A stretch of DNA of 64,000 nt, taken from contig JABHCN010000009.1 of assembly GCA_018673475.1 (NCBI GenBank), forward strand, positions 1 to 64,000, given 5' to 3'. Origin of the DNA: Actinomycetota bacterium (GTDB lineage Bacteria > Actinomycetota > Acidimicrobiia > Acidimicrobiales > MedAcidi-G1). Of this stretch, positions 1 through 64,000 are shown one piece after another. Position numbers and translations under genes: made by a program. Every line of letters begins with the position of its first letter. The stretch's first letter is position 1. Under the pieces are notes generated by a model, which was not told where the DNA came from, searched no databases, and worked only from the letters and a program-made list of their open reading frames with translations.

Positions 1-1
1 C

Positions 2-76
2 TGGCGCCCCTGACAGGACTCGAACCTGTGCACACGGCTCCGGAAGCCGATGCTCTATCCGCTGAGCTACAGGGGC
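2..76 (-). tRNA. tRNA-Arg (anticodon CCG)
   Basis: Read on the minus strand, the sequence folds as a complete cloverleaf: a 7-bp acceptor stem GCCCCTG/CAGGGGC, a D-arm GCTC...GAGC, the anticodon loop TTCCGGA giving CCG, and a T-arm ACAGG-TTCGAGT-CCTGT. The discriminator is G and CCA is encoded at positions 2-4. Pair 27-43 of the anticodon stem is a T-T mismatch, but the other four pairs are sound. The tRNA decodes the CGG arginine codon, common in a high-GC genome. It is transcribed leftwards, away from nosZ. Confidence 0.95.
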
Positions 77-184
77 TGGGCCGGCTCAGGCTACCGGCCC
101 CTCCCCGAGCCCGTTCGTGGCGGCGATCGAGGTGTCCCTCCTGAGTCGCGTGTGTCAAGAGTCACCCCCCCTGGGCGGCCATGT

Positions 185-200
185 AGGGACCTTCGTCCCT
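185..200. promoter_or_regulatory. Perfect hairpin upstream of nosZ
   Basis: AGGGAC (185-190) and GTCCCT (195-200) form a perfect 6-bp inverted repeat around a CTTC tetraloop. It lies in the 195-nt region between the leftward tRNA and the rightward nosZ. It could be a leader hairpin, or an operator for nosZ if the promoter lies just downstream. No FNR/CRP-type TTGAT-N4-ATCAA site is visible nearby. Confidence 0.35.
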
Positions 201-230
201 GAATGACTGCGGGAGCCCTCCCCATGATGG

Positions 231-259
231 GTGGGAAGTAATAACCAACGTAATCCCAC
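231..259. promoter_or_regulatory. Inverted repeat in the nosZ leader
   Basis: GTGGGA (231-236) and TCCCAC (254-259) are perfect 6-bp inverted arms separated by 17 nt. They end just before the nosZ Shine-Dalgarno GGGAGG (261-266). As RNA the pair could form a loop next to the ribosome binding site. As DNA it could be a dyad operator. The function is inferred only from position. Confidence 0.25.
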
Positions 260-271
260 TGGGAGGCAACC

Positions 272-2260
272 ATGGGGCGTGTACACCGATCCATCTTCTC
301 TGCTGCTCTTTTCACCGCACTGGCCCTGGTGGCCGGTGCCTGCGGCAGTAGTTCCGACGACTCGGTGATATCTGAGTCATCGGCAGCAATAGCGACTGAG
401 AGAGGCCTCAGCGAGGCCGACATAAACGCTGCGCTCAAGACCTACACACCGAGTGGCCAGATTGACGAGTACATCATGTTCGCGTCAGGCGGTCACAGCG
501 GTCAGGTGTTTGTGATCGGCATGCCGTCGATGCGTCTCATCAAGGAGATCGGTGTCTTCACACCAGAGCCGTGGCAGGGCTACGGCTACGGTGACGAGAA
601 CCACGAGGATCTGTTTGCAGCAGGTGCAGCAGGCGACGAGGAGTTGACCTGGGGCGATACCCACCACCCGGCGCTCTCCGAGACCGGCGGCGACTACGAC
701 GGCGAGTACCTGTTCATCAACGACAAGGCCAACGGCCGGGTGGCCACGATCGACCTGCGCGACTTCGAGACCAAGCAGATCATCAAGAACCCGATCTCCA
801 TCAACGACCACGGCGGAACCTTCGCCACACCGGACACCGAGTGGGTCATCGAGGGTGGCCAGTACGCCACACCCCTGGCATGGGACTACGCGCCGCTGGA
901 TGACTACGAGACCGACTACAGGGGAATGATCACGTTCTGGAAGTTCGACCGGGCAGCGGGACGGCTCGACTACGACGCCTCCTTCGCCATGGAGCTCCCG
1001 CCCTACTGGCAGGACGTCTGTGACGCAGGCAAGCTGGTTTCCGAGGGATGGATCTTCTGCAACTCGTTCAACGTCGAGATGTCGACGGGCATGGACCCGG
1101 CAGATCCTGAGAATTCGGAGCCGTTCGAGGCCGGAGCAAGTGCCGGTGAGAATGACTACCTCCACATAATCAACCTTGAGGCGACCACGGCAGTCGCGGC
1201 GGCAGGTAAGACGGTCGAGGTGAACGGCTTCCCAATGATCACCCTGGACACCGTGATCGAGGAGAACCTCCTCTACTTCGCTCCTGAGCCCAAGAGCCCC
1301 CACGGGGTCGACATCACCCCGGGTGGTGAGTACATGGTCGTCTCCGGCAAGTTGGATCCGCACGTCACGATCTACTCCTTCGAGAAGATCCAGAAGGCGA
1401 TTGCGGCAGGTGGGTTTGAGACCGACCAGTACGGCGTTCCGCTCCTGGCCTTCGACGATGTGGTCGAGGCGCAGGTCGAGGTGGGCCTCGGTCCTCTCCA
1501 CACACAGTTCGACGATCAGGGCTACGCCTACACGAGCCTGTTCCTGGACTCCGACGTGGCTCGCTGGAGCCTCGGCGGCCCATACCGTGAGGACGGCTGG
1601 AAGCTCGAGGGAACCATCGACGTGCACTACAACATCGGCCACCTCGCTACCGCAGAGGGCGACACGGTCTCACCCGACGGCAAGTATCTGGTGGCTCTGA
1701 ACAAGTGGTCACTGGACCGCTTCTTCCACCCCGGACCTCTGTATCCACAGAACTTCCAGCTCATCGACATCGATGAGCCGGGTCCTGAGATGCAGTTGCT
1801 CTACGACATGCCGATCGGCAACGGTGAACCCCACTACGCCCAGATCATCAAGGCTGACAAGCTCAACCCGTACACGGTCTACCCGGAGGTGGGCTGGGAC
1901 CCCGGCACCATGTCTGTGGACCCGGACGCACCACAGGTGGGAACCGAGGGTGTCATCAGGGACGGCGACAACGTCACGGTCAACATGACGCTGGTACGGA
2001 GCCACTTCACACCTGAGCGTGTTGAGATCTTCGAGGGTGACCACGTGACCTGGAACCTGACCAACATCGAGACATCTGAGGATGCGACCCACGGATTCAC
2101 AATCCCGGGCTACAACATCAACCTCAGCCTCGAGCCGGGTGAGACGGCGACCATCGAGTTCGATGCCGATAACAGCGGCGTGTTCACCTTCTACTGCACC
2201 GAGTTCTGCTCGGCGCTGCACCTTGAGATGGCCGGGTACTTCCTGGTTGAGCCCAAGTAG
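272..2260 (+). CDS. nosZ: Nitrous oxide reductase NosZ, clade II-like, lipoprotein
   Basis: NosZ reduces N2O to N2 on the outer face of the membrane, using a four-copper CuZ centre and a CuA entry site. The 662-residue protein has the beta-propeller CuZ motifs, including D-T-H-H at about residues 129-132, H-G-V-D-I-T-P and N-K-W-S-L-D-R-F-F. The C-terminal cupredoxin has the CuA motif C-T-E-F-C-S-A-L-H-L-E-M near residues 641-652. The N-terminus is a short Sec signal ending in a lipobox (L-V-A-G-A-C) rather than a twin-arginine signal. This fits clade II (atypical) NosZ and suggests lipid anchoring. The ATG at 272 follows GGGAGG. It is the first gene of the nosZBDFYL-cytochrome operon. Confidence 0.97.
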   Translation: MGRVHRSIFSAALFTALALVAGACGSSSDDSVISESSAAIATERGLSEADINAALKTYTPSGQIDEYIMFASGGHSGQVFVIGMPSMRLIKEIGVFTPEPWQGYGYGDENHEDLFAAGAAGDEELTWGDTHHPALSETGGDYDGEYLFINDKANGRVATIDLRDFETKQIIKNPISINDHGGTFATPDTEWVIEGGQYATPLAWDYAPLDDYETDYRGMITFWKFDRAAGRLDYDASFAMELPPYWQDVCDAGKLVSEGWIFCNSFNVEMSTGMDPADPENSEPFEAGASAGENDYLHIINLEATTAVAAAGKTVEVNGFPMITLDTVIEENLLYFAPEPKSPHGVDITPGGEYMVVSGKLDPHVTIYSFEKIQKAIAAGGFETDQYGVPLLAFDDVVEAQVEVGLGPLHTQFDDQGYAYTSLFLDSDVARWSLGGPYREDGWKLEGTIDVHYNIGHLATAEGDTVSPDGKYLVALNKWSLDRFFHPGPLYPQNFQLIDIDEPGPEMQLLYDMPIGNGEPHYAQIIKADKLNPYTVYPEVGWDPGTMSVDPDAPQVGTEGVIRDGDNVTVNMTLVRSHFTPERVEIFEGDHVTWNLTNIETSEDATHGFTIPGYNINLSLEPGETATIEFDADNSGVFTFYCTEFCSALHLEMAGYFLVEPK

Positions 2261-2305
2261 TACCAACAAGTGAACTTCCACCTGGGGACCGGATGCATAC
2301 GGAGC

Positions 2306-2319
2306 GATTGTGATCAATC
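2306..2319. promoter_or_regulatory. Dyad over the nosB start codon
   Basis: GATTG-TGAT-CAATC is a perfect 5-bp dyad that covers the GTG start of the second nos gene (2310). It may be a protein-binding site or chance. The 49-nt nosZ-nosB gap holds no other visible signal besides the ribosome binding site GGAG (2301-2304). Confidence 0.2.
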
Positions 2320-3002
2320 AGTTAGTTGACCGCATCCTCGGTCCACGCATCCCCCAGGTGGAGGTCGCTGATCAGCGGGGCCTCTACCAGAGGCCCCGCA
2401 CCCTGTTCACCGCGGCGGCGCTGGTCCTGGCGGTATCGATCATGCTCCCCTACTGGGAGCTCAGGCTAAAGGCACCTCAGTTCCCCAAGGGTTTGCGGGT
2501 GACAGCCTGGGTGAATCGGCTGGAGGGCGACGTCCAAGAGCTGGAGGGCCTGAACCACTACATCGGAATCCCGTCGTTCGAAGACGGTGCCGTTCTGGAG
2601 CGCAGCGTGGCGATTGCGGGGATTCTGGGCCTGGCGGGCCTCTTGCTGGCAGGCCTCTACATCCACAGCCGTTGGGTGATGGTGTTCGTAGGGCCGGCAG
2701 TCCTGTTCCCCGTGTTTTTCCTCGCCGACCTCCAGTTCTGGCTCTGGAACTACGGCCACAGCCTTGACCCCAGGGCACCGCTGTCCGGGGCAGTGGGCGA
2801 GTTCACCCCACCCATCTTCGGGCCTGGGAAGATCGCCCAGTTCGACACCTTCGCCTGGCCCGGCTTCGGCTTCATGTTGGCAATCCTGGCGGCTGTCCTG
2901 ACGGCACGCGGGCTGATAGCCCACAGGCGTGCCTACCGGCCGCTCATCGCCGCTGCGTCTCTGGACGAGGCGGGTCAGCCGGACAGTGAGGTGTCGGCAT
3001 GA
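2310..3002 (+). CDS. nosB: NosB-like membrane protein of clade II nos clusters
   Basis: This 230-residue integral membrane protein has four likely membrane segments, at roughly residues 30-50, 95-115, 120-145 and 190-210. Conserved-looking P-Y-W-E-L-R and W-P-G-F-G blocks lie outside them. Clade II nos clusters commonly carry a polytopic protein, NosB, between nosZ and nosD, and position and topology fit that. Its biochemical role is not established. It starts at GTG 2310 with GGAG five bases upstream. The stop overlaps the nosD start (ATGA at 2999-3002), so translation is probably coupled. The assignment leans on context more than on motifs. Confidence 0.7.
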   Translation: MINQLVDRILGPRIPQVEVADQRGLYQRPRTLFTAAALVLAVSIMLPYWELRLKAPQFPKGLRVTAWVNRLEGDVQELEGLNHYIGIPSFEDGAVLERSVAIAGILGLAGLLLAGLYIHSRWVMVFVGPAVLFPVFFLADLQFWLWNYGHSLDPRAPLSGAVGEFTPPIFGPGKIAQFDTFAWPGFGFMLAILAAVLTARGLIAHRRAYRPLIAAASLDEAGQPDSEVSA

Positions 3003-4417
3003 ATGCCCTACGGTCGGTACGGCCGGTGCTGGTCGCGACCATTCTGATCACCGGCCTGCTCGCCCCGTTTGCAGGGCCAGCCGTGGCAGCCGGAGACGAA
3101 CCCGGTGGCCTCCAGGCACTGATTGACGCCGCCGAGCCAGGTGACGAGCTGACCCTCACGGCCGGCACCTACGACGGCGGTATCACGATCGACAAGCCCC
3201 TCACCATCAACGGCAAGGGCTGGCCGGTGATCGACGGCCACGGCAATGGATCTGTGATTACCGTCGTATCCCCCGACGTCACCATCCGTGGCGTGGTCAT
3301 CGCCAACAGTGGCAAACGGTTGGACCGGGAGGACTCAGGGATCACATCCGATCTGAGCCCCGGGCTCAGCATCATCGGCAATCGGTTCGAGAACGTCTTG
3401 TTCGGAATGTTTCTCCGTCACGCCCACGGCGCCGAGATTCGTGACAACGAGATCGGTGGCATGGATCTATTCATTGCCCGGCGGGGCGACGGAATCCGGA
3501 TCTGGCAGAGCACGGATGCAGTGGTCGAGGGAAACCACGTTGCGAACGGCCGGGACTCGGTCTTCTGGTTCGCCGACGGGGTGACTGTGAGGAACAACCA
3601 TGTCCAGGACGGTCGCTACGGCCTCCACTTCATGTACTCGGATGGTGCGGTAGTGGAGGGCAACGTCCTTGAGGACAACTCGGTTGGTGCCTTCCTCATG
3701 TACAGCACCGACCTGACCATGACCGGCAACGTGTTCCGGTCCAATCGTGGTCCGAGCGGATACGGCCTGGGCCTCAAGGACGTCGACGGCCTCATGGTCA
3801 GTGGCAACAGGTTCGTTGAGAACCGTGTGGGTCTCTACGCCGACAACTCGCCCAGCAAGGTGGATCTCTACCACCGCGTCGAGTCGAACGTCTTCGCCTT
3901 CAACAACATCGGTGTGTTGCTCGGCTCGACGGTTGCCCGCAACGTGTTCACCGGCAACGCCTTCATCGACAACGGAGTGCAGGTTGCGTCAGACAGCACT
4001 GGGAACCTGCTCGACAACGAGTGGTCCTTCGAGGGCGTCGGCAACCACTGGAGCGACTTCGCCGGGTTCGATGCCGACAGCGACGGAATCGGCGACATCG
4101 TCTACGAGATCGACAACCTCTTCACCGACCTGATCGAGCGTTATCCCGAGATTGCCTTCTTCGCCGGTACGCCTGCAGCTCAGGCGGTGGACATGGCCAG
4201 CCAGACCTTTCCCAGCCTCAGACCTGAGCCGATCCTGACCGACGACTCCCCGCTGATCCGGATCCCGTCATTCCCGCCCGCACCCATGGCCGGCGAGGCG
4301 ACCTCCCGGTTGTTTGTCCTCATGGTGTCGCTGGGACTGCTTGGAGCGGCCGTTTCCGTCATGGCGGGTGGACGCTCCAGGTTCCGGGGTCAAGCAGTTC
4401 CAGGGGGCACAACATGA
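2999..4417 (+). CDS. nosD: NosD, extracytoplasmic copper-site maturation protein
   Basis: NosD works with the NosFY ABC transporter to assemble the CuZ site of NosZ, probably by handling the sulfur or copper ligand. The 472-residue product has an N-terminal signal peptide (about residues 1-30). A long right-handed parallel beta-helix follows, with repeated G-N-x-F / N-x-x-x-D-N rungs between about 60 and 350. A C-terminal hydrophobic helix (about 435-458) with a basic tail could anchor it in the membrane. The start overlaps the nosB stop and its own stop overlaps the nosF start, as expected for a tightly coupled operon. Confidence 0.93.
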   Translation: MNALRSVRPVLVATILITGLLAPFAGPAVAAGDEPGGLQALIDAAEPGDELTLTAGTYDGGITIDKPLTINGKGWPVIDGHGNGSVITVVSPDVTIRGVVIANSGKRLDREDSGITSDLSPGLSIIGNRFENVLFGMFLRHAHGAEIRDNEIGGMDLFIARRGDGIRIWQSTDAVVEGNHVANGRDSVFWFADGVTVRNNHVQDGRYGLHFMYSDGAVVEGNVLEDNSVGAFLMYSTDLTMTGNVFRSNRGPSGYGLGLKDVDGLMVSGNRFVENRVGLYADNSPSKVDLYHRVESNVFAFNNIGVLLGSTVARNVFTGNAFIDNGVQVASDSTGNLLDNEWSFEGVGNHWSDFAGFDADSDGIGDIVYEIDNLFTDLIERYPEIAFFAGTPAAQAVDMASQTFPSLRPEPILTDDSPLIRIPSFPPAPMAGEATSRLFVLMVSLGLLGAAVSVMAGGRSRFRGQAVPGGTT

Positions 4418-5268
4418 TCCGGGTGGATGGTCTCACCAAGGCCTACAGGAGCAAGGTCGTGGTAGATGACCTGAGCTTCAGTGTTGAGGGCGGTGAAGCC
4501 GTGGCCCTGTGGGGACCCAACGGCGCCGGCAAGACAACCGTCATACGGTGCCTCCTCGGCCTTGTCAGGTATGAGGGCCTGATCGAGGTGGGGGGCATGG
4601 ATGTTGGCACCCACTCCAAGTTGACCCGCGGCCTGATCGGTTACGTGCCCCAGGAACTCGGGTTCTACGCTGATCTGACGGTTGCTGAGACCCTCGCCCT
4701 GTCGAGCGAGCTGAGAGGGCTGGCCCGGTCCCGAATCGGCGAGGTAATCGAGGCGGTGTCTCTCGGGGCTGAGGCCGGGAAGCGGGTCGGCGAACTATCG
4801 GGAGGTATGCGACAGCGTCTCGGAATGGCCGTGGCACTCCTGCCCGACCCCCCGGTCCTGCTACTGGACGAACCCACCTCGTCGCTGGACGTGACCGCCC
4901 GTCGGCGGATGGTGTCATTGTTGGACTCCCTTCGAGGGCCGGAACGGGTGCTGGTCATCACGTCCCACAGGGTTGAAGAGGTAGGGATGCTCGTCGACCG
5001 GGTACTCGCCCTGGATGCGGGCCGTCTCGTCCACGAGTGTCCTCCCGGAGAACTGACCGGCAGGCTCAACCTGGAGTCCTGGTTGCACGTGGTTCTGCCT
5101 TCCTCACAAACCGCTGGGGCGCTTGCCCACCTCACCGCCGCCGGATTCAACGCCCAGGAGAACGGGCACGGCGTGCTGGTCGGTGTGTCGCCCGAGGACA
5201 AGGTCTCCGCACTGGGGTGCTTACGCGAGGGCAACTTTGAGATAATGGACTTCGAGGTGTGGCGATGA
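4414..5268 (+). CDS. nosF: NosF, ABC transporter ATPase for NosZ maturation
   Basis: This cytoplasmic ATPase partners with NosY. In 284 residues it has Walker A G-P-N-G-A-G-K-T-T (about 34-42), the signature L-S-G-G-M (about 128-132) and Walker B V-L-L-L-D-E-P-T (about 148-155), then an H-loop in S-H-R. A C-terminal extension of about 80 residues after the ATPase core is usual in NosF and related exporters. ATG 4414 overlaps the nosD stop. The gene is followed without a gap by the permease. Confidence 0.93.
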   Translation: MIRVDGLTKAYRSKVVVDDLSFSVEGGEAVALWGPNGAGKTTVIRCLLGLVRYEGLIEVGGMDVGTHSKLTRGLIGYVPQELGFYADLTVAETLALSSELRGLARSRIGEVIEAVSLGAEAGKRVGELSGGMRQRLGMAVALLPDPPVLLLDEPTSSLDVTARRRMVSLLDSLRGPERVLVITSHRVEEVGMLVDRVLALDAGRLVHECPPGELTGRLNLESWLHVVLPSSQTAGALAHLTAAGFNAQENGHGVLVGVSPEDKVSALGCLREGNFEIMDFEVWR

Positions 5269-6137
5269 CCGCCGTGGCCAACTCGTTGCACGCCGCCCCA
5301 CGGGCATTTGAGTTGAGGTTGCTCTCGGTAATCGCACGCAAGGTGATCCGCGAGGCCTCGCGCGACCGGTGGTTCTGGCTCTATTGCGCAGGATTCACGG
5401 CTCTGGCGGGAGCGATCACGATCACAGCGGTACCCGACCACAACCTCATCGGCTCCGGCGGATTTGGTCGCACGGCGGCATCCCTGGTCGCGCTCGTGCA
5501 ACTGGTCGTACCCCTCATGGCCCTCACCCTCGGAGCCCGCTATTTGGCGGGCGAGCGTGACTCGGGAACGCTGGTATTCCTGCTCTGCCATCCGGTTTCC
5601 CGAACCGAGGTCCTGCTCGGCACCTACGTCGGCCTGGCCGGGTCCATGTTCGCAGCAGTGGCAACCGGCTTCGGTGCGGCAGGTCTGTTCAGTGCCCTCA
5701 GGTCGGCGCCGACCGATCCTGTTCTGCTGGTCCGTCTGGCGGCACTTTCGTGGCTGTTGTCACTGGCGATGCTGGGCCTCGGTCTCCTCATCAGCAGCAC
5801 CGTGAGGAGCGCCTCCACTGCTCTCGGCACGGCACTCTTTGTCTGGCTGGCAGTGGTCTTTCTGGGCGACCTCGGGATAATGGGCACCGTGGTGGCCACC
5901 CGCCTTCCCGTCGGTGCCCTGTTTGCGACGGTGATGGTCAACCCTGTCGAGGCATTCCGTCTGGCATCGGTGGTGGCGCTGGACGGGTCGTTGGATGCCC
6001 TGGGGCCGGCGGGCACCTATGCGGTCGACCGTTTCGGTGACGGCATTGCTGACATCGCACTCGGTGTGATGGCTACGTGGACCATCGCTGCTGTGGGGGC
6101 CGCTGTCCTGGCATTTCGCCGCGGTGACCAGACATGA
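5265..6137 (+). CDS. nosY: NosY, ABC-2 type permease for NosZ maturation
   Basis: This is a polytopic ABC-2 family permease of about 290 residues with six hydrophobic segments. It pairs with NosF and acts with NosD in copper-centre assembly. The frame is open from a GTG at 5259, but ATG 5265 is preferred. It overlaps the nosF stop as ATGA and sits seven bases after GAGG (5254-5257), whereas the GTG would be too close to it. The L-A-G-E-R-D-S-G-T-L block near residue 90 is characteristic of this permease type. Its 3' end overlaps nosL. Confidence 0.92.
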   Translation: MTAVANSLHAAPRAFELRLLSVIARKVIREASRDRWFWLYCAGFTALAGAITITAVPDHNLIGSGGFGRTAASLVALVQLVVPLMALTLGARYLAGERDSGTLVFLLCHPVSRTEVLLGTYVGLAGSMFAAVATGFGAAGLFSALRSAPTDPVLLVRLAALSWLLSLAMLGLGLLISSTVRSASTALGTALFVWLAVVFLGDLGIMGTVVATRLPVGALFATVMVNPVEAFRLASVVALDGSLDALGPAGTYAVDRFGDGIADIALGVMATWTIAAVGAAVLAFRRGDQT

Positions 6138-6631
6138 AGCGCCAGGTGGCCACATGGCTGGTCGGCATGTCGGTACTGGCCATGGCCCTGACGGGCTGTG
6201 GAGAAGCAGTCGCAGACGGGGTGCCCGAGATCATTGAGGGCCGCTCGCTCTGCGACGAGTGCGGCATGATCATCGACGACGTCCGTACGGCAGCGGCCCG
6301 GCGTCTACCCGACGGAACCTCCAAGGTGTTTGACGACATCGGTGGGATGCTCGTGGACGGATATAGGGACGATGACCTGAGCGCCGTCGGCAGGTGGGTC
6401 TTCGACTACGGCACCGGCGACGCCGTACCAGTCGGGTCGGCATCGTTCGTGGCAAGCGGAGACCTCCTGACGCCCATGGGGTGGGGTGTGGTCGCCTACG
6501 CCGCGGAACAGGATGCCCTGGACCTGGCGGCGTCGCTGAACGGGCATGTCCTCAGCTGGGACGGCCTGGTCAACGCACACAGCGGGGGCAACCTGCGGAC
6601 CCACGGCCACGACATGGAAATCGACCACTAG
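6134..6631 (+). CDS. nosL: NosL, copper(I)-binding lipoprotein chaperone
   Basis: NosL is an extracytoplasmic Cu(I) chaperone that delivers copper to NosZ. The 165-residue protein has a signal peptide with lipobox L-T-G-C, followed by the diagnostic C-D-E-C-G-M-I-I motif around residues 39-46. In studied NosL proteins the C-x-x-x-M region supplies copper ligands. ATG 6134 overlaps the nosY stop by ATGA. It is the last of the classical nos genes in this operon. Confidence 0.93.
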   Translation: MKRQVATWLVGMSVLAMALTGCGEAVADGVPEIIEGRSLCDECGMIIDDVRTAAARRLPDGTSKVFDDIGGMLVDGYRDDDLSAVGRWVFDYGTGDAVPVGSASFVASGDLLTPMGWGVVAYAAEQDALDLAASLNGHVLSWDGLVNAHSGGNLRTHGHDMEIDH

Positions 6632-6659
6632 ACCGAAATGACTACGGAAGGGCAATGAG

Positions 6660-7058
6660 ATGAGGATCACACGGCTGATCGCCGGGGCGGCACTGTTGGC
6701 GCTGTTGGCAGGATGTGGCGGGGCATCACCCAGCGAAAGCACCGCGCCGGCTCCCACTGCAGCGACAGCATCAGCAGGTGGGGGAGACGTATCGGCAGGA
6801 GCCGACGTCTACAAGAGCACCTGCTCGTCTTGTCACGCTCCCGACGCCGGCGGCCTCAAGGGACTCGGGAAGGACCTTGTGGGAACGGCCTTCATGTCAC
6901 AGGACGGCGACGACCTGGTGACCTTTTTGAAGGTGGGTCGCGGCCCATCCGACGCGGACAACACCACAGGGGTCCAGATGCCGCCGAGGGGTGGCAACCC
7001 GTCGCTGGGCGACGATGACCTGACCAACGTGGTCGCATACCTCAAGAGCCTCGGCTGA
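6660..7058 (+). CDS. Class I cytochrome c lipoprotein, likely NosZ electron donor
   Basis: This is a 132-residue monohaem cytochrome c. The signal peptide ends in a lipobox (L-L-A-G-C), so the protein is probably membrane-tethered outside the cell. The haem motif is C-S-S-C-H (about residues 56-60), and a distal Met lies in G-V-Q-M-P-P near residue 105. It sits 28 bp after nosL on the same strand with a good SD (GGAAGGG). Clade II nos clusters often encode their own small cytochromes, so electron delivery to NosZ is the likely role. A transfer role elsewhere in respiration cannot be excluded. Confidence 0.85.
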   Translation: MRITRLIAGAALLALLAGCGGASPSESTAPAPTAATASAGGGDVSAGADVYKSTCSSCHAPDAGGLKGLGKDLVGTAFMSQDGDDLVTFLKVGRGPSDADNTTGVQMPPRGGNPSLGDDDLTNVVAYLKSLG

Positions 7059-7062
7059 GAGG

Positions 7063-7076
7063 AGCCGGGTTCGGCT
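7063..7076. terminator. Short hairpin between convergent operons
   Basis: AGCCG-GGTT-CGGCT forms a 5-bp stem with a 4-nt loop in the 20-bp gap between the cytochrome gene and the oppositely oriented transporter. There is no U-tract, so it is at best a weak or Rho-assisted end for the nos operon. Confidence 0.3.
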
Positions 7077-7078
7077 GG

Positions 7079-8761
7079 TCAGATAAGCCCGACCAGGTAC
7101 CAGAACGGCACAACGGCACCGACCAGAAGAACCAGGCCTCCCAGGTCGAGCGGGGATCCCTTTGCCATGATCTCGCTCGCTGTGAAGAGGCCGGTGTCGT
7201 AGGCCAGCATCGTCGGTGGCGTACCAATCACCAGGGCGAAGTCGATCGACGATGCAAGGGCCACAACCAGCACCAGGGCCACGGGATCGATTCCGATGAG
7301 GCCGGCCAGCGGAATGGCTAGGGGAATCAGCGTGGCGGCTGCAGCGGTGTTTGATGCGACCGTGGTGAACACGAGTGCCGCCACCGCTACTGCAGCAATG
7401 GCGACGGGAGTTGGCCAGTCGACCAGCCCGCCCAGTTGGGTCACGAGCCAGTCCGAGGTGCCCGTGTCGACCATCGCCACTCCCAGCGAGAGGCCGCCAC
7501 CGAAGGTGATGAGCGTTGGCCACGAGATGCGGGACAGGTCGACCGGCTTGACCTGACGCATCAGGGCCAGGAGAGCTGCTCCGGCAAGGGCCACCATGCC
7601 GGTGGCCTGCCCGTGGATGTTCTGCGTGAGCCAGCCCGCCATCACGAGCGCGAAGACGCCCAGAACCCGAACCTGTCGCCCCGTCAGTCGCCCAATGGAC
7701 TCCATTTCCGAGCGCGCTGCCGCCGCAGCCGTGTCGAACCTGGAACGGTCCACGCTGACCCGGCTGACCTTCCAGAGATAGGTCCCCATCAGCGGAAGGA
7801 ACAGGAACACCATCGGAAGGCCGAACAGGAACCACTCAGCGAAACCGATCTGCCTTCCCGTCAACTCGTCGATGAACTCGATCGCCAGCGGGTTAGCCGG
7901 GGTGCCGATTGCGCTACCGACGCCGCCGATCGTGGATGCGTAGGCGATACCTAACACGATCGCCTTGCGGTAGCTGGCGCTTCCTGTCGGCTCGGCAATA
8001 GCAAGGGCCACGGGCACCAAAATCGTCACCGCAGCGGTGTTGGACATCCACATGGAAAGGAATGCGGACCCTGCGAGCATCGCGGAAAATAACATCAGGG
8101 GGCTCTTGCCGGCCCGGGACACGATGGCCGCGGCAGCCAGCTTGTCAAGACCGACCCGGGCCATCGCCTCAGCCATCAAGAAGCCGGCGAAGAACAAAAC
8201 GATGATCGGGTGGGCGAACGGCGAGACGGCACCTCCCAGCGAGGCTGCACCACCCGCCAGGAGCACCACCGGTATGGCCAATGAGGTCACGAAGAGAGGC
8301 ACGAACTCGGTGACCCAGAGGACGACCACGGCTCCCAGCAGCGCCAGAACGACGCCCGAACGTTGGGGGGGTCGACGGCTCGCAACTACACCGCCCTCCT
8401 CCTGGCGGAGAACCGGCACCGTCTGGCGTTCGCCGTCAGAGGTGAAAAGGGTGACCTCCACGTCACCCAACGCAAGCACTGAACCAGCCTTTGAGACGGT
8501 GACATCCAACGGGCCGTCGACTGGGATTCCGCGTCCGGCCTCCACCGTGACCTGTTGGTCCATGAACAGGATCGGGCTGTCCGACCCGACTACCACGTCG
8601 CTTGTGAGCGTGGTGTCACCGACCGTGACCTCGAGGATGCTGCTACCCGAGGTCCAGTTCCCCGGTGCCGCCAGGAATCCGAGAGCCGCTGCAAGGAGGG
8701 CTACTCCGGCAATGGCAATCCGCACGGTCGGCGTGTAGCGGCTCTGAAGTTGTCTGCCCAC
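7079..8761 (-). CDS. DASS/SLC13-family anion symporter with N-terminal ectodomain
   Basis: This 560-residue transporter belongs to the divalent anion:sodium symporter group (dicarboxylates, sulfate or related anions). The two SNT-type family signatures are visible as M-S-N-T-A-A and A-S-N-T-A-A, with G-T-P-A-N-P and G-T-P-P-T-M hairpin motifs. Unusually, after the first membrane segment (about residues 10-30) there is a soluble beta-rich stretch of about 100 residues, rich in Val and Asp. The core begins only at about residue 140. The substrate cannot be told from sequence. It is convergent with the nos operon and has no obvious functional link to it. Confidence 0.85.
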   Translation of the reverse strand: MGRQLQSRYTPTVRIAIAGVALLAAALGFLAAPGNWTSGSSILEVTVGDTTLTSDVVVGSDSPILFMDQQVTVEAGRGIPVDGPLDVTVSKAGSVLALGDVEVTLFTSDGERQTVPVLRQEEGGVVASRRPPQRSGVVLALLGAVVVLWVTEFVPLFVTSLAIPVVLLAGGAASLGGAVSPFAHPIIVLFFAGFLMAEAMARVGLDKLAAAAIVSRAGKSPLMLFSAMLAGSAFLSMWMSNTAAVTILVPVALAIAEPTGSASYRKAIVLGIAYASTIGGVGSAIGTPANPLAIEFIDELTGRQIGFAEWFLFGLPMVFLFLPLMGTYLWKVSRVSVDRSRFDTAAAAARSEMESIGRLTGRQVRVLGVFALVMAGWLTQNIHGQATGMVALAGAALLALMRQVKPVDLSRISWPTLITFGGGLSLGVAMVDTGTSDWLVTQLGGLVDWPTPVAIAAVAVAALVFTTVASNTAAAATLIPLAIPLAGLIGIDPVALVLVVALASSIDFALVIGTPPTMLAYDTGLFTASEIMAKGSPLDLGGLVLLVGAVVPFWYLVGLI

Positions 8762-8874
8762 GGCCCGATGTTACGAGAGGTGCGTGCCCCAGCGGGCCGT
8801 CGCCACGAGTCGCCCGGCAGGATCGCAGGCTCTGGTCGGGCATATGGTCAGATTCCAACATGAGGAGAGGTTCA

Positions 8875-9567
8875 ATGAGCGGAGAGATGGTTGAGTTCCC
8901 GGCAAACGGAGAAACAGCGGGCGGATACCTTGCCCGGCCGGAGCAGGGCACCGGTTCTGGGGTGATGGTCATCCAGGAGTGGTGGGGCCTCGTGCCCCAG
9001 ATCAGACAGGTCTGCGACCGGCTCGCCGCAGAGGGGTTCGTTGCCCTGGCACCCGACCTCTACCACGGAGAGATGGCCTCTCACGTTGAGATGGACAAGG
9101 CAGGAGAGTTGATGGCCTCCCTGCCGCCCGAGCGGGCAGCGAGAGACATGTCGGCAGCGATAGACCATCTCCTCGCCGATCCCGCCACGACCGGTGCCTC
9201 CGTCGGCGTGGTGGGCTTCTGCATGGGTGGAATGCTCACGCTCATGATCGCCGCCCTCGAGGGAGACCGGGTGGCCGCTGCTGCTCCCTTCTACGGTGCG
9301 CCGCTGGGAGACGAGGGCCCTGACTGGTCAGGCCTCACAGCGAAGGTCGAGGGTCACTTTGCCGAGGTGGACGACTTCTTCCCACCCGATGCCGTCAGGA
9401 ACCTGGAGGACACCCTGCGGGGGTTGGGAAATGACGTCACTTTTCATGTCTACGAGGGGACGGGACACGCCTTCGCCAATGAGGAGAACCCGTTGGGCAC
9501 CCTCAATGAGGCGGTGGCCGCCACGGCATGGGGTCGCACCCTTGACCTGTTGCGGAACAACCTCTGA
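8875..9567 (+). CDS. Dienelactone hydrolase family protein
   Basis: This 230-residue alpha/beta hydrolase of the DLH family has the Cys-nucleophile elbow G-F-C-M-G-G (about residue 116), an acidic residue in E-V-D-D-F-F and the catalytic His in G-T-G-H-A-F. Such enzymes open lactone or ester bonds, classically in the chlorocatechol pathway, but no other ring-cleavage genes are nearby. ATG 8875 was chosen because GGAGAGG ends four bases upstream. A TATGGT -10-like box at 8843-8848 fits a short leader. The substrate is unknown. Confidence 0.88.
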   Translation: MSGEMVEFPANGETAGGYLARPEQGTGSGVMVIQEWWGLVPQIRQVCDRLAAEGFVALAPDLYHGEMASHVEMDKAGELMASLPPERAARDMSAAIDHLLADPATTGASVGVVGFCMGGMLTLMIAALEGDRVAAAAPFYGAPLGDEGPDWSGLTAKVEGHFAEVDDFFPPDAVRNLEDTLRGLGNDVTFHVYEGTGHAFANEENPLGTLNEAVAATAWGRTLDLLRNNL

Positions 9568-9575
9568 GGGAAGTT

Positions 9576-10514
9576 TCAGAGCAGGTCGGCGGCCATAAGG
9601 CCCGCACCGAGGGCGCCGGCATCGGGCCCCAACTCAGCCAGCACCACCTCTACGGGCGGCCGGTGGTCGGAGCCCACGATCATGGATCCCAGCGAGGACT
9701 CAATGCCGGACCGGAGCGGTTCGCCGATCTGCACCAGGCCACCACCGATGACGATGCGCTCCAGGTCCATGATCATTACAAGGTTTGCCACGCCGAGGCC
9801 GACAAGGTGGCAGAACTCGTCGAAGATGCGCACAGCGTCGCCGTCTCCATCGGCCAGGGCATCGGAGACGTGCTGCCCCGTGACGGCCTCGACTGATCCA
9901 GCCATGGCCTCACCCGCAGAAAAGTCACCAGTGGCCGCAGCCTGTCGTCCCATCCGGCCAAGGGCACTACCCGACCCGAAGTACTCCCAGGGCCCCTGTC
10001 GGCCCGTCACGTGAACCGGTCCTTCCAGGTTCACGACCATGTGGCCCGACTCGCCGGCGAACCCGCTGGCCCCCCGGACCAACTGCCCGTCCAGGACGAA
10101 GCCGGTACCTATGCCCGTTCCCAGGGTCACGAAGCCGAAGTTGTCGGTACCCCGCCCCGCACCCATGCGGTGTTCGGCCAACGCACCTGCAGTGGCGTCG
10201 TTGCCGAGCACGACGGGCCTGCCAACCAGTGCCTCGAGCTCCGGGCCGATCGGGAACTCGACCAGGTCGGGCAGGTTGGGGGAGAAGCGGACAACACCCG
10301 ATCGGTGTGCGAGACCCGCCACGGCAAGGCCGATCGCATCAACCGAACGGCTTGAATCCGTGGTTAGGAGTTCCACCATTTCGGCGAGGGCTGAGACCAG
10401 CTCCGGCCCTGTACCGGAACTCGACACCTGGCGACGATCCAGGATCTGGTGGTCGACGGTGTCCAGCAACAGGGCCCTCGCATTGGTGCCACCCACGTCG
10501 ATTCCAACGATCAT
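9576..10514 (-). CDS. ROK-family sugar kinase lacking the zinc-cysteine motif
   Basis: This 312-residue ROK kinase has the ATP-binding loop D-V-G-G-T-N (residues 5-10), L-G-N-D-A-T and L-G-T-G-I-G-T-G-F. The usual glucokinase/NagK type binds zinc with C-x-C-G-x-x-G-C. Here that position reads H-V-T-G-R-Q-G-P-W-E, so all three cysteines are gone while the flanking G-H and S-G-S-A-L are kept. The fold is probably stabilised differently. Glucose or another hexose or amino sugar is the likely substrate. A TAGCCT box lies 8 bp before the ATG on the minus strand (10523-10528). Confidence 0.85.
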   Translation of the reverse strand: MIVGIDVGGTNARALLLDTVDHQILDRRQVSSSGTGPELVSALAEMVELLTTDSSRSVDAIGLAVAGLAHRSGVVRFSPNLPDLVEFPIGPELEALVGRPVVLGNDATAGALAEHRMGAGRGTDNFGFVTLGTGIGTGFVLDGQLVRGASGFAGESGHMVVNLEGPVHVTGRQGPWEYFGSGSALGRMGRQAAATGDFSAGEAMAGSVEAVTGQHVSDALADGDGDAVRIFDEFCHLVGLGVANLVMIMDLERIVIGGGLVQIGEPLRSGIESSLGSMIVGSDHRPPVEVVLAELGPDAGALGAGLMAADLL

Positions 10515-10568
10515 GGCGCCACAGGCTACGGCAACTCTGCGGACCGATGACCCGGCGGGTCAGGCGAA

Positions 10569-10859
10569 CTACGCGCCGTCCACGATCACGGTGGTGCAAC
10601 GGGCGTTGGCGTGGCGGATAGCGGCCACCGGCGCGTACTCATCCGAATCAAGGAATGCCCTGGCGGCGGCCATGTCCGGGAACTCGACTATCACCAGTCG
10701 GGTCGGGGCCCACAGGTCGTCCTCCCTCACGTCCAACTCGCCGCCGCGGGCACGGTAGACACCACCGAAGGCCTCCACAAGGGGCGCCGCCAGCGCCTTA
10801 TAGCCCTCGTAGGCCTCAGGGTCCAGGATCGACGTGTCCACAATCACGAATGCGCTCAT
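10569..10859 (-). CDS. DUF1330 family protein
   Basis: This 96-residue ferredoxin-like small protein of the DUF1330 group shows the typical F-V-I-V-D start, Y-K-A-L-A-A-P and an F-L-D-S-D-E-Y block. The family has no settled biochemical role. A strong SD (GGGAGGAA) precedes ATG 10859. It lies just after the phnE pair in the same orientation and may be co-transcribed with it. Confidence 0.85.
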   Translation of the reverse strand: MSAFVIVDTSILDPEAYEGYKALAAPLVEAFGGVYRARGGELDVREDDLWAPTRLVIVEFPDMAAARAFLDSDEYAPVAAIRHANARCTTVIVDGA

Positions 10860-10881
10860 CGGTGTTTCCTCCCGTGTTCTC

Positions 10882-11751
10882 TCACTTGTGTTTGATGCCG
10901 GTCAGGTCCGCCAGTGCCTCCGAAGATCGGGAGGAATCGTCGCTGCCAACGCTTCCGGTGATGATCCGTCGGCGAACCGACGCCGAGATGGTGTCGATGG
11001 TCAACACGACTCCGACCGTGAGCACCAGGACGGCGCTTGCCGCAGGGAAGTCCCGGAAGACCAGGTGGGAGACCAGCTCAGAGCCGACGCCGCCGGCCCC
11101 GATCATGCCGAGCACGGCGGATGCCCGCACGTTGATCTCGAACCTGAACAACCAGTAGGAACTGATGGTCGACATCACCTGTGGGAACACTGCCCAGCGC
11201 ATGCTGCTCACCCAGCGGCCACCGGTCGATTCGACTGCCTCAATCGGGCCGGAGTCGATGCTCTCGATTGACTCGGTCGCCCACTTGCCGAGCGTTCCTA
11301 TGGAGTGGATGCCGATTGCCAGGGTGCCTGCCCAGGGTCCCAGTCCGGTGATCGGGATCAGGATCACCGCCAGGATCAACTCGGGAACAGCCCTGATTGC
11401 GTTGAAGAGCTGGCGGATGGGCACCCTGATCCAGATGGGAGCCACGTTGTGGGCGGCCATGAAGGCCAGCGGCAGGGACAGGACGGCGCCGATCACGGTT
11501 CCGATCCAGGCGATGTACACCGATTCAAAGACCTTGCCGACCGCTCCGCGTGCGGCCACCCTTGCGAACGCCGGTGGAATCATCTGCCGAAGGATCGCCC
11601 ATGCGTCAGACGGAGCGCCGAGCAGACGGTCGAGGGTCACATCCAATCCCGATATCGACCAGACCATGGCAACCAACAGGACGACGCCGATGGCTCCGCG
11701 ACGCTCCCCCGTCCACCGGGGTGGGGCTGGTCTCTGTGTAGTGGCTGTCAT
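10882..11751 (-). CDS. phnE: Phosphonate/phosphite-type ABC permease (second PhnE)
   Basis: This inner-membrane permease of the PhnE family has 289 residues and about six membrane segments. It contains the EAA-like loop G-P-I-E-A-V-E-S-T-G-G and the family tail G-M-I-G-A-G-G-V-G-S-E-L. It is the second permease of a phnD-phnC-phnE-phnE order read on the minus strand, and begins 1 bp beyond the end of the first permease gene. Two PhnE copies usually form a heterodimer. Confidence 0.92.
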   Translation of the reverse strand: MTATTQRPAPPRWTGERRGAIGVVLLVAMVWSISGLDVTLDRLLGAPSDAWAILRQMIPPAFARVAARGAVGKVFESVYIAWIGTVIGAVLSLPLAFMAAHNVAPIWIRVPIRQLFNAIRAVPELILAVILIPITGLGPWAGTLAIGIHSIGTLGKWATESIESIDSGPIEAVESTGGRWVSSMRWAVFPQVMSTISSYWLFRFEINVRASAVLGMIGAGGVGSELVSHLVFRDFPAASAVLVLTVGVVLTIDTISASVRRRIITGSVGSDDSSRSSEALADLTGIKHK

Positions 11752-11752
11752 C

Positions 11753-12553
11753 TCAGATCAGCCGCTTCCGGAGGGACACGCTCACCTGCTCGATGACCCA
11801 GACCACCACGAAGATGATCACGAGCATCCCCAGTACCCGGTCGAAGCGGAAGAACTGGCGCTGTGCCTCCAGCACACGACCGATGCCGCCGGCGCCGACC
11901 AGGCCGAGGACGACCGATGCGCGGACGTTCAGTTCGAAGACGTAGAGGGCATGAGCCACGTAGTCGGGAAACACCGTTGGAAGAATGCCGGTGCGCAGTG
12001 AGGGGGCGTGGCGCCCCCCGGCCGCCCTGGCGGCCTCGAGGGGTCCGGGGTCGGCACCGTCGACGGTCTCAGAGAACAACTTGACCATGACAGCGAGGGA
12101 GAAGATGGTGAGCGCCCATGCTCCGGCGAACGCACCGATGCCGATGGCGGTGACCATGAGCTTGGCCCAGAAGAGGTCGGGTACGGCCCTGACCACGTTC
12201 ATGACCGCCCGGCTCACCAGGTAGGTAGGCCTGTTCGGGGTCGTCAACGACGACATTGCGAAGCTGATCGGCAGTGCCAGGCCGCATCCCAGGATCGTGG
12301 AGATGGTCGCTATCTGGAGCGTCTCCACGAAAGGCTGTAGGACGTTGCGGCTGTCGAACACCCAATCCCATGGAATGGGCCAGAACTTTCCCCAGAGCGG
12401 GTTGGACCAGACCTCCCAGAAGGTGGAGGGGTCAAAGCCGACCTCTCTGGCGGCGAAGATGCTGAACGCCATGAGGGCGGCGGCGATGCCGACGGTCCGG
12501 GCGCGAAGCCGCGGCCGTTCCGGGCGGGTCGACTGCCCCGGTGTGGGCGTCAC
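11753..12553 (-). CDS. phnE: Phosphonate/phosphite-type ABC permease (first PhnE)
   Basis: The 266-residue PhnE-type permease has a cytoplasmic coupling loop G-P-L-E-A-A-R-A-A-G-G and the tail motif G-L-V-G-A-G-G-I-G. The start overlaps the phnC stop by 4 bp, so translation is probably coupled. It resembles the downstream permease in layout but is clearly a different paralogue. Confidence 0.92.
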   Translation of the reverse strand: MTPTPGQSTRPERPRLRARTVGIAAALMAFSIFAAREVGFDPSTFWEVWSNPLWGKFWPIPWDWVFDSRNVLQPFVETLQIATISTILGCGLALPISFAMSSLTTPNRPTYLVSRAVMNVVRAVPDLFWAKLMVTAIGIGAFAGAWALTIFSLAVMVKLFSETVDGADPGPLEAARAAGGRHAPSLRTGILPTVFPDYVAHALYVFELNVRASVVLGLVGAGGIGRVLEAQRQFFRFDRVLGMLVIIFVVVWVIEQVSVSLRKRLI

Positions 12554-13347
12554 CCGCCCTCCGAGCCGTCGGTCGGTGAATCGCCCATGGCCAGCAGGTC
12601 CTCGTCGGTGATGGAGCGGCCGTAGATGTCACGGAAGGTGTCGTCGTCGACGTCTGCGATATCTCCGTCAAAGATCATCTTGCCGTCCCGGAGCCCGATC
12701 AGGCGGCGTCCATACTCCTTTGCCAGGTCCAGGAAGTGCAGGTTCACCAGTGTGGTGATGCCGAGTTCTCGGTTGATCTTCTGGAGGTCGCCCATTACCT
12801 GGCGGCTGGTCACCGGGTCCAGGGCGGCGACCGGTTCGTCGGCCAGCATCAGGCCAGGTTCCTGGGCAAGGGCGCGTGCTATTCCGACCCGTTGCTGCTG
12901 GCCACCCGACAGGTTCGAGGCCCTCACGTAGGCCTTGTCGACGATACCCACCCTCTCCAGGGCGGCCATCGCAGCCTCCCGGTCTTCAGCCGGCCAGAGG
13001 CCCAGCGTGGAGCGCCACGCCGGCACGACCGACAGGCGACCCATGAGAACGTTGTTTAACACGCTGGTGCGGTTGACCAGGTTGAAGGTCTGGAAGATCA
13101 TCCCGATTCGTGACCTGACCTGGCGAAGGGTGGCCGCGGATGCGCCGACCACCTCGGTCCCGTCGACTACGACGGAACCCGAGGTGGCCGGCACCAGACC
13201 GTTCAGTACCCGGAGCAGGGTCGACTTTCCGGCGCCCGACAACCCGACCACGACGACGAACTCGCCGTCGTCAATGGTCAGGTCTATGCCCCGGAGGGCC
13301 TCGACGCCCCCTGGGTATGTAACTGAGACGTCTTCGAGTCGGATCAC
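12550..13347 (-). CDS. phnC: Phosphonate/phosphite-type ABC ATPase PhnC
   Basis: This ATPase component has 265 residues, with Walker A G-L-S-G-A-G-K-S-T (about 35-43), signature L-S-G-G-Q-Q-Q-R-V-G and Walker B L-M-L-A-D-E-P. The start is GTG at 13347. It sits between the binding protein gene and two permease genes. No C-P lyase (phnGHIJ) or phosphite dehydrogenase genes are seen in the window, so the imported compound (phosphonate, phosphite or phosphate) is undetermined. Confidence 0.93.
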   Translation of the reverse strand: MIRLEDVSVTYPGGVEALRGIDLTIDDGEFVVVVGLSGAGKSTLLRVLNGLVPATSGSVVVDGTEVVGASAATLRQVRSRIGMIFQTFNLVNRTSVLNNVLMGRLSVVPAWRSTLGLWPAEDREAAMAALERVGIVDKAYVRASNLSGGQQQRVGIARALAQEPGLMLADEPVAALDPVTSRQVMGDLQKINRELGITTLVNLHFLDLAKEYGRRLIGLRDGKMIFDGDIADVDDDTFRDIYGRSITDEDLLAMGDSPTDGSEGG

Positions 13348-13381
13348 CGGGGTGTCGGGATCGGGATACGGCTCGCCTTCA

Positions 13382-14446
13382 TCAGCCTGCTTCGGTGATT
13401 CCGAGAGCGCTGGCCGCCTCGCGGACGACGTCGAAGTCTGATTCCTGCGCCGGTCGGATGTCGGTCCAGCCGGAGATCTCGTCCATCACGGCCACACCCT
13501 CCTCGGTGGAGAGGTAGACGGCTATCGAGTCGTAGATTGCCTTCTTCAGCGATGGTGGGAGCAGGCTCGACACGGCGATCATGTCGTTGGGAACCTCCGC
13601 TGTGAGGTTGAACACGATCACCTTTTCACCGACGTCCAGGTTCTCCTTGCGGAGCGAACGGCGTGCGTCGTCGTAGGAGACGCCGATGTCGGCATCTCCG
13701 CTGTAGACGGCGGCAACTGAAGCGTCATGGCCGCCTGAGAAGATCGGCGTGATGTCGTTGACCGGGTCGATTCCGATGTTGATGAGCTGCAGGGCCGGGA
13801 AGATGTAACCCGAGGTGGAACTCTCGGAGGTGAAGGCGACACGCTTGCCCTTCACCTTGGAGAGGTCGGCCACGCAGGCGGAACCGGGTGACACAGGGCC
13901 GTTGTCCCGGGTCTCGCCGAGTGCCTTGCCGGCATCGCCGAAGTAGACGCCAACCTGCAGGGCGACAGCGTCGAGCGCTCCGACCTGCACAACATCGTCG
14001 GCGGTGTTCTCCAGGGCCGTTGCCGGTTCGACCGGGGAGTCACAGAGGCCGGGATCGTTCGTCATCCACTGGCCGTGGTAGGTGGCGGCGCCGTACCGGA
14101 TTGCCTGCACCAACGGCTCAATGTTGCCGAACTGCTGCTTGGCCAGCACGTAGCCGAACGGTCCGAACGCCCCAAGGTCGGCCTTGCCGGTTCCCATGGC
14201 TGTGACGAGGCCCGTGTAGTCGGTGGTTACGACACCCTCGACCTCGATTCCGAGTGAGGTCGACAACATGTCGACGAACGGCTGAATCTGGTCCTGCAGG
14301 TTCTCCTGTTCGGTGCTCGGAACGTGTCCGTAGGTGATCTTGTCGGGCCAGGCAGCATCGGCCTTCTGGTCGTCAGAGCTGCTACTGCAACCGGTTGCCA
14401 CAACTGTGATGGCCAGCAGTGCGGCCAGAATCTTCATTGCTCTCAC
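13382..14446 (-). CDS. phnD: PhnD-type substrate-binding lipoprotein
   Basis: The 354-residue binding protein has a signal peptide and lipobox A-T-G-C followed by a Ser/Asp-rich linker. The PhnD family block S-E-S-S-T-S-G-Y near residue 205 normally contacts the phosphonate or phosphite. GTG 14446 has AAGGGGGG four bases upstream, while ATG 14437 is an alternative nine bases later. A TAGTGT -10-like box (complement of 14483-14488) suggests transcription starts near 14475. It is the first gene of the importer operon. Confidence 0.9.
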   Translation of the reverse strand: MRAMKILAALLAITVVATGCSSSSDDQKADAAWPDKITYGHVPSTEQENLQDQIQPFVDMLSTSLGIEVEGVVTTDYTGLVTAMGTGKADLGAFGPFGYVLAKQQFGNIEPLVQAIRYGAATYHGQWMTNDPGLCDSPVEPATALENTADDVVQVGALDAVALQVGVYFGDAGKALGETRDNGPVSPGSACVADLSKVKGKRVAFTSESSTSGYIFPALQLINIGIDPVNDITPIFSGGHDASVAAVYSGDADIGVSYDDARRSLRKENLDVGEKVIVFNLTAEVPNDMIAVSSLLPPSLKKAIYDSIAVYLSTEEGVAVMDEISGWTDIRPAQESDFDVVREAASALGITEAG

Positions 14447-14540
14447 GGGTCCCCCCTTGGTGGGTTCAGTGGATTGGTCTGCACACTAGTCATGCCTCCC
14501 AACTCCTCCCAACCCATCGTGCCAGTTGAGTGTTCAGTCG

Positions 14541-15305
14541 CTACATCCAGTCGTCGATCGGAAGGGTCAGTCCCTCGACAACGGCTGGGCCCTTGAGTGC
14601 CGACACCGTGGTGTGGCCCGCCCTTAGCAGCGCGGTGTCGGAGTTCTCGGGCATCTGGTCTGTCGTCGGTGCAAGTTCGAAGGAGAGCCCGTGGTCGTCC
14701 TGGTCGGTGATCAGGGTCTGGATTGAACCCTTCGGCGCGAGGGTCGCCAGGCGAGCCTCCTTGATCTCGTCGACAGGGAGGTTCGGCACGTTCACGTTGA
14801 GTGAAATGATCTCGGTCTGATCGGCCAGCCAGCGGACCATGGGAAGGGCTATGTCGGTCGCCGAGGACCAGAGTTGTGCGGATCCGTCGTGTCGGCCATC
14901 GAGTTGGCTGAGGGCCAGCCCTGAGAGGCCGCGCTGCCTCGCTGACAGGACCGCGCCGATTGTTGCCGAATACAGGGTGGATGATCCGGTGTTCGGTCCC
15001 TGGTTGACCCCGGCCAGCACCAGGTCTATCTGGTCACCGAATACACCTAGAGTGGCCAGGCTGACGATGAACGCCGGGGGAGCGCTGACAGCGTGGGCCG
15101 ACACCCCGTCCAGGTCCGGCAGGCTGACAGCCCTCAGGTCTGCCCGACCCGGGGTCTCGAGAGGCCCCAGGGCAGCGGCACCACCGCTCCAGTCGGTGGT
15201 GGGACCGGCTACGACCGGTGTCCAGCCTTCTTCGAGAACAGCGACTGCAAGGGCATGCAGTCCAGGTGAATCGATGCCGTCATCGTTTGTTACGAGAACC
15301 CTCAT
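14541..15305 (-). CDS. surE: SurE-family 5'/3'-nucleotidase
   Basis: SurE is a metal-dependent nucleoside monophosphate phosphatase. The 254-residue protein starts with the signature N-D-D-G-I-D-S-P-G (residues 7-15), which carries the metal-binding aspartates. It also has W-S-G-G with the expected serine and G-V-N-Q-G-P-N-T-G with the metal-binding Asn. The frame is open 42 codons further upstream, but ATG 15305 gives the canonical family N-terminus. The gene is divergent from the EamA transporter gene, with about 100 bp between them. Confidence 0.9.
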   Translation of the reverse strand: MRVLVTNDDGIDSPGLHALAVAVLEEGWTPVVAGPTTDWSGGAAALGPLETPGRADLRAVSLPDLDGVSAHAVSAPPAFIVSLATLGVFGDQIDLVLAGVNQGPNTGSSTLYSATIGAVLSARQRGLSGLALSQLDGRHDGSAQLWSSATDIALPMVRWLADQTEIISLNVNVPNLPVDEIKEARLATLAPKGSIQTLITDQDDHGLSFELAPTTDQMPENSDTALLRAGHTTVSALKGPAVVEGLTLPIDDWM

Positions 15306-15394
15306 GGAGCCGCGATCGTCGTGGTTGGTGACAAGCGGGGGAGTGTATCCCATCATCTGATCCACAGTCCGGTCCGGTCGGCCCCAACCGCACC

Positions 15395-15400
15395 TAGGGT
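15395..15400 (+). promoter_or_regulatory. -10 box TAGGGT for a leaderless EamA gene
   Basis: TAGGGT lies exactly 7 nt before ATG 15408, the same spacing as nine other genes in the window. Transcription would start at or next to the start codon. Confidence 0.55.
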
Positions 15401-15407
15401 GCCCCCC

Positions 15408-16307
15408 ATGTCGTCGGAACTCTCCGAACACGGTGGCACGGGGCGCCTGGCGGCGACAGCGGCGGTCACCTGCTGGTCCGCTGGCAACGTCATGGTGGTG
15501 AGCCTCGACCTCCCGGGACTCCAGATTGCCTTCTGGCGCCTGCTGCTCGGAGCAGTCCTCTACGGGGCGGTCCTCTATGGGGGAGGTCGCCGGATTTCAC
15601 TCCGCACGGTTCGGCTGGTAGTCCCTGCCGGCGCCATCCTCGGCTTGGAGATAGGCGTGTTCTTCGTGGCACTGCACTCCACGACTGTCGCCAATGCCAC
15701 GACGATCGGCGCCCTTCAGCCAATCGTGTTGATGGCGGTGGCATCCCGCCGCTTCAGGGAAGATGTCGGTCCGTGGCTGGTTGGGGCGGCCCTGGTGGCG
15801 ATCGGAGGGGTGGCGCTCGTCATGTTCGGTGCCGGAACCGATGTTGGCGTCAACCTCCGCGGAGACGCCCTGGCTGTTCTGGCCATGGTCCTCTTTTCTG
15901 CCTATTTCGTGGTCGTGAAGGACGTGCGCAACCGGGTTGACACGTTCACCCTCCAGACCGTGTCGATGGCCGTGGGGGCACTTGTACTCCTACCCCTGGT
16001 AGCCGTCGACGCCGGAACGGTCGCGGTTCCGTTCCCCAGCGGACCCCAGTGGGTCTGGTTGGCCGTCCTGCTTGCCGTTCCCGGCACGGGCCACCTGCTC
16101 ATGAACTGGGCCCACCTGCACATCCCACTGTCGCTGGCGGGCATGCTGACCCTGTCGATCCCTGTTCTCTCGGGTGCGGGAGCCTGGCTGGTCGTGGGCC
16201 AGCAGGTCACCCTGATCCAGGGCCTGGGAATGGCGGTGGTGATAAGCGTGTTGGTGCTGGTGGTCAGCCGGGATGCCCGCCCCACAGTCGCGGCGGGAGA
16301 TTCCTGA
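15408..16307 (+). CDS. EamA/DMT superfamily transporter
   Basis: The 299-residue protein has ten hydrophobic segments arranged as two EamA repeats, with the second half beginning near residue 155. Members of the family export amino acids, nucleosides or other metabolites, and the substrate here is unknown. The longer open frame runs back to 15321 but overlaps the surE start. ATG 15408 is favoured by the -10 box seven bases upstream. No SD is visible. Confidence 0.88.
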   Translation: MSSELSEHGGTGRLAATAAVTCWSAGNVMVVSLDLPGLQIAFWRLLLGAVLYGAVLYGGGRRISLRTVRLVVPAGAILGLEIGVFFVALHSTTVANATTIGALQPIVLMAVASRRFREDVGPWLVGAALVAIGGVALVMFGAGTDVGVNLRGDALAVLAMVLFSAYFVVVKDVRNRVDTFTLQTVSMAVGALVLLPLVAVDAGTVAVPFPSGPQWVWLAVLLAVPGTGHLLMNWAHLHIPLSLAGMLTLSIPVLSGAGAWLVVGQQVTLIQGLGMAVVISVLVLVVSRDARPTVAAGDS

Positions 16308-16362
16308 CCGACAGGGCCTACCCTGCAGGTGAATCGACAGTCGATCTGGAGGACACACCGCA

Positions 16363-16659
16363 ATGAGCGTAGACGGAACCTGGAACGTGACCATGAACAC
16401 GCCGATGGGGGCCCAGGCGGGCACCCTCACATTCGCCACCGATGGCGGAACCCTCACCGGGACCATGTCGGGCCCACAGGGGTCACTCGACCTGGAGGAC
16501 GGCACGGTTGACGGCGACTCCCTGTCGTGGACGGTCAACATGACCTCGCCGATGCCGATAAAGGTGGAGTCAACGGCCACCGTCAGCGGCGACGAGATCA
16601 ACGGCGAGGCCAAGCTGGGGGCCTTCGGTACCGCCACCTTCAGCGGTACGAGGGCGTGA
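16363..16659 (+). CDS. Small beta-strand-rich protein of unknown function
   Basis: This 98-residue protein is composed almost entirely of short alternating Gly/Thr/Ser/Val strands, with three repeats of a G-x-L-T-G-T/G-D-x-L-S-W type. It resembles a small beta-barrel or lipid-binding-like fold. It has no cysteine, signal peptide or membrane segment. A good SD-like GGAGGA precedes the ATG. TACCCT at 16319-16324 could be the -10 box of a promoter serving this and the next genes. I do not recognise a named function. Confidence 0.75.
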   Translation: MSVDGTWNVTMNTPMGAQAGTLTFATDGGTLTGTMSGPQGSLDLEDGTVDGDSLSWTVNMTSPMPIKVESTATVSGDEINGEAKLGAFGTATFSGTRA

Positions 16660-16661
16660 GC

Positions 16662-16982
16662 ATGGAGTTCTCAACCACCGACGGGGTGCCAGGTCGCACC
16701 GTGGTTGCCTCGCACGGTGTGGCCATCGGCTCCACCGTCAGGGCCAAGAACATAGCCAAGGACATCGGTGCAGGTCTCAAGTCCATTGTGGGTGGTGAGA
16801 TCAAGTCGTATTCAGACATGCTGGCCGACGCCCGTACCGAGGCCCTCGAACGCATGGGCTCCCATGCCGCAGAACTGGGGGCTGACGCCGTTGTCAACGT
16901 TCGGCTGACCACCTCACAGATCATGGGCAACGCCGCCGAGATCCTCGCCTACGGCACAGCGGTCTCGACCGAATCAACCTGA
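16662..16982 (+). CDS. YbjQ/UPF0145 family protein
   Basis: This 106-residue YbjQ-type (heavy-metal-binding domain) protein forms homopentamers in known structures. Visible family features are the T-x-x-x-x-G strand at the start, the R-A-K-N-I-A-K-D-I block, the R-x-E-A-L-E-R-M helix and the A-D-A-V-V-N-V-R-L strand. The start at ATG 16662 is two bases beyond the preceding gene's stop. Function is poorly known. Confidence 0.85.
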   Translation: MEFSTTDGVPGRTVVASHGVAIGSTVRAKNIAKDIGAGLKSIVGGEIKSYSDMLADARTEALERMGSHAAELGADAVVNVRLTTSQIMGNAAEILAYGTAVSTEST

Positions 16983-17007
16983 GCGCCAAGCGGAACCGGA
17001 GCGTCAC

Positions 17008-17553
17008 ATGATGGTTCCCACGGGAGGACGGGTCCCCGCTGTCGACCTGGCGGCACCCGACGGGTCCCCCGTTGCCGTCGACCCAGGGCAGCGGACCTAC
17101 CTGGTCCTCCAGGTGCTCCGTTACTACGGTTGAGCCCCCTGCCTCGAGCTACTCGCGCAGTTGCGTGGGCACCACGAAGAGTTCGTCGCAAGAGATGCGG
17201 CGCTGATGGCGGTTGGCGGTGCGTCCGACGCTCAGGCGCAGCGGCTCACCGACGGCGGTGTCCAGTTCCCCCTGCTCCTCGACCCACAGGGCGCCCTGCG
17301 CAGTGCGCTCGGCCTCGATGACAAGCTCTCCCGGGGTGAGTTGATGGGCTGGCGTTCGATCAGGAACCTTCTCGTCGGAATGGTGAAGCAGCGTCAGGGA
17401 AGGGTCAGCAGGCCACACACCGAGGACCGTCCGGCCGTCGTGATCCTCGACAGTGGCCGGCGTGTCGTCTGGTCCCACGTCGGCAGGGCGGTTGGCGACT
17501 ACCCGTCGATTGACGAGATCCTGGCGGCCATACCGTCAGCGGGCGCCGAATAG
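17008..17553 (+). CDS. Candidate selenoprotein: peroxiredoxin-like (Prx_like2/AhpC-TSA_2) protein with Sec in U-A-P-C
   Basis: ATG 17008 has GGAG six bases upstream and opens a frame that reaches an in-frame TGA at 17131-17133 (codon 42). It then continues in the same frame to the stop at 17551-17553, for 181 residues in all. The sequence before the TGA ends V-L-R-Y-Y-G and the sequence after it begins A-P-C-L-E-L. In the Prx-like thioredoxin-fold family this place reads G-C-x-x-C, so the TGA sits exactly at the first redox cysteine and would give Sec42-A-P-Cys45. The rest matches the family, including F-P-L-L-L-D-P-Q-G-A-L-R near residue 88. A shorter product from position 17161 would lack the active site. 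The alternative is a nonsense mutation (one base from TGC or TGT), making a pseudogene. Confidence 0.75.
17134..17170 (+). promoter_or_regulatory. Putative SECIS stem-loop directly after the in-frame TGA
   Basis: Directly 3' of the TGA the RNA can pair GCCC (17134-17137) with GGGC (17167-17170), CTGC (17139-17142) with GCAG (17157-17160), and CGAG (17145-17148) with CTCG (17152-17155). The apex is CTA, or GCTAC if the last pair opens, with G first. Bacterial SECIS hairpins lie just after UGA and usually have a G early in the apical loop. The loop starts about 15 nt after the UGA, at the short end of what I recall as the accepted range. This is manual folding only. Confidence 0.45.
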
Positions 17554-17579
17554 GTCTCAGGCCTGCGGGGCCGACCCGG

Positions 17580-17585
17580 TAGCAT
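17580..17585 (+). promoter_or_regulatory. Possible -10 box for argS
   Basis: TAGCAT lies about 58 bp before the argS ATG and would start transcription near 17593, leaving a leader of about 50 nt. No clear -35 is visible. Confidence 0.3.
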
Positions 17586-17642
17586 CGGGACGATCCTGCC
17601 GGTGATCCACCGGTGCCGCCACCTGCTCGCTGGACAAGCCCA

Positions 17643-19274
17643 ATGGACGTTCGTGACATCCTCATCGAATCGGTACGGTCCGCGCTCGTCGATCTGGGCA
17701 TCGACCCTCCGCCAGCCGAGGTCAGTCTCGAACGGCCGGCCAACCCCGAGCACGGCGACTGGTCGACCAACGTCGCCCTGGCCTCGGCCAGTGCGACGGG
17801 GCGCAACCCACGGGAACTGGGAACGGCGCTCGCCGAGGCCCTTGAGGCTTCACCACCGGCTCACGTGACGGCCATCGACGTGGCCGGTCCCGGGTTCGTC
17901 AACTTCCGACTTGCCGACTCCTGGCTCCACGACGTGCTCGTCGACGTGGTCTCGGCCGGGTCGGACGCATGGGCAGCCCACGATGTGGGCTCAGGTCGGT
18001 CTGTCATGGTCGAGTTCGTCAGCGCAAACCCGACCGGGCCGCTGCACGCGGGCCACGGACGGGGTGCCTGCTACGGCGACTCCCTGGCCAGGCTCTACCA
18101 GCGCTGCGGCCACGAGGTGACCCGGGAGTTCTACATCAACGACCGTGGCACGCAGATGCAGCTCTTCGCCGACTCCCTGGCAGCTGTCGCAGCCGGCTCC
18201 GAACCCCCTGAGGGCGGCTACCACGGCCACTACATCCGTGAATGGGCAGGTGAGATGCCCGAGGGCGTCGACCCGCTGGAATGGGGGTACGAGCGGGCGC
18301 TGGCAGACCAGCGTCGCGTTCTCGAGAGCCTCGACATCCACTTCGACTCCTGGTTCAGCGAGCGGTCGATGATCGAGTCTGGCGCCATCGACGAGGTCAT
18401 GTCCGACCTCCGGTCACAGAACGCCGTGTATGAAGACGATGGCGCCACATGGTTGAGGAGCAGCGGCCACGGAGACGACAAGGACCGAGTGCTCGTCAAG
18501 TCCGATGGCCAGTTCACCTACCTGCTGCCCGATGTGGCCTACCACCGCGACAAGTTCCAGCGTGCCGATCGGCTCGTAAACGTCTGGGGGGCCGACCACC
18601 ACGGCTACGTGGCCCGCATGCAGTCCGCCATGCATGCGCTGGGGCACGACCCCTCCGAGTTGCAGGTTGCCATAACCCAGATGGTCAGCCTTCGGCGCGG
18701 AGGAGAAGAGGTACGGCTGTCCAAGCGCACAGGCGAAATGGTCGAGTTGGCCGAGGTGGTTGACGAGGTCGGTGCCGATGCTGCCCGATTCACCTACCTG
18801 CTTCTCTCGGTCGACTCGCAGCAGGCCTTCGATCTGGATCTGGTTGCCAGCCAGGTCAACGAGAACCCCGTGTTCTACGTGCAGTACGCGCACGCACGGA
18901 TCCACTCCATCGTGGCCCGGGCGGCCCATGCCGGCATCGAGCGGCCTCCGATCGACAGGGTCGACCTGTCCCTGCTCGGCCATCAGCGGGAACTGGCCCT
19001 GTTGCGTGCGCTACACGAGCTGCCGGACACGGTTCTGCGTGCCTGTAGCGAGCAGGCACCGCACCAGGTGACCACGTGGGTGCGGGACATGGCTGCCGCC
19101 TTCCACGGCTTCTACCACGACTGCCGCGTCATGGGTGACGGCATCGACAAGGGCCTGTCCCAGGCTCGGCTGTGGCTGGTCGAGGGAGTCCGCATCGGCC
19201 TCGTTGTCGCCCTCGATCTGCTTGGAGTTTCAGCGCCCGAGGAGATGTGGCGCGAAGAAGAGGGGGAGGCCTGA
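17643..19274 (+). CDS. argS: Arginyl-tRNA synthetase
   Basis: ArgS charges tRNA-Arg. The 543-residue class I synthetase has the N-terminal Arg-tRNA-binding domain, and the HIGH-type motif as H-A-G-H-G near residue 134 within A-N-P-T-G-P-L-H-A-G-H. The KMSKS-like loop reads L-S-K-R-T-G near 358, and a DALR anticodon-binding domain with D-x-x-x-H-x-F-Y lies at the C-terminus. ATG 17643 is preferred to the in-frame GTG at 17613. Its stop overlaps the lysA start (TGATG). Confidence 0.96.
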   Translation: MDVRDILIESVRSALVDLGIDPPPAEVSLERPANPEHGDWSTNVALASASATGRNPRELGTALAEALEASPPAHVTAIDVAGPGFVNFRLADSWLHDVLVDVVSAGSDAWAAHDVGSGRSVMVEFVSANPTGPLHAGHGRGACYGDSLARLYQRCGHEVTREFYINDRGTQMQLFADSLAAVAAGSEPPEGGYHGHYIREWAGEMPEGVDPLEWGYERALADQRRVLESLDIHFDSWFSERSMIESGAIDEVMSDLRSQNAVYEDDGATWLRSSGHGDDKDRVLVKSDGQFTYLLPDVAYHRDKFQRADRLVNVWGADHHGYVARMQSAMHALGHDPSELQVAITQMVSLRRGGEEVRLSKRTGEMVELAEVVDEVGADAARFTYLLLSVDSQQAFDLDLVASQVNENPVFYVQYAHARIHSIVARAAHAGIERPPIDRVDLSLLGHQRELALLRALHELPDTVLRACSEQAPHQVTTWVRDMAAAFHGFYHDCRVMGDGIDKGLSQARLWLVEGVRIGLVVALDLLGVSAPEEMWREEEGEA

Positions 19275-20542
19275 TGGCCGGACCGATTCCACTGGGTCTG
19301 CTCCCCGACACGACGACCGTCGACGGCGGGAGGGCGTCCATTGGCGGATGCGACCTCGCTGCCCTGGCCGAACAGTTCGGCACGCCCCTGTTCGTGTACG
19401 ACGAAGATCATCTGCGTTCCAGGTGCAGGGAGGCGGTGGCGGCCTTCGGTGACGGTGTGGCGTACGCCAGCAAGGCGTTCCTGTGCACCGCAATGGCGAA
19501 GCTTGCCCACGAGGAGGGCATGCACCTCGACGTTGCCACCGGTGGAGAGCTCTACATGGCACTGCATGCGGGGGTACCCGCCGACCGGCTGGTCATGCAC
19601 GGAAACAACAAGAGCGACCTTGAACTGGCGATGGCGGTCGAAGCCGGTGTAGGGACAATCGTCGTCGACTCCTTCGACGAAATGGACCGGCTGGACGCAC
19701 TGCACGCCGAAACCGGCGCGGTTCCGAGGGTCATGCTGCGAATCACCCCGGGGGTCGAGGCCCACACACACGAGTTCATCTCGACCGGCCAGGACGACTC
19801 CAAGTTCGGGTTCACGGTCTCGACCGGCCTGGCAGCCGCCGCTGTCGAACGGGCCGTCATCGCCGACTCGATCGACCTGGTCGGCCTGCACTTCCACATC
19901 GGCAGCCAGGTGTTCGAGGTCGGTGCGTTCTCGCGCGCGGTCGAGGTAATGACCGGGTTTGCAGACCCGTTCGGCCTGCCCGAACTCTCGGTAGGCGGTG
20001 GCCTGGGTGTTGCCTACGTGGAAGGTGAGAGTGCTCCGACGATCACCCAATGGGCCGAGGGGATCAGGGCGGTCTGTGATGCGGCCGGGGTGACCGCCAG
20101 GGTGTCTGCCGAGCCTGGCAGGGCGATCGCTGCGTCTGCGGCGGTGACGCTCTACACGGTCGGAACCGTCAAGGACCTTCCCGGCCTGCGTACCTACGTG
20201 GCCGTGGATGGTGGCATGAGCGACAACCCCCGACCCGTCCTGTACGGCTCGGGGTACGAGACATTCCTGCCACGGGCGGTAACCGCTGCAAGGCCTCGGG
20301 CGGTGCGCCTTGTCGGCAAGCACTGTGAATCAGGTGACCTGCTGGTTCGCGAGGGCTTCGTACCCGATGGTCTGGCCGTCGGCGATGTGATTGCCACGCC
20401 CGTTACCGGCGCCTACGGACACTCGATGGGTTCCAACTACAACCAGGTGCTGCGTCCCGCCGTGGTTTTCGTGTCCGAGGGGGAGGCCCGCCTCGTCGTG
20501 GCCCGCGAGACCTTCGAGGACCTGGTGCGCCGCGAGCGCTGA
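19274..20542 (+). CDS. lysA: Diaminopimelate decarboxylase
   Basis: LysA makes lysine from meso-diaminopimelate using PLP. The 422-residue protein has the PLP-lysine motif Y-A-S-K-A-F (Lys near 67), H-G-N-N-K, H-I-G-S-Q and P-G-R-A-I-A, with the C-terminal C-E-S-G-D and Y substrate residues. ATG 19274 overlaps the argS stop. argS-lysA-hom-thrC is a common actinobacterial order that links the lysine and threonine branches of the aspartate pathway. Confidence 0.96.
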   Translation: MAGPIPLGLLPDTTTVDGGRASIGGCDLAALAEQFGTPLFVYDEDHLRSRCREAVAAFGDGVAYASKAFLCTAMAKLAHEEGMHLDVATGGELYMALHAGVPADRLVMHGNNKSDLELAMAVEAGVGTIVVDSFDEMDRLDALHAETGAVPRVMLRITPGVEAHTHEFISTGQDDSKFGFTVSTGLAAAAVERAVIADSIDLVGLHFHIGSQVFEVGAFSRAVEVMTGFADPFGLPELSVGGGLGVAYVEGESAPTITQWAEGIRAVCDAAGVTARVSAEPGRAIAASAAVTLYTVGTVKDLPGLRTYVAVDGGMSDNPRPVLYGSGYETFLPRAVTAARPRAVRLVGKHCESGDLLVREGFVPDGLAVGDVIATPVTGAYGHSMGSNYNQVLRPAVVFVSEGEARLVVARETFEDLVRRER

Positions 20543-20572
20543 AACCACACTGATACATAGGCAAAGGACCGG

Positions 20573-20578
20573 TACCGT
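20573..20578 (+). promoter_or_regulatory. -10 box TACCGT for hom
   Basis: TACCGT ends exactly 7 nt before ATG 20586. It suggests a separate leaderless transcript for hom inside the argS-lysA-hom-thrC cluster. Confidence 0.45.
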
Positions 20579-20585
20579 GGAGCGG

Positions 20586-21884
20586 ATGGAAGCCACAAGT
20601 GTCAGGGTCGGCGTGCTCGGCTGCGGAAACGTGGGAGCAGCCCTGGTCGCCCTTGTCGACGAACAACGTGACGCGGTGGCGGATCGCACCGGGCTGGCCC
20701 TCGAGGTGGCTGCGATAGCGGTGCGCGACACCTCCGTCGACCGCGGGGTCCCATGCTCGCCAGACGCCTTCACGACAGACGCTGCAGCAGTGGTGAACGA
20801 TCCCAGCATCGACGTTGTCATCGAGGTCATGGGCGGACTCGAACCGGCACGCCAACTGATTCTGGACGCACTCGCCTCTGGAAAGCCCGTCGTAACTGCC
20901 AACAAGGAACTGCTTGCAGCCCACGGCGAGGAGCTCTACCTGGCGGCCGCCGCGGCGGGGGTCGACCTGCTGTTCGAGGCTGCGGTTGCGGGTGCAATCC
21001 CGATCATGAGGCCCCTGCGCGAATCGCTGGCAGGCGAGCCGCTCACCCGAATCATGGGGATCGTCAACGGCACGACCAACTTCATCCTCTCGAGGATGTC
21101 TGACCACGGGGCAACCTACGCAGATGCCCTTTCCGAGGCCCAGGACCTGGGCTACGCCGAGAGCGACCCCACCGCCGATGTAGAGGGATTCGACGCAGGG
21201 GCCAAGGCGGCGGTTATCGCCAGCCTGGCCTTTGGAGCGCGCGTGGTTCCAGCCGATGTCTACCGCGAGGGAATCTCAGGGGTGACCGTCGACGACATCG
21301 AGGCTGCCCGAACCATGGGGCACTGCATCAAGTTGCTTGCGGTTGCCGAGCGCGGAACCTCTGTAGACGGAGAGGTCGAGATCGGCGTGCGGGTACATCC
21401 GACACTCGTGCCGTTTGATCATCCACTTGCAGCCGTGAACGACAGCTTCAACGCCGTGTTCGTCGAAGGCGGAGCAGTCGGCGAGCTCATGTTCTACGGC
21501 CGTGGGGCCGGAGGCCGCCCGACTGCCTCAGCGGTGTTCGGAGACCTCATCGACGCGGCAGGAAACCTCCGACGGGGCCACGGCGCCCCGATCGGAACGC
21601 TCAGCGACGTCCGGATAGCTCCGATCGGCGACAGCGAGTCCGCCTACTACCTGAGCATCGAGGTCGATGACCGACCCGGCGTGCTCTCCGACGTGGCAGC
21701 CGTCTTCGGCGGGCACGATGTCTCGATCAGGTCCATGGAACAGGTCGGACTGGGTGCCGAGGCCCAGCTCAGGTTCATCACCCATCTGGCCCGTGAGAGC
21801 GACCTCCAGGAGACCCTGAGAGGTCTCGGGGAACTTGACGCTGTTCGCAGCATCGGCAGCGTGCTGCGTGTCATCGGCGACTGA
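20586..21884 (+). CDS. hom: Homoserine dehydrogenase with ACT domain
   Basis: Hom reduces aspartate semialdehyde to homoserine. The 432-residue protein has the nucleotide loop G-C-G-N-V-G (about residues 11-16), the E-V-M-G-G and A-N-K-E-L motifs, the catalytic G-Y-A-E-S-D-P-T-A-D-V block and a C-terminal ACT domain (about 355-430) for threonine feedback. The in-frame GTG at 20577 has AAGGA eight bases upstream and is an alternative start. ATG 20586 fits the leaderless spacing rule. It is followed directly by thrC. Confidence 0.95.
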   Translation: MEATSVRVGVLGCGNVGAALVALVDEQRDAVADRTGLALEVAAIAVRDTSVDRGVPCSPDAFTTDAAAVVNDPSIDVVIEVMGGLEPARQLILDALASGKPVVTANKELLAAHGEELYLAAAAAGVDLLFEAAVAGAIPIMRPLRESLAGEPLTRIMGIVNGTTNFILSRMSDHGATYADALSEAQDLGYAESDPTADVEGFDAGAKAAVIASLAFGARVVPADVYREGISGVTVDDIEAARTMGHCIKLLAVAERGTSVDGEVEIGVRVHPTLVPFDHPLAAVNDSFNAVFVEGGAVGELMFYGRGAGGRPTASAVFGDLIDAAGNLRRGHGAPIGTLSDVRIAPIGDSESAYYLSIEVDDRPGVLSDVAAVFGGHDVSIRSMEQVGLGAEAQLRFITHLARESDLQETLRGLGELDAVRSIGSVLRVIGD

Positions 21885-21893
21885 CCGATCTGG

Positions 21894-23282
21894 ATGTCCG
21901 TGCGGTATGTGAGCACCCGGGGTGCGGCCCCGACCCTTGACTTTGCCGATGCCCTGCTTGTCGGCCTGGCGTCCGATGGTGGCCTCTACGTTCCCGAGTC
22001 CTGGCCACAGATTCCCGATGGGGGCCGTGGTGACTACGTCGAGACGGCGGTAGAGGTCATGTCACCGTTCGTGGCGGGGAGCATCGACCAGGACGCGTTC
22101 GCCCAGATGGTCTCCGACGCCTACTCGGTGTTCGACGCCGACGATGTGGCACCCCTCGTGGACCTGGGTGGCGGGCTTCACCTGATGGAATTGTTCCACG
22201 GGCCCACCCTCGCCTTCAAAGACATTGCCCTGCAGCTGGTCGGGCGGCTCTTCGACTACGAGTTGACCCGTCGGGGGGAGCGGGTGACGATTGTGGGCGC
22301 CACCTCTGGTGACACCGGTTCAGCAGCGATCGAGGCGTGCCGCGACCGCCCAAACGTCGACATAGTGATCCTTCACCCCGCGGGTCGGGTAACCGAGGTT
22401 CAGCGTCGACAGATGACGACAGTGCAGTCGGCCAACGTTCACAACGTCGCCCTCGACGGAACCTTCGACGACTGCCAGGACCTGGTCAAGGCAATGTTCG
22501 CAGATGAGCCCTTCAGGGCCAGGATGAACCTCTCGGCGGTCAACTCCATCAACTGGGCGAGGGTCATGGCCCAGGTCGTCTACTACGTGGTGGCGGCCGA
22601 GCGGCTCGGAGGCCGGAGTCAGCCGGTGGATTTCGCCGTGCCGACGGGCAACTTCGGCAACGTGTTCGCCGGTCACGTTGCCCGACTTGGTGGGCTCAAC
22701 GTGCCGAGGCTCGTTGTCGGCAGCAACCGCAACGACATCCTGACCAGGTTCTTGAACGACGGGAATCTGGAGGCACGACCGGTCATGCCGACCCTTTCCC
22801 CCAGTATGGACATCCAGGTTTCGTCCAATCTGGAGCGCCTGCTCTTCGAACTGGAGGGTCGTGACGGGGCTGCAGTTGCCCGACTCCTCGAGGCCTTCAG
22901 GGAGAATGGCTCGGTGGCAATCGATGAAGGGCTGCACGCCTCGCTGGCCAGCGGCTGGTTGGGAGCGCGCTTCGGCGATGACCAGGTGCTTGCGTGCATC
23001 GCAGCCGAGGCCGACCGGTCCGGAGTCGTGCTGGACCCCCACAGCGCTGTGGGGGTTCTGGCGGCCCGGGAGTGTCGACGGGACCCCGGGGTTCCCATGG
23101 TCGCCCTTGCCACTGCCCACCCGGCCAAGTTCCCCGATGCAGTCGAGAAGGCCACAGGTGTGAGGCCCGCTCTCCCGGACCGTCTCGGCGACCTCCTGGA
23201 CCGGCCCGAGCGCATGACCCATCTCCCCAACGATCTTGCAGGGGTCGAGGCGTTTGTCGAGGAGCATGCACGTGCGGTCTGA
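21894..23282 (+). CDS. thrC: Threonine synthase
   Basis: ThrC converts phosphohomoserine to threonine with PLP. The 462-residue protein has the PLP lysine in F-K-D-I-A-L-Q, S-G-D-T-G-S-A-A, V-P-T-G-N-F-G-N and D-P-H-S-A-V-G. The length and R-Y-V-S-T-R-G N-terminus match the longer class of threonine synthases. It lies 9 bp after hom, and its substrate would be supplied by a homoserine kinase. Confidence 0.95.
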   Translation: MSVRYVSTRGAAPTLDFADALLVGLASDGGLYVPESWPQIPDGGRGDYVETAVEVMSPFVAGSIDQDAFAQMVSDAYSVFDADDVAPLVDLGGGLHLMELFHGPTLAFKDIALQLVGRLFDYELTRRGERVTIVGATSGDTGSAAIEACRDRPNVDIVILHPAGRVTEVQRRQMTTVQSANVHNVALDGTFDDCQDLVKAMFADEPFRARMNLSAVNSINWARVMAQVVYYVVAAERLGGRSQPVDFAVPTGNFGNVFAGHVARLGGLNVPRLVVGSNRNDILTRFLNDGNLEARPVMPTLSPSMDIQVSSNLERLLFELEGRDGAAVARLLEAFRENGSVAIDEGLHASLASGWLGARFGDDQVLACIAAEADRSGVVLDPHSAVGVLAARECRRDPGVPMVALATAHPAKFPDAVEKATGVRPALPDRLGDLLDRPERMTHLPNDLAGVEAFVEEHARAV

Positions 23283-23339
23283 GGCTCGGGTGTGGGGGAG
23301 CGATGCCCGCCGGGTTGGCGCTGGCAGGATGTCCGTCCG

Positions 23340-24488
23340 ATGAAGTACGTGATCTGTGTTCCCGACGGCTGTGCGGACCTGCCTGTTCCCGAACTGGGCG
23401 GTCTCACCCCGCTTGAGGCCGCTGACACACCACACATGGATGCGCTGGCGGCACGGGCCGTGGTGGGTCGTGCCGCGGTTATTCCAACGGGGATGGCACC
23501 CAGCAGCGACGTGGGCAACATGTCGATTCTGGGCTTCGACCCGTCCGCTTTTCACACGGGTCGTGCCCCGATCGAGGCTGCGGCAATGGGCCTGACCCTG
23601 GCACCCGACCAGGTCGCCTTTCGCTGCAACCTGGTCACCGTGGTCGACGGGGAAATGGTCGACTACGCGGGCGGCAACCCGTCAGACGAGGCTGCAGCCG
23701 AGGTGATCAACCGGATCGACGCCGAACTGGGTGGGGGACGCGATGGGGTGTCGTTCCACCCGGGAATCAGCTTCAGGCACTCGATGATCGCCCCGGCCGA
23801 CTGGGTTGACGCCGAGTGCATCCCGCCACATGACCTGACCGGTGATCCCGTGGTGCTGCCGGGCGGGCCGGCGGGTCCCAGGTTGAGGGTCCTGATGGAG
23901 GCCACGAAGGAGATCATCGCCTCATCGGACCTTGAGGCCACGCAGGTCTGGCTGTGGGGGCAGGGTTTCCAGCCCCAGATCCCGTCGTTCGCGGAGACCC
24001 ATGGCGTCAGGGCCGGTCTGGTCACAGCGGTCGACCTGGTGAGGGGCATCGGCATGCTGAGCGGCATGAAGATCTGCGACATACCGGGCGCCACGGGTCG
24101 CTATGACACCGACTACGAGGGCAAGCGTGATGTGGCGCTGGCAGAGTTGGCTGGCGGCCTGGATCTGTTCGTGATCCATGTCGAGGCGACAGACGAGGCG
24201 GGCCATGCCGGCGACGTTGTCGAGAAGGTAAGGGCGCTGGAGAACTGGGACAGCCGCATCGTTGCCGATCTGATTCCGGGGCTCGATGCCATGGGTCCAT
24301 GGCGCCTGCTGGTGCTGCCCGACCACGGAACCCCGTTGACCACCAGGACCCATACGCCTGACCCGGTGCCGTACATGCTGGTCGACTCCCGTACCGATGG
24401 TCCGGGCGGGGTGTTCACCGAGACAGGTGTTGCCGGTGACCCTCCGGTGACCGGCCACGGGCTGCTGCCGACCCTGCTGGCCGGCTGA
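23340..24488 (+). CDS. ApgM-like phosphoglycerate mutase family protein, proposed homoserine kinase
   Basis: This 382-residue alkaline-phosphatase-superfamily protein is of the cofactor-independent, archaeal-type phosphoglycerate mutase group. The metal and phosphoserine motifs are P-D-G-C-A-D near the start, P-S-S-D-V-G-N-M-S, H-V-E-A-T-D-E-A-G-H and L-P-D-H-G-T-P. Proteins of this subgroup next to threonine genes have been described as a proposed homoserine kinase (TIGR02535 as I recall). Here it follows hom and thrC directly, and no GHMP-type ThrB is seen in the window. ATG 23340 gives the canonical M-K-Y start. Phosphoglycerate mutase activity is the alternative. Confidence 0.8.
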   Translation: MKYVICVPDGCADLPVPELGGLTPLEAADTPHMDALAARAVVGRAAVIPTGMAPSSDVGNMSILGFDPSAFHTGRAPIEAAAMGLTLAPDQVAFRCNLVTVVDGEMVDYAGGNPSDEAAAEVINRIDAELGGGRDGVSFHPGISFRHSMIAPADWVDAECIPPHDLTGDPVVLPGGPAGPRLRVLMEATKEIIASSDLEATQVWLWGQGFQPQIPSFAETHGVRAGLVTAVDLVRGIGMLSGMKICDIPGATGRYDTDYEGKRDVALAELAGGLDLFVIHVEATDEAGHAGDVVEKVRALENWDSRIVADLIPGLDAMGPWRLLVLPDHGTPLTTRTHTPDPVPYMLVDSRTDGPGGVFTETGVAGDPPVTGHGLLPTLLAG

Positions 24489-24507
24489 TTGCTGCGGGAA
24501 CCAATTG

Positions 24508-25428
24508 TCAGAGCACGAGGTTCACGATCAGGCCCGTCCCGATGGCTACTGAGAGAACGAAGAGTCCAAGGCCTGCGACAAGGCGGGTCTGGGCCATTCG
24601 TCCAAGCATGACGAACTCGGGAACACTGGCTCCAACTCCGGCGATTGTGAGTGCCACGATCGGACCTAGCCCGACGCCCGAGGTGTGCAGGGCGTCGCCT
24701 ATGGGGATGAACAGTTCGGCATTCACATACAGGGGAATCCCGATCAGGGCGGCCAACGGAACGGCGGTACCTGCATTGGATCCTGCAACTGAGGCGATCC
24801 AGTCTGTCGAGATGAACTCGGTGATAGCGATACCAGCGAGCACCCCTACGACCATCAGCGGGGCGAACCTGCGCAGCACTGACATTGCCTCACGGACAGC
24901 TGGCCTGAACTCGACCTGAATGCCCGACCAGGGGGAAGGTCCGATGTCGCGACAGGCGGCGTCAGGCGGGGTGGGCGGTTGCGGACCAGCGGCCGTGCTG
25001 ACCGGAATTGGTTTCAGCATCCTGGAGACGTTTCCGGCTTGAGCCAGGAGTGCTACCAACGCGGAGGATGCGATCACCACGAGCGTGTAGACGACCGCTG
25101 CCCGCACGTCGAGGATGACGGCGAGGCCGGCGAAGAGGATCGGATCCAGCACGGGTGCGGCGACGATGAAGGCCGCGTAGCCGGCAGGTCGCACACCAGC
25201 CCTGATAAAGGCTGCCAACATCGGGATTGCAGAACACGTGCAGAACGGGGTGACGACGCCGAGGGCGATTCCCTTCAGGGCCGCCAGCCACGGTGGTCCC
25301 CCCAACCATGTCCGGATCTGTTCCTCGCCGAAACGCCGCTGGAACAGTGCCAGTGCAAATGATATTCCGACGAACAGGAGGGTGAGTTCTGCAAGGACCA
25401 GAAGTCCGTGTCGTATCGTTGTGCCCAT
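24508..25428 (-). CDS. arsP: ArsP-type permease (PF03773), probable organoarsenical efflux
   Basis: The 306-residue permease has eight or so membrane segments and the family motif T-P-F-C-T-C-S-A-I-P near residue 65, repeated in weaker form in the second half. ArsP exports trivalent methylated or aromatic arsenicals. The assignment is supported by the immediately upstream arsI and the divergent arsR. A basic cytosolic linker lies between the halves (about residues 135-180). Confidence 0.8.
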   Translation of the reverse strand: MGTTIRHGLLVLAELTLLFVGISFALALFQRRFGEEQIRTWLGGPPWLAALKGIALGVVTPFCTCSAIPMLAAFIRAGVRPAGYAAFIVAAPVLDPILFAGLAVILDVRAAVVYTLVVIASSALVALLAQAGNVSRMLKPIPVSTAAGPQPPTPPDAACRDIGPSPWSGIQVEFRPAVREAMSVLRRFAPLMVVGVLAGIAITEFISTDWIASVAGSNAGTAVPLAALIGIPLYVNAELFIPIGDALHTSGVGLGPIVALTIAGVGASVPEFVMLGRMAQTRLVAGLGLFVLSVAIGTGLIVNLVL

Positions 25429-25452
25429 TAGAACAGTGTGTGGAGGCGTGGG

Positions 25453-25869
25453 TCAGTTGCAGCAGCCGGGCTTGTCGTACTCGACCTTGACGTCCTCGAA
25501 CTGTTCGTTGTCACCGGTCTTGACGTACCACTCCCATCGGGTGTCGTCGGGGCCTGACAGCCAGGTCTCGGTCTTGTCGGCGTAGCAGCACATTGCGTCG
25601 CCAACGCCGGTGGTCTCGATGCCTGAGGCTGACAGGCGTGCCTCGGCGGCCACCACCTCGGCGCTCGACTCGGCTTCGACCCCTAGGTGGTTGATCGTGC
25701 CACCACCGGAGGTGTCCTCGAAGAGCACCAACTTCAGCGGTGGGTCGGCGATGGCGAAGTTGGCGTAGCCGGGGCGCACCTTTGCCGGAGGCGTGTCGAA
25801 CATGCGGGTGTAGAAGTCGATTGCATTGTCAAGGTCGCTGACGTCGATTGCTAGCTGTAGTCGGCTCAT
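25453..25869 (-). CDS. arsI: ArsI/CadI-type vicinal oxygen chelate protein, probable C-As lyase
   Basis: This 138-residue glyoxalase-fold protein has metal ligands visible in I-N-H-L-G-V-E and an E in W-E-W-Y. The vicinal cysteine pair is D-A-M-C-C-Y, and further Cys pairs occur at the C-terminus (P-G-C-C-N). ArsI uses such a Cys pair to bind trivalent organoarsenicals and cleaves the C-As bond. CadI homologues are induced by cadmium or arsenic. An SD AAGGAG lies upstream of ATG 25869. It is read with arsP from a promoter overlapping that of arsR. Confidence 0.85.
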   Translation of the reverse strand: MSRLQLAIDVSDLDNAIDFYTRMFDTPPAKVRPGYANFAIADPPLKLVLFEDTSGGGTINHLGVEAESSAEVVAAEARLSASGIETTGVGDAMCCYADKTETWLSGPDDTRWEWYVKTGDNEQFEDVKVEYDKPGCCN

Positions 25870-25904
25870 GGTGTGGTTATCTCCTTATTGAGGTGGGAGA
25901 GCTA

Positions 25905-25950
25905 TATATCGATGCTTGCCAATATAGATACTAGTCGATATAATGTCAAC
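25905..25950. promoter_or_regulatory. Divergent overlapping arsR/arsI promoters with an ArsR operator
   Basis: On the plus strand, TTGCCA (25916-25921) and TATAAT (25939-25944) are spaced by 17 bp and point to a start near GTG 25952. On the minus strand, TTGACA (complement of 25944-25949) and TATATT (complement of 25921-25926) are also spaced by 17 bp and drive arsI-arsP. A perfect inverted repeat, TATATCGA (25905-25912) and TCGATATA (25935-25942), overlaps both. It is the likely ArsR operator. Confidence 0.75.
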
Positions 25951-25951
25951 T

Positions 25952-26278
25952 GTGACTGCCGCCACCGACCTCCAGTGTTGCCCACCGATAACCGAGGCAG
26001 CCCTCGACGACGAGACCGCCCACCGACTCGCAGGGGTGTTCTCCGTACTCGGTGATCCCATCCGCCTGAGGCTGTTCAGCCTCATAGCCTCCCGACCTGA
26101 AGGCTCCTGTGCCTGCGACCTGGTTGGGCCGCTCGGCCGTTCACAGCCCACCATCAGCCACCACCTCAAGGCCCTACACGAGGCAGGCCTCGTTGACCGG
26201 GAACGGCGGGGTCGCTGGATCTGGTACTCCGTGCGCCCCAAGGCGCTCCTGGCGGCCGCAACACTCATCAGCTGCTGA
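25952..26278 (+). CDS. arsR: ArsR/SmtB-family metalloregulator
   Basis: This winged-helix repressor is likely released from DNA by As(III), Sb(III) or Cd(II). The helix-turn-helix reads S-Q-P-T-I-S-H-H-L-K-A-L. A C-A-C-D metal motif sits just before it, and further Cys are near the N-terminus (L-Q-C-C-P-P). The frame opens at ATG 25943, but that ATG overlaps the -10 box TATAAT. GTG 25952, seven bases beyond the box, is therefore preferred (108 residues, leaderless). It is divergent from arsI-arsP. Confidence 0.88.
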   Translation: MTAATDLQCCPPITEAALDDETAHRLAGVFSVLGDPIRLRLFSLIASRPEGSCACDLVGPLGRSQPTISHHLKALHEAGLVDRERRGRWIWYSVRPKALLAAATLISC

Positions 26279-26593
26279 GCTTCCCCATTCCACGGCAACG
26301 GGAGGGTGGTTGTGATGGCTTCCGGGGATTCACTACAATGTTCATGTCGTCGGGCTGGGGCTGACGAGAACTTGTTTCCCCCGCTGTCCCGCTGACTATC
26401 ACCGTCGGTGGTGCGTCGGTGCCTCCTCCACCCCCTGGTGGATCCAGCATCGAACCGGTCACCCGACCGGACCTGCTCCGCCGACAAGCCTCACCGGAGA
26501 TTCCCCACCACGAGGCGGTTGCCGGTTCGGTCTGTGGACCATCCGGCCAAAAACCCCAAGTCGAACACAACAAGTAGAAGAAGGTGTCTGAGC
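26279..26593 (+). promoter_or_regulatory. 315-nt leader region of rho with probable promoter
   Basis: No protein gene is supported here. TTGTGA (26310-26315) and TACAAT (26334-26339), with an 18-bp spacer, form a plausible promoter and leave an untranslated leader of about 245 nt before rho. Long leaders are usual for rho, where they serve autoregulation. The last stretch is C- and A-rich (CCAAAAACCCC-like), as expected for Rho-binding RNA. Confidence 0.5.
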
Positions 26594-28240
26594 ATGGACT
26601 CGACCCAACTCGAGCGAACCGCCCTTGAAACCAAGGACCGCGACGAGCTGACAACTATTGCAACCGCCCTGGGCGGCAAGCCCGGATCGCGTTCGCGCAA
26701 AGCCGAGATCGTCGACCTGATCCTGGACCTTGCCGGCGTCGACGGCGCTCCCAGCGCCGGATCGACCAACGGGACAGCCCCGGCTGCAGAGGCCCTCACC
26801 GAGGAGCCACCTGCGGCATGGGAGACCGAGGCCGAAGCCGCAGAGAAGGCCGACAATGCCGAGAAGACCGAGTCGATAGAAGGTCCTTCCGATGACAGCG
26901 CCCGAGATGGCCGCAACCAGCAGAAGCCGAAGCAGGAGTCGCAGAACAGGGACGGTGACCGCAGGGGCGGCAACCAGAACCGGAATCGCCAGCAGGACCA
27001 GGCCGGTCCCGGCAACCGTCGGCGTCGCCGTAGCGGTGGTGGTGGCCGCGGACGTGAACGGGACAACACCCCGGAAGAGCCGTGGGACGGCGAACCGGTT
27101 GCCATCGAGGGCTACATCGATCTGCGCGACGAGGGCTACGGGTTCCTGCGCGTCAACGGATTCAAGCCGTCCAAGGACGACGCGTACGTGTCGGTCAAGC
27201 AGGTTCGCCAGTTTGATCTCCGAAAGGGTGACCACCTGACAGGTAGCTCCCGACCGGCCAACCGCAGCGAGAAGAACCCGGCGCTACTCAGCATCGAATC
27301 GGTGAACGGCAGGCCCCCCGAAGAGGCAAAGGGCCGCCCCCGCTTTGAGGACCTCACCCCGCTGTTCCCCGATGAGCGACTGCGTCTCGAGGTCGAGGGT
27401 GACTCCGACAACATGACCGCCCGGATCGTCGACCTGATCTCCCCGATCGGCAAAGGCCAGCGAGGCCTCATCGTGTCGCCGCCAAAGGCTGGCAAGACCA
27501 CGATCATGAAGACCATCGCAAGGTCCATTGAGACCAACCACCCCGAGGTGAAGCTCATCGTCCTCCTCGTCGACGAGCGCCCCGAGGAGGTGACCGACAT
27601 GCGCCGCTGGCTGAGAAATGGCGAGGTCATGGGCTCTACCTTTGACCGGCCCAGCGATGAACACACCCACCTTGCCGAGATAGCGATCGAGCGTGCCAAG
27701 CGTATGGTCGAGCGCGGCGAGGACGTCGTGATCATGCTGGACGGCATCACCCGTCTCTCAAGGGCCTACAACCTGGCCGCACCGGCGACCGGACGCATCA
27801 TGTCCGGCGGAATCGACACTGGTGCGCTCTACCCGCCGAAGAAGTTCTTCGGTGCCGCCCGCAACGTCGAGGAGGGTGGATCGCTCACCATTCTCGCCAC
27901 AGCCCTCGTCGAGACTGGATCCAAGATGGACGAGGTCATCTTCGAGGAGTTCAAGGGCACGGGCAACATGGAGTTGCGCCTCGACCGGCGCATAGCCGAG
28001 AGGCGTGTGTACCCGGCAATCGACGTCAACGCCTCTTCCACACGCCACGAGGAGTTGCTGTTCGAGCGCAAGCAGTTGAACCAGGTCTGGAAGTTGCGCA
28101 GGGTCCTGAACGGGCTTGCCAACGACGGCGATACCTCGGCTGCTGCCAGCCTGGAGCTGCTCATCGACCGCCTCAAGACCTTCAAGAACAACGACGAGTT
28201 CCTGGCCGAGGTGGCCAAGGGACCCTCAATGGGAAGCTGA
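26594..28240 (+). CDS. rho: Transcription termination factor Rho
   Basis: Rho is a hexameric RNA helicase that ends transcription. The 548-residue protein has an N-terminal Rho_N helix region (about 1-50). An acidic then Arg/Asn/Gln-rich insertion (about 55-165) is typical of actinobacterial Rho. A cold-shock RNA-binding domain with G-Y-G-F-L-R-V follows, and then the ATPase with Walker A P-P-K-A-G-K-T-T (about 295), Walker B M-L-D-G-I-T-R and the Q- and R-loops. The frame is open upstream, but ATG 26594 gives the family N-terminus. It lies upstream of rpmE, unknown protein, prfA and prmC. Confidence 0.96.
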
Positions 28241-28314
28241 ACCGACCACACGAACAACGCCACCTGCGACCGCAGGTTGCAGCCGCACCCGGCACGCCGC
28301 AGACTGGAGCCGCT

Positions 28315-28569
28315 ATGAAGACAGACATCCACCCCAATTACCGCCCCGTGGTCTTTCAGGACCTCTCCGAGGGCGCCACCTTCGTGATCCGCTCCACGGT
28401 CAAGACCAACGACACGATCACCCTCGAAGACGGTGTCGAGTATCCGCTCGTCAAGGTCGAGATCTCCTCGGCCAGCCACCCGTTCTTCACCGGCCAGATG
28501 AAGATCGTTGACACCGCCGGTCGAGTCGAGCGCTTCGAGCGTAGGTACGGCTCACGCCGCAAGGCCTGA
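28315..28569 (+). CDS. rpmE: Ribosomal protein L31, zinc-independent type
   Basis: The 84-residue L31 has no cysteine at all. The zinc form carries a C-x-C and C-x-x-C set, replaced here by V-V-F-Q-D near the start and I-S-S-A-S-H-P-F-F later. The first two thirds resemble the B-type (YkgM-like) protein. The tail [11 protein letters not shown] resembles the A-type. It is located at the classical rho-rpmE-prfA position, so it is probably the housekeeping copy. Confidence 0.92.
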
Positions 28570-28586
28570 GCCTGTTCAACGTGTGT

Positions 28587-28607
28587 AGGCGGGCACCTCA
28601 GCCGCCT
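28587..28607. terminator. GC-rich hairpin after rpmE
   Basis: AGGCGG (28587-28592) and CCGCCT (28602-28607) pair perfectly around a 9-nt loop, 18 bp after the rpmE stop. There is no U-run, so it could act as a partial terminator or an RNA-stabilising hairpin before the next gene. Confidence 0.35.
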
Positions 28608-28624
28608 GCCACCGAACGAACACA

Positions 28625-29614
28625 GTGACCGTGGCCTCCGATCGGGGTGCCGCCCTTCTCGCAGCCCGGTTGACTTCACACGTCCGTGAACTGACCGGCT
28701 CAGAACCCGACGTAGAGCCGATCTCGGTCAGTGGCGGAGCGGCCCTCATCGACGAGGACGCCGACAGGATTGTGTTCCTCGCCTCTCCCGACAGGCCGGA
28801 GGAGGCATTTGGAAACCTGCTATTGCTGGCTGCTCGTCATCAACTCGAAGAGGCGGTCGTCATCTATGACGACCCTTCAGTTGCTGTCGTGGCTGCCAGG
28901 CGCTCTGCTGTGGTTGATCCGCCTCCAATCGTCAAGATCGCTGACGGTGTGCTCCTGCGGCACGTTGATGCCGCTCCTCTGCCCGAGCTTCTCCAGCCAG
29001 CCGAGGCGCCTTCCGGTTTCATCGACCTCTGTGGGCAGGCCGGTGTGGATCCGATCCAGGAGGGTGGCATCTGGAGGGGTGAGGTCCTCGGTCTCGAGGT
29101 GGTCCGCGCCACGCCGTCCGGCATCGAGATTGGGGTGGGTCGCCTGGACCGCGAGGCCGGCGTTGCCCTCCACGGCGACAGGCCGCCGGCCGAGAACCTC
29201 ATGTTGGTGGCAGAGATCGTTCGAACCCAACGGCGGGCCGGAGCCGGGTCACATCCGCTCGCCACCCTCGTTCGTGAACGCTGGTTGAGGCACGACCTGA
29301 TCACAGACCCCTCGACCCTCTGCCTCGCCAGCCTGACCGCCGTGGATCCGGCCGACACACCTACCGGCCTCCGTGACAGTGTCCCGGCCGCAGCAATCGG
29401 GACTGACACCTCCGGAGAGCGGGTCCTCCTCGTCTGCTCTGTCGGCGCCGACCCTGACCTTGTTCCCGCCGTGGCCGACCTCGTACTGCGTGAAGATCCC
29501 GACCGCCTGATCGTTGTCCTCCCGGCACGGGATGTTCTACCCACGGTGCTTGCTGCCGTTGAGCGGCTCGCCGTGCGTTCAGAGGTAGTCGGGCTCAGGG
29601 GCGGCTGGGACTGA
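28625..29614 (+). CDS. Unknown protein between rpmE and prfA
   Basis: This 329-residue acidic, Ala/Val/Leu-rich soluble protein has no signal peptide, membrane segment or motif that I recognise. An N-terminal half (about 1-110) and a C-terminal half (about 215-329) both look like alternating strand-helix folds. A middle part, G-G-I-W-R-G-E-V-L-G-L-E-V-V-R, resembles a short beta-barrel. The start is a GTG at 28625, and a second GTG two codons later is possible. Base and codon use match the neighbours. The position inside the rho-prfA cluster suggests a lineage-specific protein, possibly linked to translation. Confidence 0.7.
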   Translation: MTVASDRGAALLAARLTSHVRELTGSEPDVEPISVSGGAALIDEDADRIVFLASPDRPEEAFGNLLLLAARHQLEEAVVIYDDPSVAVVAARRSAVVDPPPIVKIADGVLLRHVDAAPLPELLQPAEAPSGFIDLCGQAGVDPIQEGGIWRGEVLGLEVVRATPSGIEIGVGRLDREAGVALHGDRPPAENLMLVAEIVRTQRRAGAGSHPLATLVRERWLRHDLITDPSTLCLASLTAVDPADTPTGLRDSVPAAAIGTDTSGERVLLVCSVGADPDLVPAVADLVLREDPDRLIVVLPARDVLPTVLAAVERLAVRSEVVGLRGGWD

Positions 29615-29652
29615 ACTCGGCGGGTCGTTCCTGTCTGCCGGGGCCCTACCGG

Positions 29653-29658
29653 TACCCT
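29653..29658 (+). promoter_or_regulatory. -10 box TACCCT for prfA
   Basis: TACCCT ends exactly 7 nt before the prfA ATG (29666). No SD is present, so prfA is probably leaderless. Confidence 0.5.
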
Positions 29659-29665
29659 GAACCCG

Positions 29666-30742
29666 ATGTTGGAACAGATCGCTGCGCTGTTGGTTGAGTT
29701 GGCCGAGACCGAGGCTCACCTCGCCGATCCAGACGTCATCTCCGACACAGGGCGCCTACAGGCGGCCGGACGGCGCTACAAGGAACTCGAGGTGGTCCTT
29801 GCTGTCGGCCGCCCCCTCCAGCGGGCAAGCGACGACCTGCTTGCCGCGAGGGAACTGGTGGAACTCTCAGAGGGTGACGACCGGGACATGTTCCGGTCCG
29901 AGGTGGTTTCCCTCGAAGCCGAGATTGCACGCCTCGAAGAGGAGTTCCGGGCGCTGTTGCTGCCGACAGACCCGAACGACGGTCGCAACGTGATCGTCGA
30001 GATCCGTGGTGCCGAGGGTGGAGAAGAGGCAAACCTGTTCGCCCGCGACCTCTTCAACATGTATCAGGCGTTCGCCACCATCCACGGATGGTCGACCGAG
30101 TTGCTCGAGTCCAACGATTCCGACATGGGTGGATTCAGCTATGTCATGTTCATGGCAAAGGGCGAAGATGCATGGACCCGCCTCAAGTACGAGGGCGGGG
30201 TGCACCGGGTTCAACGGGTTCCGGCGACCGAGTCCCAGGGCCGGGTTCACACATCATCGGCAACGGTGAGCGTGCTTCCCGAAGCCGATGAGATCGACGT
30301 CCAGATCGATGACAACGACCTCCAGGTAGACGTCTACCGCGCATCCGGCCCCGGAGGCCAGTCGGTCAACACCACCGACTCGGCGGTCCGCATCACCCAC
30401 AGGCCGACAGGCCTGGTTGTCTCCATGCAGGACGAAAAGAGCCAACTCCAGAACAAGACGAAGGCGTTGCGCGTGTTGCGTTCGCGGCTGCTGCAGGTTG
30501 AACAGGAACGCCAGCAGGCAGAGGCGTCCGAGGCGCGCCGCGGCCAGATCGGTGGTGGTGGTCGCTCCGAGAAGATCCGCACCTACAACTTCAAGGAGAA
30601 TCGCCTGACCGACCACCGCATCAACCTCACCCTCCACAAGTTGGACCGGATCCTGGCAGGTGACCTCGAGGAGGTCACCGACAGCCTGCTCGCCGATGAG
30701 CGGACCCGACAGCTGGCCGAGGGCCTCGACGGCGGTAGTTGA
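29666..30742 (+). CDS. prfA: Peptide chain release factor 1
   Basis: RF1 ends translation at UAA and UAG. The 358-residue protein has the codon-recognition region with P-A-T (RF1-type P-x-T) near residue 187 and the catalytic G-G-Q near 228-230 in G-P-G-G-Q-S-V-N. Use of RF1 is compatible with UGA recoding in this genome, since RF1 does not read UGA. The stop overlaps the prmC start. Confidence 0.96.
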   Translation: MLEQIAALLVELAETEAHLADPDVISDTGRLQAAGRRYKELEVVLAVGRPLQRASDDLLAARELVELSEGDDRDMFRSEVVSLEAEIARLEEEFRALLLPTDPNDGRNVIVEIRGAEGGEEANLFARDLFNMYQAFATIHGWSTELLESNDSDMGGFSYVMFMAKGEDAWTRLKYEGGVHRVQRVPATESQGRVHTSSATVSVLPEADEIDVQIDDNDLQVDVYRASGPGGQSVNTTDSAVRITHRPTGLVVSMQDEKSQLQNKTKALRVLRSRLLQVEQERQQAEASEARRGQIGGGGRSEKIRTYNFKENRLTDHRINLTLHKLDRILAGDLEEVTDSLLADERTRQLAEGLDGGS

Positions 30743-31647
30743 GCGTGGGTACCGGGGAGAGCTCGGCCCAACCCGACGATGGAACCGTCACCTGGGGTGA
30801 GGTGCTGGCCGAAACGACCCGCAGGTTGGCTGGCGCTGGCCTGGCAGCTCAGGAGGCCCGTTGGATCGTTGCGGAGGCATCTGGTCTCGGGGTCGGAGCG
30901 GACCGTCCCGGTGATTCCGAGGAGTTCGTCACCGTGGGTGGAATGTCGAGGGTTGACACCATGGTCGAACGTCGGCTTGCCGGCGAACCCCTCCAGTACG
31001 TGCTCGGTTCGTGGTCCTTCCGGACCCTCGACCTGATGGTCGACAGGCGGGTCCTGATTCCGAGGCCAGAGACCGAGGCCGTGGTGGGGTATGCCCTCGA
31101 CGAGTTCGACCGCCTCGCCGACCGGTCACCTGAGGTTCGTGTGGCCGACCTGGGTACCGGATCCGGCGCCATCGGGCTCTCAATCGCTGCTGAGCGTGTG
31201 TCGGCGAAGGTCTGGTGCTCTGACGTCTCCACCGACGCCCTGGCTGTCACCCGGGCCAACCTCGCAGGTCTTGGGAGGCCCGCAATGAGGGTCACTGTCG
31301 TCGAGGGGTCGTGGTTCGACGCTCTGCCACCTGAACTGGCGGGCGGCCTGGGTGTGGTTGTGTCCAACCCCCCGTACGTGGCGACCGGAGAGGCCCTTCC
31401 GTCCGAGGTGGCCGACTGGGAACCCGGATCTGCGTTGACGGCCGGACCACTCGGCACCGAGTACCTGGAGCAGATCATCTCCGCGGCACCTGCGTGGCTG
31501 ATGGGTGGTGGGGCCCTGATCCTCGAACTGTCGCCGGAGCAGGCTGTTCCCATGGCCGACCACGCGTCCTCAGCCGGGTTTGTAGATGTCGAGGTGCGAC
31601 CCGACCTGACCGGACGCCCGCGTGCGCTGGTGGCACGTCGGCCATGA
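30739..31647 (+). CDS. prmC: Release factor glutamine methyltransferase PrmC
   Basis: PrmC methylates the Gln of the GGQ motif in release factors. The 302-residue protein has the N-terminal helical domain, the SAM loop D-L-G-T-G-S-G-A-I-G near residue 138 and the N-P-P-Y catalytic motif near 209. The start is either TTG 30739 (TTGA overlap with prfA stop) or GTG 30745. The start codon of tsaC overlaps its stop. Confidence 0.94.
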   Translation: MSVGTGESSAQPDDGTVTWGEVLAETTRRLAGAGLAAQEARWIVAEASGLGVGADRPGDSEEFVTVGGMSRVDTMVERRLAGEPLQYVLGSWSFRTLDLMVDRRVLIPRPETEAVVGYALDEFDRLADRSPEVRVADLGTGSGAIGLSIAAERVSAKVWCSDVSTDALAVTRANLAGLGRPAMRVTVVEGSWFDALPPELAGGLGVVVSNPPYVATGEALPSEVADWEPGSALTAGPLGTEYLEQIISAAPAWLMGGGALILELSPEQAVPMADHASSAGFVDVEVRPDLTGRPRALVARRP

Positions 31648-32294
31648 CCTCCAACCTGATCCGGATTGGCGACAACCCCGGAGCAGCCTTGTCGGCAGCA
31701 GTGGCCGAACTCAGATCCGGAGCCGTCGTCGTCGTGCCCACCGACACCGTCTACGGCCTGGCAGCCCTAGTCGATGACGCCGATGCGGTTGCGGCCCTGT
31801 TCGAGCGGAAGGGGCGGCCGGCCCACAAGCGGGTGGCGGTGCTGGTCGCCGATGTCGCACAGGCTCTACGGGTTGTAGATCCGGGTCCGGGCTTTGACCG
31901 GCTGGTGGAGCGGTTCTGGCCGGGGCCCCTGACCCTTGTCTGTCGGAGGGCATCGGGATTTGGAGCGTGGCTGGGTGACGATCTGGACACGGTTGCGGTG
32001 CGCTGTCCCGGTCATGACCTGACCAGGTCCATCGCCAGCGAGGTTGGACCGCTCGCTGCGACGTCGGCGAACCGCTCAGGAGACGACAACCCCGTCAGCG
32101 CAGCGGCCGCGGGCGAGGCGGTCGGAGGCGGTCTGCTGGTACTTGACGGCGGCGAATGCGGCATGGACGCCTCGACTGTCCTGGACCTCGTGTCGGAACC
32201 GGCCAGGGTGCTGCGACAGGGTGCGATCACAGCGACGTCGATGGCAGCCGCAGGCATCATGTTGGATGTCGAGCAGGGATCAGACGACCGGTAG
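31644..32294 (+). CDS. tsaC: Threonylcarbamoyl-AMP synthase (TsaC/Sua5)
   Basis: This enzyme makes threonylcarbamoyl-AMP for t6A37 of tRNAs. The 216-residue protein shows P-T-D-T-V-Y-G-L-A (about 36-44), K-R-V-A-V-L-V and the S-A-N-R-S-G-D-D-N-P block. ATG 31644 overlaps the prmC stop. Translation genes prfA, prmC and tsaC form one unit. Confidence 0.94.
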   Translation: MTSNLIRIGDNPGAALSAAVAELRSGAVVVVPTDTVYGLAALVDDADAVAALFERKGRPAHKRVAVLVADVAQALRVVDPGPGFDRLVERFWPGPLTLVCRRASGFGAWLGDDLDTVAVRCPGHDLTRSIASEVGPLAATSANRSGDDNPVSAAAAGEAVGGGLLVLDGGECGMDASTVLDLVSEPARVLRQGAITATSMAAAGIMLDVEQGSDDR

Positions 32295-32297
32295 TAT
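32292..32297 (+). promoter_or_regulatory. -10 box TAGTAT for rpiB
   Basis: TAGTAT ends 7 nt before ATG 32305. The tsaC stop codon TAG is part of the box. It implies a leaderless rpiB transcript. Confidence 0.5.
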
Positions 32298-32304
32298 CGG
32301 CACC

Positions 32305-32745
32305 ATGACCAGAATCGCCATCGGCTCCGACCATGCAGGGTTCAACCTGAAGATGCGCCTGGCCTCCGACCTGGCCGACCTCGGTCACGAGGTACTGGAC
32401 CTTGGCGCACATTCGACCGACCGGGTCGACTACCCCGACTACGGCGAGGCGGTCGGGAGGGCTGTCGCCGGTGGCGACGCCGATGCCGGGGTCTGTGTGT
32501 GTGGCTCAGGAATAGGCATAGCGATGGCTGCCAACAAGGTGGCCGGAGTCAGGGCCGCGACCGTGCACGATGCCACCTCCGCCCGCCTTGCCAGAGAGCA
32601 CAACGATGCCAACGTGGTCTGCTTCGGTGAGCGGCTGATCGATGAAGCTGTCGCAGCCGAGGCGCTTCGGGCGTGGCTGGATGCAGAATTCGAGGGCGGT
32701 CGCCATGCCGACAGGGTTGCCAAGCTTGACGCGATAGGTCCCTGA
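32305..32745 (+). CDS. rpiB: Ribose-5-phosphate isomerase B
   Basis: RpiB interconverts ribose 5-phosphate and ribulose 5-phosphate. The 146-residue protein has the family start I-A-I-G-S-D-H-A-G, D-Y-P-D-Y and the catalytic Cys loop C-V-C-G-S-G-I-G. N-x-x-N-V-V-C-F-G-E-R follows. ATG 32305 is supported both by homology length and by the -10 spacing. Confidence 0.95.
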   Translation: MTRIAIGSDHAGFNLKMRLASDLADLGHEVLDLGAHSTDRVDYPDYGEAVGRAVAGGDADAGVCVCGSGIGIAMAANKVAGVRAATVHDATSARLAREHNDANVVCFGERLIDEAVAAEALRAWLDAEFEGGRHADRVAKLDAIGP

Positions 32746-32746
32746 G

Positions 32747-33004
32747 GTGGCCGGCATCCCTGACCTTGAGACGGTCACGCCCACCCAGGCGGTTGTAGAA
32801 CCCACGCTGGACGAGGGCGACCACGACAGGTTCTCCCACTACGCCCGAAAGGCCGACATCGTCGAGTCTGCAGTCACCGGCAGGCCGGTGGTGGCACTCT
32901 GTGGAAAGGTCTGGGTACCCAACCGCAACCCCGACCGCTACCCGATGTGTCCGACCTGCCGGGACATTTTCGAGCAGAAGAAGAAGGCCGAGAGAGGCAA
33001 CTGA
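32747..33004 (+). CDS. DUF3039 family protein
   Basis: This 85-residue actinobacterial protein is of the DUF3039 type. The region D-H-D-R-F-S-H-Y is followed by A-L-C-G-K-V-W-V-P and C-P-T-C, which could form a small zinc site of three Cys plus a His. It starts at GTG 32747, 1 bp after rpiB. Function is unknown. The C-terminus is lysine-rich. Confidence 0.85.
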   Translation: MAGIPDLETVTPTQAVVEPTLDEGDHDRFSHYARKADIVESAVTGRPVVALCGKVWVPNRNPDRYPMCPTCRDIFEQKKKAERGN

Positions 33005-33024
33005 GGGCGGGTCGAGGAGGAGCC

Positions 33025-34248
33025 ATGGGAATGCTGCGAACCTTGAGGTCGGTAGTGCGGCTCAGGCGTCCTGAGTTCAACAGGACAACGAGGCGCCTTG
33101 CTGTCGCTGCCAACGTCGACGACCTCAGGGCCATGGCGAAGAGGCGGTTGCCGGGTGGGGTGTTTGACTACATCGACGGTGGGGCCGAGGACGAGGTGAC
33201 CCTGTCACGCAACGTCGAGGTGTTCCGCCGGGCCGAGTTCAGGCCGAGGGTTCTGCGCGACATGGGCACGATCCGGACCTCGTCAACCCTCCTCGGCAGA
33301 CCGCTGGATCTTCCGTTCGTGATCGCACCCACCGGGTTCACGCGGATAGCGGACCCCGCTGGCGAGTTGGCAGTGGTGCGGGCGGCCGGACGGGCCGGTG
33401 TCCCGTTCACGCTCTCCACGATGGGCACCCGGTCCATAGAGGAGTGCGCCGAGGTCGCCGGTGACGATTCTCGCCTCTGGTTCCAGGTGTACACGTGGCG
33501 CGACCGCGATCGTGTGAAGGGCCTCGTCGAGCGCGCAGCCACTGCCGGTTTCGAGGCGCTGGTGCTCACGGTCGATACAGCGGTACTTGGACGGCGCGAG
33601 AGGGACGTCCGCCGCGGCTTCACCCTTCCACCCGAGATCGGCCCCGACACCTTCATCGACGGAATGCGCCACCCGGGCTGGACCTGGCGGTTTCTCCGGT
33701 CCGAGCCCATTCGCTTCTCAAGCGCTGAGGGAACGGGTGCCGGCGACGGCTCCGACGCCGTGTCGCTGGCCGAGTACATGGTTAGACAGTTCGATCCGGG
33801 TCTGTCGTGGCGCGACGTCGAATGGCTTCAGTCCATCTGGGATGGCCCCATCATCCTCAAGGGGATTCAGACCGTCGCCGATGCCAGGCTTGCGGCAGAT
33901 TCCGGCGTCTCAGCGATCGCACTCTCCAACCACGGTGGCAGGCAACTCGACGGTGCGCCCACGCCGTTCGAGTTGGTGCCCGATGTCGTCGAGGCCGTCG
34001 GCCACCGGATCGAGGTCATCTGCGATGGCGGCATCCGTCGTGGCGGAGACATTGTCAAGGCCTGTGCCCTGGGTGCCGCCGCGGTGATGACCGGTCGCCC
34101 GCACCTCTATGCCCTCGGTGCCGCCGGCGAGCGGGGGGTAGACCACATGCTCGACCTGATGAGGTCGGGTATGGAGCGCACAATGGCCCTTGTCGGCTCA
34201 GCCACAGTTGACGACCTGGACCCGGAGCTGGTGAGGCTCGGGGGCTGA
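33025..34248 (+). CDS. FMN-dependent alpha-hydroxy-acid dehydrogenase (LldD-like)
   Basis: The 407-residue TIM-barrel flavoenzyme oxidises an L-2-hydroxy acid such as lactate. It has the N-terminal F-D-Y-I-D-G-G-A-E-D-E, A-P-T-G-F, Q-V-Y and T-V-D-T-A flavin contacts. The catalytic His is in S-N-H-G-G-R-Q-L-D, with D-G-G-I-R-R-G-G-D before the C-terminus. ATG 33025 has GAGGAGGAG upstream. The membrane-associated hydrophobic loop usual in LldD appears short. Glycolate or other hydroxy acids remain possible substrates. Confidence 0.88.
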   Translation: MGMLRTLRSVVRLRRPEFNRTTRRLAVAANVDDLRAMAKRRLPGGVFDYIDGGAEDEVTLSRNVEVFRRAEFRPRVLRDMGTIRTSSTLLGRPLDLPFVIAPTGFTRIADPAGELAVVRAAGRAGVPFTLSTMGTRSIEECAEVAGDDSRLWFQVYTWRDRDRVKGLVERAATAGFEALVLTVDTAVLGRRERDVRRGFTLPPEIGPDTFIDGMRHPGWTWRFLRSEPIRFSSAEGTGAGDGSDAVSLAEYMVRQFDPGLSWRDVEWLQSIWDGPIILKGIQTVADARLAADSGVSAIALSNHGGRQLDGAPTPFELVPDVVEAVGHRIEVICDGGIRRGGDIVKACALGAAAVMTGRPHLYALGAAGERGVDHMLDLMRSGMERTMALVGSATVDDLDPELVRLGG

Positions 34249-34280
34249 CGGGCACCTCGACTCGGCTACGTTCGCCGGCC

Positions 34281-35768
34281 ATGGTTGTCCCACCCGCATT
34301 CAGGCTTCCCGATCCCGGAACGATCTCGGGTGTGTGGTCGGCGCGGCTGTCCGATGATCCTGACCGCCTCCTCCTTCATGCGGACGGAGTCTGGACCAAC
34401 CGTGGCGACTTTCTCGACCGGACAGCGGTGGTGGCCGGGCGTCTGGCCGGAGCTGGCCTCGTGGCGGGCGACCGGGTGCTGCTCTCGGGGCCGTCCTCGG
34501 TTGACCTGGCGGTGGCCCATGTGGCGTGCCTGCGATCGGGTCTGGTCGTGGTGCCCGTAAACGGCGGGTACACGAGGGACGAACTGGCCCACATCGTGGC
34601 CGATTCGAGGCCCAGCGCTGCGCTGGTTGACCAGAAGGGCTGGAAGGAGATCCTCGTTGGGCTGGCACCAGAACTTCGAGCAGCAGGAACAGACGTCTGC
34701 TGGGACGACGCTCCGGTACCGAACCTTGACTCGGTGGGCCCGGCCGACCCCGCTCTCATCGGCTACACATCGGGAACGACCGGAGCGCCAAAGGGGGCGG
34801 TGCTCACCCAGGCGAACCTGCTGGCCGGTGCCGAGTCGGTCCGACAGGCGTGGCACTGGACCGCCGAAGACAGACTGCTCCTGTGCCTCCCCCTGTTCCA
34901 CATGCATGGCCTTGGTGTCGGCCTGCACGGCACCCTCCTCACCGGTGGCTCAGCGGTACTGCACCAGGGGTTCGATCAGCACAGGGTCCTCGGCGACATC
35001 GGGAGCCATGGCTGCACCATGTTCTTCGGCGTGCCCACCATGTACCACCGTCTCGTAGACGACTCCGAGGTTGGCACCCTGAGCAGCCTGCGGCTCTGTG
35101 TGTCGGGGTCGGCTCCACTTTCTCCACTTCTCCACGGCCACCTCCGTGACCGGGCGGGAATCTCGGTGCTGGAGCGCTACGGAATGACCGAGACGGTGAT
35201 GCTGGTGTCGAACCCGTACGAGGGCGAGCGTCGGGCCGGTTCCGTCGGGTTCCCACTTCCCGGCGTCGAGTTGCGCCTGGCCGAAGGTACCGGTGAGATC
35301 CAGGTCCGGGGTCCGAACGTGTTCGACGGCTACTGGGAGCGCCCAGACGCCGATGATCAGGCATTTGTCGACGGACCCGGCGGCCGTTGGTTCAGAACGG
35401 GCGACCTTGGATCAGTTGACGACGATGGCTACGTGTCGATTGTCGGGCGGTCCAAGGAGTTGATAATCACAGGTGGGTTCAACGTCCACCCGCGAGAGGT
35501 CGACGACACCCTCGCCGCCCACCCCGGTGTGTCAGAGGTAGCGGTCGCCGGCGTGCCGTCAGAGGAGTGGGGTGAGGACGTGGTCGCGTGGATCGTGCCA
35601 ACCCCGGGAGCCCCGCCGCCGACAGCGGAAGTGCTCCGGGACTTCGGTCGGAACCACCTTGCGGCCCACAAGTTGCCGCGGCGGGTTGTAGTAGTCGGGT
35701 CCCTGCCACGAAACGCCCTCGGCAAGGTGTTGCGCCACGAGTTGCGCGAGGCTGTCTCCGATGAATGA
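34281..35768 (+). CDS. AMP-forming acyl-CoA synthetase
   Basis: This 495-residue adenylate-forming enzyme has the P-loop Y-T-S-G-T-T-G-A-P-K-G (about 164-174), Y-G-M-T-E, the hinge T-G-D-L and C-terminal lysine motif P-R-N-A-L-G-K-V. The compact size and P-L-F-H-M-H-G-L resemble malonyl-CoA synthetase (MatB) and other short-chain acyl-CoA ligases, but the substrate is not fixed. TACGTT (34267-34272) lies 8 bp before the ATG. The stop overlaps the next gene. Confidence 0.88.
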   Translation: MVVPPAFRLPDPGTISGVWSARLSDDPDRLLLHADGVWTNRGDFLDRTAVVAGRLAGAGLVAGDRVLLSGPSSVDLAVAHVACLRSGLVVVPVNGGYTRDELAHIVADSRPSAALVDQKGWKEILVGLAPELRAAGTDVCWDDAPVPNLDSVGPADPALIGYTSGTTGAPKGAVLTQANLLAGAESVRQAWHWTAEDRLLLCLPLFHMHGLGVGLHGTLLTGGSAVLHQGFDQHRVLGDIGSHGCTMFFGVPTMYHRLVDDSEVGTLSSLRLCVSGSAPLSPLLHGHLRDRAGISVLERYGMTETVMLVSNPYEGERRAGSVGFPLPGVELRLAEGTGEIQVRGPNVFDGYWERPDADDQAFVDGPGGRWFRTGDLGSVDDDGYVSIVGRSKELIITGGFNVHPREVDDTLAAHPGVSEVAVAGVPSEEWGEDVVAWIVPTPGAPPPTAEVLRDFGRNHLAAHKLPRRVVVVGSLPRNALGKVLRHELREAVSDE

Positions 35769-36462
35769 CACGACTGCTGAACCGACGAGCGTTGCCTTTC
35801 ACTTCGACGTGATCTGCCCATGGGCCTACCAGACCTCCCTGTGGATGCGTGAGGTACGCGACAGGCTGGGCCTCGACGTGGACTGGCGGTTCTTCAGCCT
35901 TGAGGAGGTCAACAGGGCCGAGGGTAAGAAGCACCCATGGGAGAGGGAATGGTCCTATGGCTGGTCGATGATGCGCATAGGTGCATTCCTGAAACGGCGT
36001 GACCCGGAGCTGAACGATGCCTGGTACCTGCGGTCCGGCACCGCCCTCCACGTTGAGGGCCGCCAGCCGCACAGGCCCGAGGTGGCCCAGGAACTGCTTA
36101 CCGAGATGGGCCTGGATCCGGGCATCGTCGACGAGGCCCTTGCCGACGAGACAACCCATGACGATGTCCGAAACGACCACGAGGACGTTCTGGCCCTCGG
36201 AGGCTGGGGCGTCCCAACCCTCGTGTTCCCGGGGGTGGGCGATGACCCGTCCCGCAAGCTCTTCGGTCCGGTCCTGATCGACCCACCTACGGGTGCCGCA
36301 GCCGAGCGGCTCTGGAACCTCGTGACCGGGTGGCTCGAGTACCCCGACCTGTTCGAGTTGCAGCGTCCCAAGACCCCTTCGGACCTGGCCCGGATCGGCG
36401 ATGTCTTCCGGCCATACATCGAGGCACGCGAGTGGAACACCGTGGCCAACCCAACCCCCTGA
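35761..36462 (+). CDS. FrnE/DsbA-like thioredoxin-fold protein with a broken CxxC
   Basis: The 233-residue protein is of the FrnE/2-hydroxychromene-2-carboxylate isomerase group. The strand F-H-F-D-V-I-C-P-W-A-Y gives C-P-W-A where oxidoreductases have C-P-W-C, so the second redox Cys is lost. V-P-T-L-V-F near residue 155 is the cis-Pro loop. It overlaps the acyl-CoA synthetase gene by 8 bp and is probably in the same transcript. A monothiol or glutathione/mycothiol-linked role is possible. The substrate is unknown. Confidence 0.82.
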   Translation: MNDTTAEPTSVAFHFDVICPWAYQTSLWMREVRDRLGLDVDWRFFSLEEVNRAEGKKHPWEREWSYGWSMMRIGAFLKRRDPELNDAWYLRSGTALHVEGRQPHRPEVAQELLTEMGLDPGIVDEALADETTHDDVRNDHEDVLALGGWGVPTLVFPGVGDDPSRKLFGPVLIDPPTGAAAERLWNLVTGWLEYPDLFELQRPKTPSDLARIGDVFRPYIEAREWNTVANPTP

Positions 36463-36483
36463 CCATCGCTACGGAGGACAACC

Positions 36484-37302
36484 ATGAGCATTGAACTTGA
36501 CAGACAGCGGATAGTCGGAGGGCTGGAGCAGACCTGGGCCGAATGGGCCGACTGGGCCACAGGGTTGTCCGACAGCGATTGGGAGACGCCCAGCAGGTGC
36601 CCCGGATGGACAGTGCAGGACAACCTGGCCCACATCATCGGTACCGAGCGGATGCTCCAGGGCCACGATGCCCCCGAGGTGGAGTTCCCGACTGCGCACC
36701 TCAAGAATCCGATTGCCGAAGGCAACGAACGATGGGTTGAGTCAATGCGGTCGCTGTCGGGACCCGAGGTACTGGAACTGTTCAGGGAGGTATCGGCGGA
36801 ACGGCTGGGCCAGTTGTCTGCGATGTCCGACGAGGAGATCCACAAGGTGGGGTGGTCGCCGATAGGCGAGGTGCCCTACCTGCGGTTCATGCACGTGCGG
36901 GTCTACGACTCGTGGCTTCATCTGGAGGACTGCCGGGAGCCACTCGGCCACGAACCATCCGCCGGCGGCCTGCCAGCCCAGATATCGGTGGACGAGGTGG
37001 CGACCGCTGCCGGCTACATCATCGGAAAGAAGGGAGGGGCACCCGACGGGAGCAGGGTCGAGGTGAACCTGACCGGCCCCGTGGAGGCCGCCATCAGGGT
37101 GGCCGTCGATGGCAGGGCATCGGTTGTAGATGAGTTCGACACCGGACCCACCTGCACGCTCTCAATGTCGTCGCACGACTGGTTGGCCCTGACCGGGGGT
37201 CGCAAGGACCCCGTACCCCTGATCGACGGCGGAAGCGTTGCACTCGGTGGCGACGAGGCCCTTGCCCGGCAGCTGGCAGAGCGCCTGGCCTTCACAATCT
37301 GA
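36484..37302 (+). CDS. Mycothiol-dependent maleylpyruvate isomerase-type protein (MDMPI, DinB-like)
   Basis: The 272-residue protein has an N-terminal four-helix DinB-like MDMPI domain (W-x-x-P-S-R-C-P-G-W-T-V-Q-D-N-L-A-H, H near residue 51) and a C-terminal SCP2-like domain (about 165-270). The metal His triad is visible in L-A-H, V-R-V-Y-D-S-W-L-H and neighbours. Such proteins are thought to use mycothiol as a cofactor in actinobacteria. The reaction here is not known. GGAGG precedes ATG 36484. Confidence 0.85.
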   Translation: MSIELDRQRIVGGLEQTWAEWADWATGLSDSDWETPSRCPGWTVQDNLAHIIGTERMLQGHDAPEVEFPTAHLKNPIAEGNERWVESMRSLSGPEVLELFREVSAERLGQLSAMSDEEIHKVGWSPIGEVPYLRFMHVRVYDSWLHLEDCREPLGHEPSAGGLPAQISVDEVATAAGYIIGKKGGAPDGSRVEVNLTGPVEAAIRVAVDGRASVVDEFDTGPTCTLSMSSHDWLALTGGRKDPVPLIDGGSVALGGDEALARQLAERLAFTI

Positions 37303-37337
37303 CGTCGCCATCAGTGAGTGGCACTGTGGGAACCCCG

Positions 37338-37904
37338 ATGACACATCTCGTGAACGGTCGCATGATCGTGCCGCCGTTCCCGGAGGGAATGGAGACGCTC
37401 GTTGTGGGTATGGGCTGTTTCTGGGGAGCCGAGCAGCGGTTCTGGGAGACCCCCGGGGTCTGGACAACGGCAGTCGGGTTCACGGGTGGCACCAGCCCGG
37501 GGCCGGGGTACCGCGATGTCTGCACCGGAGCCACGGGCCACGCCGAGGTAGTGCTCGTCGTGTTTGATCCCCTTGAGCTCACGTTGGAGGGCGCCCTTGC
37601 GGTGTTTTGGAACAACCACGATCCGACCCAGGGAATGGGGCAGGGCAACGACATCGGGACCCAGTACCGGTCGTGCATCTTCGTGGCCGACGCGGAACAG
37701 AGGGCGGCGGCGGAAGCCACGCGTGATGCCCTGGAACCACTGTTGGCAGACGCCGGATTCACCCCGATCACCACCCAGGTCTCAGAGCTTGGAACGTTCC
37801 ACTACGCCGAGGACTATCACCAGCAGTACCTCGCCAGAAACCCCACCGGGTACTGCGGCCTCGGCGACACAGGCATCACCTGCCCTACCGGTGTGATCGG
37901 TTGA
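37338..37904 (+). CDS. msrA: Peptide methionine sulfoxide reductase A
   Basis: MsrA reduces methionine-S-sulfoxide. The 188-residue protein has the active-site G-C-F-W-G-A-E (Cys27), Y-R-D-V-C-T-G, and C-terminal recycling cysteines in Y-C-G-L-G-D-T-G-I-T-C. The catalytic position is a normal TGT cysteine, not Sec. The frame opens at GTG 37314, but ATG 37338 has GGGAA six bases upstream. Confidence 0.93.
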   Translation: MTHLVNGRMIVPPFPEGMETLVVGMGCFWGAEQRFWETPGVWTTAVGFTGGTSPGPGYRDVCTGATGHAEVVLVVFDPLELTLEGALAVFWNNHDPTQGMGQGNDIGTQYRSCIFVADAEQRAAAEATRDALEPLLADAGFTPITTQVSELGTFHYAEDYHQQYLARNPTGYCGLGDTGITCPTGVIG

Positions 37905-37934
37905 CCACTGGTTCTATCGGCGGCGCAAGAGTGC

Positions 37935-37963
37935 TACCTTTACTTCTATGGAGAAAGTAAAGG
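37935..37963 (+). promoter_or_regulatory. VapB promoter and operator spanning the start codon
   Basis: TACCTT (37935-37940) ends 7 nt before ATG 37948. A perfect 9-bp inverted repeat, CCTTTACTT (37937-37945) and AAGTAAAGG (37955-37963), is centred on the start codon. It is the likely VapB-VapC autoregulatory operator and would block a leaderless promoter. Confidence 0.65.
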
Positions 37964-38187
37964 CAGAGCGCACCTGCAAGGTGAGCAGCAAGAACCAGAT
38001 CACCATTCCCGTGGCTGCACTGGCTGAGACAGGCATCCGGGCCGGCGATCGGCTGATGGTCCGCGCCGACGGCCCCGGCAGGGTGGTGCTCGTACTGGAA
38101 GGCGATCCGATTGCCGAGTTCGCAGGAGCGCTCACCGGCTGTTGGGAGCCAGGCGATCTCGACAGGTTGCGCGACGAGTGGGACTGA
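37948..38187 (+). CDS. vapB: AbrB/MazE-type antitoxin VapB
   Basis: The 79-residue antitoxin has a swapped-hairpin AbrB DNA-binding fold, seen as V-S-S-K-N-Q-I-T-I-P followed by G-I-R-A-G-D-R-L. A C-terminal acidic/Trp-containing tail would wrap the toxin. The stop lies inside the start of the downstream PIN-domain gene. The palindrome over its start codon suggests self-repression. Confidence 0.9.
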   Translation: MEKVKAERTCKVSSKNQITIPVAALAETGIRAGDRLMVRADGPGRVVLVLEGDPIAEFAGALTGCWEPGDLDRLRDEWD

Positions 38188-38594
38188 CTGTTCTTGATGC
38201 CGGTGTCGTAATCGGCTGGATGGACGACACCGATGCACACCACGGGGTGGTCACCGCCGCCCTGTCCGAGAGTCGTGCCCGTGGCGACTACCTCGTCCTA
38301 CCTGCGTCTGCCCTTGCCGAGGCAATGGTCGGCCCGGCACGCCGAGGCAGGGAGGCGGTAGAGACTGCAACCGCCCTGCTCGGTTCGGTGCCGGTCGAGA
38401 CTGTCCCGGTTGACGGGAAGGTGGCAATCGAGACAGCGGCACTCAGGGCATCGATGGGCACTCGGCTCCGTCTCCCCGACGCAATGGTCGTCGCCACAGC
38501 CATCGTGCTCGACGCCGACCGCCTCGTCACCACGGATCGCCACTGGCCGTTCGCTGCCACCCTCGGCTTCGAGGGTGAGTTGCTCGTAATCTGA
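38178..38594 (+). CDS. vapC: PIN-domain ribonuclease toxin VapC
   Basis: The 138-residue PIN-domain RNase has the acidic set D in T-V-L-D-A-G, E in L-A-E-A-M, D in L-P-D-A-M and D in T-T-D-R-H. GTG 38178 overlaps the vapB end by 10 bp, the usual coupling, and starts directly at the first PIN strand. Free toxin would cleave RNA, commonly tRNA. Confidence 0.9.
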   Translation: MGLTVLDAGVVIGWMDDTDAHHGVVTAALSESRARGDYLVLPASALAEAMVGPARRGREAVETATALLGSVPVETVPVDGKVAIETAALRASMGTRLRLPDAMVVATAIVLDADRLVTTDRHWPFAATLGFEGELLVI

Positions 38595-38603
38595 ACCGGG
38601 GTG

Positions 38604-39305
38604 CTACGGGGCCACCGAGGCCCAGGCCTCCAACTCAGCCTCGTCACCCCAGAACTGCAGGTCTCCGTGGCCGCGGCCCCACACGAACAGCGCTAGGTCC
38701 GATGCGGTACCTGCGGCGGCTGTATCGGCCTTGGCGTGCTCCCTCGTTACCACCAGGCCCTCGTCACCCGGTACCACCAGCCACTCGCCGTCGCCATCGG
38801 TGGCGTGGAGGTGAAGGGAGCTTGATGGATGGTCGGTAACCGGTCCATTTCGCTGAAACCTGAAGGCCACGTTGACGGCCTCGTCGACCACGTCGGTTGC
38901 CAGGCCGCACTCGATGGGTGCGGTGGCACCAGCGGCGTCCTCGGCATCCCAGCGGTGGATTGCAGCCTCACACGCCATCCGGCGGACCCAGAATCCGGCA
39001 GTCGTGTCGGGGGACCAGTTCCAGGCCGAATGGTCGGCATCGGTCGACTCGAGGAGTGACACGAGGTCGTCAAGCAGGTCGGTTGGTAGGTCGGTGTCAG
39101 CAATGTCCGGGCGGTTCGGACCGGACGCGTCGGCGGCCCTCACCTGGGTAGCCACGAAACCCCAGACCATCCGGATGTGGTCCAACAGCTCGGTGTTGGT
39201 CCAGCCGGGACACGCTGAGACCATGCCGTCGGGTGTGCCTTCAGCAGCTGAGATAAGGGCACGACCCTCGGTGAGGATTGCTGAGAGGTGCTCGTTGCGG
39301 TTCAT
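38604..39305 (-). CDS. Mycothiol-dependent maleylpyruvate isomerase-type protein (MDMPI)
   Basis: This second MDMPI-type protein in the window has 233 residues. Its N-terminal DinB-like bundle includes S-A-C-P-G-W-T-N-T-E-L-L-D-H-I, a His-containing A-I-H-R-W-D, and a C-terminal SCP2-like part. ATG 39305 gives the usual N-terminus. A TTG at 39344 that overlaps the stop of the PAC2 gene is an alternative and would mean coupled translation. The reaction is unknown. Confidence 0.82.
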   Translation of the reverse strand: MNRNEHLSAILTEGRALISAAEGTPDGMVSACPGWTNTELLDHIRMVWGFVATQVRAADASGPNRPDIADTDLPTDLLDDLVSLLESTDADHSAWNWSPDTTAGFWVRRMACEAAIHRWDAEDAAGATAPIECGLATDVVDEAVNVAFRFQRNGPVTDHPSSSLHLHATDGDGEWLVVPGDEGLVVTREHAKADTAAAGTASDLALFVWGRGHGDLQFWGDEAELEAWASVAP

Positions 39306-39340
39306 GTAGATGGAGTCTCGCCGATCCGGCAGCCCTGTGC

Positions 39341-40225
39341 TCAACCCGGTAGGCCGGTGTCGGGGTCGTCCGCCTGTTCCCTCAGGAACGCCTCCAGTTC
39401 GGCTGCGAGGTCGTCACCGCTGGGAATCAGTTCCTCGGTCTGGTCCGTCTGGGTCTCGAGACGCTTCACGTACTGCAGGAGGTCCTGGTCTCCCGCGACA
39501 GCGGCATCGACCTGGCGCTGCCAGTCGGCCGCAGGACCATCCAGGTCGGCGTAGGAGGTGCTCACCCCGCTGACCTGTTCGAACCAGCGCAACAGTGCCC
39601 GCGTGGCCTTTGGGTTGGGGGTGTCGGGCACGTAGTGGGGAACCGACACACGCAGTGAGATGACCGGCGTGCCCGCCCGGTCGAGCGTGTCGTGGAGTAC
39701 ACCGACGAGACCTGTCGGCCCCTGGTACGAGGGCCGGTCCAGCCCCAGCCTGTCGGCCAACTGGGCGTTTGTGGAACTACCGGTAACTGAGAGAGGGCGC
39801 GTATGCGGCGTCATGCCGACCATCGCACCCAGGGTCACGACAGTTGCCGCCCCGGTGATGGTGGCCACCTCGGAAAGGGCGTTGGCGAAGGTCCGCCACC
39901 TGAGGTGGGGTTCGACCCCGCTCACCATCAGCAGGTCGCGCTGTCCCTCGGGTGTTCGGGCAAGGAGCACCTCGTTGCGTGGCCAGCGGAGCACCCTGGT
40001 GCCCCGCTCGTCGAAGTAGACCACCGGTCGTTCCTGGGTGAAGTCGAAGAAGGTCTCGGGATCGACATCGCCGATTCTGGTGTGGTCGATTCTCCCTGTA
40101 AGCCACTCCACGGCGGCCGTAGCCGACCCTGAGGCGTCGAACAGTCCCCTGAACGCCACGACCAGCATTGGACGTTCCAGGTCGTCGGCCAGGTCATCCC
40201 TGGCGATCCATCGGAGTTCCTCCAT
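39341..40225 (-). CDS. PAC2 (proteasome assembly chaperone-like) family protein
   Basis: The protein has about 294 residues and a PAC2 fold. It shows M-L-V-V-A-F-R-G-L-F-D-A near the start, a central T-G-S-S-T-N block and the S-L-R-V-S-V-P-H-Y-V strand, then a C-terminal acidic helical tail (about 260-294). Actinobacteria with proteasomes commonly encode such proteins, but a role in proteasome assembly is not shown. The frame extends to a GTG at 40285. ATG 40225 is the more usual family start. Confidence 0.8.
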   Translation of the reverse strand: MEELRWIARDDLADDLERPMLVVAFRGLFDASGSATAAVEWLTGRIDHTRIGDVDPETFFDFTQERPVVYFDERGTRVLRWPRNEVLLARTPEGQRDLLMVSGVEPHLRWRTFANALSEVATITGAATVVTLGAMVGMTPHTRPLSVTGSSTNAQLADRLGLDRPSYQGPTGLVGVLHDTLDRAGTPVISLRVSVPHYVPDTPNPKATRALLRWFEQVSGVSTSYADLDGPAADWQRQVDAAVAGDQDLLQYVKRLETQTDQTEELIPSGDDLAAELEAFLREQADDPDTGLPG

Positions 40226-40304
40226 GGCGACAGGATCGCGCAGATTTGGCCACAACCGGGTGCTCAGCGCCTCTGATGGTGCCACGGCATGGGAGCATCA
40301 CCCG

Positions 40305-41540
40305 ATGGCAGGACCGGCTGAGCGGAGGGACCCGAGACGCTGGAGCGTTTTCGCGGGCCTGTTCGGCATCTACTTCTCCTTCGGTGTGGTTGCCATGTCG
40401 ATTGCCCCGATCGTGGGTGAGGTAAGGGCCGACCTGGGTCTGAGCCGCGGGTCCATGGGCCTTGCGCTGGGTGCGTGGCAACTCATCTACATCGTCACGG
40501 CGCCACCGGCCGGCCGTCTGGTGGATCGCCTCGGCCTGCGCCGGTCGCTCACCCTCGGAGCCCTCGTGATTGTCGCCAGCGGACTGGCCCGCGTTGCAGC
40601 CACGGGCCTCACCGGCTTCTGGTTGGCGATTGCACTGTTCGGTGTGGGCGGGCCGCTGGTCTCTGCCGGTGCGCCGAAGGTGGTGAGCACCTGGTTCAGC
40701 GATGTGCGTGAACGCCGGTTTGCCGTCGGCGCCTATAACACGGCTCCCGCTCTGGGAGGCATGGCGACCCTTGTGCTCTCCAACTCCGTGCTGATGCCCC
40801 TGACCGGGTCATGGCGCACCACCGTTGCCATCGAGACAGGTGTGATGGTGGTGGCCGCAGCCTGCTGGCTGCTCGTCTCACGACACAGTCCGCCGCCGAT
40901 GGAGGCTCCGGAACACGCCGTGGAGACAGGTGGAGCCCGGTCGTTGCTGGCTGAGCCCGAGGTCCGGGCGATCCTGGTGTTCGGGGTGGGTGTGTTCTTC
41001 ATCGCCCATGGGTTGGGGGGCTGGCTGCCGAGCATCCTGCGTAGCCACAGTGGCTTCTCGGCGATGGCAGCGGCCAACTGGACTGCGCTCGGGGGAGTGG
41101 TCGGCATTGGGGCCTCGTTGCTCCTGCCACGTCGGGCCAGCCGGGACCGCCTTCCGCGGTTCCTCGCCACCATCTTGATTGTCATCGTCACCGGTCTGGT
41201 TGCGTTGATCGTGCTTCCAACCTCGTTTGATCCGCTGCCGGTAGCGGCAATGGGGATCAGGTCGGCGCTAATTCCCCTGACGATCGTCATGCTCATGGAC
41301 TGTCGTGCCGTAGGTCCGGCAAACATGGGCCTCGCGTTCGGTATGTGGTTTGCCGTATCCGAGATCGGTGGGGTCACCGGGCCACTGGTGGTCGGATGGG
41401 TGGGTGACACCACCGCAGGTTTCGGGGGAGCGCTTGTCGTGGTGGCCGGGGTCTGCGGGCTGCTGCTTGTCGTGGTGGCACACCTGTCCCGACTCCACAG
41501 CCGTGAGGTAGGTTCGCCCGGAACTGGAACCGGGCACTGA
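40305..41540 (+). CDS. MFS transporter
   Basis: This 411-residue major facilitator superfamily transporter has 12 hydrophobic segments, the motif G-R-L-V-D-R-L-G-L-R-R after TM2, and a monocarboxylate/oxalate-antiporter-like first half. ATG 40305 has GGGAG ten bases upstream and is divergent from the PAC2 gene. The downstream sulfatase gene starts 24 bp later on the same strand, so it may import or export the sulfatase substrate or product. Confidence 0.85.
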   Translation: MAGPAERRDPRRWSVFAGLFGIYFSFGVVAMSIAPIVGEVRADLGLSRGSMGLALGAWQLIYIVTAPPAGRLVDRLGLRRSLTLGALVIVASGLARVAATGLTGFWLAIALFGVGGPLVSAGAPKVVSTWFSDVRERRFAVGAYNTAPALGGMATLVLSNSVLMPLTGSWRTTVAIETGVMVVAAACWLLVSRHSPPPMEAPEHAVETGGARSLLAEPEVRAILVFGVGVFFIAHGLGGWLPSILRSHSGFSAMAAANWTALGGVVGIGASLLLPRRASRDRLPRFLATILIVIVTGLVALIVLPTSFDPLPVAAMGIRSALIPLTIVMLMDCRAVGPANMGLAFGMWFAVSEIGGVTGPLVVGWVGDTTAGFGGALVVVAGVCGLLLVVVAHLSRLHSREVGSPGTGTGH

Positions 41541-41564
41541 CCGGCATCCGACGAGGATCATCAG

Positions 41565-43886
41565 ATGAGCGACACGGAACAGGTCAGCGCATACGCAGGC
41601 TTTGAGGGCGAGGTGGGTCGTACCCACGCCACCTCGACGCCGTGGTGGCCCGACCAGCCCGTTCCACCTGCCGGTTCGCCGAACGTGATCGTGGTGCTGT
41701 GTGACGACCTGGGGTTTGCCGATCTCGGCTCCTACGGATCCGAGATCGACACCCCCAACCTCGACCAGCTGGCCGGAGAGGGTCTGCGGTACACCAACTT
41801 CCACGTCAACCCGATGTGTTCCCCGACCCGGGCGTCGTTGCTCACCGGACTGAACCACCACATGGCTGGTGTCGCGACCGTCTGCCACCGTGATCCGGGC
41901 TTTCCGGGCTTCGCCATGGAGTTGCGTTCCAACGCCGTGACCATGGCAGGGGTGCTCCGTGATGCCGGTTGGTCCACGCTCATGGTCGGCAAGTGGCATC
42001 TCTGCAAGGACTCCAGCCTCACCGAGGCCGGCCCGCGGCGCTCGTGGCCATGCCAACAGGGATTCGACCGCTTCTACGGAATCCTGGACGGCTTCACCAA
42101 CTTCCACCAACCACACCGCCTCTACGAGGACAACCATGTGCTCGAGGTCGACGGGTACCCCGAGGGCTACTACCTCACCGACGACCTCACCGACCGGGCG
42201 CTCGACATGGTCCGTGGGGTTCGTTCGGGTCACCCGACCAAACCGTGGTTCCTCTACTACTCCCATGTGGCGGTGCATGCACCACTACAGGTGAAGGCCG
42301 TCGATGCCGAGAAGTACAGGGGCCTCTACGAGCAGGGCTGGGACGAGGTCCGTCGCACCCGCTTCGAGCGCCAGTTGGGCCTGGGCGTGGTCCCCGAGGG
42401 GGCGATTCTCCCGCCCCGCAACAGTGAGGAACGCCACGGGGTCGAGGCCTGGGACGACCTCAGCCACATGCAGCGCCAGCTGTTTGCCCGGTACCAGGAG
42501 CTCTATGCGGCGATGGTCGACAACGTCGACCAGAACTTCGGCCGCCTCAGGGACGAGCTGGTGGCAATGGGCGAGTGGGACAACACGATCGTGGTGTTCA
42601 CCTCCGACAACGGTGGTTCTCGTGAGGGCCAGCAGAACGGAACCTCCTCGTACTTCCGGACGCTCATGGCCCACAGCCGTGGCGACTCACCATTCGACGA
42701 CATCCAGGTCGACCACTCTCGGATGGACCTGATGGGTGGGCCCCAGACCCTGCCGCACTACCCGATGGGGTGGGGGATGGCGTCTGGCACACCGTTTCGG
42801 CTCTACAAGGTCAACACCCATCAGGGCGGTCATCAGGTGCCGTTCATCATCTCGAGGGGCAGTGGCCTGCCCGGTGGAGGGGGGCTGCGCACCCAGTACC
42901 AGCACGTAACCGACCTGATGCCGACCGTGCTCGAGATGGCCGGCGTGGAGATGCCGACCCCATGGATGGACGGGCCGGCGCCTGAACCGGCTGGGGCCAG
43001 CTTCGTGTCGACGATCGGTGATGATGCGGCACCGTCCACCCATCCGGAGCAGTACTACGAGCAGGTGGGCCACCGCGGCTACTACAGGGACGGCTGGTCG
43101 GCCGTGACCTGTCATCAGCCCCGCACCCCCTTCGCCGACGACGACTGGGAACTCCACAGGCTCTCCGACGATCCGACCGAGTCCCACAATCTGGCTGATG
43201 AACATCCCGAGGTCCTCGGCGAGCTGAAGGAGGCCTGGGAGGTGGCCGCCTGGGCCAACCAGGTGTTTCCGCTCGACGAGGGAACCGGGCTGGCCTACAC
43301 CGTGCGCCCGCCATGGGAGGCCGCACTGGCCGAACCGGTGACGCTGCGATCGGGCCAGCCGACGCTCGAGCGTTTCCGGTCACAACAGCTGGTCAACCTC
43401 AGGTCGTTCGTCGTCGAGGTGTCCGTCGACAACCGTTCGGGCGACGAAGGTGTGCTCGTCGCACACGGCGGGCAGGGAGGGGGCTACTCGGTCTACGTCG
43501 AGGGCGGCAGGCTCTTCCACGCCCACAACGGCTACGGGGTGATGACCGTGACAGACGGAGGGCCGATGCCCGTAGGACCCTCCACCGTCACGCTCAGGGT
43601 GGATGCTCCCGGTTCGCTGGTCTGGAACGCAACCCTCCTGGTCGACGGTGGGGTTGTCGCCGAAGCACCGGGACTGGCACAGCTCACGTCGATGGCACCG
43701 TTCGAGGGAATCGATGTCGGTATCGACCGACGATCACCGGTCTCATGGGAGGTCTTCGAGCGCCACGGACCCTTCCGCTACACGGGGACGTTGCATGAGG
43801 TCACCTACGTGCCAGGCGAACTGTCACCCGATGCGGGCGCCCGCTGGGTCGACGTGATGCGTGAATCCGGGACCAGATACGAGTAG
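41565..43886 (+). CDS. Type I sulfatase (arylsulfatase-like)
   Basis: This 773-residue sulfatase hydrolyses a sulfate ester. The modification motif C-S-P-T-R starts at Cys85, which must be turned into formylglycine by an FGE-type enzyme not seen in this window. Metal and sulfate-binding motifs are L-C-D-D-L-G-F-A-D, G-K-W-H-L and T-S-D-N-G-G. A C-terminal domain of about 150 residues (G-G-G-Y-S-V-Y-V-E-G-G-R-L) matches that of large actinobacterial arylsulfatases. No signal peptide is seen, so it seems cytoplasmic. Next to it are an MFS transporter and, convergent, a SulP sulfate permease. Confidence 0.9.
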   Translation: MSDTEQVSAYAGFEGEVGRTHATSTPWWPDQPVPPAGSPNVIVVLCDDLGFADLGSYGSEIDTPNLDQLAGEGLRYTNFHVNPMCSPTRASLLTGLNHHMAGVATVCHRDPGFPGFAMELRSNAVTMAGVLRDAGWSTLMVGKWHLCKDSSLTEAGPRRSWPCQQGFDRFYGILDGFTNFHQPHRLYEDNHVLEVDGYPEGYYLTDDLTDRALDMVRGVRSGHPTKPWFLYYSHVAVHAPLQVKAVDAEKYRGLYEQGWDEVRRTRFERQLGLGVVPEGAILPPRNSEERHGVEAWDDLSHMQRQLFARYQELYAAMVDNVDQNFGRLRDELVAMGEWDNTIVVFTSDNGGSREGQQNGTSSYFRTLMAHSRGDSPFDDIQVDHSRMDLMGGPQTLPHYPMGWGMASGTPFRLYKVNTHQGGHQVPFIISRGSGLPGGGGLRTQYQHVTDLMPTVLEMAGVEMPTPWMDGPAPEPAGASFVSTIGDDAAPSTHPEQYYEQVGHRGYYRDGWSAVTCHQPRTPFADDDWELHRLSDDPTESHNLADEHPEVLGELKEAWEVAAWANQVFPLDEGTGLAYTVRPPWEAALAEPVTLRSGQPTLERFRSQQLVNLRSFVVEVSVDNRSGDEGVLVAHGGQGGGYSVYVEGGRLFHAHNGYGVMTVTDGGPMPVGPSTVTLRVDAPGSLVWNATLLVDGGVVAEAPGLAQLTSMAPFEGIDVGIDRRSPVSWEVFERHGPFRYTGTLHEVTYVPGELSPDAGARWVDVMRESGTRYE

Positions 43887-43907
43887 GAGGTCCGTCACCT
43901 TGACCGG

Positions 43908-45422
43908 CTACGAGAATTCGCTCAGATAGCCGGCCACGTTTGCAGGCACACTGGTCACGCTGACCGCCAACCCGGCCGCCCGGGCATCTTCGGCCAGCCT
44001 GCGGATCGTGGTGGCTGCTGTGTAGTCGACCCGACCACAGCCTCCGAGATCGATGCGCAGGCTGTCGATGTCCGGCTCCTCCGCAAGGGCATCGAGTACG
44101 AACTGCTCGAGGCGGGAAGCAGTTGCGAACCAGAGGACACCCCGGGTGTCAAGACAGAGCGTGTTCCCCTCGCGGCGCCTTGGAACGTCGACGTGGAGTT
44201 CCCTCCACAGGTGCAGGGCCAGCGACAGCCCGATGCCGATGATCACCCCCCGCTCCACCCGCGGTGCCATTGCGAGGGTGGCGCCGAAGGTTCCCCATGC
44301 CACCAGCCCCTGCGGTGTCGAACGGCGGATCGTGTCGACCAGTTGAACGGGCTGGACCAGGCCGACCACCGCTGCGATGACCACACCACCGAGGGTCGCC
44401 CGCGGCAGCGGCTCCAAAACGTCTGCGAAGGGAAGGAAGGCAAGCACCGCCACCCCTGTGACGAGGCCGGACCAACGACTCCTGGCACCTGCCAGGCGGT
44501 TCAGGGATGATCTGGAAAAGGAGCCTCCGACGGGGAATGCTCCCGACAGGCCGGCAGCAATGTTCGCCAGACCCTGGCTGATGAACTCACGGTCAGCGCT
44601 CCATGGCTGTCGGTCCGCTGTCGCGAACATTCGCGAGATCGAAGCAGGCTCGGCGAAACCCACAAGGGCAATGACCACCCCGGCGACAAGCAGCGATCCG
44701 GTCGAACCCCATGGCAGGTCCAGACCAATGTCTGGGAAGCCGGTAGGTACCGACCCCACGACAGGTCCCTCGTACCCGGTAATCCTGCTGAAGGCGACCC
44801 CGCCCACGACCGCCACGAGAGCACCGGGGAACAGGCGGTGGAGTCGCCGACCACCAAGCACCAACAGGACCGTGACCGCCGCTATTGCCACGGCTCCGAT
44901 CCCCCAGTCGTCGGGGTTTGTCAGCGACCACCAGGCACGTTCCAGGACGCCACCATCGGGGGCGTCAACTCCCAGTGCCTTCGGGAGCTGTGAGGACAGG
45001 ATGAGGATCGCTGCGCCCGATGTGAAGCCGGAGAGAACGGGCTCGCTCATCAGGTAGGCGACCACGCCAAGGCGGAAGAGGCCGAGGGCCAGGCGGGTAA
45101 GGCCCACGATGAGGGCCAGAAGGGCCGCCAACTCCACGTAGTCGACCGAACCCGGTTGGGCCAGCTCAGCCAACCCGCCGAGGGTAAGTAGGCTCGTGAG
45201 TGCAACCGGTCCGGTCTGGAGGTAGGGAGACGAAGCCGCCAGAGATGCCAGGATTGGCGGGAGGGCCGCGGCGAACAGACCAATGTGCGGCGGCAGGCCC
45301 GCCAGTTCGGCGTAGGCCATTGACTGGGGAATGAGAACAAGGGCCACGCTGAGGCCCGCCAGCACGTCGGCGCCCCCGGGCCGCGTCGGTGGCGGCTCTG
45401 GCTTCCAGGTGTTTCCTGCCAT
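43908..45422 (-). CDS. SulP-family anion permease with STAS domain
   Basis: The 504-residue protein has a SulP core of 10-14 membrane segments with the sulfate-transporter signature near P-Q-S-M-A-Y-A-E-L-A-G-L-P. A C-terminal STAS domain (about 400-500) carries the D-L-G-G-C-G phosphorylation-like loop. It likely carries sulfate or bicarbonate. It is convergent with the sulfatase gene 22 bp away, which suggests sulfate handling. Confidence 0.9.
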   Translation of the reverse strand: MAGNTWKPEPPPTRPGGADVLAGLSVALVLIPQSMAYAELAGLPPHIGLFAAALPPILASLAASSPYLQTGPVALTSLLTLGGLAELAQPGSVDYVELAALLALIVGLTRLALGLFRLGVVAYLMSEPVLSGFTSGAAILILSSQLPKALGVDAPDGGVLERAWWSLTNPDDWGIGAVAIAAVTVLLVLGGRRLHRLFPGALVAVVGGVAFSRITGYEGPVVGSVPTGFPDIGLDLPWGSTGSLLVAGVVIALVGFAEPASISRMFATADRQPWSADREFISQGLANIAAGLSGAFPVGGSFSRSSLNRLAGARSRWSGLVTGVAVLAFLPFADVLEPLPRATLGGVVIAAVVGLVQPVQLVDTIRRSTPQGLVAWGTFGATLAMAPRVERGVIIGIGLSLALHLWRELHVDVPRRREGNTLCLDTRGVLWFATASRLEQFVLDALAEEPDIDSLRIDLGGCGRVDYTAATTIRRLAEDARAAGLAVSVTSVPANVAGYLSEFS

Positions 45423-45494
45423 CAGGGCACCCTATGGGCCCCGTAGTCGTGCGGAAACGGGAAGCTCAGGTCTTGCGGGTACGGTCGTCATGGC

Positions 45495-46358
45495 ATGACC
45501 CGACTTCCAGCCACCGTTCCAGCAGCCGACCTGCCGGGAGACGGTGTACCCATCAGGCCTGCAGCGACTGTCCTGATCGTTGATGACCGGCCTGACCTCC
45601 AGGTGGTGATGATGCGTCGCAGCGCGACGTCGTCGTTCGTTGCCGACCACACCGTGTTCCCTGGCGGACGGGTGGAGGACTCGGACTCCGATCCTGCGTG
45701 GGGTCCCATCCTGCTCGGTCGCGACGAGGGGGGTATGGGGTTGATTCCCGGGAGCGATGGCGACGGTCATGGTCACCGGGTGGCGGCTGCGCGCGAGACC
45801 CTCGAAGAGGTGGGTCTGCTGATCGGAACCGGCGCTGACCAGTTGCTGGAGCGTCGTGTCGGGGTCGAGCAGGGGGAGGTCGGCTTTGTTGACGCTGTTG
45901 CCGAGGCTGGTGGCGGTCTGGACGTCTCCGGGATTGTTCCAGTTGCCCGCTGGGTGACCCCACCGGGTCCAAACAAGCGCTACGACACCTACTTCTTCGC
46001 GGCACGACCGGGTACAGGCCTTGAACCGGTCGCTGATGGCCGTGAGGCGGTCGAGGTCGGATGGGTGCGCCCGGCCGAAGCACTCGACCGCTGGGATTCC
46101 GGCGAGTTGACGATGATCAGCCCGACGATCTCGATGCTCCAGCTCCTCTCAGGATTCACCTCGGCAGACGATGTCCTGGAGGCGGCCCGTCGGGGTGCAG
46201 AGCCGGTCCAGGCACGGGTTCTGGTGGACCCGCCGCATGGTCCCGGAGCGTCGTGGGTCTGGTGGCCGGGCGATGCGGGTTACGACGATGCTGAAACGGT
46301 TGCGACAATGGGTTGGATGTGGATCTCCCAGCCACCGGTGGTCGGTAGCACTGCCTGA
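45495..46358 (+). CDS. Nudix hydrolase (NUDT19-like)
   Basis: The 287-residue protein has a Nudix box split by an insertion: V-F-P-G-G-R-V-E-D near residue 58, and R-E-T-L-E-E-V-G-L-L about 45 residues later. This arrangement is known from NUDT7/NUDT19-type CoA or related diphosphatases. ATG 45495 lies after TACGGT (45480-45485), which could be its -10 box. It is divergent from the SulP gene. The substrate is uncertain. Confidence 0.85.
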   Translation: MTRLPATVPAADLPGDGVPIRPAATVLIVDDRPDLQVVMMRRSATSSFVADHTVFPGGRVEDSDSDPAWGPILLGRDEGGMGLIPGSDGDGHGHRVAAARETLEEVGLLIGTGADQLLERRVGVEQGEVGFVDAVAEAGGGLDVSGIVPVARWVTPPGPNKRYDTYFFAARPGTGLEPVADGREAVEVGWVRPAEALDRWDSGELTMISPTISMLQLLSGFTSADDVLEAARRGAEPVQARVLVDPPHGPGASWVWWPGDAGYDDAETVATMGWMWISQPPVVGSTA

Positions 46359-46399
46359 GTGCGTACCTCCGGGTGCGGACCTGCTGCCATGATGGGGTG

Positions 46400-47065
46400 A
46401 TGGAGGAACCGGCAATACCAGACATGTCTGGACCACGCGCCCAGCGGGCCCGAACACTCGATTCGATCATGCCGATCGTGGCCTTCATCCTCCTGAACCG
46501 GTTTGCCAGCCTGGGATGGGCGGTGCTGGGTGCGACGGCATGGAGTATCAAGGCGGCCGTCTCCCGACGCCATCGTGGGGAGGACGTGGGCCGGTACCTG
46601 CCGACGCTCGTCGTCTACCTGGTCGCCCGGGGTGTGATCGGGATCGTCACAGATTCGGAGGCTGTCTACTTCGGCATCGGCATCGGAACCAAGGCCCTGA
46701 TCGGAGCGGCCCTGATAGGCACGGTTGTGGCGGGTAGGCCGTTTCTGGGAAGGGTGCTGCACCTGGCGATTCCTCTCGATGCGGAGACCATGGCTCACCC
46801 GGTCTACCTGCGTGTAGTTGGCAGGCTCACGGTCGCCCTCGGCGTCTACCAGTTCCTGACATCGGCTTGGGACATCTGGCTGTTCAACCAGACATCGGTC
46901 GATGGCTATCTGTTGATCCGCGCCGTCGTCGGCTGGCCGGTTGGCATGGTGGTGAGCCTGTTGGGTTTCTGGTATTTCGACAGGGCCCTGCGGGCGGTCG
47001 AGGGATTCCCCGGGCTGCTTGTCCTGCTTGATCCCGACCTGGCCGACGAGGACGGTTCGAGTTAG
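46400..47065 (+). CDS. VC0807-like integral membrane protein
   Basis: This membrane protein of about 221 residues has five or six segments and short loops. The block P-I-V-A-F-I-L-L-N and the second block R-A-V-V-G-W-P resemble the VC0807/DUF3159-type family of unknown function. An in-frame GTG at 46373 is an alternative start. No link to its neighbours is evident. Confidence 0.65.
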   Translation: MEEPAIPDMSGPRAQRARTLDSIMPIVAFILLNRFASLGWAVLGATAWSIKAAVSRRHRGEDVGRYLPTLVVYLVARGVIGIVTDSEAVYFGIGIGTKALIGAALIGTVVAGRPFLGRVLHLAIPLDAETMAHPVYLRVVGRLTVALGVYQFLTSAWDIWLFNQTSVDGYLLIRAVVGWPVGMVVSLLGFWYFDRALRAVEGFPGLLVLLDPDLADEDGSS

Positions 47066-47071
47066 GTCGCT

Positions 47072-47644
47072 TCAGGCAAGGTCGACCATGGGGTAGCGGG
47101 TGTCCCGGCCGAACACCTCTCTGACCAGCGACTCGAACTCTTCGAGGGCCAGGTTGTCGTAGTCGGGGTCGAAGCAGTTCTGGTCGTACTCAGCACAGAA
47201 CGCCGCACAGTCGTCGAACCACCTGTGTTCCCTCACGAGGTCACGGGCGTCGCGGTTCCCGCCCAGGTGGTGGAAGTAGTAGTACCCCTGGAACAGGCCG
47301 TGGTGTCGGATGATCCAGTGGGTGCGTTCGTCCACGTAGGGCTTGAGGACTTCAGCGGCCACCGCGCTGTGGTTCTCAGGGGCGATCGGGTCGGCGATGT
47401 CGTGGAACAGGGCGGCCACCACCATCTCGTCCGATTCACCGTTTCGGAGGGCCCGCGTGGCGCTCTGGAGGGAGTGCCTGTAGCGGTCGATCCGGTAGCC
47501 GAACGTCGGCCCCCTCATCGACCGGAGGGTGTCCATGAGCTGGTCCGGCAGGTGTTGAGCCTTGTGGGCCGCCACCTCGGCGAAGATCAGTTCATAGTCG
47601 TCGCGGTTGCCGTCGACCATGTCTACGAAGCTGACTGTTTTCAT
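47072..47644 (-). CDS. HD-domain protein, possible HD-type diiron oxygenase relative
   Basis: The 190-residue HD-domain protein has H in R-H-S-L-Q-S-A, H-D in A-L-F-H-D-I-A-D, H in E-N-H-S, H-H in I-R-H-H-G-L-F-Q and D in E-Y-D-Q-N-C-F-D-P-D-Y. This H...HD...H...H...D pattern is the ligand set of HD phosphohydrolases, and also that of mixed-valence diiron oxygenases such as PhnZ and MIOX. Which of the two applies is not decidable here. ATG 47644 was taken. A TTG start 12 codons earlier (47680) is possible. Confidence 0.75.
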   Translation of the reverse strand: MKTVSFVDMVDGNRDDYELIFAEVAAHKAQHLPDQLMDTLRSMRGPTFGYRIDRYRHSLQSATRALRNGESDEMVVAALFHDIADPIAPENHSAVAAEVLKPYVDERTHWIIRHHGLFQGYYYFHHLGGNRDARDLVREHRWFDDCAAFCAEYDQNCFDPDYDNLALEEFESLVREVFGRDTRYPMVDLA

Positions 47645-47713
47645 GAACACGGAGTCTTGCAGGTGGCTGCTCCCGGTCAAGGCCCAGCCGGGGGTGGACG
47701 GTAGGGTCCGGCC

Positions 47714-48652
47714 GTGCCCGCAGTCACCGTCACCGACCTCAAGAAGTCATACGGGACCGTCAGGGCCGTGGACGGTCTCTCTTTCAGCGTCGGAGAGGGT
47801 GAGGTCTTTGCACTCCTCGGTCCCAACGGAGCGGGCAAGTCGACCGTTGTGGAGATCCTCGAGGGCCATCGGACACGCGATTCGGGCAAGGTGACCGTTC
47901 TGGGCACGGATCCGGGTACCGCTGGGCAGGGGTACCGGGATCGCATCGGCATCGTGTTGCAGGAGGCCGGGATCGAGCGCGAGTTGACGGTACGCGAGGC
48001 GCTCGTCCACTACGGCGCCTGCTACTCGCGTCGCCGGCCGGTGGACGAGGTACTGGATCTGGTGGGCCTGACGGGTCTCGGAGACCGTCGCACCCACCAG
48101 CTGTCAGGCGGGCAGAAGCGAAGGGTTGACCTGGCACTCGGCCTCATCGGTGATCCCGATGTGCTGTTCCTGGACGAGCCAACCACCGGCTTTGATCCCT
48201 CGGCGCGTCGGCACGCATGGGAGATGATCGAGGGCCTCCAGGACCTGGGCACGACGATCCTCCTTACCAGCCACTACATGGACGAGGTGCAGGTGCTGGC
48301 AGACCGGGTGGCGGTGGTGGTCGACGGCAGGATCGTCGCCGAGGGCACGCCGGACGAACTGCGGGGCAATGCCGACAGCGAGACGCTGGTCCGCTTCCGG
48401 TTCCCCGAGGTTGATCCCAACTCTGGACCGGTTGTGGAGTTGCTCGGAGGCCTGGCTGGCAGGACCTCGCTCAGGAACGGCGTGCTCGAGGTCTACACAG
48501 AGCAGCCCACAACCGACCTGAACCTGCTGACACAGTGGGCGATCGGACAGGGAGGAGCCCTTGAGGGGCTAGAGGTGACCACGCCCACCCTGGAGGACGT
48601 CTATCTGGGTCTGATTGGCGGCGACCATGGAGCCGGGGTCGAAGATGTCTGA
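47714..48652 (+). CDS. ABC exporter ATPase (DrrA/CcmA type)
   Basis: This 312-residue ATPase has Walker A G-P-N-G-A-G-K-S-T (about 38-46), signature L-S-G-G-Q-K-R-R-V and Walker B V-L-F-L-D-E-P-T-T-G. Its C-terminal extension is typical of drug/lipid exporters with ABC-2 permeases. The start is GTG 47714, six bases after TAGGGT (47702-47707), so possibly leaderless. The stop overlaps the permease start. Confidence 0.88.
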   Translation: MPAVTVTDLKKSYGTVRAVDGLSFSVGEGEVFALLGPNGAGKSTVVEILEGHRTRDSGKVTVLGTDPGTAGQGYRDRIGIVLQEAGIERELTVREALVHYGACYSRRRPVDEVLDLVGLTGLGDRRTHQLSGGQKRRVDLALGLIGDPDVLFLDEPTTGFDPSARRHAWEMIEGLQDLGTTILLTSHYMDEVQVLADRVAVVVDGRIVAEGTPDELRGNADSETLVRFRFPEVDPNSGPVVELLGGLAGRTSLRNGVLEVYTEQPTTDLNLLTQWAIGQGGALEGLEVTTPTLEDVYLGLIGGDHGAGVEDV

Positions 48653-49481
48653 CCAGGGGCGACCGTCAGCGGTAGGGCTGCTGTTTCGCCAGATCAACTA
48701 CCAGAACCGTCTGTTTGTCCGCACACCTATCGCAGCCTTCTTCACCCTGGTGTTCCCGCTCATCTTCCTGATCCTCTTCGGGGCCCTGTTCGAGGGTGTC
48801 GACGTGGCACCGGGCCTCGAGGTGGACCCGGCACAGTTCTACGCACCCGGTCTGGCGGTGTTCGCCGCAGTTTCTGCCACCTACACCAACATCGGTATTG
48901 GCGTGACCATCTACCGCGACGAAGGGGTGTTGAAGCGGATCAGGGGAACGCCGCTGCCTCGGTGGGTCTACATGGGCGGGGTGGTCGGCTCGGGCGTGGT
49001 CGTCGCAGCAGTTGGAGCCCTGATCATGTTGGCCGTCGGGTTCCTCCTCTACGGCCTCGAGATGGACATCGGAAACGCCCTGCCGGCCGTGGTTACCTTC
49101 GTGGTCGGCGTTGCGTCGTTCTCCCTCCTGGGCATTGCCCTCGCAGCGGTCGCACCGTCGGGCCAGTCAGCGCCGGCGTTGGCCAACGCCACCCTGCTTC
49201 CGGTGGCCTTTGTCTCAAACGTGTTCATCAGCGTCCGCAATAACCCACCCGCATGGCTCGACCTTGTCGGTGATATCTTCCCCCTGAAGGCCTTCGCCGA
49301 CGCCTTCTTCTCGGCATTCGATCCCTTCGAGGAGGCATCGGCCTACAAGCCGTGGCTGCTCCTGCGTATCGGCGTGTGGGGCCTGTTCGGGGCCCTGGTT
49401 GCGGTCAGGAAGTTCCGATGGGAACCGTCCACGGGCGCCGGTGGAGCGTCAGGTCACAGGGGTAGGCGGGGTCGCGGGTGA
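48645..49481 (+). CDS. ABC-2 type exporter permease
   Basis: This 278-residue permease has six membrane segments and the ABC-2 motif Y-R-D-E-G-V-L-K-R-I-R-G-T-P-L near residue 90. It partners with the ATPase whose stop codon overlaps its ATG. Its own stop overlaps the next hydrolase gene (GTGA), so the three genes form an operon. The cargo is unknown. Confidence 0.88.
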   Translation: MSDQGRPSAVGLLFRQINYQNRLFVRTPIAAFFTLVFPLIFLILFGALFEGVDVAPGLEVDPAQFYAPGLAVFAAVSATYTNIGIGVTIYRDEGVLKRIRGTPLPRWVYMGGVVGSGVVVAAVGALIMLAVGFLLYGLEMDIGNALPAVVTFVVGVASFSLLGIALAAVAPSGQSAPALANATLLPVAFVSNVFISVRNNPPAWLDLVGDIFPLKAFADAFFSAFDPFEEASAYKPWLLLRIGVWGLFGALVAVRKFRWEPSTGAGGASGHRGRRGRG

Positions 49482-50380
49482 CCGTCTACGACGAGTTCTC
49501 GATGCTCGTCGACAACGCAACCGGGGCGGGGCTGGACTGGACGGGTCCGCCCAGTGTCGAGCGCCGTTCGACCGTTGCCCCCGGCGGGCTGGTTGTCAGC
49601 AGCCTTCGGTGGGGTGACGGCGACCCCGAGTTGGTGCTGTTGCACGGTGGAGCCCAGAACTCCCACACCTGGGACACCGTGGCGCTGGCCCTCGGTCGGC
49701 CACTCGTGGCGATAGACCTTCCGGGCCACGGCCACTCGGACTGGAGGCCCGACCATGACTACCGACCGGGTGCAATGGTCGAGGTCGTGGCCGCAGCGGT
49801 AGAGGAGTGGGCTCCAGGGGCGGAAGCCGTGGTGGGTATGTCGCTGGGTGGGCTTACCGCTCTGTGTCTGGCGGCGGACAGGCCCGATCTGGTTCGCAGG
49901 CTCGGAATCGTGGATGTGACACCGGGAACCGACCGCGACAAGTCCGAGTCGATCATCGACTTCATGTCCGGGCCCGACGACTTCGAGGACTTCGACTCGA
50001 TGCTCGCCTACACCATCGGACACAACCCACACCGGACCGAGGAATCCCTGGTCAGGGGCCTTCGTCACAATGCACGGGAACTGCCCGATGGGCGCTGGAT
50101 GTGGAGGTGGGACCCGATGCGTGACTGGAAGATGACCGACGAGGACGGCTCCTCGGCATTCGACGGTCTCTGGGACAGGCTGGGGCAGGTCACCTGCCCG
50201 GTACACCTCTGGCTGGGTGGCTCCTGGAGCGTGGTTGATGACGCCGATACCCGGGAGTTCCTCAACCGCTGCCCTCAGGCAGAGGTAACGACCGTCGAGG
50301 GTGCCGGTCACAGCATCCAGGGGAGTCGGCCGGTCGAACTGGCTGCCCTGGTCGACAAACTGTTGGCAGCGGGATGCTGA
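49478..50380 (+). CDS. Alpha/beta hydrolase
   Basis: This 300-residue alpha/beta hydrolase has the oxyanion region L-H-G-G-A, D-L-P-G-H-G-H-S and the nucleophile elbow G-M-S-L-G-G (Ser near 125). The catalytic His lies in G-A-G-H-S-I near the C-terminus, with an Asp in V-V-D-D-A-D. GTG 49478 overlaps the permease stop. The substrate (ester, epoxide, amide) is not known. Confidence 0.85.
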   Translation: MTVYDEFSMLVDNATGAGLDWTGPPSVERRSTVAPGGLVVSSLRWGDGDPELVLLHGGAQNSHTWDTVALALGRPLVAIDLPGHGHSDWRPDHDYRPGAMVEVVAAAVEEWAPGAEAVVGMSLGGLTALCLAADRPDLVRRLGIVDVTPGTDRDKSESIIDFMSGPDDFEDFDSMLAYTIGHNPHRTEESLVRGLRHNARELPDGRWMWRWDPMRDWKMTDEDGSSAFDGLWDRLGQVTCPVHLWLGGSWSVVDDADTREFLNRCPQAEVTTVEGAGHSIQGSRPVELAALVDKLLAAGC

Positions 50381-50387
50381 CCAGGAC

Positions 50388-51113
50388 CTAGAGGCCACCC
50401 ACATTGTGGAAGCCCTCGGCCAGCGGCATGCCGAAGCGACCGCCCATCTCGGCCAGGTCGGCAATGGTCCGCTCTTTGAAAGCGGCTCTGGCGGATCCAT
50501 CGTCGTCATCAGGTATCGACATGGTGGACAGGAGTTGGCTCGTGTGGGCGAGAAGAGCCTCGACCTTGATGCCGGCTGCAGCCTCGGTTACCTCCACCGG
50601 GTGGTCTGTCTCCTCGGTGTCAAAGAGCAGCAGTATGTCCGGCCTGTGGTGTTCCACCCCCAGGTCTGTCAGGAAGTGCGGATCCCGGGCAGCCACCACG
50701 CCGTCGGTGACCAGGAAGCCAGCGGCCCTGTGGTCAGGGTGCAGGCGCCAGCGCCGCCACGGATCGTGGCCCAGGACCACGTCGGGTCGGATCCTGCGGA
50801 TCCATGCGGCCACCTCGTGGGCGGTTTCCCGGTTTGAGTCGAGTTCGCCGTCGACGTTGTCGAGGAACACAACCTCTCCGGTGGCTCCCAGGATCTGTGC
50901 GGCTTCGCGTTGTTCCTCCTGCCTTGTCGCAACAAGCGCAGCTGTATCGACGGCCGGGTCCCAGGTGCCCTTGGAGCCGTCTGTGCAGATCAGGTGGTGG
51001 ACCTCACAGCCTGAGGCAGCCCAGGTGGCCAGCGTCGCCCCGGCGAAGAGCTCGATGTCGTCGGGGTGCGCACCTACGGCGAGTGCCCGTGCAGGGGTGG
51101 ATCCCGGCGTCAT
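50388..51113 (-). CDS. LmbE/PIG-L family deacetylase (MshB-like)
   Basis: This 241-residue zinc-dependent N-acetylglucosaminyl deacetylase has A-H-P-D-D-I-E (about 16-22), the metal His in H-P-D-H-R-A-A and the T-D-G-S-K-G-T loop. MshB and Mca of mycothiol metabolism belong to the family, which fits the mycothiol-type enzymes elsewhere in the window. The precise substrate is not determined. The ATG overlaps the FbiD stop (ATGA). Confidence 0.85.
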   Translation of the reverse strand: MTPGSTPARALAVGAHPDDIELFAGATLATWAASGCEVHHLICTDGSKGTWDPAVDTAALVATRQEEQREAAQILGATGEVVFLDNVDGELDSNRETAHEVAAWIRRIRPDVVLGHDPWRRWRLHPDHRAAGFLVTDGVVAARDPHFLTDLGVEHHRPDILLLFDTEETDHPVEVTEAAAGIKVEALLAHTSQLLSTMSIPDDDDGSARAAFKERTIADLAEMGGRFGMPLAEGFHNVGGL

Positions 51114-51703
51114 GTTGTGCCGGCCGCCTGTCTGTCGACGGCAATCGCCGAATGGTTCAGATCAGCCGGTTCGTCAACGTCCCAGCCAAGACGCGCATCG
51201 GGAAGGCTCCTCCAGGGAAGGCCCAACCTTTCCGCCTCGGCTACGTGGGCGGCGAAGGAACCCGGTCCGTAGGCGAACCTGAACCCGGCACCTGTCGGGA
51301 CCACCGCCACCGGTGTGCCGTCGTGGTGGCGGTCCGGTACCAGCGTCACTCCTGCGAAGTCGGCGCAGTGGCTGAGGTTCGTCGCCAGGGGCAGGTCCCC
51401 GTGGGCCACAACTACGGTCGAAACGCCGGAGCGACCGAGTGTGTCGACCCCGGCCTCCACGGCCGCGGTCAACCCTGGTTCGGCCACCCGTACCACGTCG
51501 GCTCCCATCGAGAGGGCCCACCCCTCCACCTCGTCGCAGTCACAGACCACCGTCACGGGCAGCGGCGAGGCGGCAGCGATAACGGTCTCGGCCATGCTGC
51601 GCGCCAGATCGGCCCGACCGGTCGGGTCAAGGACCGGTGCAAGGCGCGCCTTGGCACCCTCGAACGCCTTGACGGGGATGAGAACGGCAACTGATCCGGA
51701 CAC
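51110..51703 (-). CDS. fbiD: 2-phospho-L-lactate (or phosphoenolpyruvate) guanylyltransferase FbiD/CofC
   Basis: FbiD/CofC activates phosphoenolpyruvate or 2-phospholactate with GTP for coenzyme F420 synthesis. The 197-residue nucleotidyltransferase has the start A-V-L-I-P-V-K-A-F-E-G-A-K-A-R-L and the H-G-D-L-P-L block, with D-R-H-H-D-G-T later. The frame runs open far upstream, but GTG 51703 gives the family N-terminus and has TACAAT exactly 7 nt before it. Other F420 genes are not in the window. Confidence 0.88.
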   Translation of the reverse strand: MSGSVAVLIPVKAFEGAKARLAPVLDPTGRADLARSMAETVIAAASPLPVTVVCDCDEVEGWALSMGADVVRVAEPGLTAAVEAGVDTLGRSGVSTVVVAHGDLPLATNLSHCADFAGVTLVPDRHHDGTPVAVVPTGAGFRFAYGPGSFAAHVAEAERLGLPWRSLPDARLGWDVDEPADLNHSAIAVDRQAAGTT

Positions 51704-51710
51704 GGGCCGG

Positions 51711-51733
51711 ATTGTAGGGCGGTCGCGTAGTGT
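51711..51733. promoter_or_regulatory. Divergent -10 boxes for fbiD and gpsA
   Basis: In the 37-bp gap, TACAAT (complement of 51711-51716) lies 7 nt before GTG 51703. TAGTGT (51728-51733) lies 7 nt before ATG 51741. Both genes would be leaderless, with promoters back to back. No -35 match is clear. Confidence 0.55.
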
Positions 51734-51740
51734 AGCCCTC

Positions 51741-52736
51741 ATGGCAGGGAGGGTCGCCGTGCTCGGCGCCGGTTCGTGGGGTACGACGGTTGCATCCCTG
51801 CTCGCGTCGGTGGTCCCCACGGTGTTGTGGGCACGTGACCCCGACCTCGCAGTCGACCTGGCGTCTGGTCGGGGCAACTCCCGGTACCTGCCCGGCTTGG
51901 ATCTGGCCTCCTCCCTCGAGGCGACAGCCGACCTTGGAGCTGCAGTCGGAGAGGCCGACCTCATCCTGGCTGCCATACCGACACATGGCTTTCGTTCCGT
52001 GTTGGCTGATGCCTCTGCGCACCTGGCGCCGGGGGTGCCGGTCCTGAGCCTCGCCAAGGGGTTCGAGCAGGGATCCGGGCTGCGGATGACCCAGGTGGCG
52101 GCCGAGATCCTCCCAGACCGCCCGGTGGGCGTGCTGACAGGCCCGAACCTGGCCAAGGAGATCTTGGTTGGCAAGTCGGCAGCCATGGTTGTAGCCAGCA
52201 CCGATGCAGCGACCGCCGAACGTCTCCAGGGCCTTCTGTCGTCAGACAGCCTCCGCGTCTACACCAACGACGACCTGGTGGGCTGCGAGATCGGTGGTGC
52301 AGTAAAGAACGTGATTGCCCTCGCCGCCGGAATGGCCGAGGGCCTCGATACTGGAGACAACGCCAGGGCGGCGCTCATCAACCGTGGGCTGGCCGAGATG
52401 ACCCGCCTGGGCGAGGCACTGGGTGGCGATCCACGCACCCTCGCAGGCCTTGCCGGCATGGGCGACCTGCTCGCCACCTGCATCAGTCCCCAGAGCCGTA
52501 ACCGCTGGGTCGGTGAGCAGGTGGGTCGTGGGCGTTACCCGGCCGAGGTGCTTGCCGAGATGCATCAGGTTGCCGAGGGGGTTCCGGCGGCCGGTGTCGT
52601 CTGCTATCTGGCTGCAGAGGCTGGCGTGGAGGTTCCGATCGCCACGGGAGTCAGGGAGGTATTCGAGGAGGGCAGGCCGCCGCTCGAGGTCTGGGCCGAT
52701 CTGATGACCCGTCGGGCCCGTCCCGAGGTCGGCTAG
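51741..52736 (+). CDS. gpsA: Glycerol-3-phosphate dehydrogenase [NAD(P)+]
   Basis: GpsA makes sn-glycerol 3-phosphate for phospholipids. The 331-residue protein has the dinucleotide loop G-A-G-S-W-G (9-14), L-T-G-P-N-L-A, the catalytic Lys in G-G-A-V-K-N and the G-M-G-D-L-L-A-T-C block with N-R near it. ATG 51741 is supported by the -10 box seven bases upstream. Confidence 0.95.
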   Translation: MAGRVAVLGAGSWGTTVASLLASVVPTVLWARDPDLAVDLASGRGNSRYLPGLDLASSLEATADLGAAVGEADLILAAIPTHGFRSVLADASAHLAPGVPVLSLAKGFEQGSGLRMTQVAAEILPDRPVGVLTGPNLAKEILVGKSAAMVVASTDAATAERLQGLLSSDSLRVYTNDDLVGCEIGGAVKNVIALAAGMAEGLDTGDNARAALINRGLAEMTRLGEALGGDPRTLAGLAGMGDLLATCISPQSRNRWVGEQVGRGRYPAEVLAEMHQVAEGVPAAGVVCYLAAEAGVEVPIATGVREVFEEGRPPLEVWADLMTRRARPEVG

Positions 52737-52753
52737 GGAGTCAGCGGGAATCC

Positions 52754-53452
52754 ATGGCCCGGCGAAGGCGGATGCGGGCGGCGCTTCGGGGCAAGGCGCC
52801 GGGGCTGTCCGTCGAGAGGTCCCTCTGGGTGGAGGGCCACGGGGTGGTGGTCGGCATGGACGAGGTGGGGAAGGGTGCGTGGGCCGGTCCTCTCACGGTC
52901 TGTGCCGTCATGCCCGACAGGACCCGTCGGATCATGGGCGTACGCGATTCCAAGATGCTCAACGAGGCTGAGAGGGAGGCACTCTACGACCGTGTCACGG
53001 CATGGGCCGAGGCGTGGGGTGTCGGGCATGCAACCAACGACGAGTGTGACGACCTGGGGATGTCGGATGCACAGCGCCTGGCAGCACGCCGTGCCCTGGA
53101 CGACCTGGGTGTGGCCCCCGACAGGGTGCTGTTGGACGGCCGGTGGGACTTCGTCGGAGGCGGGATAGCACAGACCATTGTCGGTGGTGATGCGACATCG
53201 CTGTCGATTGCCGCTGCGTCGGTTGTCGCAAAGGTGACGAGGGACCGGCTCATGCGGGAGGCCGACGACCTGTTTCCCGGCTACGGGTTCGCCGAGGGGA
53301 AGGGCTACCCGAACCCGGCCCACCGGTCGGCGCTCATGGAGTGGGGTGCTACGAGCTTCCATCGCCGGTCGTGGTCGTTCATGGACGGCCTCCCAGATGT
53401 GGGAGAACCGCGCCGGCGACCCGCCGGCACCCACCCACAGCTCTTCAACTGA
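52754..53452 (+). CDS. rnhB: Ribonuclease HII
   Basis: RNase HII removes ribonucleotides from DNA. The 232-residue protein has the N-terminal acidic motif G-M-D-E-V-G-K-G-A-W-A-G (Asp and Glu near 35-36), R-D-S-K-M-L, the third Asp in L-L-D-G-R-W and A-S-V-V-A-K-V. A basic N-terminal extension of about 30 residues precedes the core. GGGAA lies upstream of ATG 52754. Confidence 0.93.
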   Translation: MARRRRMRAALRGKAPGLSVERSLWVEGHGVVVGMDEVGKGAWAGPLTVCAVMPDRTRRIMGVRDSKMLNEAEREALYDRVTAWAEAWGVGHATNDECDDLGMSDAQRLAARRALDDLGVAPDRVLLDGRWDFVGGGIAQTIVGGDATSLSIAAASVVAKVTRDRLMREADDLFPGYGFAEGKGYPNPAHRSALMEWGATSFHRRSWSFMDGLPDVGEPRRRPAGTHPQLFN

Positions 53453-53473
53453 GGGCTGTCCCACCCGGTGCCC

Positions 53474-53929
53474 ATGTCTGATCTGGTCACAGCATGGCTA
53501 ACGTCTCCTGCCGTGAAGAAGGTGAGGGGTCTTCTCTGGGTTCTCGTCGCATGGACTGCGGTGGTGTGGATCACCAGGATCCGGAATCTCATCGGCGACG
53601 ACCAGCTCACCTCATCTGGCCGGATCTGGCGGCTCTTGTTGACCGTCGTGTTCCTTGGCTTTGCGGTGGTCTCGGTTTCGGCCCTCGGCGGCCGCTGGCG
53701 CAGAATCGGTTCGACCCGCCTGATTGCGGTGTTCTGCATCTGGACGGTCACCTTCTGGGCGGTCCATGGTACCGGGATCCTCTTTGCCGACCACGACGCG
53801 GTGTTCAAGGCTGTGCATGCCGCCCTGGCTCTGGTGTCGATAGCCATAGCGGTTCCCCTGTACAGGCTCGACCACGATCTGGGCCGTGCAGCTGTTGCCG
53901 ATCACGCTCCGCCGGCCGACGACCGCTAG
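53474..53929 (+). CDS. Small four-helix membrane protein of unknown function
   Basis: This protein of about 151 residues has four hydrophobic segments (about 17-35, 53-72, 80-98, 112-132). Basic residues lie on the presumed cytoplasmic loops. There are no conserved motifs that I recognise. GTG 53468 is an alternative start. It follows rnhB closely and precedes the Nfu-like gene. Confidence 0.7.
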   Translation: MSDLVTAWLTSPAVKKVRGLLWVLVAWTAVVWITRIRNLIGDDQLTSSGRIWRLLLTVVFLGFAVVSVSALGGRWRRIGSTRLIAVFCIWTVTFWAVHGTGILFADHDAVFKAVHAALALVSIAIAVPLYRLDHDLGRAAVADHAPPADDR

Positions 53930-53941
53930 CCTGTCGCAGCC

Positions 53942-54283
53942 ATGGGACAACCGATCACCGTCATCGAAAGGCCTTCATCCCGGACCGGGGTGGTGAGGTT
54001 CGAGATCAACCGCAGCCTCACCGGAATGGGTCACGAGCGCTTCGCTGCGGGTGACGAGATTACCGGTAGCGAGCCTGCACGTGAACTGGCCCGGCGCCTG
54101 TTCGAGCGGGGCGGCATAACCCGGCTCCACATGAACTCGAACGTTGTCACCGTGGAACTAACCGACGGGTCGGACACACACGCCGGTGACGAGATAGCCG
54201 ATGTGATCGCCAGCCTCTACACCTACTACGTCGAGGGTGTCGAGGTGCCGAGCGACGAGGAGTTGACCGGCGACGCCGGCTGA
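53942..54283 (+). CDS. Nfu/NifU N-terminal domain-like protein
   Basis: This 113-residue protein resembles the Nfu_N domain: an early strand with R-F-E-I-N-R, then G-S-E-P-A-R-E-L-A-R-R-L-F-E and the strand R-L-H-M-N-S-N-V-V-T-V-E. A helix with I-A-S-L-Y-T-Y-Y closes the domain. It lacks the C-x-x-C of the Nfu cluster-binding domain, so it is a stand-alone scaffold-type domain. TAGCCT (53927-53932), which includes the preceding stop, could be its -10 box. Function is inferred. Confidence 0.65.
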   Translation: MGQPITVIERPSSRTGVVRFEINRSLTGMGHERFAAGDEITGSEPARELARRLFERGGITRLHMNSNVVTVELTDGSDTHAGDEIADVIASLYTYYVEGVEVPSDEELTGDAG

Positions 54284-54330
54284 ACCGCCGAACTGCTGCC
54301 GGCACGGCTACACCACCAGAGGGGCAACCC

Positions 54331-55563
54331 ATGACCCAGATCACCGTCACCCCGCCAGCCGAGGTCGGCTTCGATCCGGATCGACTCGACAGGGTTGCGG
54401 CGTTCGCACGCCGCTTTGTGGACGACGACCTGATGGTCGGAACTGATGTGCTCGTGGCGCGGCGGGGCAAGGTCGCCCTGCGGTCAACGGCAGGCTTCGC
54501 AGACCGGGAGGCTGGCACCCCGGTGGCCGAGGACACGCTGTGGCGCTTCTACTCCATGACAAAGCCGATCACCTCGGTTGCGGTCATGCAGTTGGCCGAG
54601 GCTGGAGGGTTACGCCTCAGGGATCCACTGTCCAGGTTTCTGCCATCGTTCGTCGACATGGAGGTCTTCGTCGGAGGTACCGCCGAGAACCCCGAGACGG
54701 TTCCGGCTGAACGGCCCATCACGATCGCCCACCTCCTGACACACACCGCCGGGCTCACCTACTCGTTCCTCCAGCAGCACACGGTCGATGAGATCTACCG
54801 GAACTCGGGTCTGGATGTCCTGAACTTCTCCGGTGGCCTCGAAACGGTGATCGAATCCCTCGCCGGCCTACCGCTGCGCCACCAGCCCGGGTCGCGCTGG
54901 TCGTACTCCATGGCCACCGACGTGCTGGGCAGGGTCGTCGAGGTCGTGTCCGGTATGTCCTTTGCCGACTACCTGCAGGCCAACATCCTGGATCCGGTAG
55001 GCATGCCCGATACGTCGTTCGGCGTTGCCGATGAGGACATCGGCCGCTTCGCCGCCTGCTACATGTCCACTCCGGGGACCCTTGCACCTGATCTGATGGA
55101 TGCCCCGTCCACCAGTGCATTCCGCTCACCGGGTTGGAGCAGCGGGGGTGGTGGCCTCGTCTCGTCAATGGCCGACTACCACCGGTTCTGCCAGATGCTC
55201 CTGGCCGGTGGCATGTCGGACGGTGGCCGAATCATCGGGCCAAGAACCCTGGACCTGATGATGCGAAACCACCTGCCCGGGGGTGTCGACCTCACGGCAT
55301 ACGGTGACCCGCTCTACCACGAGGGGTTCTTCGACGGTGTCGGCTTCGGCCTGGGCTTCGCCGTGGTGGACGACGCAGCCACCGGGCGTGTCCACGCAAC
55401 CGAGGGTGAGTGCTCGTGGGGTGGCCTGGCCAGCACGGCATTCTGGGTGGACCCGGTCGAGGAGATCAGCGCCGTGTTCCTGACTCAGCTGGTTCCATCG
55501 GGGACCCACGTCTCGTTGCGCTGGGACCTGCGGACCCTCGTGAACCAGGCGATCGTCGACTAG
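54331..55563 (+). CDS. Class C beta-lactamase-family serine hydrolase
   Basis: The 410-residue protein has the beta-lactamase/transpeptidase fold with the S-x-x-K motif in Y-S-M-T-K-P (Ser near 77) and a Tyr motif in S-Y-S-M-A-T-D near 192. An H-A-T-E-G replaces the K-T-G box. No signal peptide is visible, so it is probably a cytoplasmic esterase rather than a beta-lactamase. The substrate is not known. Confidence 0.85.
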   Translation: MTQITVTPPAEVGFDPDRLDRVAAFARRFVDDDLMVGTDVLVARRGKVALRSTAGFADREAGTPVAEDTLWRFYSMTKPITSVAVMQLAEAGGLRLRDPLSRFLPSFVDMEVFVGGTAENPETVPAERPITIAHLLTHTAGLTYSFLQQHTVDEIYRNSGLDVLNFSGGLETVIESLAGLPLRHQPGSRWSYSMATDVLGRVVEVVSGMSFADYLQANILDPVGMPDTSFGVADEDIGRFAACYMSTPGTLAPDLMDAPSTSAFRSPGWSSGGGGLVSSMADYHRFCQMLLAGGMSDGGRIIGPRTLDLMMRNHLPGGVDLTAYGDPLYHEGFFDGVGFGLGFAVVDDAATGRVHATEGECSWGGLASTAFWVDPVEEISAVFLTQLVPSGTHVSLRWDLRTLVNQAIVD

Positions 55564-55581
55564 GGAACCCGGAGAGGCCCT

Positions 55582-56181
55582 GTGGACGAAGTCGGGGTCG
55601 GCCCGCATTCCGAGCCCTGGCCCGAGGACGACCGGCTGGATCCGGAACTCCTGGCCGGTGGAGACCGGAGGAACGTCACCGACCGGTACCGCTACTGGAG
55701 CGTGGAGGCCATCGTGGCCGACCTGGACCGCCGGAGGCATCCGTTCCACGTGGCGATCGAGAACTGGGAACACGACATGAACATCGGGACGGTCGTGCGT
55801 AACGCCAACGCCTTCATGGCTGCGGGTGTGCACATCGTGGGTCGGCGTCGCTGGAACCGGCGCGGGGCGATGGTCACCGACCGCTACCAGCACGTGTTCC
55901 ACCATGCCGAGATCGGCGACCTGCTGGAGTGGGCCGCGGGGGAGGAGTTGCCTCTGATAGGCATCGACAACCTGCCGGGCTCGGTCCCGATCGAGGGGGT
56001 CGACCTGCCCGAGAGGTGCGTGCTGATCTTCGGCCAGGAGGGGCCGGGTCTGTCCGGTGCGGTCAGGGATGCCGCATCGATGGTGTGTTCCATCTCGCAG
56101 TTCGGATCGACCAGGTCCATCAACGCCGGGGTCGCGTCGGGGATAGCCATGCACGCATGGATACGACGGCACGCGACATGA
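55582..56181 (+). CDS. SpoU/TrmH-family RNA 2'-O-methyltransferase
   Basis: This 199-residue SPOUT methyltransferase uses SAM to modify the ribose of tRNA or rRNA. Motif 1 contains the Asn/Arg pair N-I-G-T-V-V-R-N-A, motif 2 is I-F-G-Q-E-G-P-G-L-S, and motif 3 is G-S-T-R-S-I-N-A-G-V-A-S-G. It has a divergent N-terminal region of about 40 residues. GTG 55582 follows GGAGAGG by four bases. Confidence 0.9.
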   Translation: MDEVGVGPHSEPWPEDDRLDPELLAGGDRRNVTDRYRYWSVEAIVADLDRRRHPFHVAIENWEHDMNIGTVVRNANAFMAAGVHIVGRRRWNRRGAMVTDRYQHVFHHAEIGDLLEWAAGEELPLIGIDNLPGSVPIEGVDLPERCVLIFGQEGPGLSGAVRDAASMVCSISQFGSTRSINAGVASGIAMHAWIRRHAT

Positions 56182-56214
56182 CCTTGGTCCCTGCAGGCCG
56201 GCAACGACGGTCGG

Positions 56215-56220
56215 TATCTT
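56215..56220 (+). promoter_or_regulatory. -10 box TATCTT for the copper-related module
   Basis: TATCTT ends exactly 7 nt before GTG 56228. It favours that codon over the overlapping TTG at 56219. The transcript would be leaderless. Confidence 0.5.
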
Positions 56221-56227
56221 GAGGGCC

Positions 56228-56773
56228 GTGATCGCACGCCGTCGACTGGCGACAGTTCTGTTGGCAGTTCCGGGCGCGCTGTTGGCCCATTCGTTCGCCT
56301 ACCTGTGGGCCCATCCCGGTGCCATCACGCTGAATGTGGGCAGGGCACACGGCTACCTGCCGGTGGCCGGCCCACTGGTCGGTCTTGCAGGGGTGCTCGT
56401 CCTGATTTGGTTGGCAGTTCTCGGAGTGCGTGCCGCAGGTGCCGCTACGAGGCCCGGTGTTCTCAGGTTGGCAGCGCTCCAGGCTCTGATGTTTCTTGCT
56501 CAGGAGGCCATCGAGGCCCTGGCCGGTGGTGCCAGCCTCGCGGAACTGCCAGGGGAGCCAGCGATCCTCATGGGTCTTGTTCTCCAGATTCCGGTGGCGG
56601 CACTGCTTGTCGGGTTGGTCAAGGCGGGTTCGGTTCTGGTTGGTTTGGTACTGGTTCAGCGTCGGCGTGAAACAGAGTTCACGCCGGAACCGACGATGCC
56701 GACCTTGGCCACTGTTTCCATACGACCGGTCGTTCTCTCGATTGGACGTCGCGGTCCTCCGGTTGTCGTCTGA
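56228..56773 (+). CDS. Unknown four-helix membrane protein of the copper-related module
   Basis: The 181-residue protein has four hydrophobic segments in roughly the first 145 residues. The first bears A-H-S-F-A-Y and an early loop contains R-A-H-G-Y. Histidines at membrane edges would suit metal or haem binding. The C-terminal 35 residues are polar and Pro/Thr/Arg-rich. I do not recognise the family. It lies 38 bp upstream of the Met/His-rich lipoprotein gene. Confidence 0.65.
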   Translation: MIARRRLATVLLAVPGALLAHSFAYLWAHPGAITLNVGRAHGYLPVAGPLVGLAGVLVLIWLAVLGVRAAGAATRPGVLRLAALQALMFLAQEAIEALAGGASLAELPGEPAILMGLVLQIPVAALLVGLVKAGSVLVGLVLVQRRRETEFTPEPTMPTLATVSIRPVVLSIGRRGPPVVV

Positions 56774-56811
56774 CACAGGTTCCGGACGACAACCGACAAG
56801 AGGAGGACGCA

Positions 56812-57639
56812 ATGAAGCCGCGTATGAAAGCGGTCCTGCTGCTGGCGCTCGCCACAGTTCTGACCGCATGTGGATCTGATATCAGCGAGGTGGAAGAGGA
56901 TCAGCTCCAGCCGGTGACGGCTGCTACGGGAGCGACCGTGACCATGGAGATGGTCGACCATGAGATGGCCGACGGAGACATGGCCGACCATGAGATGGCC
57001 GACAGTGGTGGCCACGAGCACGGCCAGCCCATTGACCTGACCGGCCTTCCAGTACTGCCTGGGGTGTCGCTCAATGCCGAGCCCGACGGAACTGGCGGGG
57101 TCATGTTGGAAATCGGAGTCAGTGACCTCGAGCTGGTACCTGCTGACCCGCCGGAGGAGCATCGCCAGGGACAGGGGCACGTACATGTGGCGGTCGATGG
57201 CTCGTCGGTGGCGATGATTGCCGAGACCACCTATCACGTCACCGGTCTGACCGATGGTCGCCACACCGTCATGGTCGCCCTTTCGGCAAACGACCACAGG
57301 GACTACTACGCGAACGGCAGCGCCATCAGCGCAATGGCCGTGGTGGAGGTAACGGGTGGTGCACCTGTGTCAGAGCCCGATGCCCGATTCGAGGTGGAGT
57401 TGGAGGGTGGAGTAATCGCCGGTGGTATCCAGCGGTTTGGGGCCTCCGTTGGCGATCTAGTGGAGATAACCGTGAGGAGCGATGTCGCCGACAGCGTCCA
57501 CCTGCACGTATACGACCTGAAGGTGCCGTTACATGAGGGGATGCCGGCAGTCCTGCTGGTTGAGGTCGACATCCCTGGCGTCTTTGAGGCTGAACTACAT
57601 GAAGCCGGGTTCAAGCTCTTTGAACTCGCAGTCTCGTGA
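56812..57639 (+). CDS. Met/His-rich lipoprotein with C-terminal cupredoxin-like domain
   Basis: The 275-residue lipoprotein has a signal peptide with lipobox L-T-A-C and a metal-binding-looking stretch (about residues 43-72) of M-E-M, D-H-E-M-A-D and G-H-E-H units. A middle domain (about 78-180) contains H-V-H-V. The C-terminal EfeO-type cupredoxin-like domain contains V-H-L-H-V-Y-D and E-L-H-E-A-G. The Met and His runs resemble Cu(I)/Cu(II) binders. The SD AGAGGAGG is strong. Its stop overlaps the next gene. An external copper store or chaperone is the likely role, by inference. Confidence 0.75.
   Translation: MKPRMKAVLLLALATVLTACGSDISEVEEDQLQPVTAATGATVTMEMVDHEMADGDMADHEMADSGGHEHGQPIDLTGLPVLPGVSLNAEPDGTGGVMLEIGVSDLELVPADPPEEHRQGQGHVHVAVDGSSVAMIAETTYHVTGLTDGRHTVMVALSANDHRDYYANGSAISAMAVVEVTGGAPVSEPDARFEVELEGGVIAGGIQRFGASVGDLVEITVRSDVADSVHLHVYDLKVPLHEGMPAVLLVEVDIPGVFEAELHEAGFKLFELAVS
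56956..57003 (+). repeat. Tandem 30-bp repeat coding D-H-E-M-A-D units
   Basis: The 18-mer GACCATGAGATGGCCGAC occurs at 56956-56973 and again at 56986-57003, a 30-bp (10-codon) period inside the lipoprotein gene. It duplicates the D-H-E-M-A-D metal-binding-like unit and looks like a recent internal duplication. Confidence 0.85.
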
Positions 57640-58934
57640 TGTTTCCTGCGGTGCTGGCCCACGGTGTCGGCGGTAGAGGCGATCTGCCCATTCCCGAGTG
57701 GCAGGCTGCAGGAGGTGCGGCCGTGGCCCTGGTGCTCTCCTTTGCCGCCCTCGGCCTGCTCTGGCACCGTCCCCGGTTGAGGAGCATGTCTGCGGGACGT
57801 CGGATGCCACCCTCGACTGAGGGTGGCATCGGCCTCTTGGCGAGGGTGTTGAGGGTCGTGGCTCTACTCGTGTTCATGATGGTGCTGGCCGCGGGCCTGG
57901 GCGGAGCCGCGGGTACGACCATGAACATCTCACCGGTTTCGGTCTACGTCATCTTCTGGGTCGGGGTTCCGGTTGCCTCGGTGCTGCTGGGCCCGGTATG
58001 GAGGGCGATCAGCCCATGGGAGACGCTGGGGCGGATGGCTGGTGGCTCTCCCAGCGGGCAGGCGCCGAACTGGCTCACCTCGGGCTGGGCAGCGCTCGTA
58101 CCGATAAGTATCTTCCACTGGCTGGAGCTGGCGTATCACGACGGTGCGAGCCCCCGGGTCATCGGTTGGCTGGGACTGGCCTACACGCTGGGCCTGATGG
58201 CGATGTCTCGTCGCTGGGGTTGGGAGGAGGCACGTAAGGCCGAAGGTTTCGGTGTGCTCTTTGATGCCCTTGCCTCGCTCTCTCCTTTCCGGCGGGATGG
58301 GTCAGGCGGGCTATTCGTGAGATCACCGTTTGTCGGCGTGGCCGAGGTCGCAGCCTCGCCGGCGTTGTTGTCGGTGCTTCTGGCGGCGTTGGGTGGCACC
58401 GCCTTTGATGGAATCTCACGGACCTCTGTCTGGAGTGATCTCATGGCGGGTCGAGCCGGCTGGGAGGCGACCGCGGTGAGCACGGTGGCCCTCATCTGGG
58501 TTGTGGTGCTGGTGGGCCTCGTCTACCACCTGGCCTGTATGGCAGGTGGGCGCATCACGGGTGATCCGGATTTTGCGGTCAGGTTTGGAATTTCACTGGT
58601 GCCGATCCTCGTCGGCTATGACCTGGCTCACTACTTCTCCCTGCTGGTCCTCGAGGGGCAGGCCTTCATTGCGCTGGTCTCAGACCCGCTGGGTAGGGGT
58701 TGGGACCTGTTCGGAACCGTGGACTACGCCACCAATTGGACTTTCATCTCGACCACTGCGGTGGGATGGGTGCAGTTGGGTTCGATCATGGTCGGTCACA
58801 TGGTTGCCGTGCTTGTGTCCCATGACCGTGCGGTGGAGAAGTGGAGTCCAGTGGTTGCCCTGCGTAGCCAGTATCCGATGCTGGGGGTGATGGTCGCCTA
58901 CACGGTCTTCGCGCTGGTGCTGATAACAGGCTGA
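57636..58934 (+). CDS. FedB-like polytopic membrane protein coupled to the cupredoxin lipoprotein
   Basis: The 432-residue protein has about ten membrane segments. The start L-A-H-G-V-G-G-R-G-D-L-P-I-P resembles a family sometimes labelled fenitrothion hydrolase (FedB), which is widespread in actinobacteria and whose label probably does not describe its real job. Conserved-looking H in F-H-W-L-E-L-A-Y-H-D and D-L-A-H-Y-F lie in membrane segments. GTG 57636 overlaps the lipoprotein stop by 4 bp, so the two products are made together. A copper-related membrane function is inferred from the partner. Confidence 0.7.
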   Translation: MMFPAVLAHGVGGRGDLPIPEWQAAGGAAVALVLSFAALGLLWHRPRLRSMSAGRRMPPSTEGGIGLLARVLRVVALLVFMMVLAAGLGGAAGTTMNISPVSVYVIFWVGVPVASVLLGPVWRAISPWETLGRMAGGSPSGQAPNWLTSGWAALVPISIFHWLELAYHDGASPRVIGWLGLAYTLGLMAMSRRWGWEEARKAEGFGVLFDALASLSPFRRDGSGGLFVRSPFVGVAEVAASPALLSVLLAALGGTAFDGISRTSVWSDLMAGRAGWEATAVSTVALIWVVVLVGLVYHLACMAGGRITGDPDFAVRFGISLVPILVGYDLAHYFSLLVLEGQAFIALVSDPLGRGWDLFGTVDYATNWTFISTTAVGWVQLGSIMVGHMVAVLVSHDRAVEKWSPVVALRSQYPMLGVMVAYTVFALVLITG

Positions 58935-58956
58935 GGCTGGTTTTCGACACATGCGT

Positions 58957-58985
58957 TTGCATATATCGAACATATGTTCGATACT
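58957..58985 (+). promoter_or_regulatory. SOS promoter and LexA box of imuA-imuB
   Basis: TCGAACATATGTTCGA (58966-58981) is a perfect 16-bp palindrome matching the actinobacterial LexA box. It lies between TTGCAT (58957-58962) and GATACT (58980-58985), spaced by 17 bp. LexA bound here would cover the promoter. The transcript would begin near GTG 58991. Confidence 0.88.
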
Positions 58986-58990
58986 GGGAT

Positions 58991-59746
58991 GTGGCCCTGC
59001 CCTCCTCTCTCCTGGCCGAACCCGAGCCGTTTGATGATCTGCCTCCTGAGGAGTGTCCGGCTCCTCTGGCCATCACGCTCTCACCTGTCCGTACGGTTCC
59101 AACGTTGGCCGAGGCTGCCCGGCGTGTACGTCCCACCACCCTGGCGGTGGAGCGCACGCTGCCGGTCGTCCCGGCCCTTGCAGGCCTGTTTCTCGACGGC
59201 CTCAGGCGTGGCAGCAGCATCGGGGTCTCCGGTCCCGGGGCGCGTTCCCTGGCCATGGCCCTCATGGCCGGGGCGACATCGGTGGGTTCGTGGGCAGCCG
59301 TCGTTGGCGACCCCGACCTGGGGCTGGTGGCGGCCGGCGAGGCCGGGGTTGCCCTTGAACGCCTGGCGATCGTGACAGCGCCTGAACCCTCCGCCTGGGG
59401 CGACGTGGTCGGGGCCCTGGTGGGCTCTCTCGACCTGGTGCTGGTTGCACCACAGCACCGTGTAGGTGCTGCAACCGTCAGGCGCCTGATGGCCCGTATC
59501 CGTGAACGGGGGTCTGTACTGATACGGGTCGGTGACGGTCCCTGGCCCGACAGCTTCGACCTGGCGTTGACGGTTGTCGACGGTTCGTGGGAGGGCCACG
59601 GGAGCGGTCACGGACGCCTCCGCCTCAGGAGGGCCGAGGTGGTTGCCACGGGCCGGAGGGCTGCCGCCCGGGAGCGCAGCGTGGCCATGATGCTGCCCTC
59701 CCCCGATGGAAGCCCGGTTCCTTCCGAACAGCCGGGCAGCGGGTGA
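58991..59746 (+). CDS. imuA: ImuA-like SOS mutagenesis protein
   Basis: The 251-residue protein has a degenerate RecA/SulA-like fold. It is recognised by position directly before imuB, the LexA box, and a weak Walker-like G-V-S-G-P-G-A-R-S near residue 78. ImuA, ImuB and DnaE2 form the mutasome that performs error-prone repair in actinobacteria. GTG 58991 begins the transcript or lies within a base of it. The stop overlaps the imuB start. Confidence 0.82.
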   Translation: MALPSSLLAEPEPFDDLPPEECPAPLAITLSPVRTVPTLAEAARRVRPTTLAVERTLPVVPALAGLFLDGLRRGSSIGVSGPGARSLAMALMAGATSVGSWAAVVGDPDLGLVAAGEAGVALERLAIVTAPEPSAWGDVVGALVGSLDLVLVAPQHRVGAATVRRLMARIRERGSVLIRVGDGPWPDSFDLALTVVDGSWEGHGSGHGRLRLRRAEVVATGRRAAARERSVAMMLPSPDGSPVPSEQPGSG

Positions 59747-61353
59747 CGGAACCGGTCCGCACCCTGGTCGTCCGCTGCCCCGACTGGCCGCTCACCGCCC
59801 TCGGGGTGGCTCCGTCCGATCCGGCGGTGGTGCTCACAGCTGGGCGGGTGGTGGCGGCATCGGCCACGGTCCGGGCCACCGGGGTGGTTGTGGGGCAGCG
59901 CCGCCGCCGGGCCCAGGGCATGTGCCCCGAGGCCGTCGTGCTGGAACGCGACGAGGCGGTCGAGGCCCGTTGGTTCGAGCCCGTGGTGGCGGCCCTGTCC
60001 GACATCACCCCGTGGGTTGAGGTGCAGCGGCCGGGGACCTGTGCCTTCGGTGTCAGGGGTCCCGTCCGACTCTTCGGTGGGGAGGTTCCGCTGGTGGGCA
60101 ACACCGCTGCCGTGGTGCGAAAGGCCCTGGACGAAACGCTGGGGGAGGGCACCTATCCGGGCTGTCTCATCGGAGTGGCCGACGGCCCGTTTGCCGCTGG
60201 CCTGGCCGCTGGGTTGGCCGCCCGATCTGTTGATGGGAAGGCGGTCTTGGTGCCGGCCGGTGCCACCCCGGGGTTCCTGGCCCCCTTTCCGGTGTCGGCC
60301 CTGGAGCGTCCCGACCTGGCCGACGTGCTGGTGCGGCTTGGCCTGACGACCCTGGGGACGCTGGCGGCCCTGCCGGTCGCCGATGTGGTCGGCAGGTTCG
60401 GATCCGAGGGTCTGGATGCCCAGCGTCTGGCCAGAGGGCTCGACGGTCGCCTGCTCCAACTGGCGGGCCAGCCCCCTGACCTGGCGGTCGGCATCGAGAT
60501 GGACCCACCGGTGGAGCGGATCGATCAGGTTGCCTTCGCCGCCCGGTCGTTGGCCGGGTCGCTCCACGACGGGTTGGCCCGCCGGGGGTTGGCGTGCAGG
60601 CGCGTGGTTGTCGAGGCCGAGACCGGGCACGGTGAGCGGCTGGTCCGCAGGTGGCGCGACGAGGGGGCTATCGGGGCTGCGGCCCTGGCCGACCGGGTCC
60701 GTTGGCAGTTGGAGGGATGGCTGAACGGCCCGCCTGGCGTTCGCCCCACCTCGGGGCTGGTGCGCCTGGATCTGGTTCCTGAGGAATTGGTGAATGCCGG
60801 GAGCCACCAGGCAGGGTTCTGGGGTGGCGCCACAGCGGCCGACGAGCGGGCCCTTCGGGCCCTCAACAGGGTGGCCGCCATGCTGGGTCCCGGTTCGGTG
60901 CGGGTTCCCGAGTGGCGTGGTGGACGGGACCCCGCAGAACAGATGACCCTGGTTCCCGTGCCGGAGGGGCCCGTCGCCGGGTCAGTGGATGGGCCCATCC
61001 CCGTGGTTCCACATCCTCCAGACGGGCCACCATGGCCTGGGGCTGTCCCCGCTCCGTCTCCCGCAGCGGTGCACGCCGAGCCGGCAGCAGTGGATGTCCT
61101 GGATGCTGCCGGTCGGACTATCACGGTCGACGGTCGGGGTGTGGTGTCGGCGGAACCTGTCCGGTTGCGCCAGGGGGGTGGAGCAGGGGCTGGGGTGATC
61201 TCCTGGGCGGGTCCCTGGCCGGTCGATGAGCGGTGGTGGGACCCTTCCCGTCACAGCCGCAGGGTCAGCCTGCAGGTGGTGTCCGACGACGGCCTGGCCC
61301 GCCTCCTGGTTCTGGAGGGAGGCTCCTGGCGGATAGCGGCAACCTACGACTGA
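59743..61353 (+). CDS. imuB: ImuB, catalytically inactive Y-family polymerase homologue
   Basis: The 536-residue Y-family-like protein starts P-V-R-T-L-V-V-R-C-P-D-W-P, where active polymerases have D-M-D, so it lacks the catalytic acidic residues. Thumb helix-hairpin-helix and little-finger regions follow (about 190-370). E-Q-M-T-L-V-P near residue 400 resembles a beta-clamp binding motif. ImuB links the clamp, ImuA and DnaE2. No dnaE2 lies downstream here. GTG 59743 overlaps the imuA stop. Confidence 0.9.
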   Translation: MTEPVRTLVVRCPDWPLTALGVAPSDPAVVLTAGRVVAASATVRATGVVVGQRRRRAQGMCPEAVVLERDEAVEARWFEPVVAALSDITPWVEVQRPGTCAFGVRGPVRLFGGEVPLVGNTAAVVRKALDETLGEGTYPGCLIGVADGPFAAGLAAGLAARSVDGKAVLVPAGATPGFLAPFPVSALERPDLADVLVRLGLTTLGTLAALPVADVVGRFGSEGLDAQRLARGLDGRLLQLAGQPPDLAVGIEMDPPVERIDQVAFAARSLAGSLHDGLARRGLACRRVVVEAETGHGERLVRRWRDEGAIGAAALADRVRWQLEGWLNGPPGVRPTSGLVRLDLVPEELVNAGSHQAGFWGGATAADERALRALNRVAAMLGPGSVRVPEWRGGRDPAEQMTLVPVPEGPVAGSVDGPIPVVPHPPDGPPWPGAVPAPSPAAVHAEPAAVDVLDAAGRTITVDGRGVVSAEPVRLRQGGGAGAGVISWAGPWPVDERWWDPSRHSRRVSLQVVSDDGLARLLVLEGGSWRIAATYD

Positions 61354-61374
61354 TTGCCAACCCTCCGGACCCGC

Positions 61375-61380
61375 TAGCGT
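61375..61380 (+). promoter_or_regulatory. -10 box TAGCGT for the phosphoribosyltransferase gene
   Basis: TAGCGT would start transcription near 61388, leaving a short leader of about 17 nt that contains GGAGATGGGAG, the SD for ATG 61405. Confidence 0.4.
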
Positions 61381-61404
61381 GCCCGGACACCACGGAGATG
61401 GGAG

Positions 61405-61914
61405 ATGAGGGTGGCGGAACGCGAGGAAATGGACTGGCCCCGGTACGGGGTGGCCGTGCGGGAATTGGCGAGCATTGTCGCCGATGACGGCTACCGGCCC
61501 GACATGATCCTGTCGATTGCCCGGGGCGGCCTGTTCGTGGCCGGGTCACTCGGCTACGCCCTGGCGGTCAAGAACCTCTACGTGATGAACATCGAGTACT
61601 ACACGGGGGTCGACGAGAGGCTCGACATTCCGGTCGTGCTGCCCCCGTACGTCGACTGGGTCGACCTGGGCGAAGCCAAGATCCTGATCACCGACGACGT
61701 GGCCGACACGGGCCACACCTTGAACCTGGTGCGCGAGACGGCACTGGCGAAGGTGGGCGAGGTCCGCTCAGCGGTCCTCTACCAAAAGCCCCAGTCGGTC
61801 GTGGACTGCGAGTACGTGTGGTGCCACACCGACAGGTGGATCAACTTTCCATGGTCGACCGAGCCACCGGTGGTCTCGGTCGAGGAGGCAGCCCACCAGG
61901 TCCTCGACGCCTGA
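61405..61914 (+). CDS. Phosphoribosyltransferase (xanthine/hypoxanthine type)
   Basis: This 169-residue type I PRT domain has the PRPP motif I-L-I-T-D-D-V-A-D-T-G-H-T (about 92-104), an early I-A-R-G-G-L loop and the C-terminal W-I-N-F-P-W. Similar actinobacterial proteins are called hypoxanthine or xanthine-like phosphoribosyltransferases. The exact base is unknown. Confidence 0.85.
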   Translation: MRVAEREEMDWPRYGVAVRELASIVADDGYRPDMILSIARGGLFVAGSLGYALAVKNLYVMNIEYYTGVDERLDIPVVLPPYVDWVDLGEAKILITDDVADTGHTLNLVRETALAKVGEVRSAVLYQKPQSVVDCEYVWCHTDRWINFPWSTEPPVVSVEEAAHQVLDA

Positions 61915-61943
61915 GGACGGCGGTTTGATCCCGCAATACCAAA

Positions 61944-61964
61944 TAATCTGACTCTTATGTCAGA
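61944..61964 (+). promoter_or_regulatory. Promoter and operator of the second VapBC module
   Basis: TAATCT (61944-61949) ends 7 nt before ATG 61957. TCTGAC (61947-61952) and GTCAGA (61959-61964) form a perfect 6-bp inverted repeat spanning the start codon. The layout mirrors the first VapBC module. Confidence 0.55.
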
Positions 61965-62223
61965 GGTTTCCGCCACCGAGGCTTCCCGTAACTTCGCCGA
62001 CCTCCTGGATGCAGTGGAGCACGGCGATGAGACCTTCACGATCGTCCGTCGCGGTCGTGTCATAGCCCAACTGGGTGCACCTCCGCGTGCGAACGGAGCC
62101 GCATTGAAGGCGGTTCTGCGCGCCCATCGCCCCGATCCAGCGTGGATCGATGATCTCAGATCCGTCTGGGATCTCCTGGAGCCTGATGACGTCACTGGAA
62201 CCGGGGACGAGGACGGTCGGTGA
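61957..62223 (+). CDS. vapB: Phd/YefM-type antitoxin (VapB)
   Basis: The 88-residue antitoxin has a Phd/YefM N-terminal DNA-binding domain (E-V-S-A-T-E-A-S-R-N-F-A-D-L-L and F-T-I-V-R-R-G-R-V-I-A). The acidic, disordered-looking C-terminal tail would bind the toxin. It differs in fold from the AbrB-type antitoxin near 38 kb. The stop overlaps the toxin GTG. Confidence 0.9.
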   Translation: MSEVSATEASRNFADLLDAVEHGDETFTIVRRGRVIAQLGAPPRANGAALKAVLRAHRPDPAWIDDLRSVWDLLEPDDVTGTGDEDGR

Positions 62224-62615
62224 GCCGACTGCTGCTGGACACGACGGTCCTGATTGATTTGGAGCGAACCGGCCATGACCTTGATTCGATTCTGCTGGAT
62301 GAGGACGATGCAGCTGTCTCTGCCGTCACCGTTGCAGAACTCGAGGTTGGGGTCCATCTGGCGTCTGTCGAGCACCGGGAGGATCGGCGTCGGTACGTCA
62401 GGGAAGTCATAGAAAACGTTCTCGTGTTGCCATATGACGTTGAGGTTGCGCGTGGGCAAGCAGCGCTGCTGGCCCATTCGCGGCGGACCGGTCGACCCCG
62501 AGGTCGTCACGATCTCATAGTGGCCGCCACTGCACTTGTCTCAGGAAGGACGATCCTCAGCGCCGATGCGACCGCCTTCCTGGATCTGCCGGGCGTGCTC
62601 TTGTATGACTCCTGA
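62220..62615 (+). CDS. vapC: PIN-domain ribonuclease toxin VapC
   Basis: This 131-residue PIN RNase begins L-L-L-D-T-T-V-L-I-D-L-E. It has E in V-A-E-L-E-V-G, and D residues in R-H-D-L-I-V-A-A-T-A and S-A-D. GTG 62220 overlaps the antitoxin stop (GTGA). The ends are convergent with the amidase gene. Confidence 0.92.
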   Translation: MSRLLLDTTVLIDLERTGHDLDSILLDEDDAAVSAVTVAELEVGVHLASVEHREDRRRYVREVIENVLVLPYDVEVARGQAALLAHSRRTGRPRGRHDLIVAATALVSGRTILSADATAFLDLPGVLLYDS

Positions 62616-62635
62616 GGGCTGTCCCCGACTGCTGG

Positions 62636-64000
62636 TCAGGCGTGAATCGGGGCCCTGTTCTCCGACCAGCGAACCTCATCCTCCAACTGTGATCCGACGG
62701 CGATGAGGACATCCTCGCGGCCGTAGGCGGCCACGATCTGGGCTCCCACCGGCAGCCCGCCCGACGACCCCATGGGCAGGGAGATGGCCGGCTGTCCGGT
62801 CGTGTTGAACGGTGAGGTGAAGGCGGCGTAGGGCATCGAACGTTTTGAGGCCCGGAGGGGGTCGTCCTCGGTTGGGGTCAGGTCCCCGAGCAGGGGCGGC
62901 GGTTGGGCTGTGGTCGGTGTGACCAGCAGGTCGAAGCCCTCCTCCCACCATGCGGCCATGTTCCTCCGGAAGGTGGCCATGAGGCTCTGGGCCTTTGCGT
63001 AGTCGGTAGCGGAGTGGCCGTCACCCATCTGGGCCAGCAGCCAGGTTCCGGACTCGACGTCGTCCTCGCAGACAGGCCGACCCAACTGTCCACCCAGGTG
63101 TTCGAGGCTGAGGACTGCGCCCACACCCCAGTTCACGTTGAAGGCCCAGCTCAGTTCCTCCAGCTGGTCAAGGGCCAGAGGGTGGGCATCGACCACATCG
63201 TGGCCGAGTTCCTCGAGGAGGGATGCGGTTCGTCGGGCGGTGTCGGCGCAGTCGGGGTGAACGCCGGTCATGGTGTGTTCAGCGAGGAGCCCGATTCGCA
63301 GTTTGTCGACGTTCTCGCCGACCCTGTCCGAGTAGGGACGTCCGTGGTCTGGTGCCACCACGCCGTCGCCCAGGAATGGGATAGCCGTTGCATCAAGGAT
63401 CCCGGCGCAGTCGCGCATGGTGTGGCAGACCACGTGCTGGACCGACACCCCCCACTCCTCCTTGACGGGACCCATGGAGATCCTGCCCCTCGATGGCTTG
63501 AGCCCGACAAGGCCGCACATGGCGGCGGGTATGCGGATGGAGCCGCCTCCGTCGCTGGCGTTCGCTGCGGGGAGTATTCCCGCCGCCACCGCCGCGGCTG
63601 AACCTCCAGAGGAGCCACCGGTGCTGTAGTCGGTGTTCCAGGGGTTGCGGCTGGGTCCGTATGCCATGGGTTCCGTGGTCGCCACGAGGCCCAGTTCAGG
63701 CGTGTTGGTGCGGCCCACGTTGATGAAGCCGGCCTCCCTGTAGCGCCTCACCAGGTTGGAATCGATCGTGGAGGTGAGGTTGGCGTCCTTGAGGGCCTGG
63801 ACCCCGCAGTGGTGTGGCTGGCCTGCCTCCTCGGACCACAGGTCCTTGATGAGCATCGGCACCCCGCGGAACGGGCCGTCCGGAAGGTCGGGTGAGGTGG
63901 CCACGGCGAGGGCCGTCTCGAACTGTCTGTGGATGACGGCGTTCAGTTCTCCGTCGAGTGCCTCGATGCGACCGATGGTGGCTTCCACGGCCTCGACGGG
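62636..64000 (-). CDS. Amidase signature family enzyme (5' end cut by the window edge)
   Basis: The visible part has the Ser-cisSer-Lys amidase set: Lys in M-L-I-K-D-L, cis-Ser in G-G-S-S-G-G-S-A-A-A-V-A-A-G and Ser in D-G-G-G-S-I-R-I-P. An in-frame GTG lies at 63988, but the frame stays open to the edge (P-V-E-A before it). That matches the usual T-P-V-E-V-V family N-terminus, so some 25-50 residues are probably missing. It hydrolyses an amide whose identity cannot be told. Confidence 0.9.
   Translation of the reverse strand, partial: PVEAVEATIGRIEALDGELNAVIHRQFETALAVATSPDLPDGPFRGVPMLIKDLWSEEAGQPHHCGVQALKDANLTSTIDSNLVRRYREAGFINVGRTNTPELGLVATTEPMAYGPSRNPWNTDYSTGGSSGGSAAAVAAGILPAANASDGGGSIRIPAAMCGLVGLKPSRGRISMGPVKEEWGVSVQHVVCHTMRDCAGILDATAIPFLGDGVVAPDHGRPYSDRVGENVDKLRIGLLAEHTMTGVHPDCADTARRTASLLEELGHDVVDAHPLALDQLEELSWAFNVNWGVGAVLSLEHLGGQLGRPVCEDDVESGTWLLAQMGDGHSATDYAKAQSLMATFRRNMAAWWEEGFDLLVTPTTAQPPPLLGDLTPTEDDPLRASKRSMPYAAFTSPFNTTGQPAISLPMGSSGGLPVGAQIVAAYGREDVLIAVGSQLEDEVRWSENRAPIHA

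Follow-up and report, generated by a model that had tools for sequence, protein, structure and literature searches.

The gene that opens at ATG 17008 of the window, by which we mean the whole stretch of 64,000 nucleotides that was analyzed, almost certainly encodes a selenoprotein, a Prx-like/SelL-related protein of the thioredoxin fold with selenocysteine (Sec) predicted at the UGA at 17131. This interpretation had been put forward in an earlier note on the same DNA, and it is supported by the full Sec machinery of the host genome, by homologues and orthologues that keep the TGA above a matching SECIS hairpin, by Cys at the aligned column in other relatives, and by a family kind that has already been catalogued. 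The features are collected in Table 1.

Table 1. Features of the selenoprotein gene in the window (strand given) and of the Sec machinery elsewhere in the host genome (G000)
Feature	Position	Strand	Details
Shine-Dalgarno-like GGAG	16998..17001	+	sequence read; spacing to ATG 6 nt
Predicted selenoprotein gene, Prx-like/SelL-related thioredoxin-fold	17008..17553	+	181 codons with TGA as Sec; ATG 17008, TAG 17551-17553
In-frame TGA, predicted Sec codon 42	17131..17133	+	TGA in 67, TGC or TGT in 10 distinct homologues
Cys45 (TGC), second residue of U-x-x-C	17140..17142	+	intact
Putative bacterial SECIS element	17152..17169	+	covariation, hairpin energy, TTG codon bias
tRNA-Sec	G000:C19:46616-46707		67.5 bits vs cut-off 47; anticodon TCA (ARAGORN)
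SelA	G000:C41:5088-6227		398 bits
SelB	G000:C41:6253-7320		271.9 bits
SelD (L019)	G000:C3:22669-23589		364 bits; own TGA at GAG-U-GCK

The frame is present exactly as the earlier note had described it, from the GGAG and the start codon through the TGA to the TAG, and the second Cys, at codon 45, is likewise intact. The sole in-frame TGA of the gene stands in the context RYYG-U-APC, and the next stop is the terminal TAG. Two Pfam families, PF08534 (Redoxin; 32.3 bits against a cut-off of 26.6) and PF00578 (AhpC-TSA; 32.4 against 26), match residues 6-115 of the read-through product; these matches cross the TGA, indicating that the two halves form one domain.

The host is a marine Acidimicrobiia-type MAG of about 2.04 Mb in 78 contigs, 94.6% complete. 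The genome check proposed at the outset, for selA, selB, selD and tRNA-Sec, found all four, with selA adjoining selB on one contig. The trait is common: of the 41 genomes made up by the host and its 40 nearest relatives, 33 have tRNA-Sec above the cut-off and 32 have SelB. SelD is itself a predicted selenoprotein: its TGA falls at the known Sec site of SelD, and a strong hairpin with an 8-bp stem and a GUG loop lies 3' of it.

A profile search of 395 genomes of the class gave matches in 132. Among the family members that were fetched, the codon aligned to the window TGA is TGA in 67 distinct sequences and TGC/TGT in 10, a ratio that is not a population estimate because the fetched set favors high-scoring matches; at scores of at least 110 bits, Sec (TGA) and Cys are the only residues at this column. 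The prediction that relatives would have Cys at the TGA codon is thus borne out, and of the G-C-x-x-C motif that had been claimed the column of the first Cys stands, the motif of the relatives being refined to R-[YH]-[YF]-G-[U/C]-x-x-C. Of 17 sampled genomes that carry the Sec form, a tRNA-Sec gene was detected in 16; of 11 sampled for the Cys form, 5 gave one. It was not found in G318, G325 and G245, which have the closest Cys forms, an absence that is suggestive only, as these assemblies are 64-88% complete; G325 and G245 share a genus with two genomes, G221 and G299, that have both the Sec form and tRNA-Sec. The sole Sec-form genome in which no tRNA-Sec was found at E <= 1e-10 is G094, 96% complete, whose homologue (L026) is a well-conserved TGA form with a SECIS; this is probably an assembly gap.

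Within the same order, the first redox position is also occupied by TGA in other Prx-like subfamilies, in the contexts HRHLA-U-LPC, FF-U-PNC, FL-U-PFC and VW-U-PPC (L030, L031, L032, L045, L040, L046 and L048), which suggests that the order has a rich selenoproteome. A distant homologue, L038, reads G-U-LFR, having retained the TGA with the second Cys replaced by Arg.

A SECIS element had been expected near the TGA, and the hairpin downstream of it satisfies the published rules for bacterial elements. As given in PMC13188914, these are a loop of 3-9 nt, a stem of 4-16 bp, a G in the first two loop positions, a distance of 16-37 nt from the UGA and an MFE of at most -7.5 kcal/mol. The window hairpin has a 7-bp stem (17152-17158 with 17163-17169) and a 4-nt AGUU loop (17159-17162) with G at position 2; it lies 25 nt after the TGA, and its energy, folded alone, is -9.2 kcal/mol. 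The top of this stem with its AGUU loop appears as GCAGTTGC in 32 of the 67 TGA forms and as GCAGTTG in 35, in both cases starting 26 nt past the T of the TGA. In 25 further TGA forms its place is taken by GGTCAGGT, for which most of the examples folded gave a stem capped by a GGUCA loop, and 7 have neither type.

Further support for the hairpin was provided by covariation. In 33 sequences, standard pairs fill 85.7% of the pair cells, compared with 79.4% after shuffling (sd 1.3), and in five pairs both partners have changed; covariation scores 0.249, compared with 0.135 for shuffled alignments (sd 0.017), a value reached by none of 500 shuffles, and in a 12-sequence set it is 0.450 against 0.191. 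Structures slid along the alignment score far lower. The outermost two pairs are frequently disrupted, and longer folds around the hairpin show competing structures. The folding energy of the hairpin region is no better than that of shuffled sequence (z about 0) and, not being significant, was left out of the evidence. When the host genome was scanned with a covariance model of the hairpin, the window scored 62.6 bits and no second clear hairpin site was found; the next match, at 19.9 bits, had no convincing reading frame on inspection. A comparison of 16000-19000 with Rfam produced no relevant match, only a chance one to mir-80.

The loop of the hairpin is formed by the Leu codon at +10 from the TGA, which is TTG in the window. 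Among sequences with Leu at this position, TTG is used in 35 of 37 Sec forms versus 0 of 6 Cys forms (Fisher 4.6e-6), and the close Cys forms L055, L056 and L061 have CTT or CTG. By comparison, TTG accounts for 22 of the 179 other Leu codons close by in these Sec genes (12%; Fisher 6.8e-23 against position +10) and for 11% of the Leu codons in five other ORFs of the window. These p-values overstate independence, the sequences being related, but the direction is clear: the codon is held by the RNA and not by the protein.

These data also bear on the possibility that the UGA is read without Sec, through a reassigned code or through near-cognate suppression to Trp, Cys or Arg. The frame would indeed be open under any code in which TGA specifies a residue. 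However, of 43 long ORFs chosen in the window by a simple greedy rule, 33 terminate with TGA, so that outside this gene the codon serves as a normal stop in the window and the code is not reassigned. Moreover, the alternative at the aligned column is always Cys, tRNA-Sec and the three Sel proteins are all encoded, and the AGUU hairpin with its TTG codon is confined to TGA forms, all of which makes read-through of this kind very unlikely.

No more probable is an arrangement with two products, in which the UGA would act mainly as a stop or as a selenium-dependent switch, a second ORF would be translated from TTG 17161, and the full-length protein would be minor. An ORF beginning at this TTG exists, and Sec insertion is generally inefficient, both of which would suit such a scheme; but TTG 17161 is the very codon of the SECIS loop, whose conservation is explained by the hairpin, and a protein started there would be devoid of the U-x-x-C site and of the first strands of the fold.

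The selenoprotein reading is also consistent with the selection seen in close relatives. Orthologues in three genomes of the same genus are 77-86% identical and all keep the TGA; the G005 orthologue ends at residue 16 because of a contig end, and the gene was matched in 4 of the 7 genomes of the genus, whose assemblies are incomplete. The earlier note had judged both flanks of the TGA to look conserved, and the comparison with the G003 orthologue agrees, giving a dN/dS of about 0.16 (0.146/0.913) on the 5' side and about 0.21 (0.153/0.732) on the 3' side. In a decaying gene this ratio would be near 1; here purifying selection acts on both sides of the TGA, and the check for decay among strain homologues found none. 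A pseudogene or a sequencing or assembly error, in which TGC/TGT had mutated to or been misread as TGA and which would agree with the split ORF seen by a gene caller that lacks Sec logic, is still less probable and was effectively ruled out by the same TGA in orthologues of separately assembled genomes and in 67 distinct homologues, by the strong purifying selection on both sides, and by the constraint on the SECIS.

The named near relatives, three Actinomycetota MAGs that are marine or uncultured, were matched by the same-genus alignment: ARS1426 Acidimicrobiaceae, NIOZ-UU72 and one labelled Microthrix. As a separate observation, the window and G006 (L021) are about 98-100% identical in two blocks (15508-16264 and about 16650-17165), about 65-91% between them and 75-80% over most of the remaining part of the selenoprotein gene, with the shift at 17166 falling at the end of the SECIS hairpin; this pattern looks like recombination between species.

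The AlphaFold2 model of the protein is a thioredoxin fold (mean pLDDT 85.8, pTM 0.82), in which residue 42 directly precedes helix 43-54, placing UxxC at the N-terminus of helix 1. The nearest solved folds are peroxiredoxins (BCP, AhpE, Bcp1/4), ResA and DsbE, and the best PDB profile match is 9us9, a prostamide/prostaglandin F synthase (3.6e-13, nearly the whole domain), followed by ResA. In the proposed mechanism, SelA, SelD and tRNA-Sec would produce Sec-tRNA(Sec), which SelB, bound to the mRNA hairpin, would bring to the UGA, and translation would run on to the TAG to give a thioredoxin-fold protein of 181 residues. Sec42 and Cys45 would then form a U-x-x-C redox pair. Such a pair is in keeping with a thiol-disulfide or peroxide reductase. 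If Prx-like and ResA-type proteins are a guide, the selenolate would most likely attack a peroxide or a disulfide, and a Se-S bond to Cys45 would follow, to be re-reduced by thioredoxin or another thiol.

In many genomes across the class, ordinary annotation would shorten or omit this gene. The collected forms, 67 with Sec and 10 with Cys, constitute a natural experiment on the gain and loss of Sec, in which tRNA-Sec and the loop codon follow the Sec form; they also yield a SECIS consensus, open to testing, for a marine clade that has received little study. We propose tentatively, as a possibility that we do not yet favor, that this Actinomycetota class may have its own SECIS subclass, with an invariant GC-AGUU-GC loop 25 nt after the UGA and a co-evolved SelB to read it, that a sister group inside one family would have changed to a GGUCA loop, and that the element would vanish where Cys takes the place of Sec and tRNA-Sec is lost.

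To judge from its sequence, the protein is a Sec-UxxC Prx-like/SelL-related protein of an already catalogued kind and not the product of a pseudogene; any novelty may lie in the clade-specific SECIS loop together with the paired Sec/Cys data set. No paper on Acidimicrobiia selenoproteins was found in the literature searched, and neither this clade nor the invariant GC-AGUU-GC loop is mentioned in the available parts of PMC9312934, PMC13188914 and PMC2398784. The first two catalogue "Prx-like thiol:disulfide oxidoreductase" selenoproteins with UxxC/UxxU and PF00578, and the third, a marine GOS survey, distinguishes several Prx-like subfamilies, including "Prx-like 1" and "Prx-like 3". Compared by description and at the level of the general kind, the window protein shares with them the AhpC-TSA/Redoxin domain, UxxC, Cys homologues at the same column and an origin in marine bacteria.

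The sole NCBIfam match of the window protein and of five homologues, nearly full length, is NF040769 (SelL-related redox protein); the homologues score 86-118 bits, all under the curated cut-off of 120, and the window protein is not filed under this family because it reaches 80.4 bits. A likeness to AhpC-TSA_2/PRXL2 (SELENOU-type) proteins is seen in the top PDB match and in three homologues that pass PF13911 (38-51 bits), whereas the window protein, at 23.2 bits, falls under the gathering cut-off of 27; eukaryotic SELENOU has a different type of SECIS. Like the SECIS of E. coli fdhF, the window element lies directly 3' of the UGA and has a small apical loop with G in the first two positions, but its loop is an AGUU tetraloop, and the GGUCA loop of the sister-group Sec forms is presumably the closer of the two to that of fdhF.
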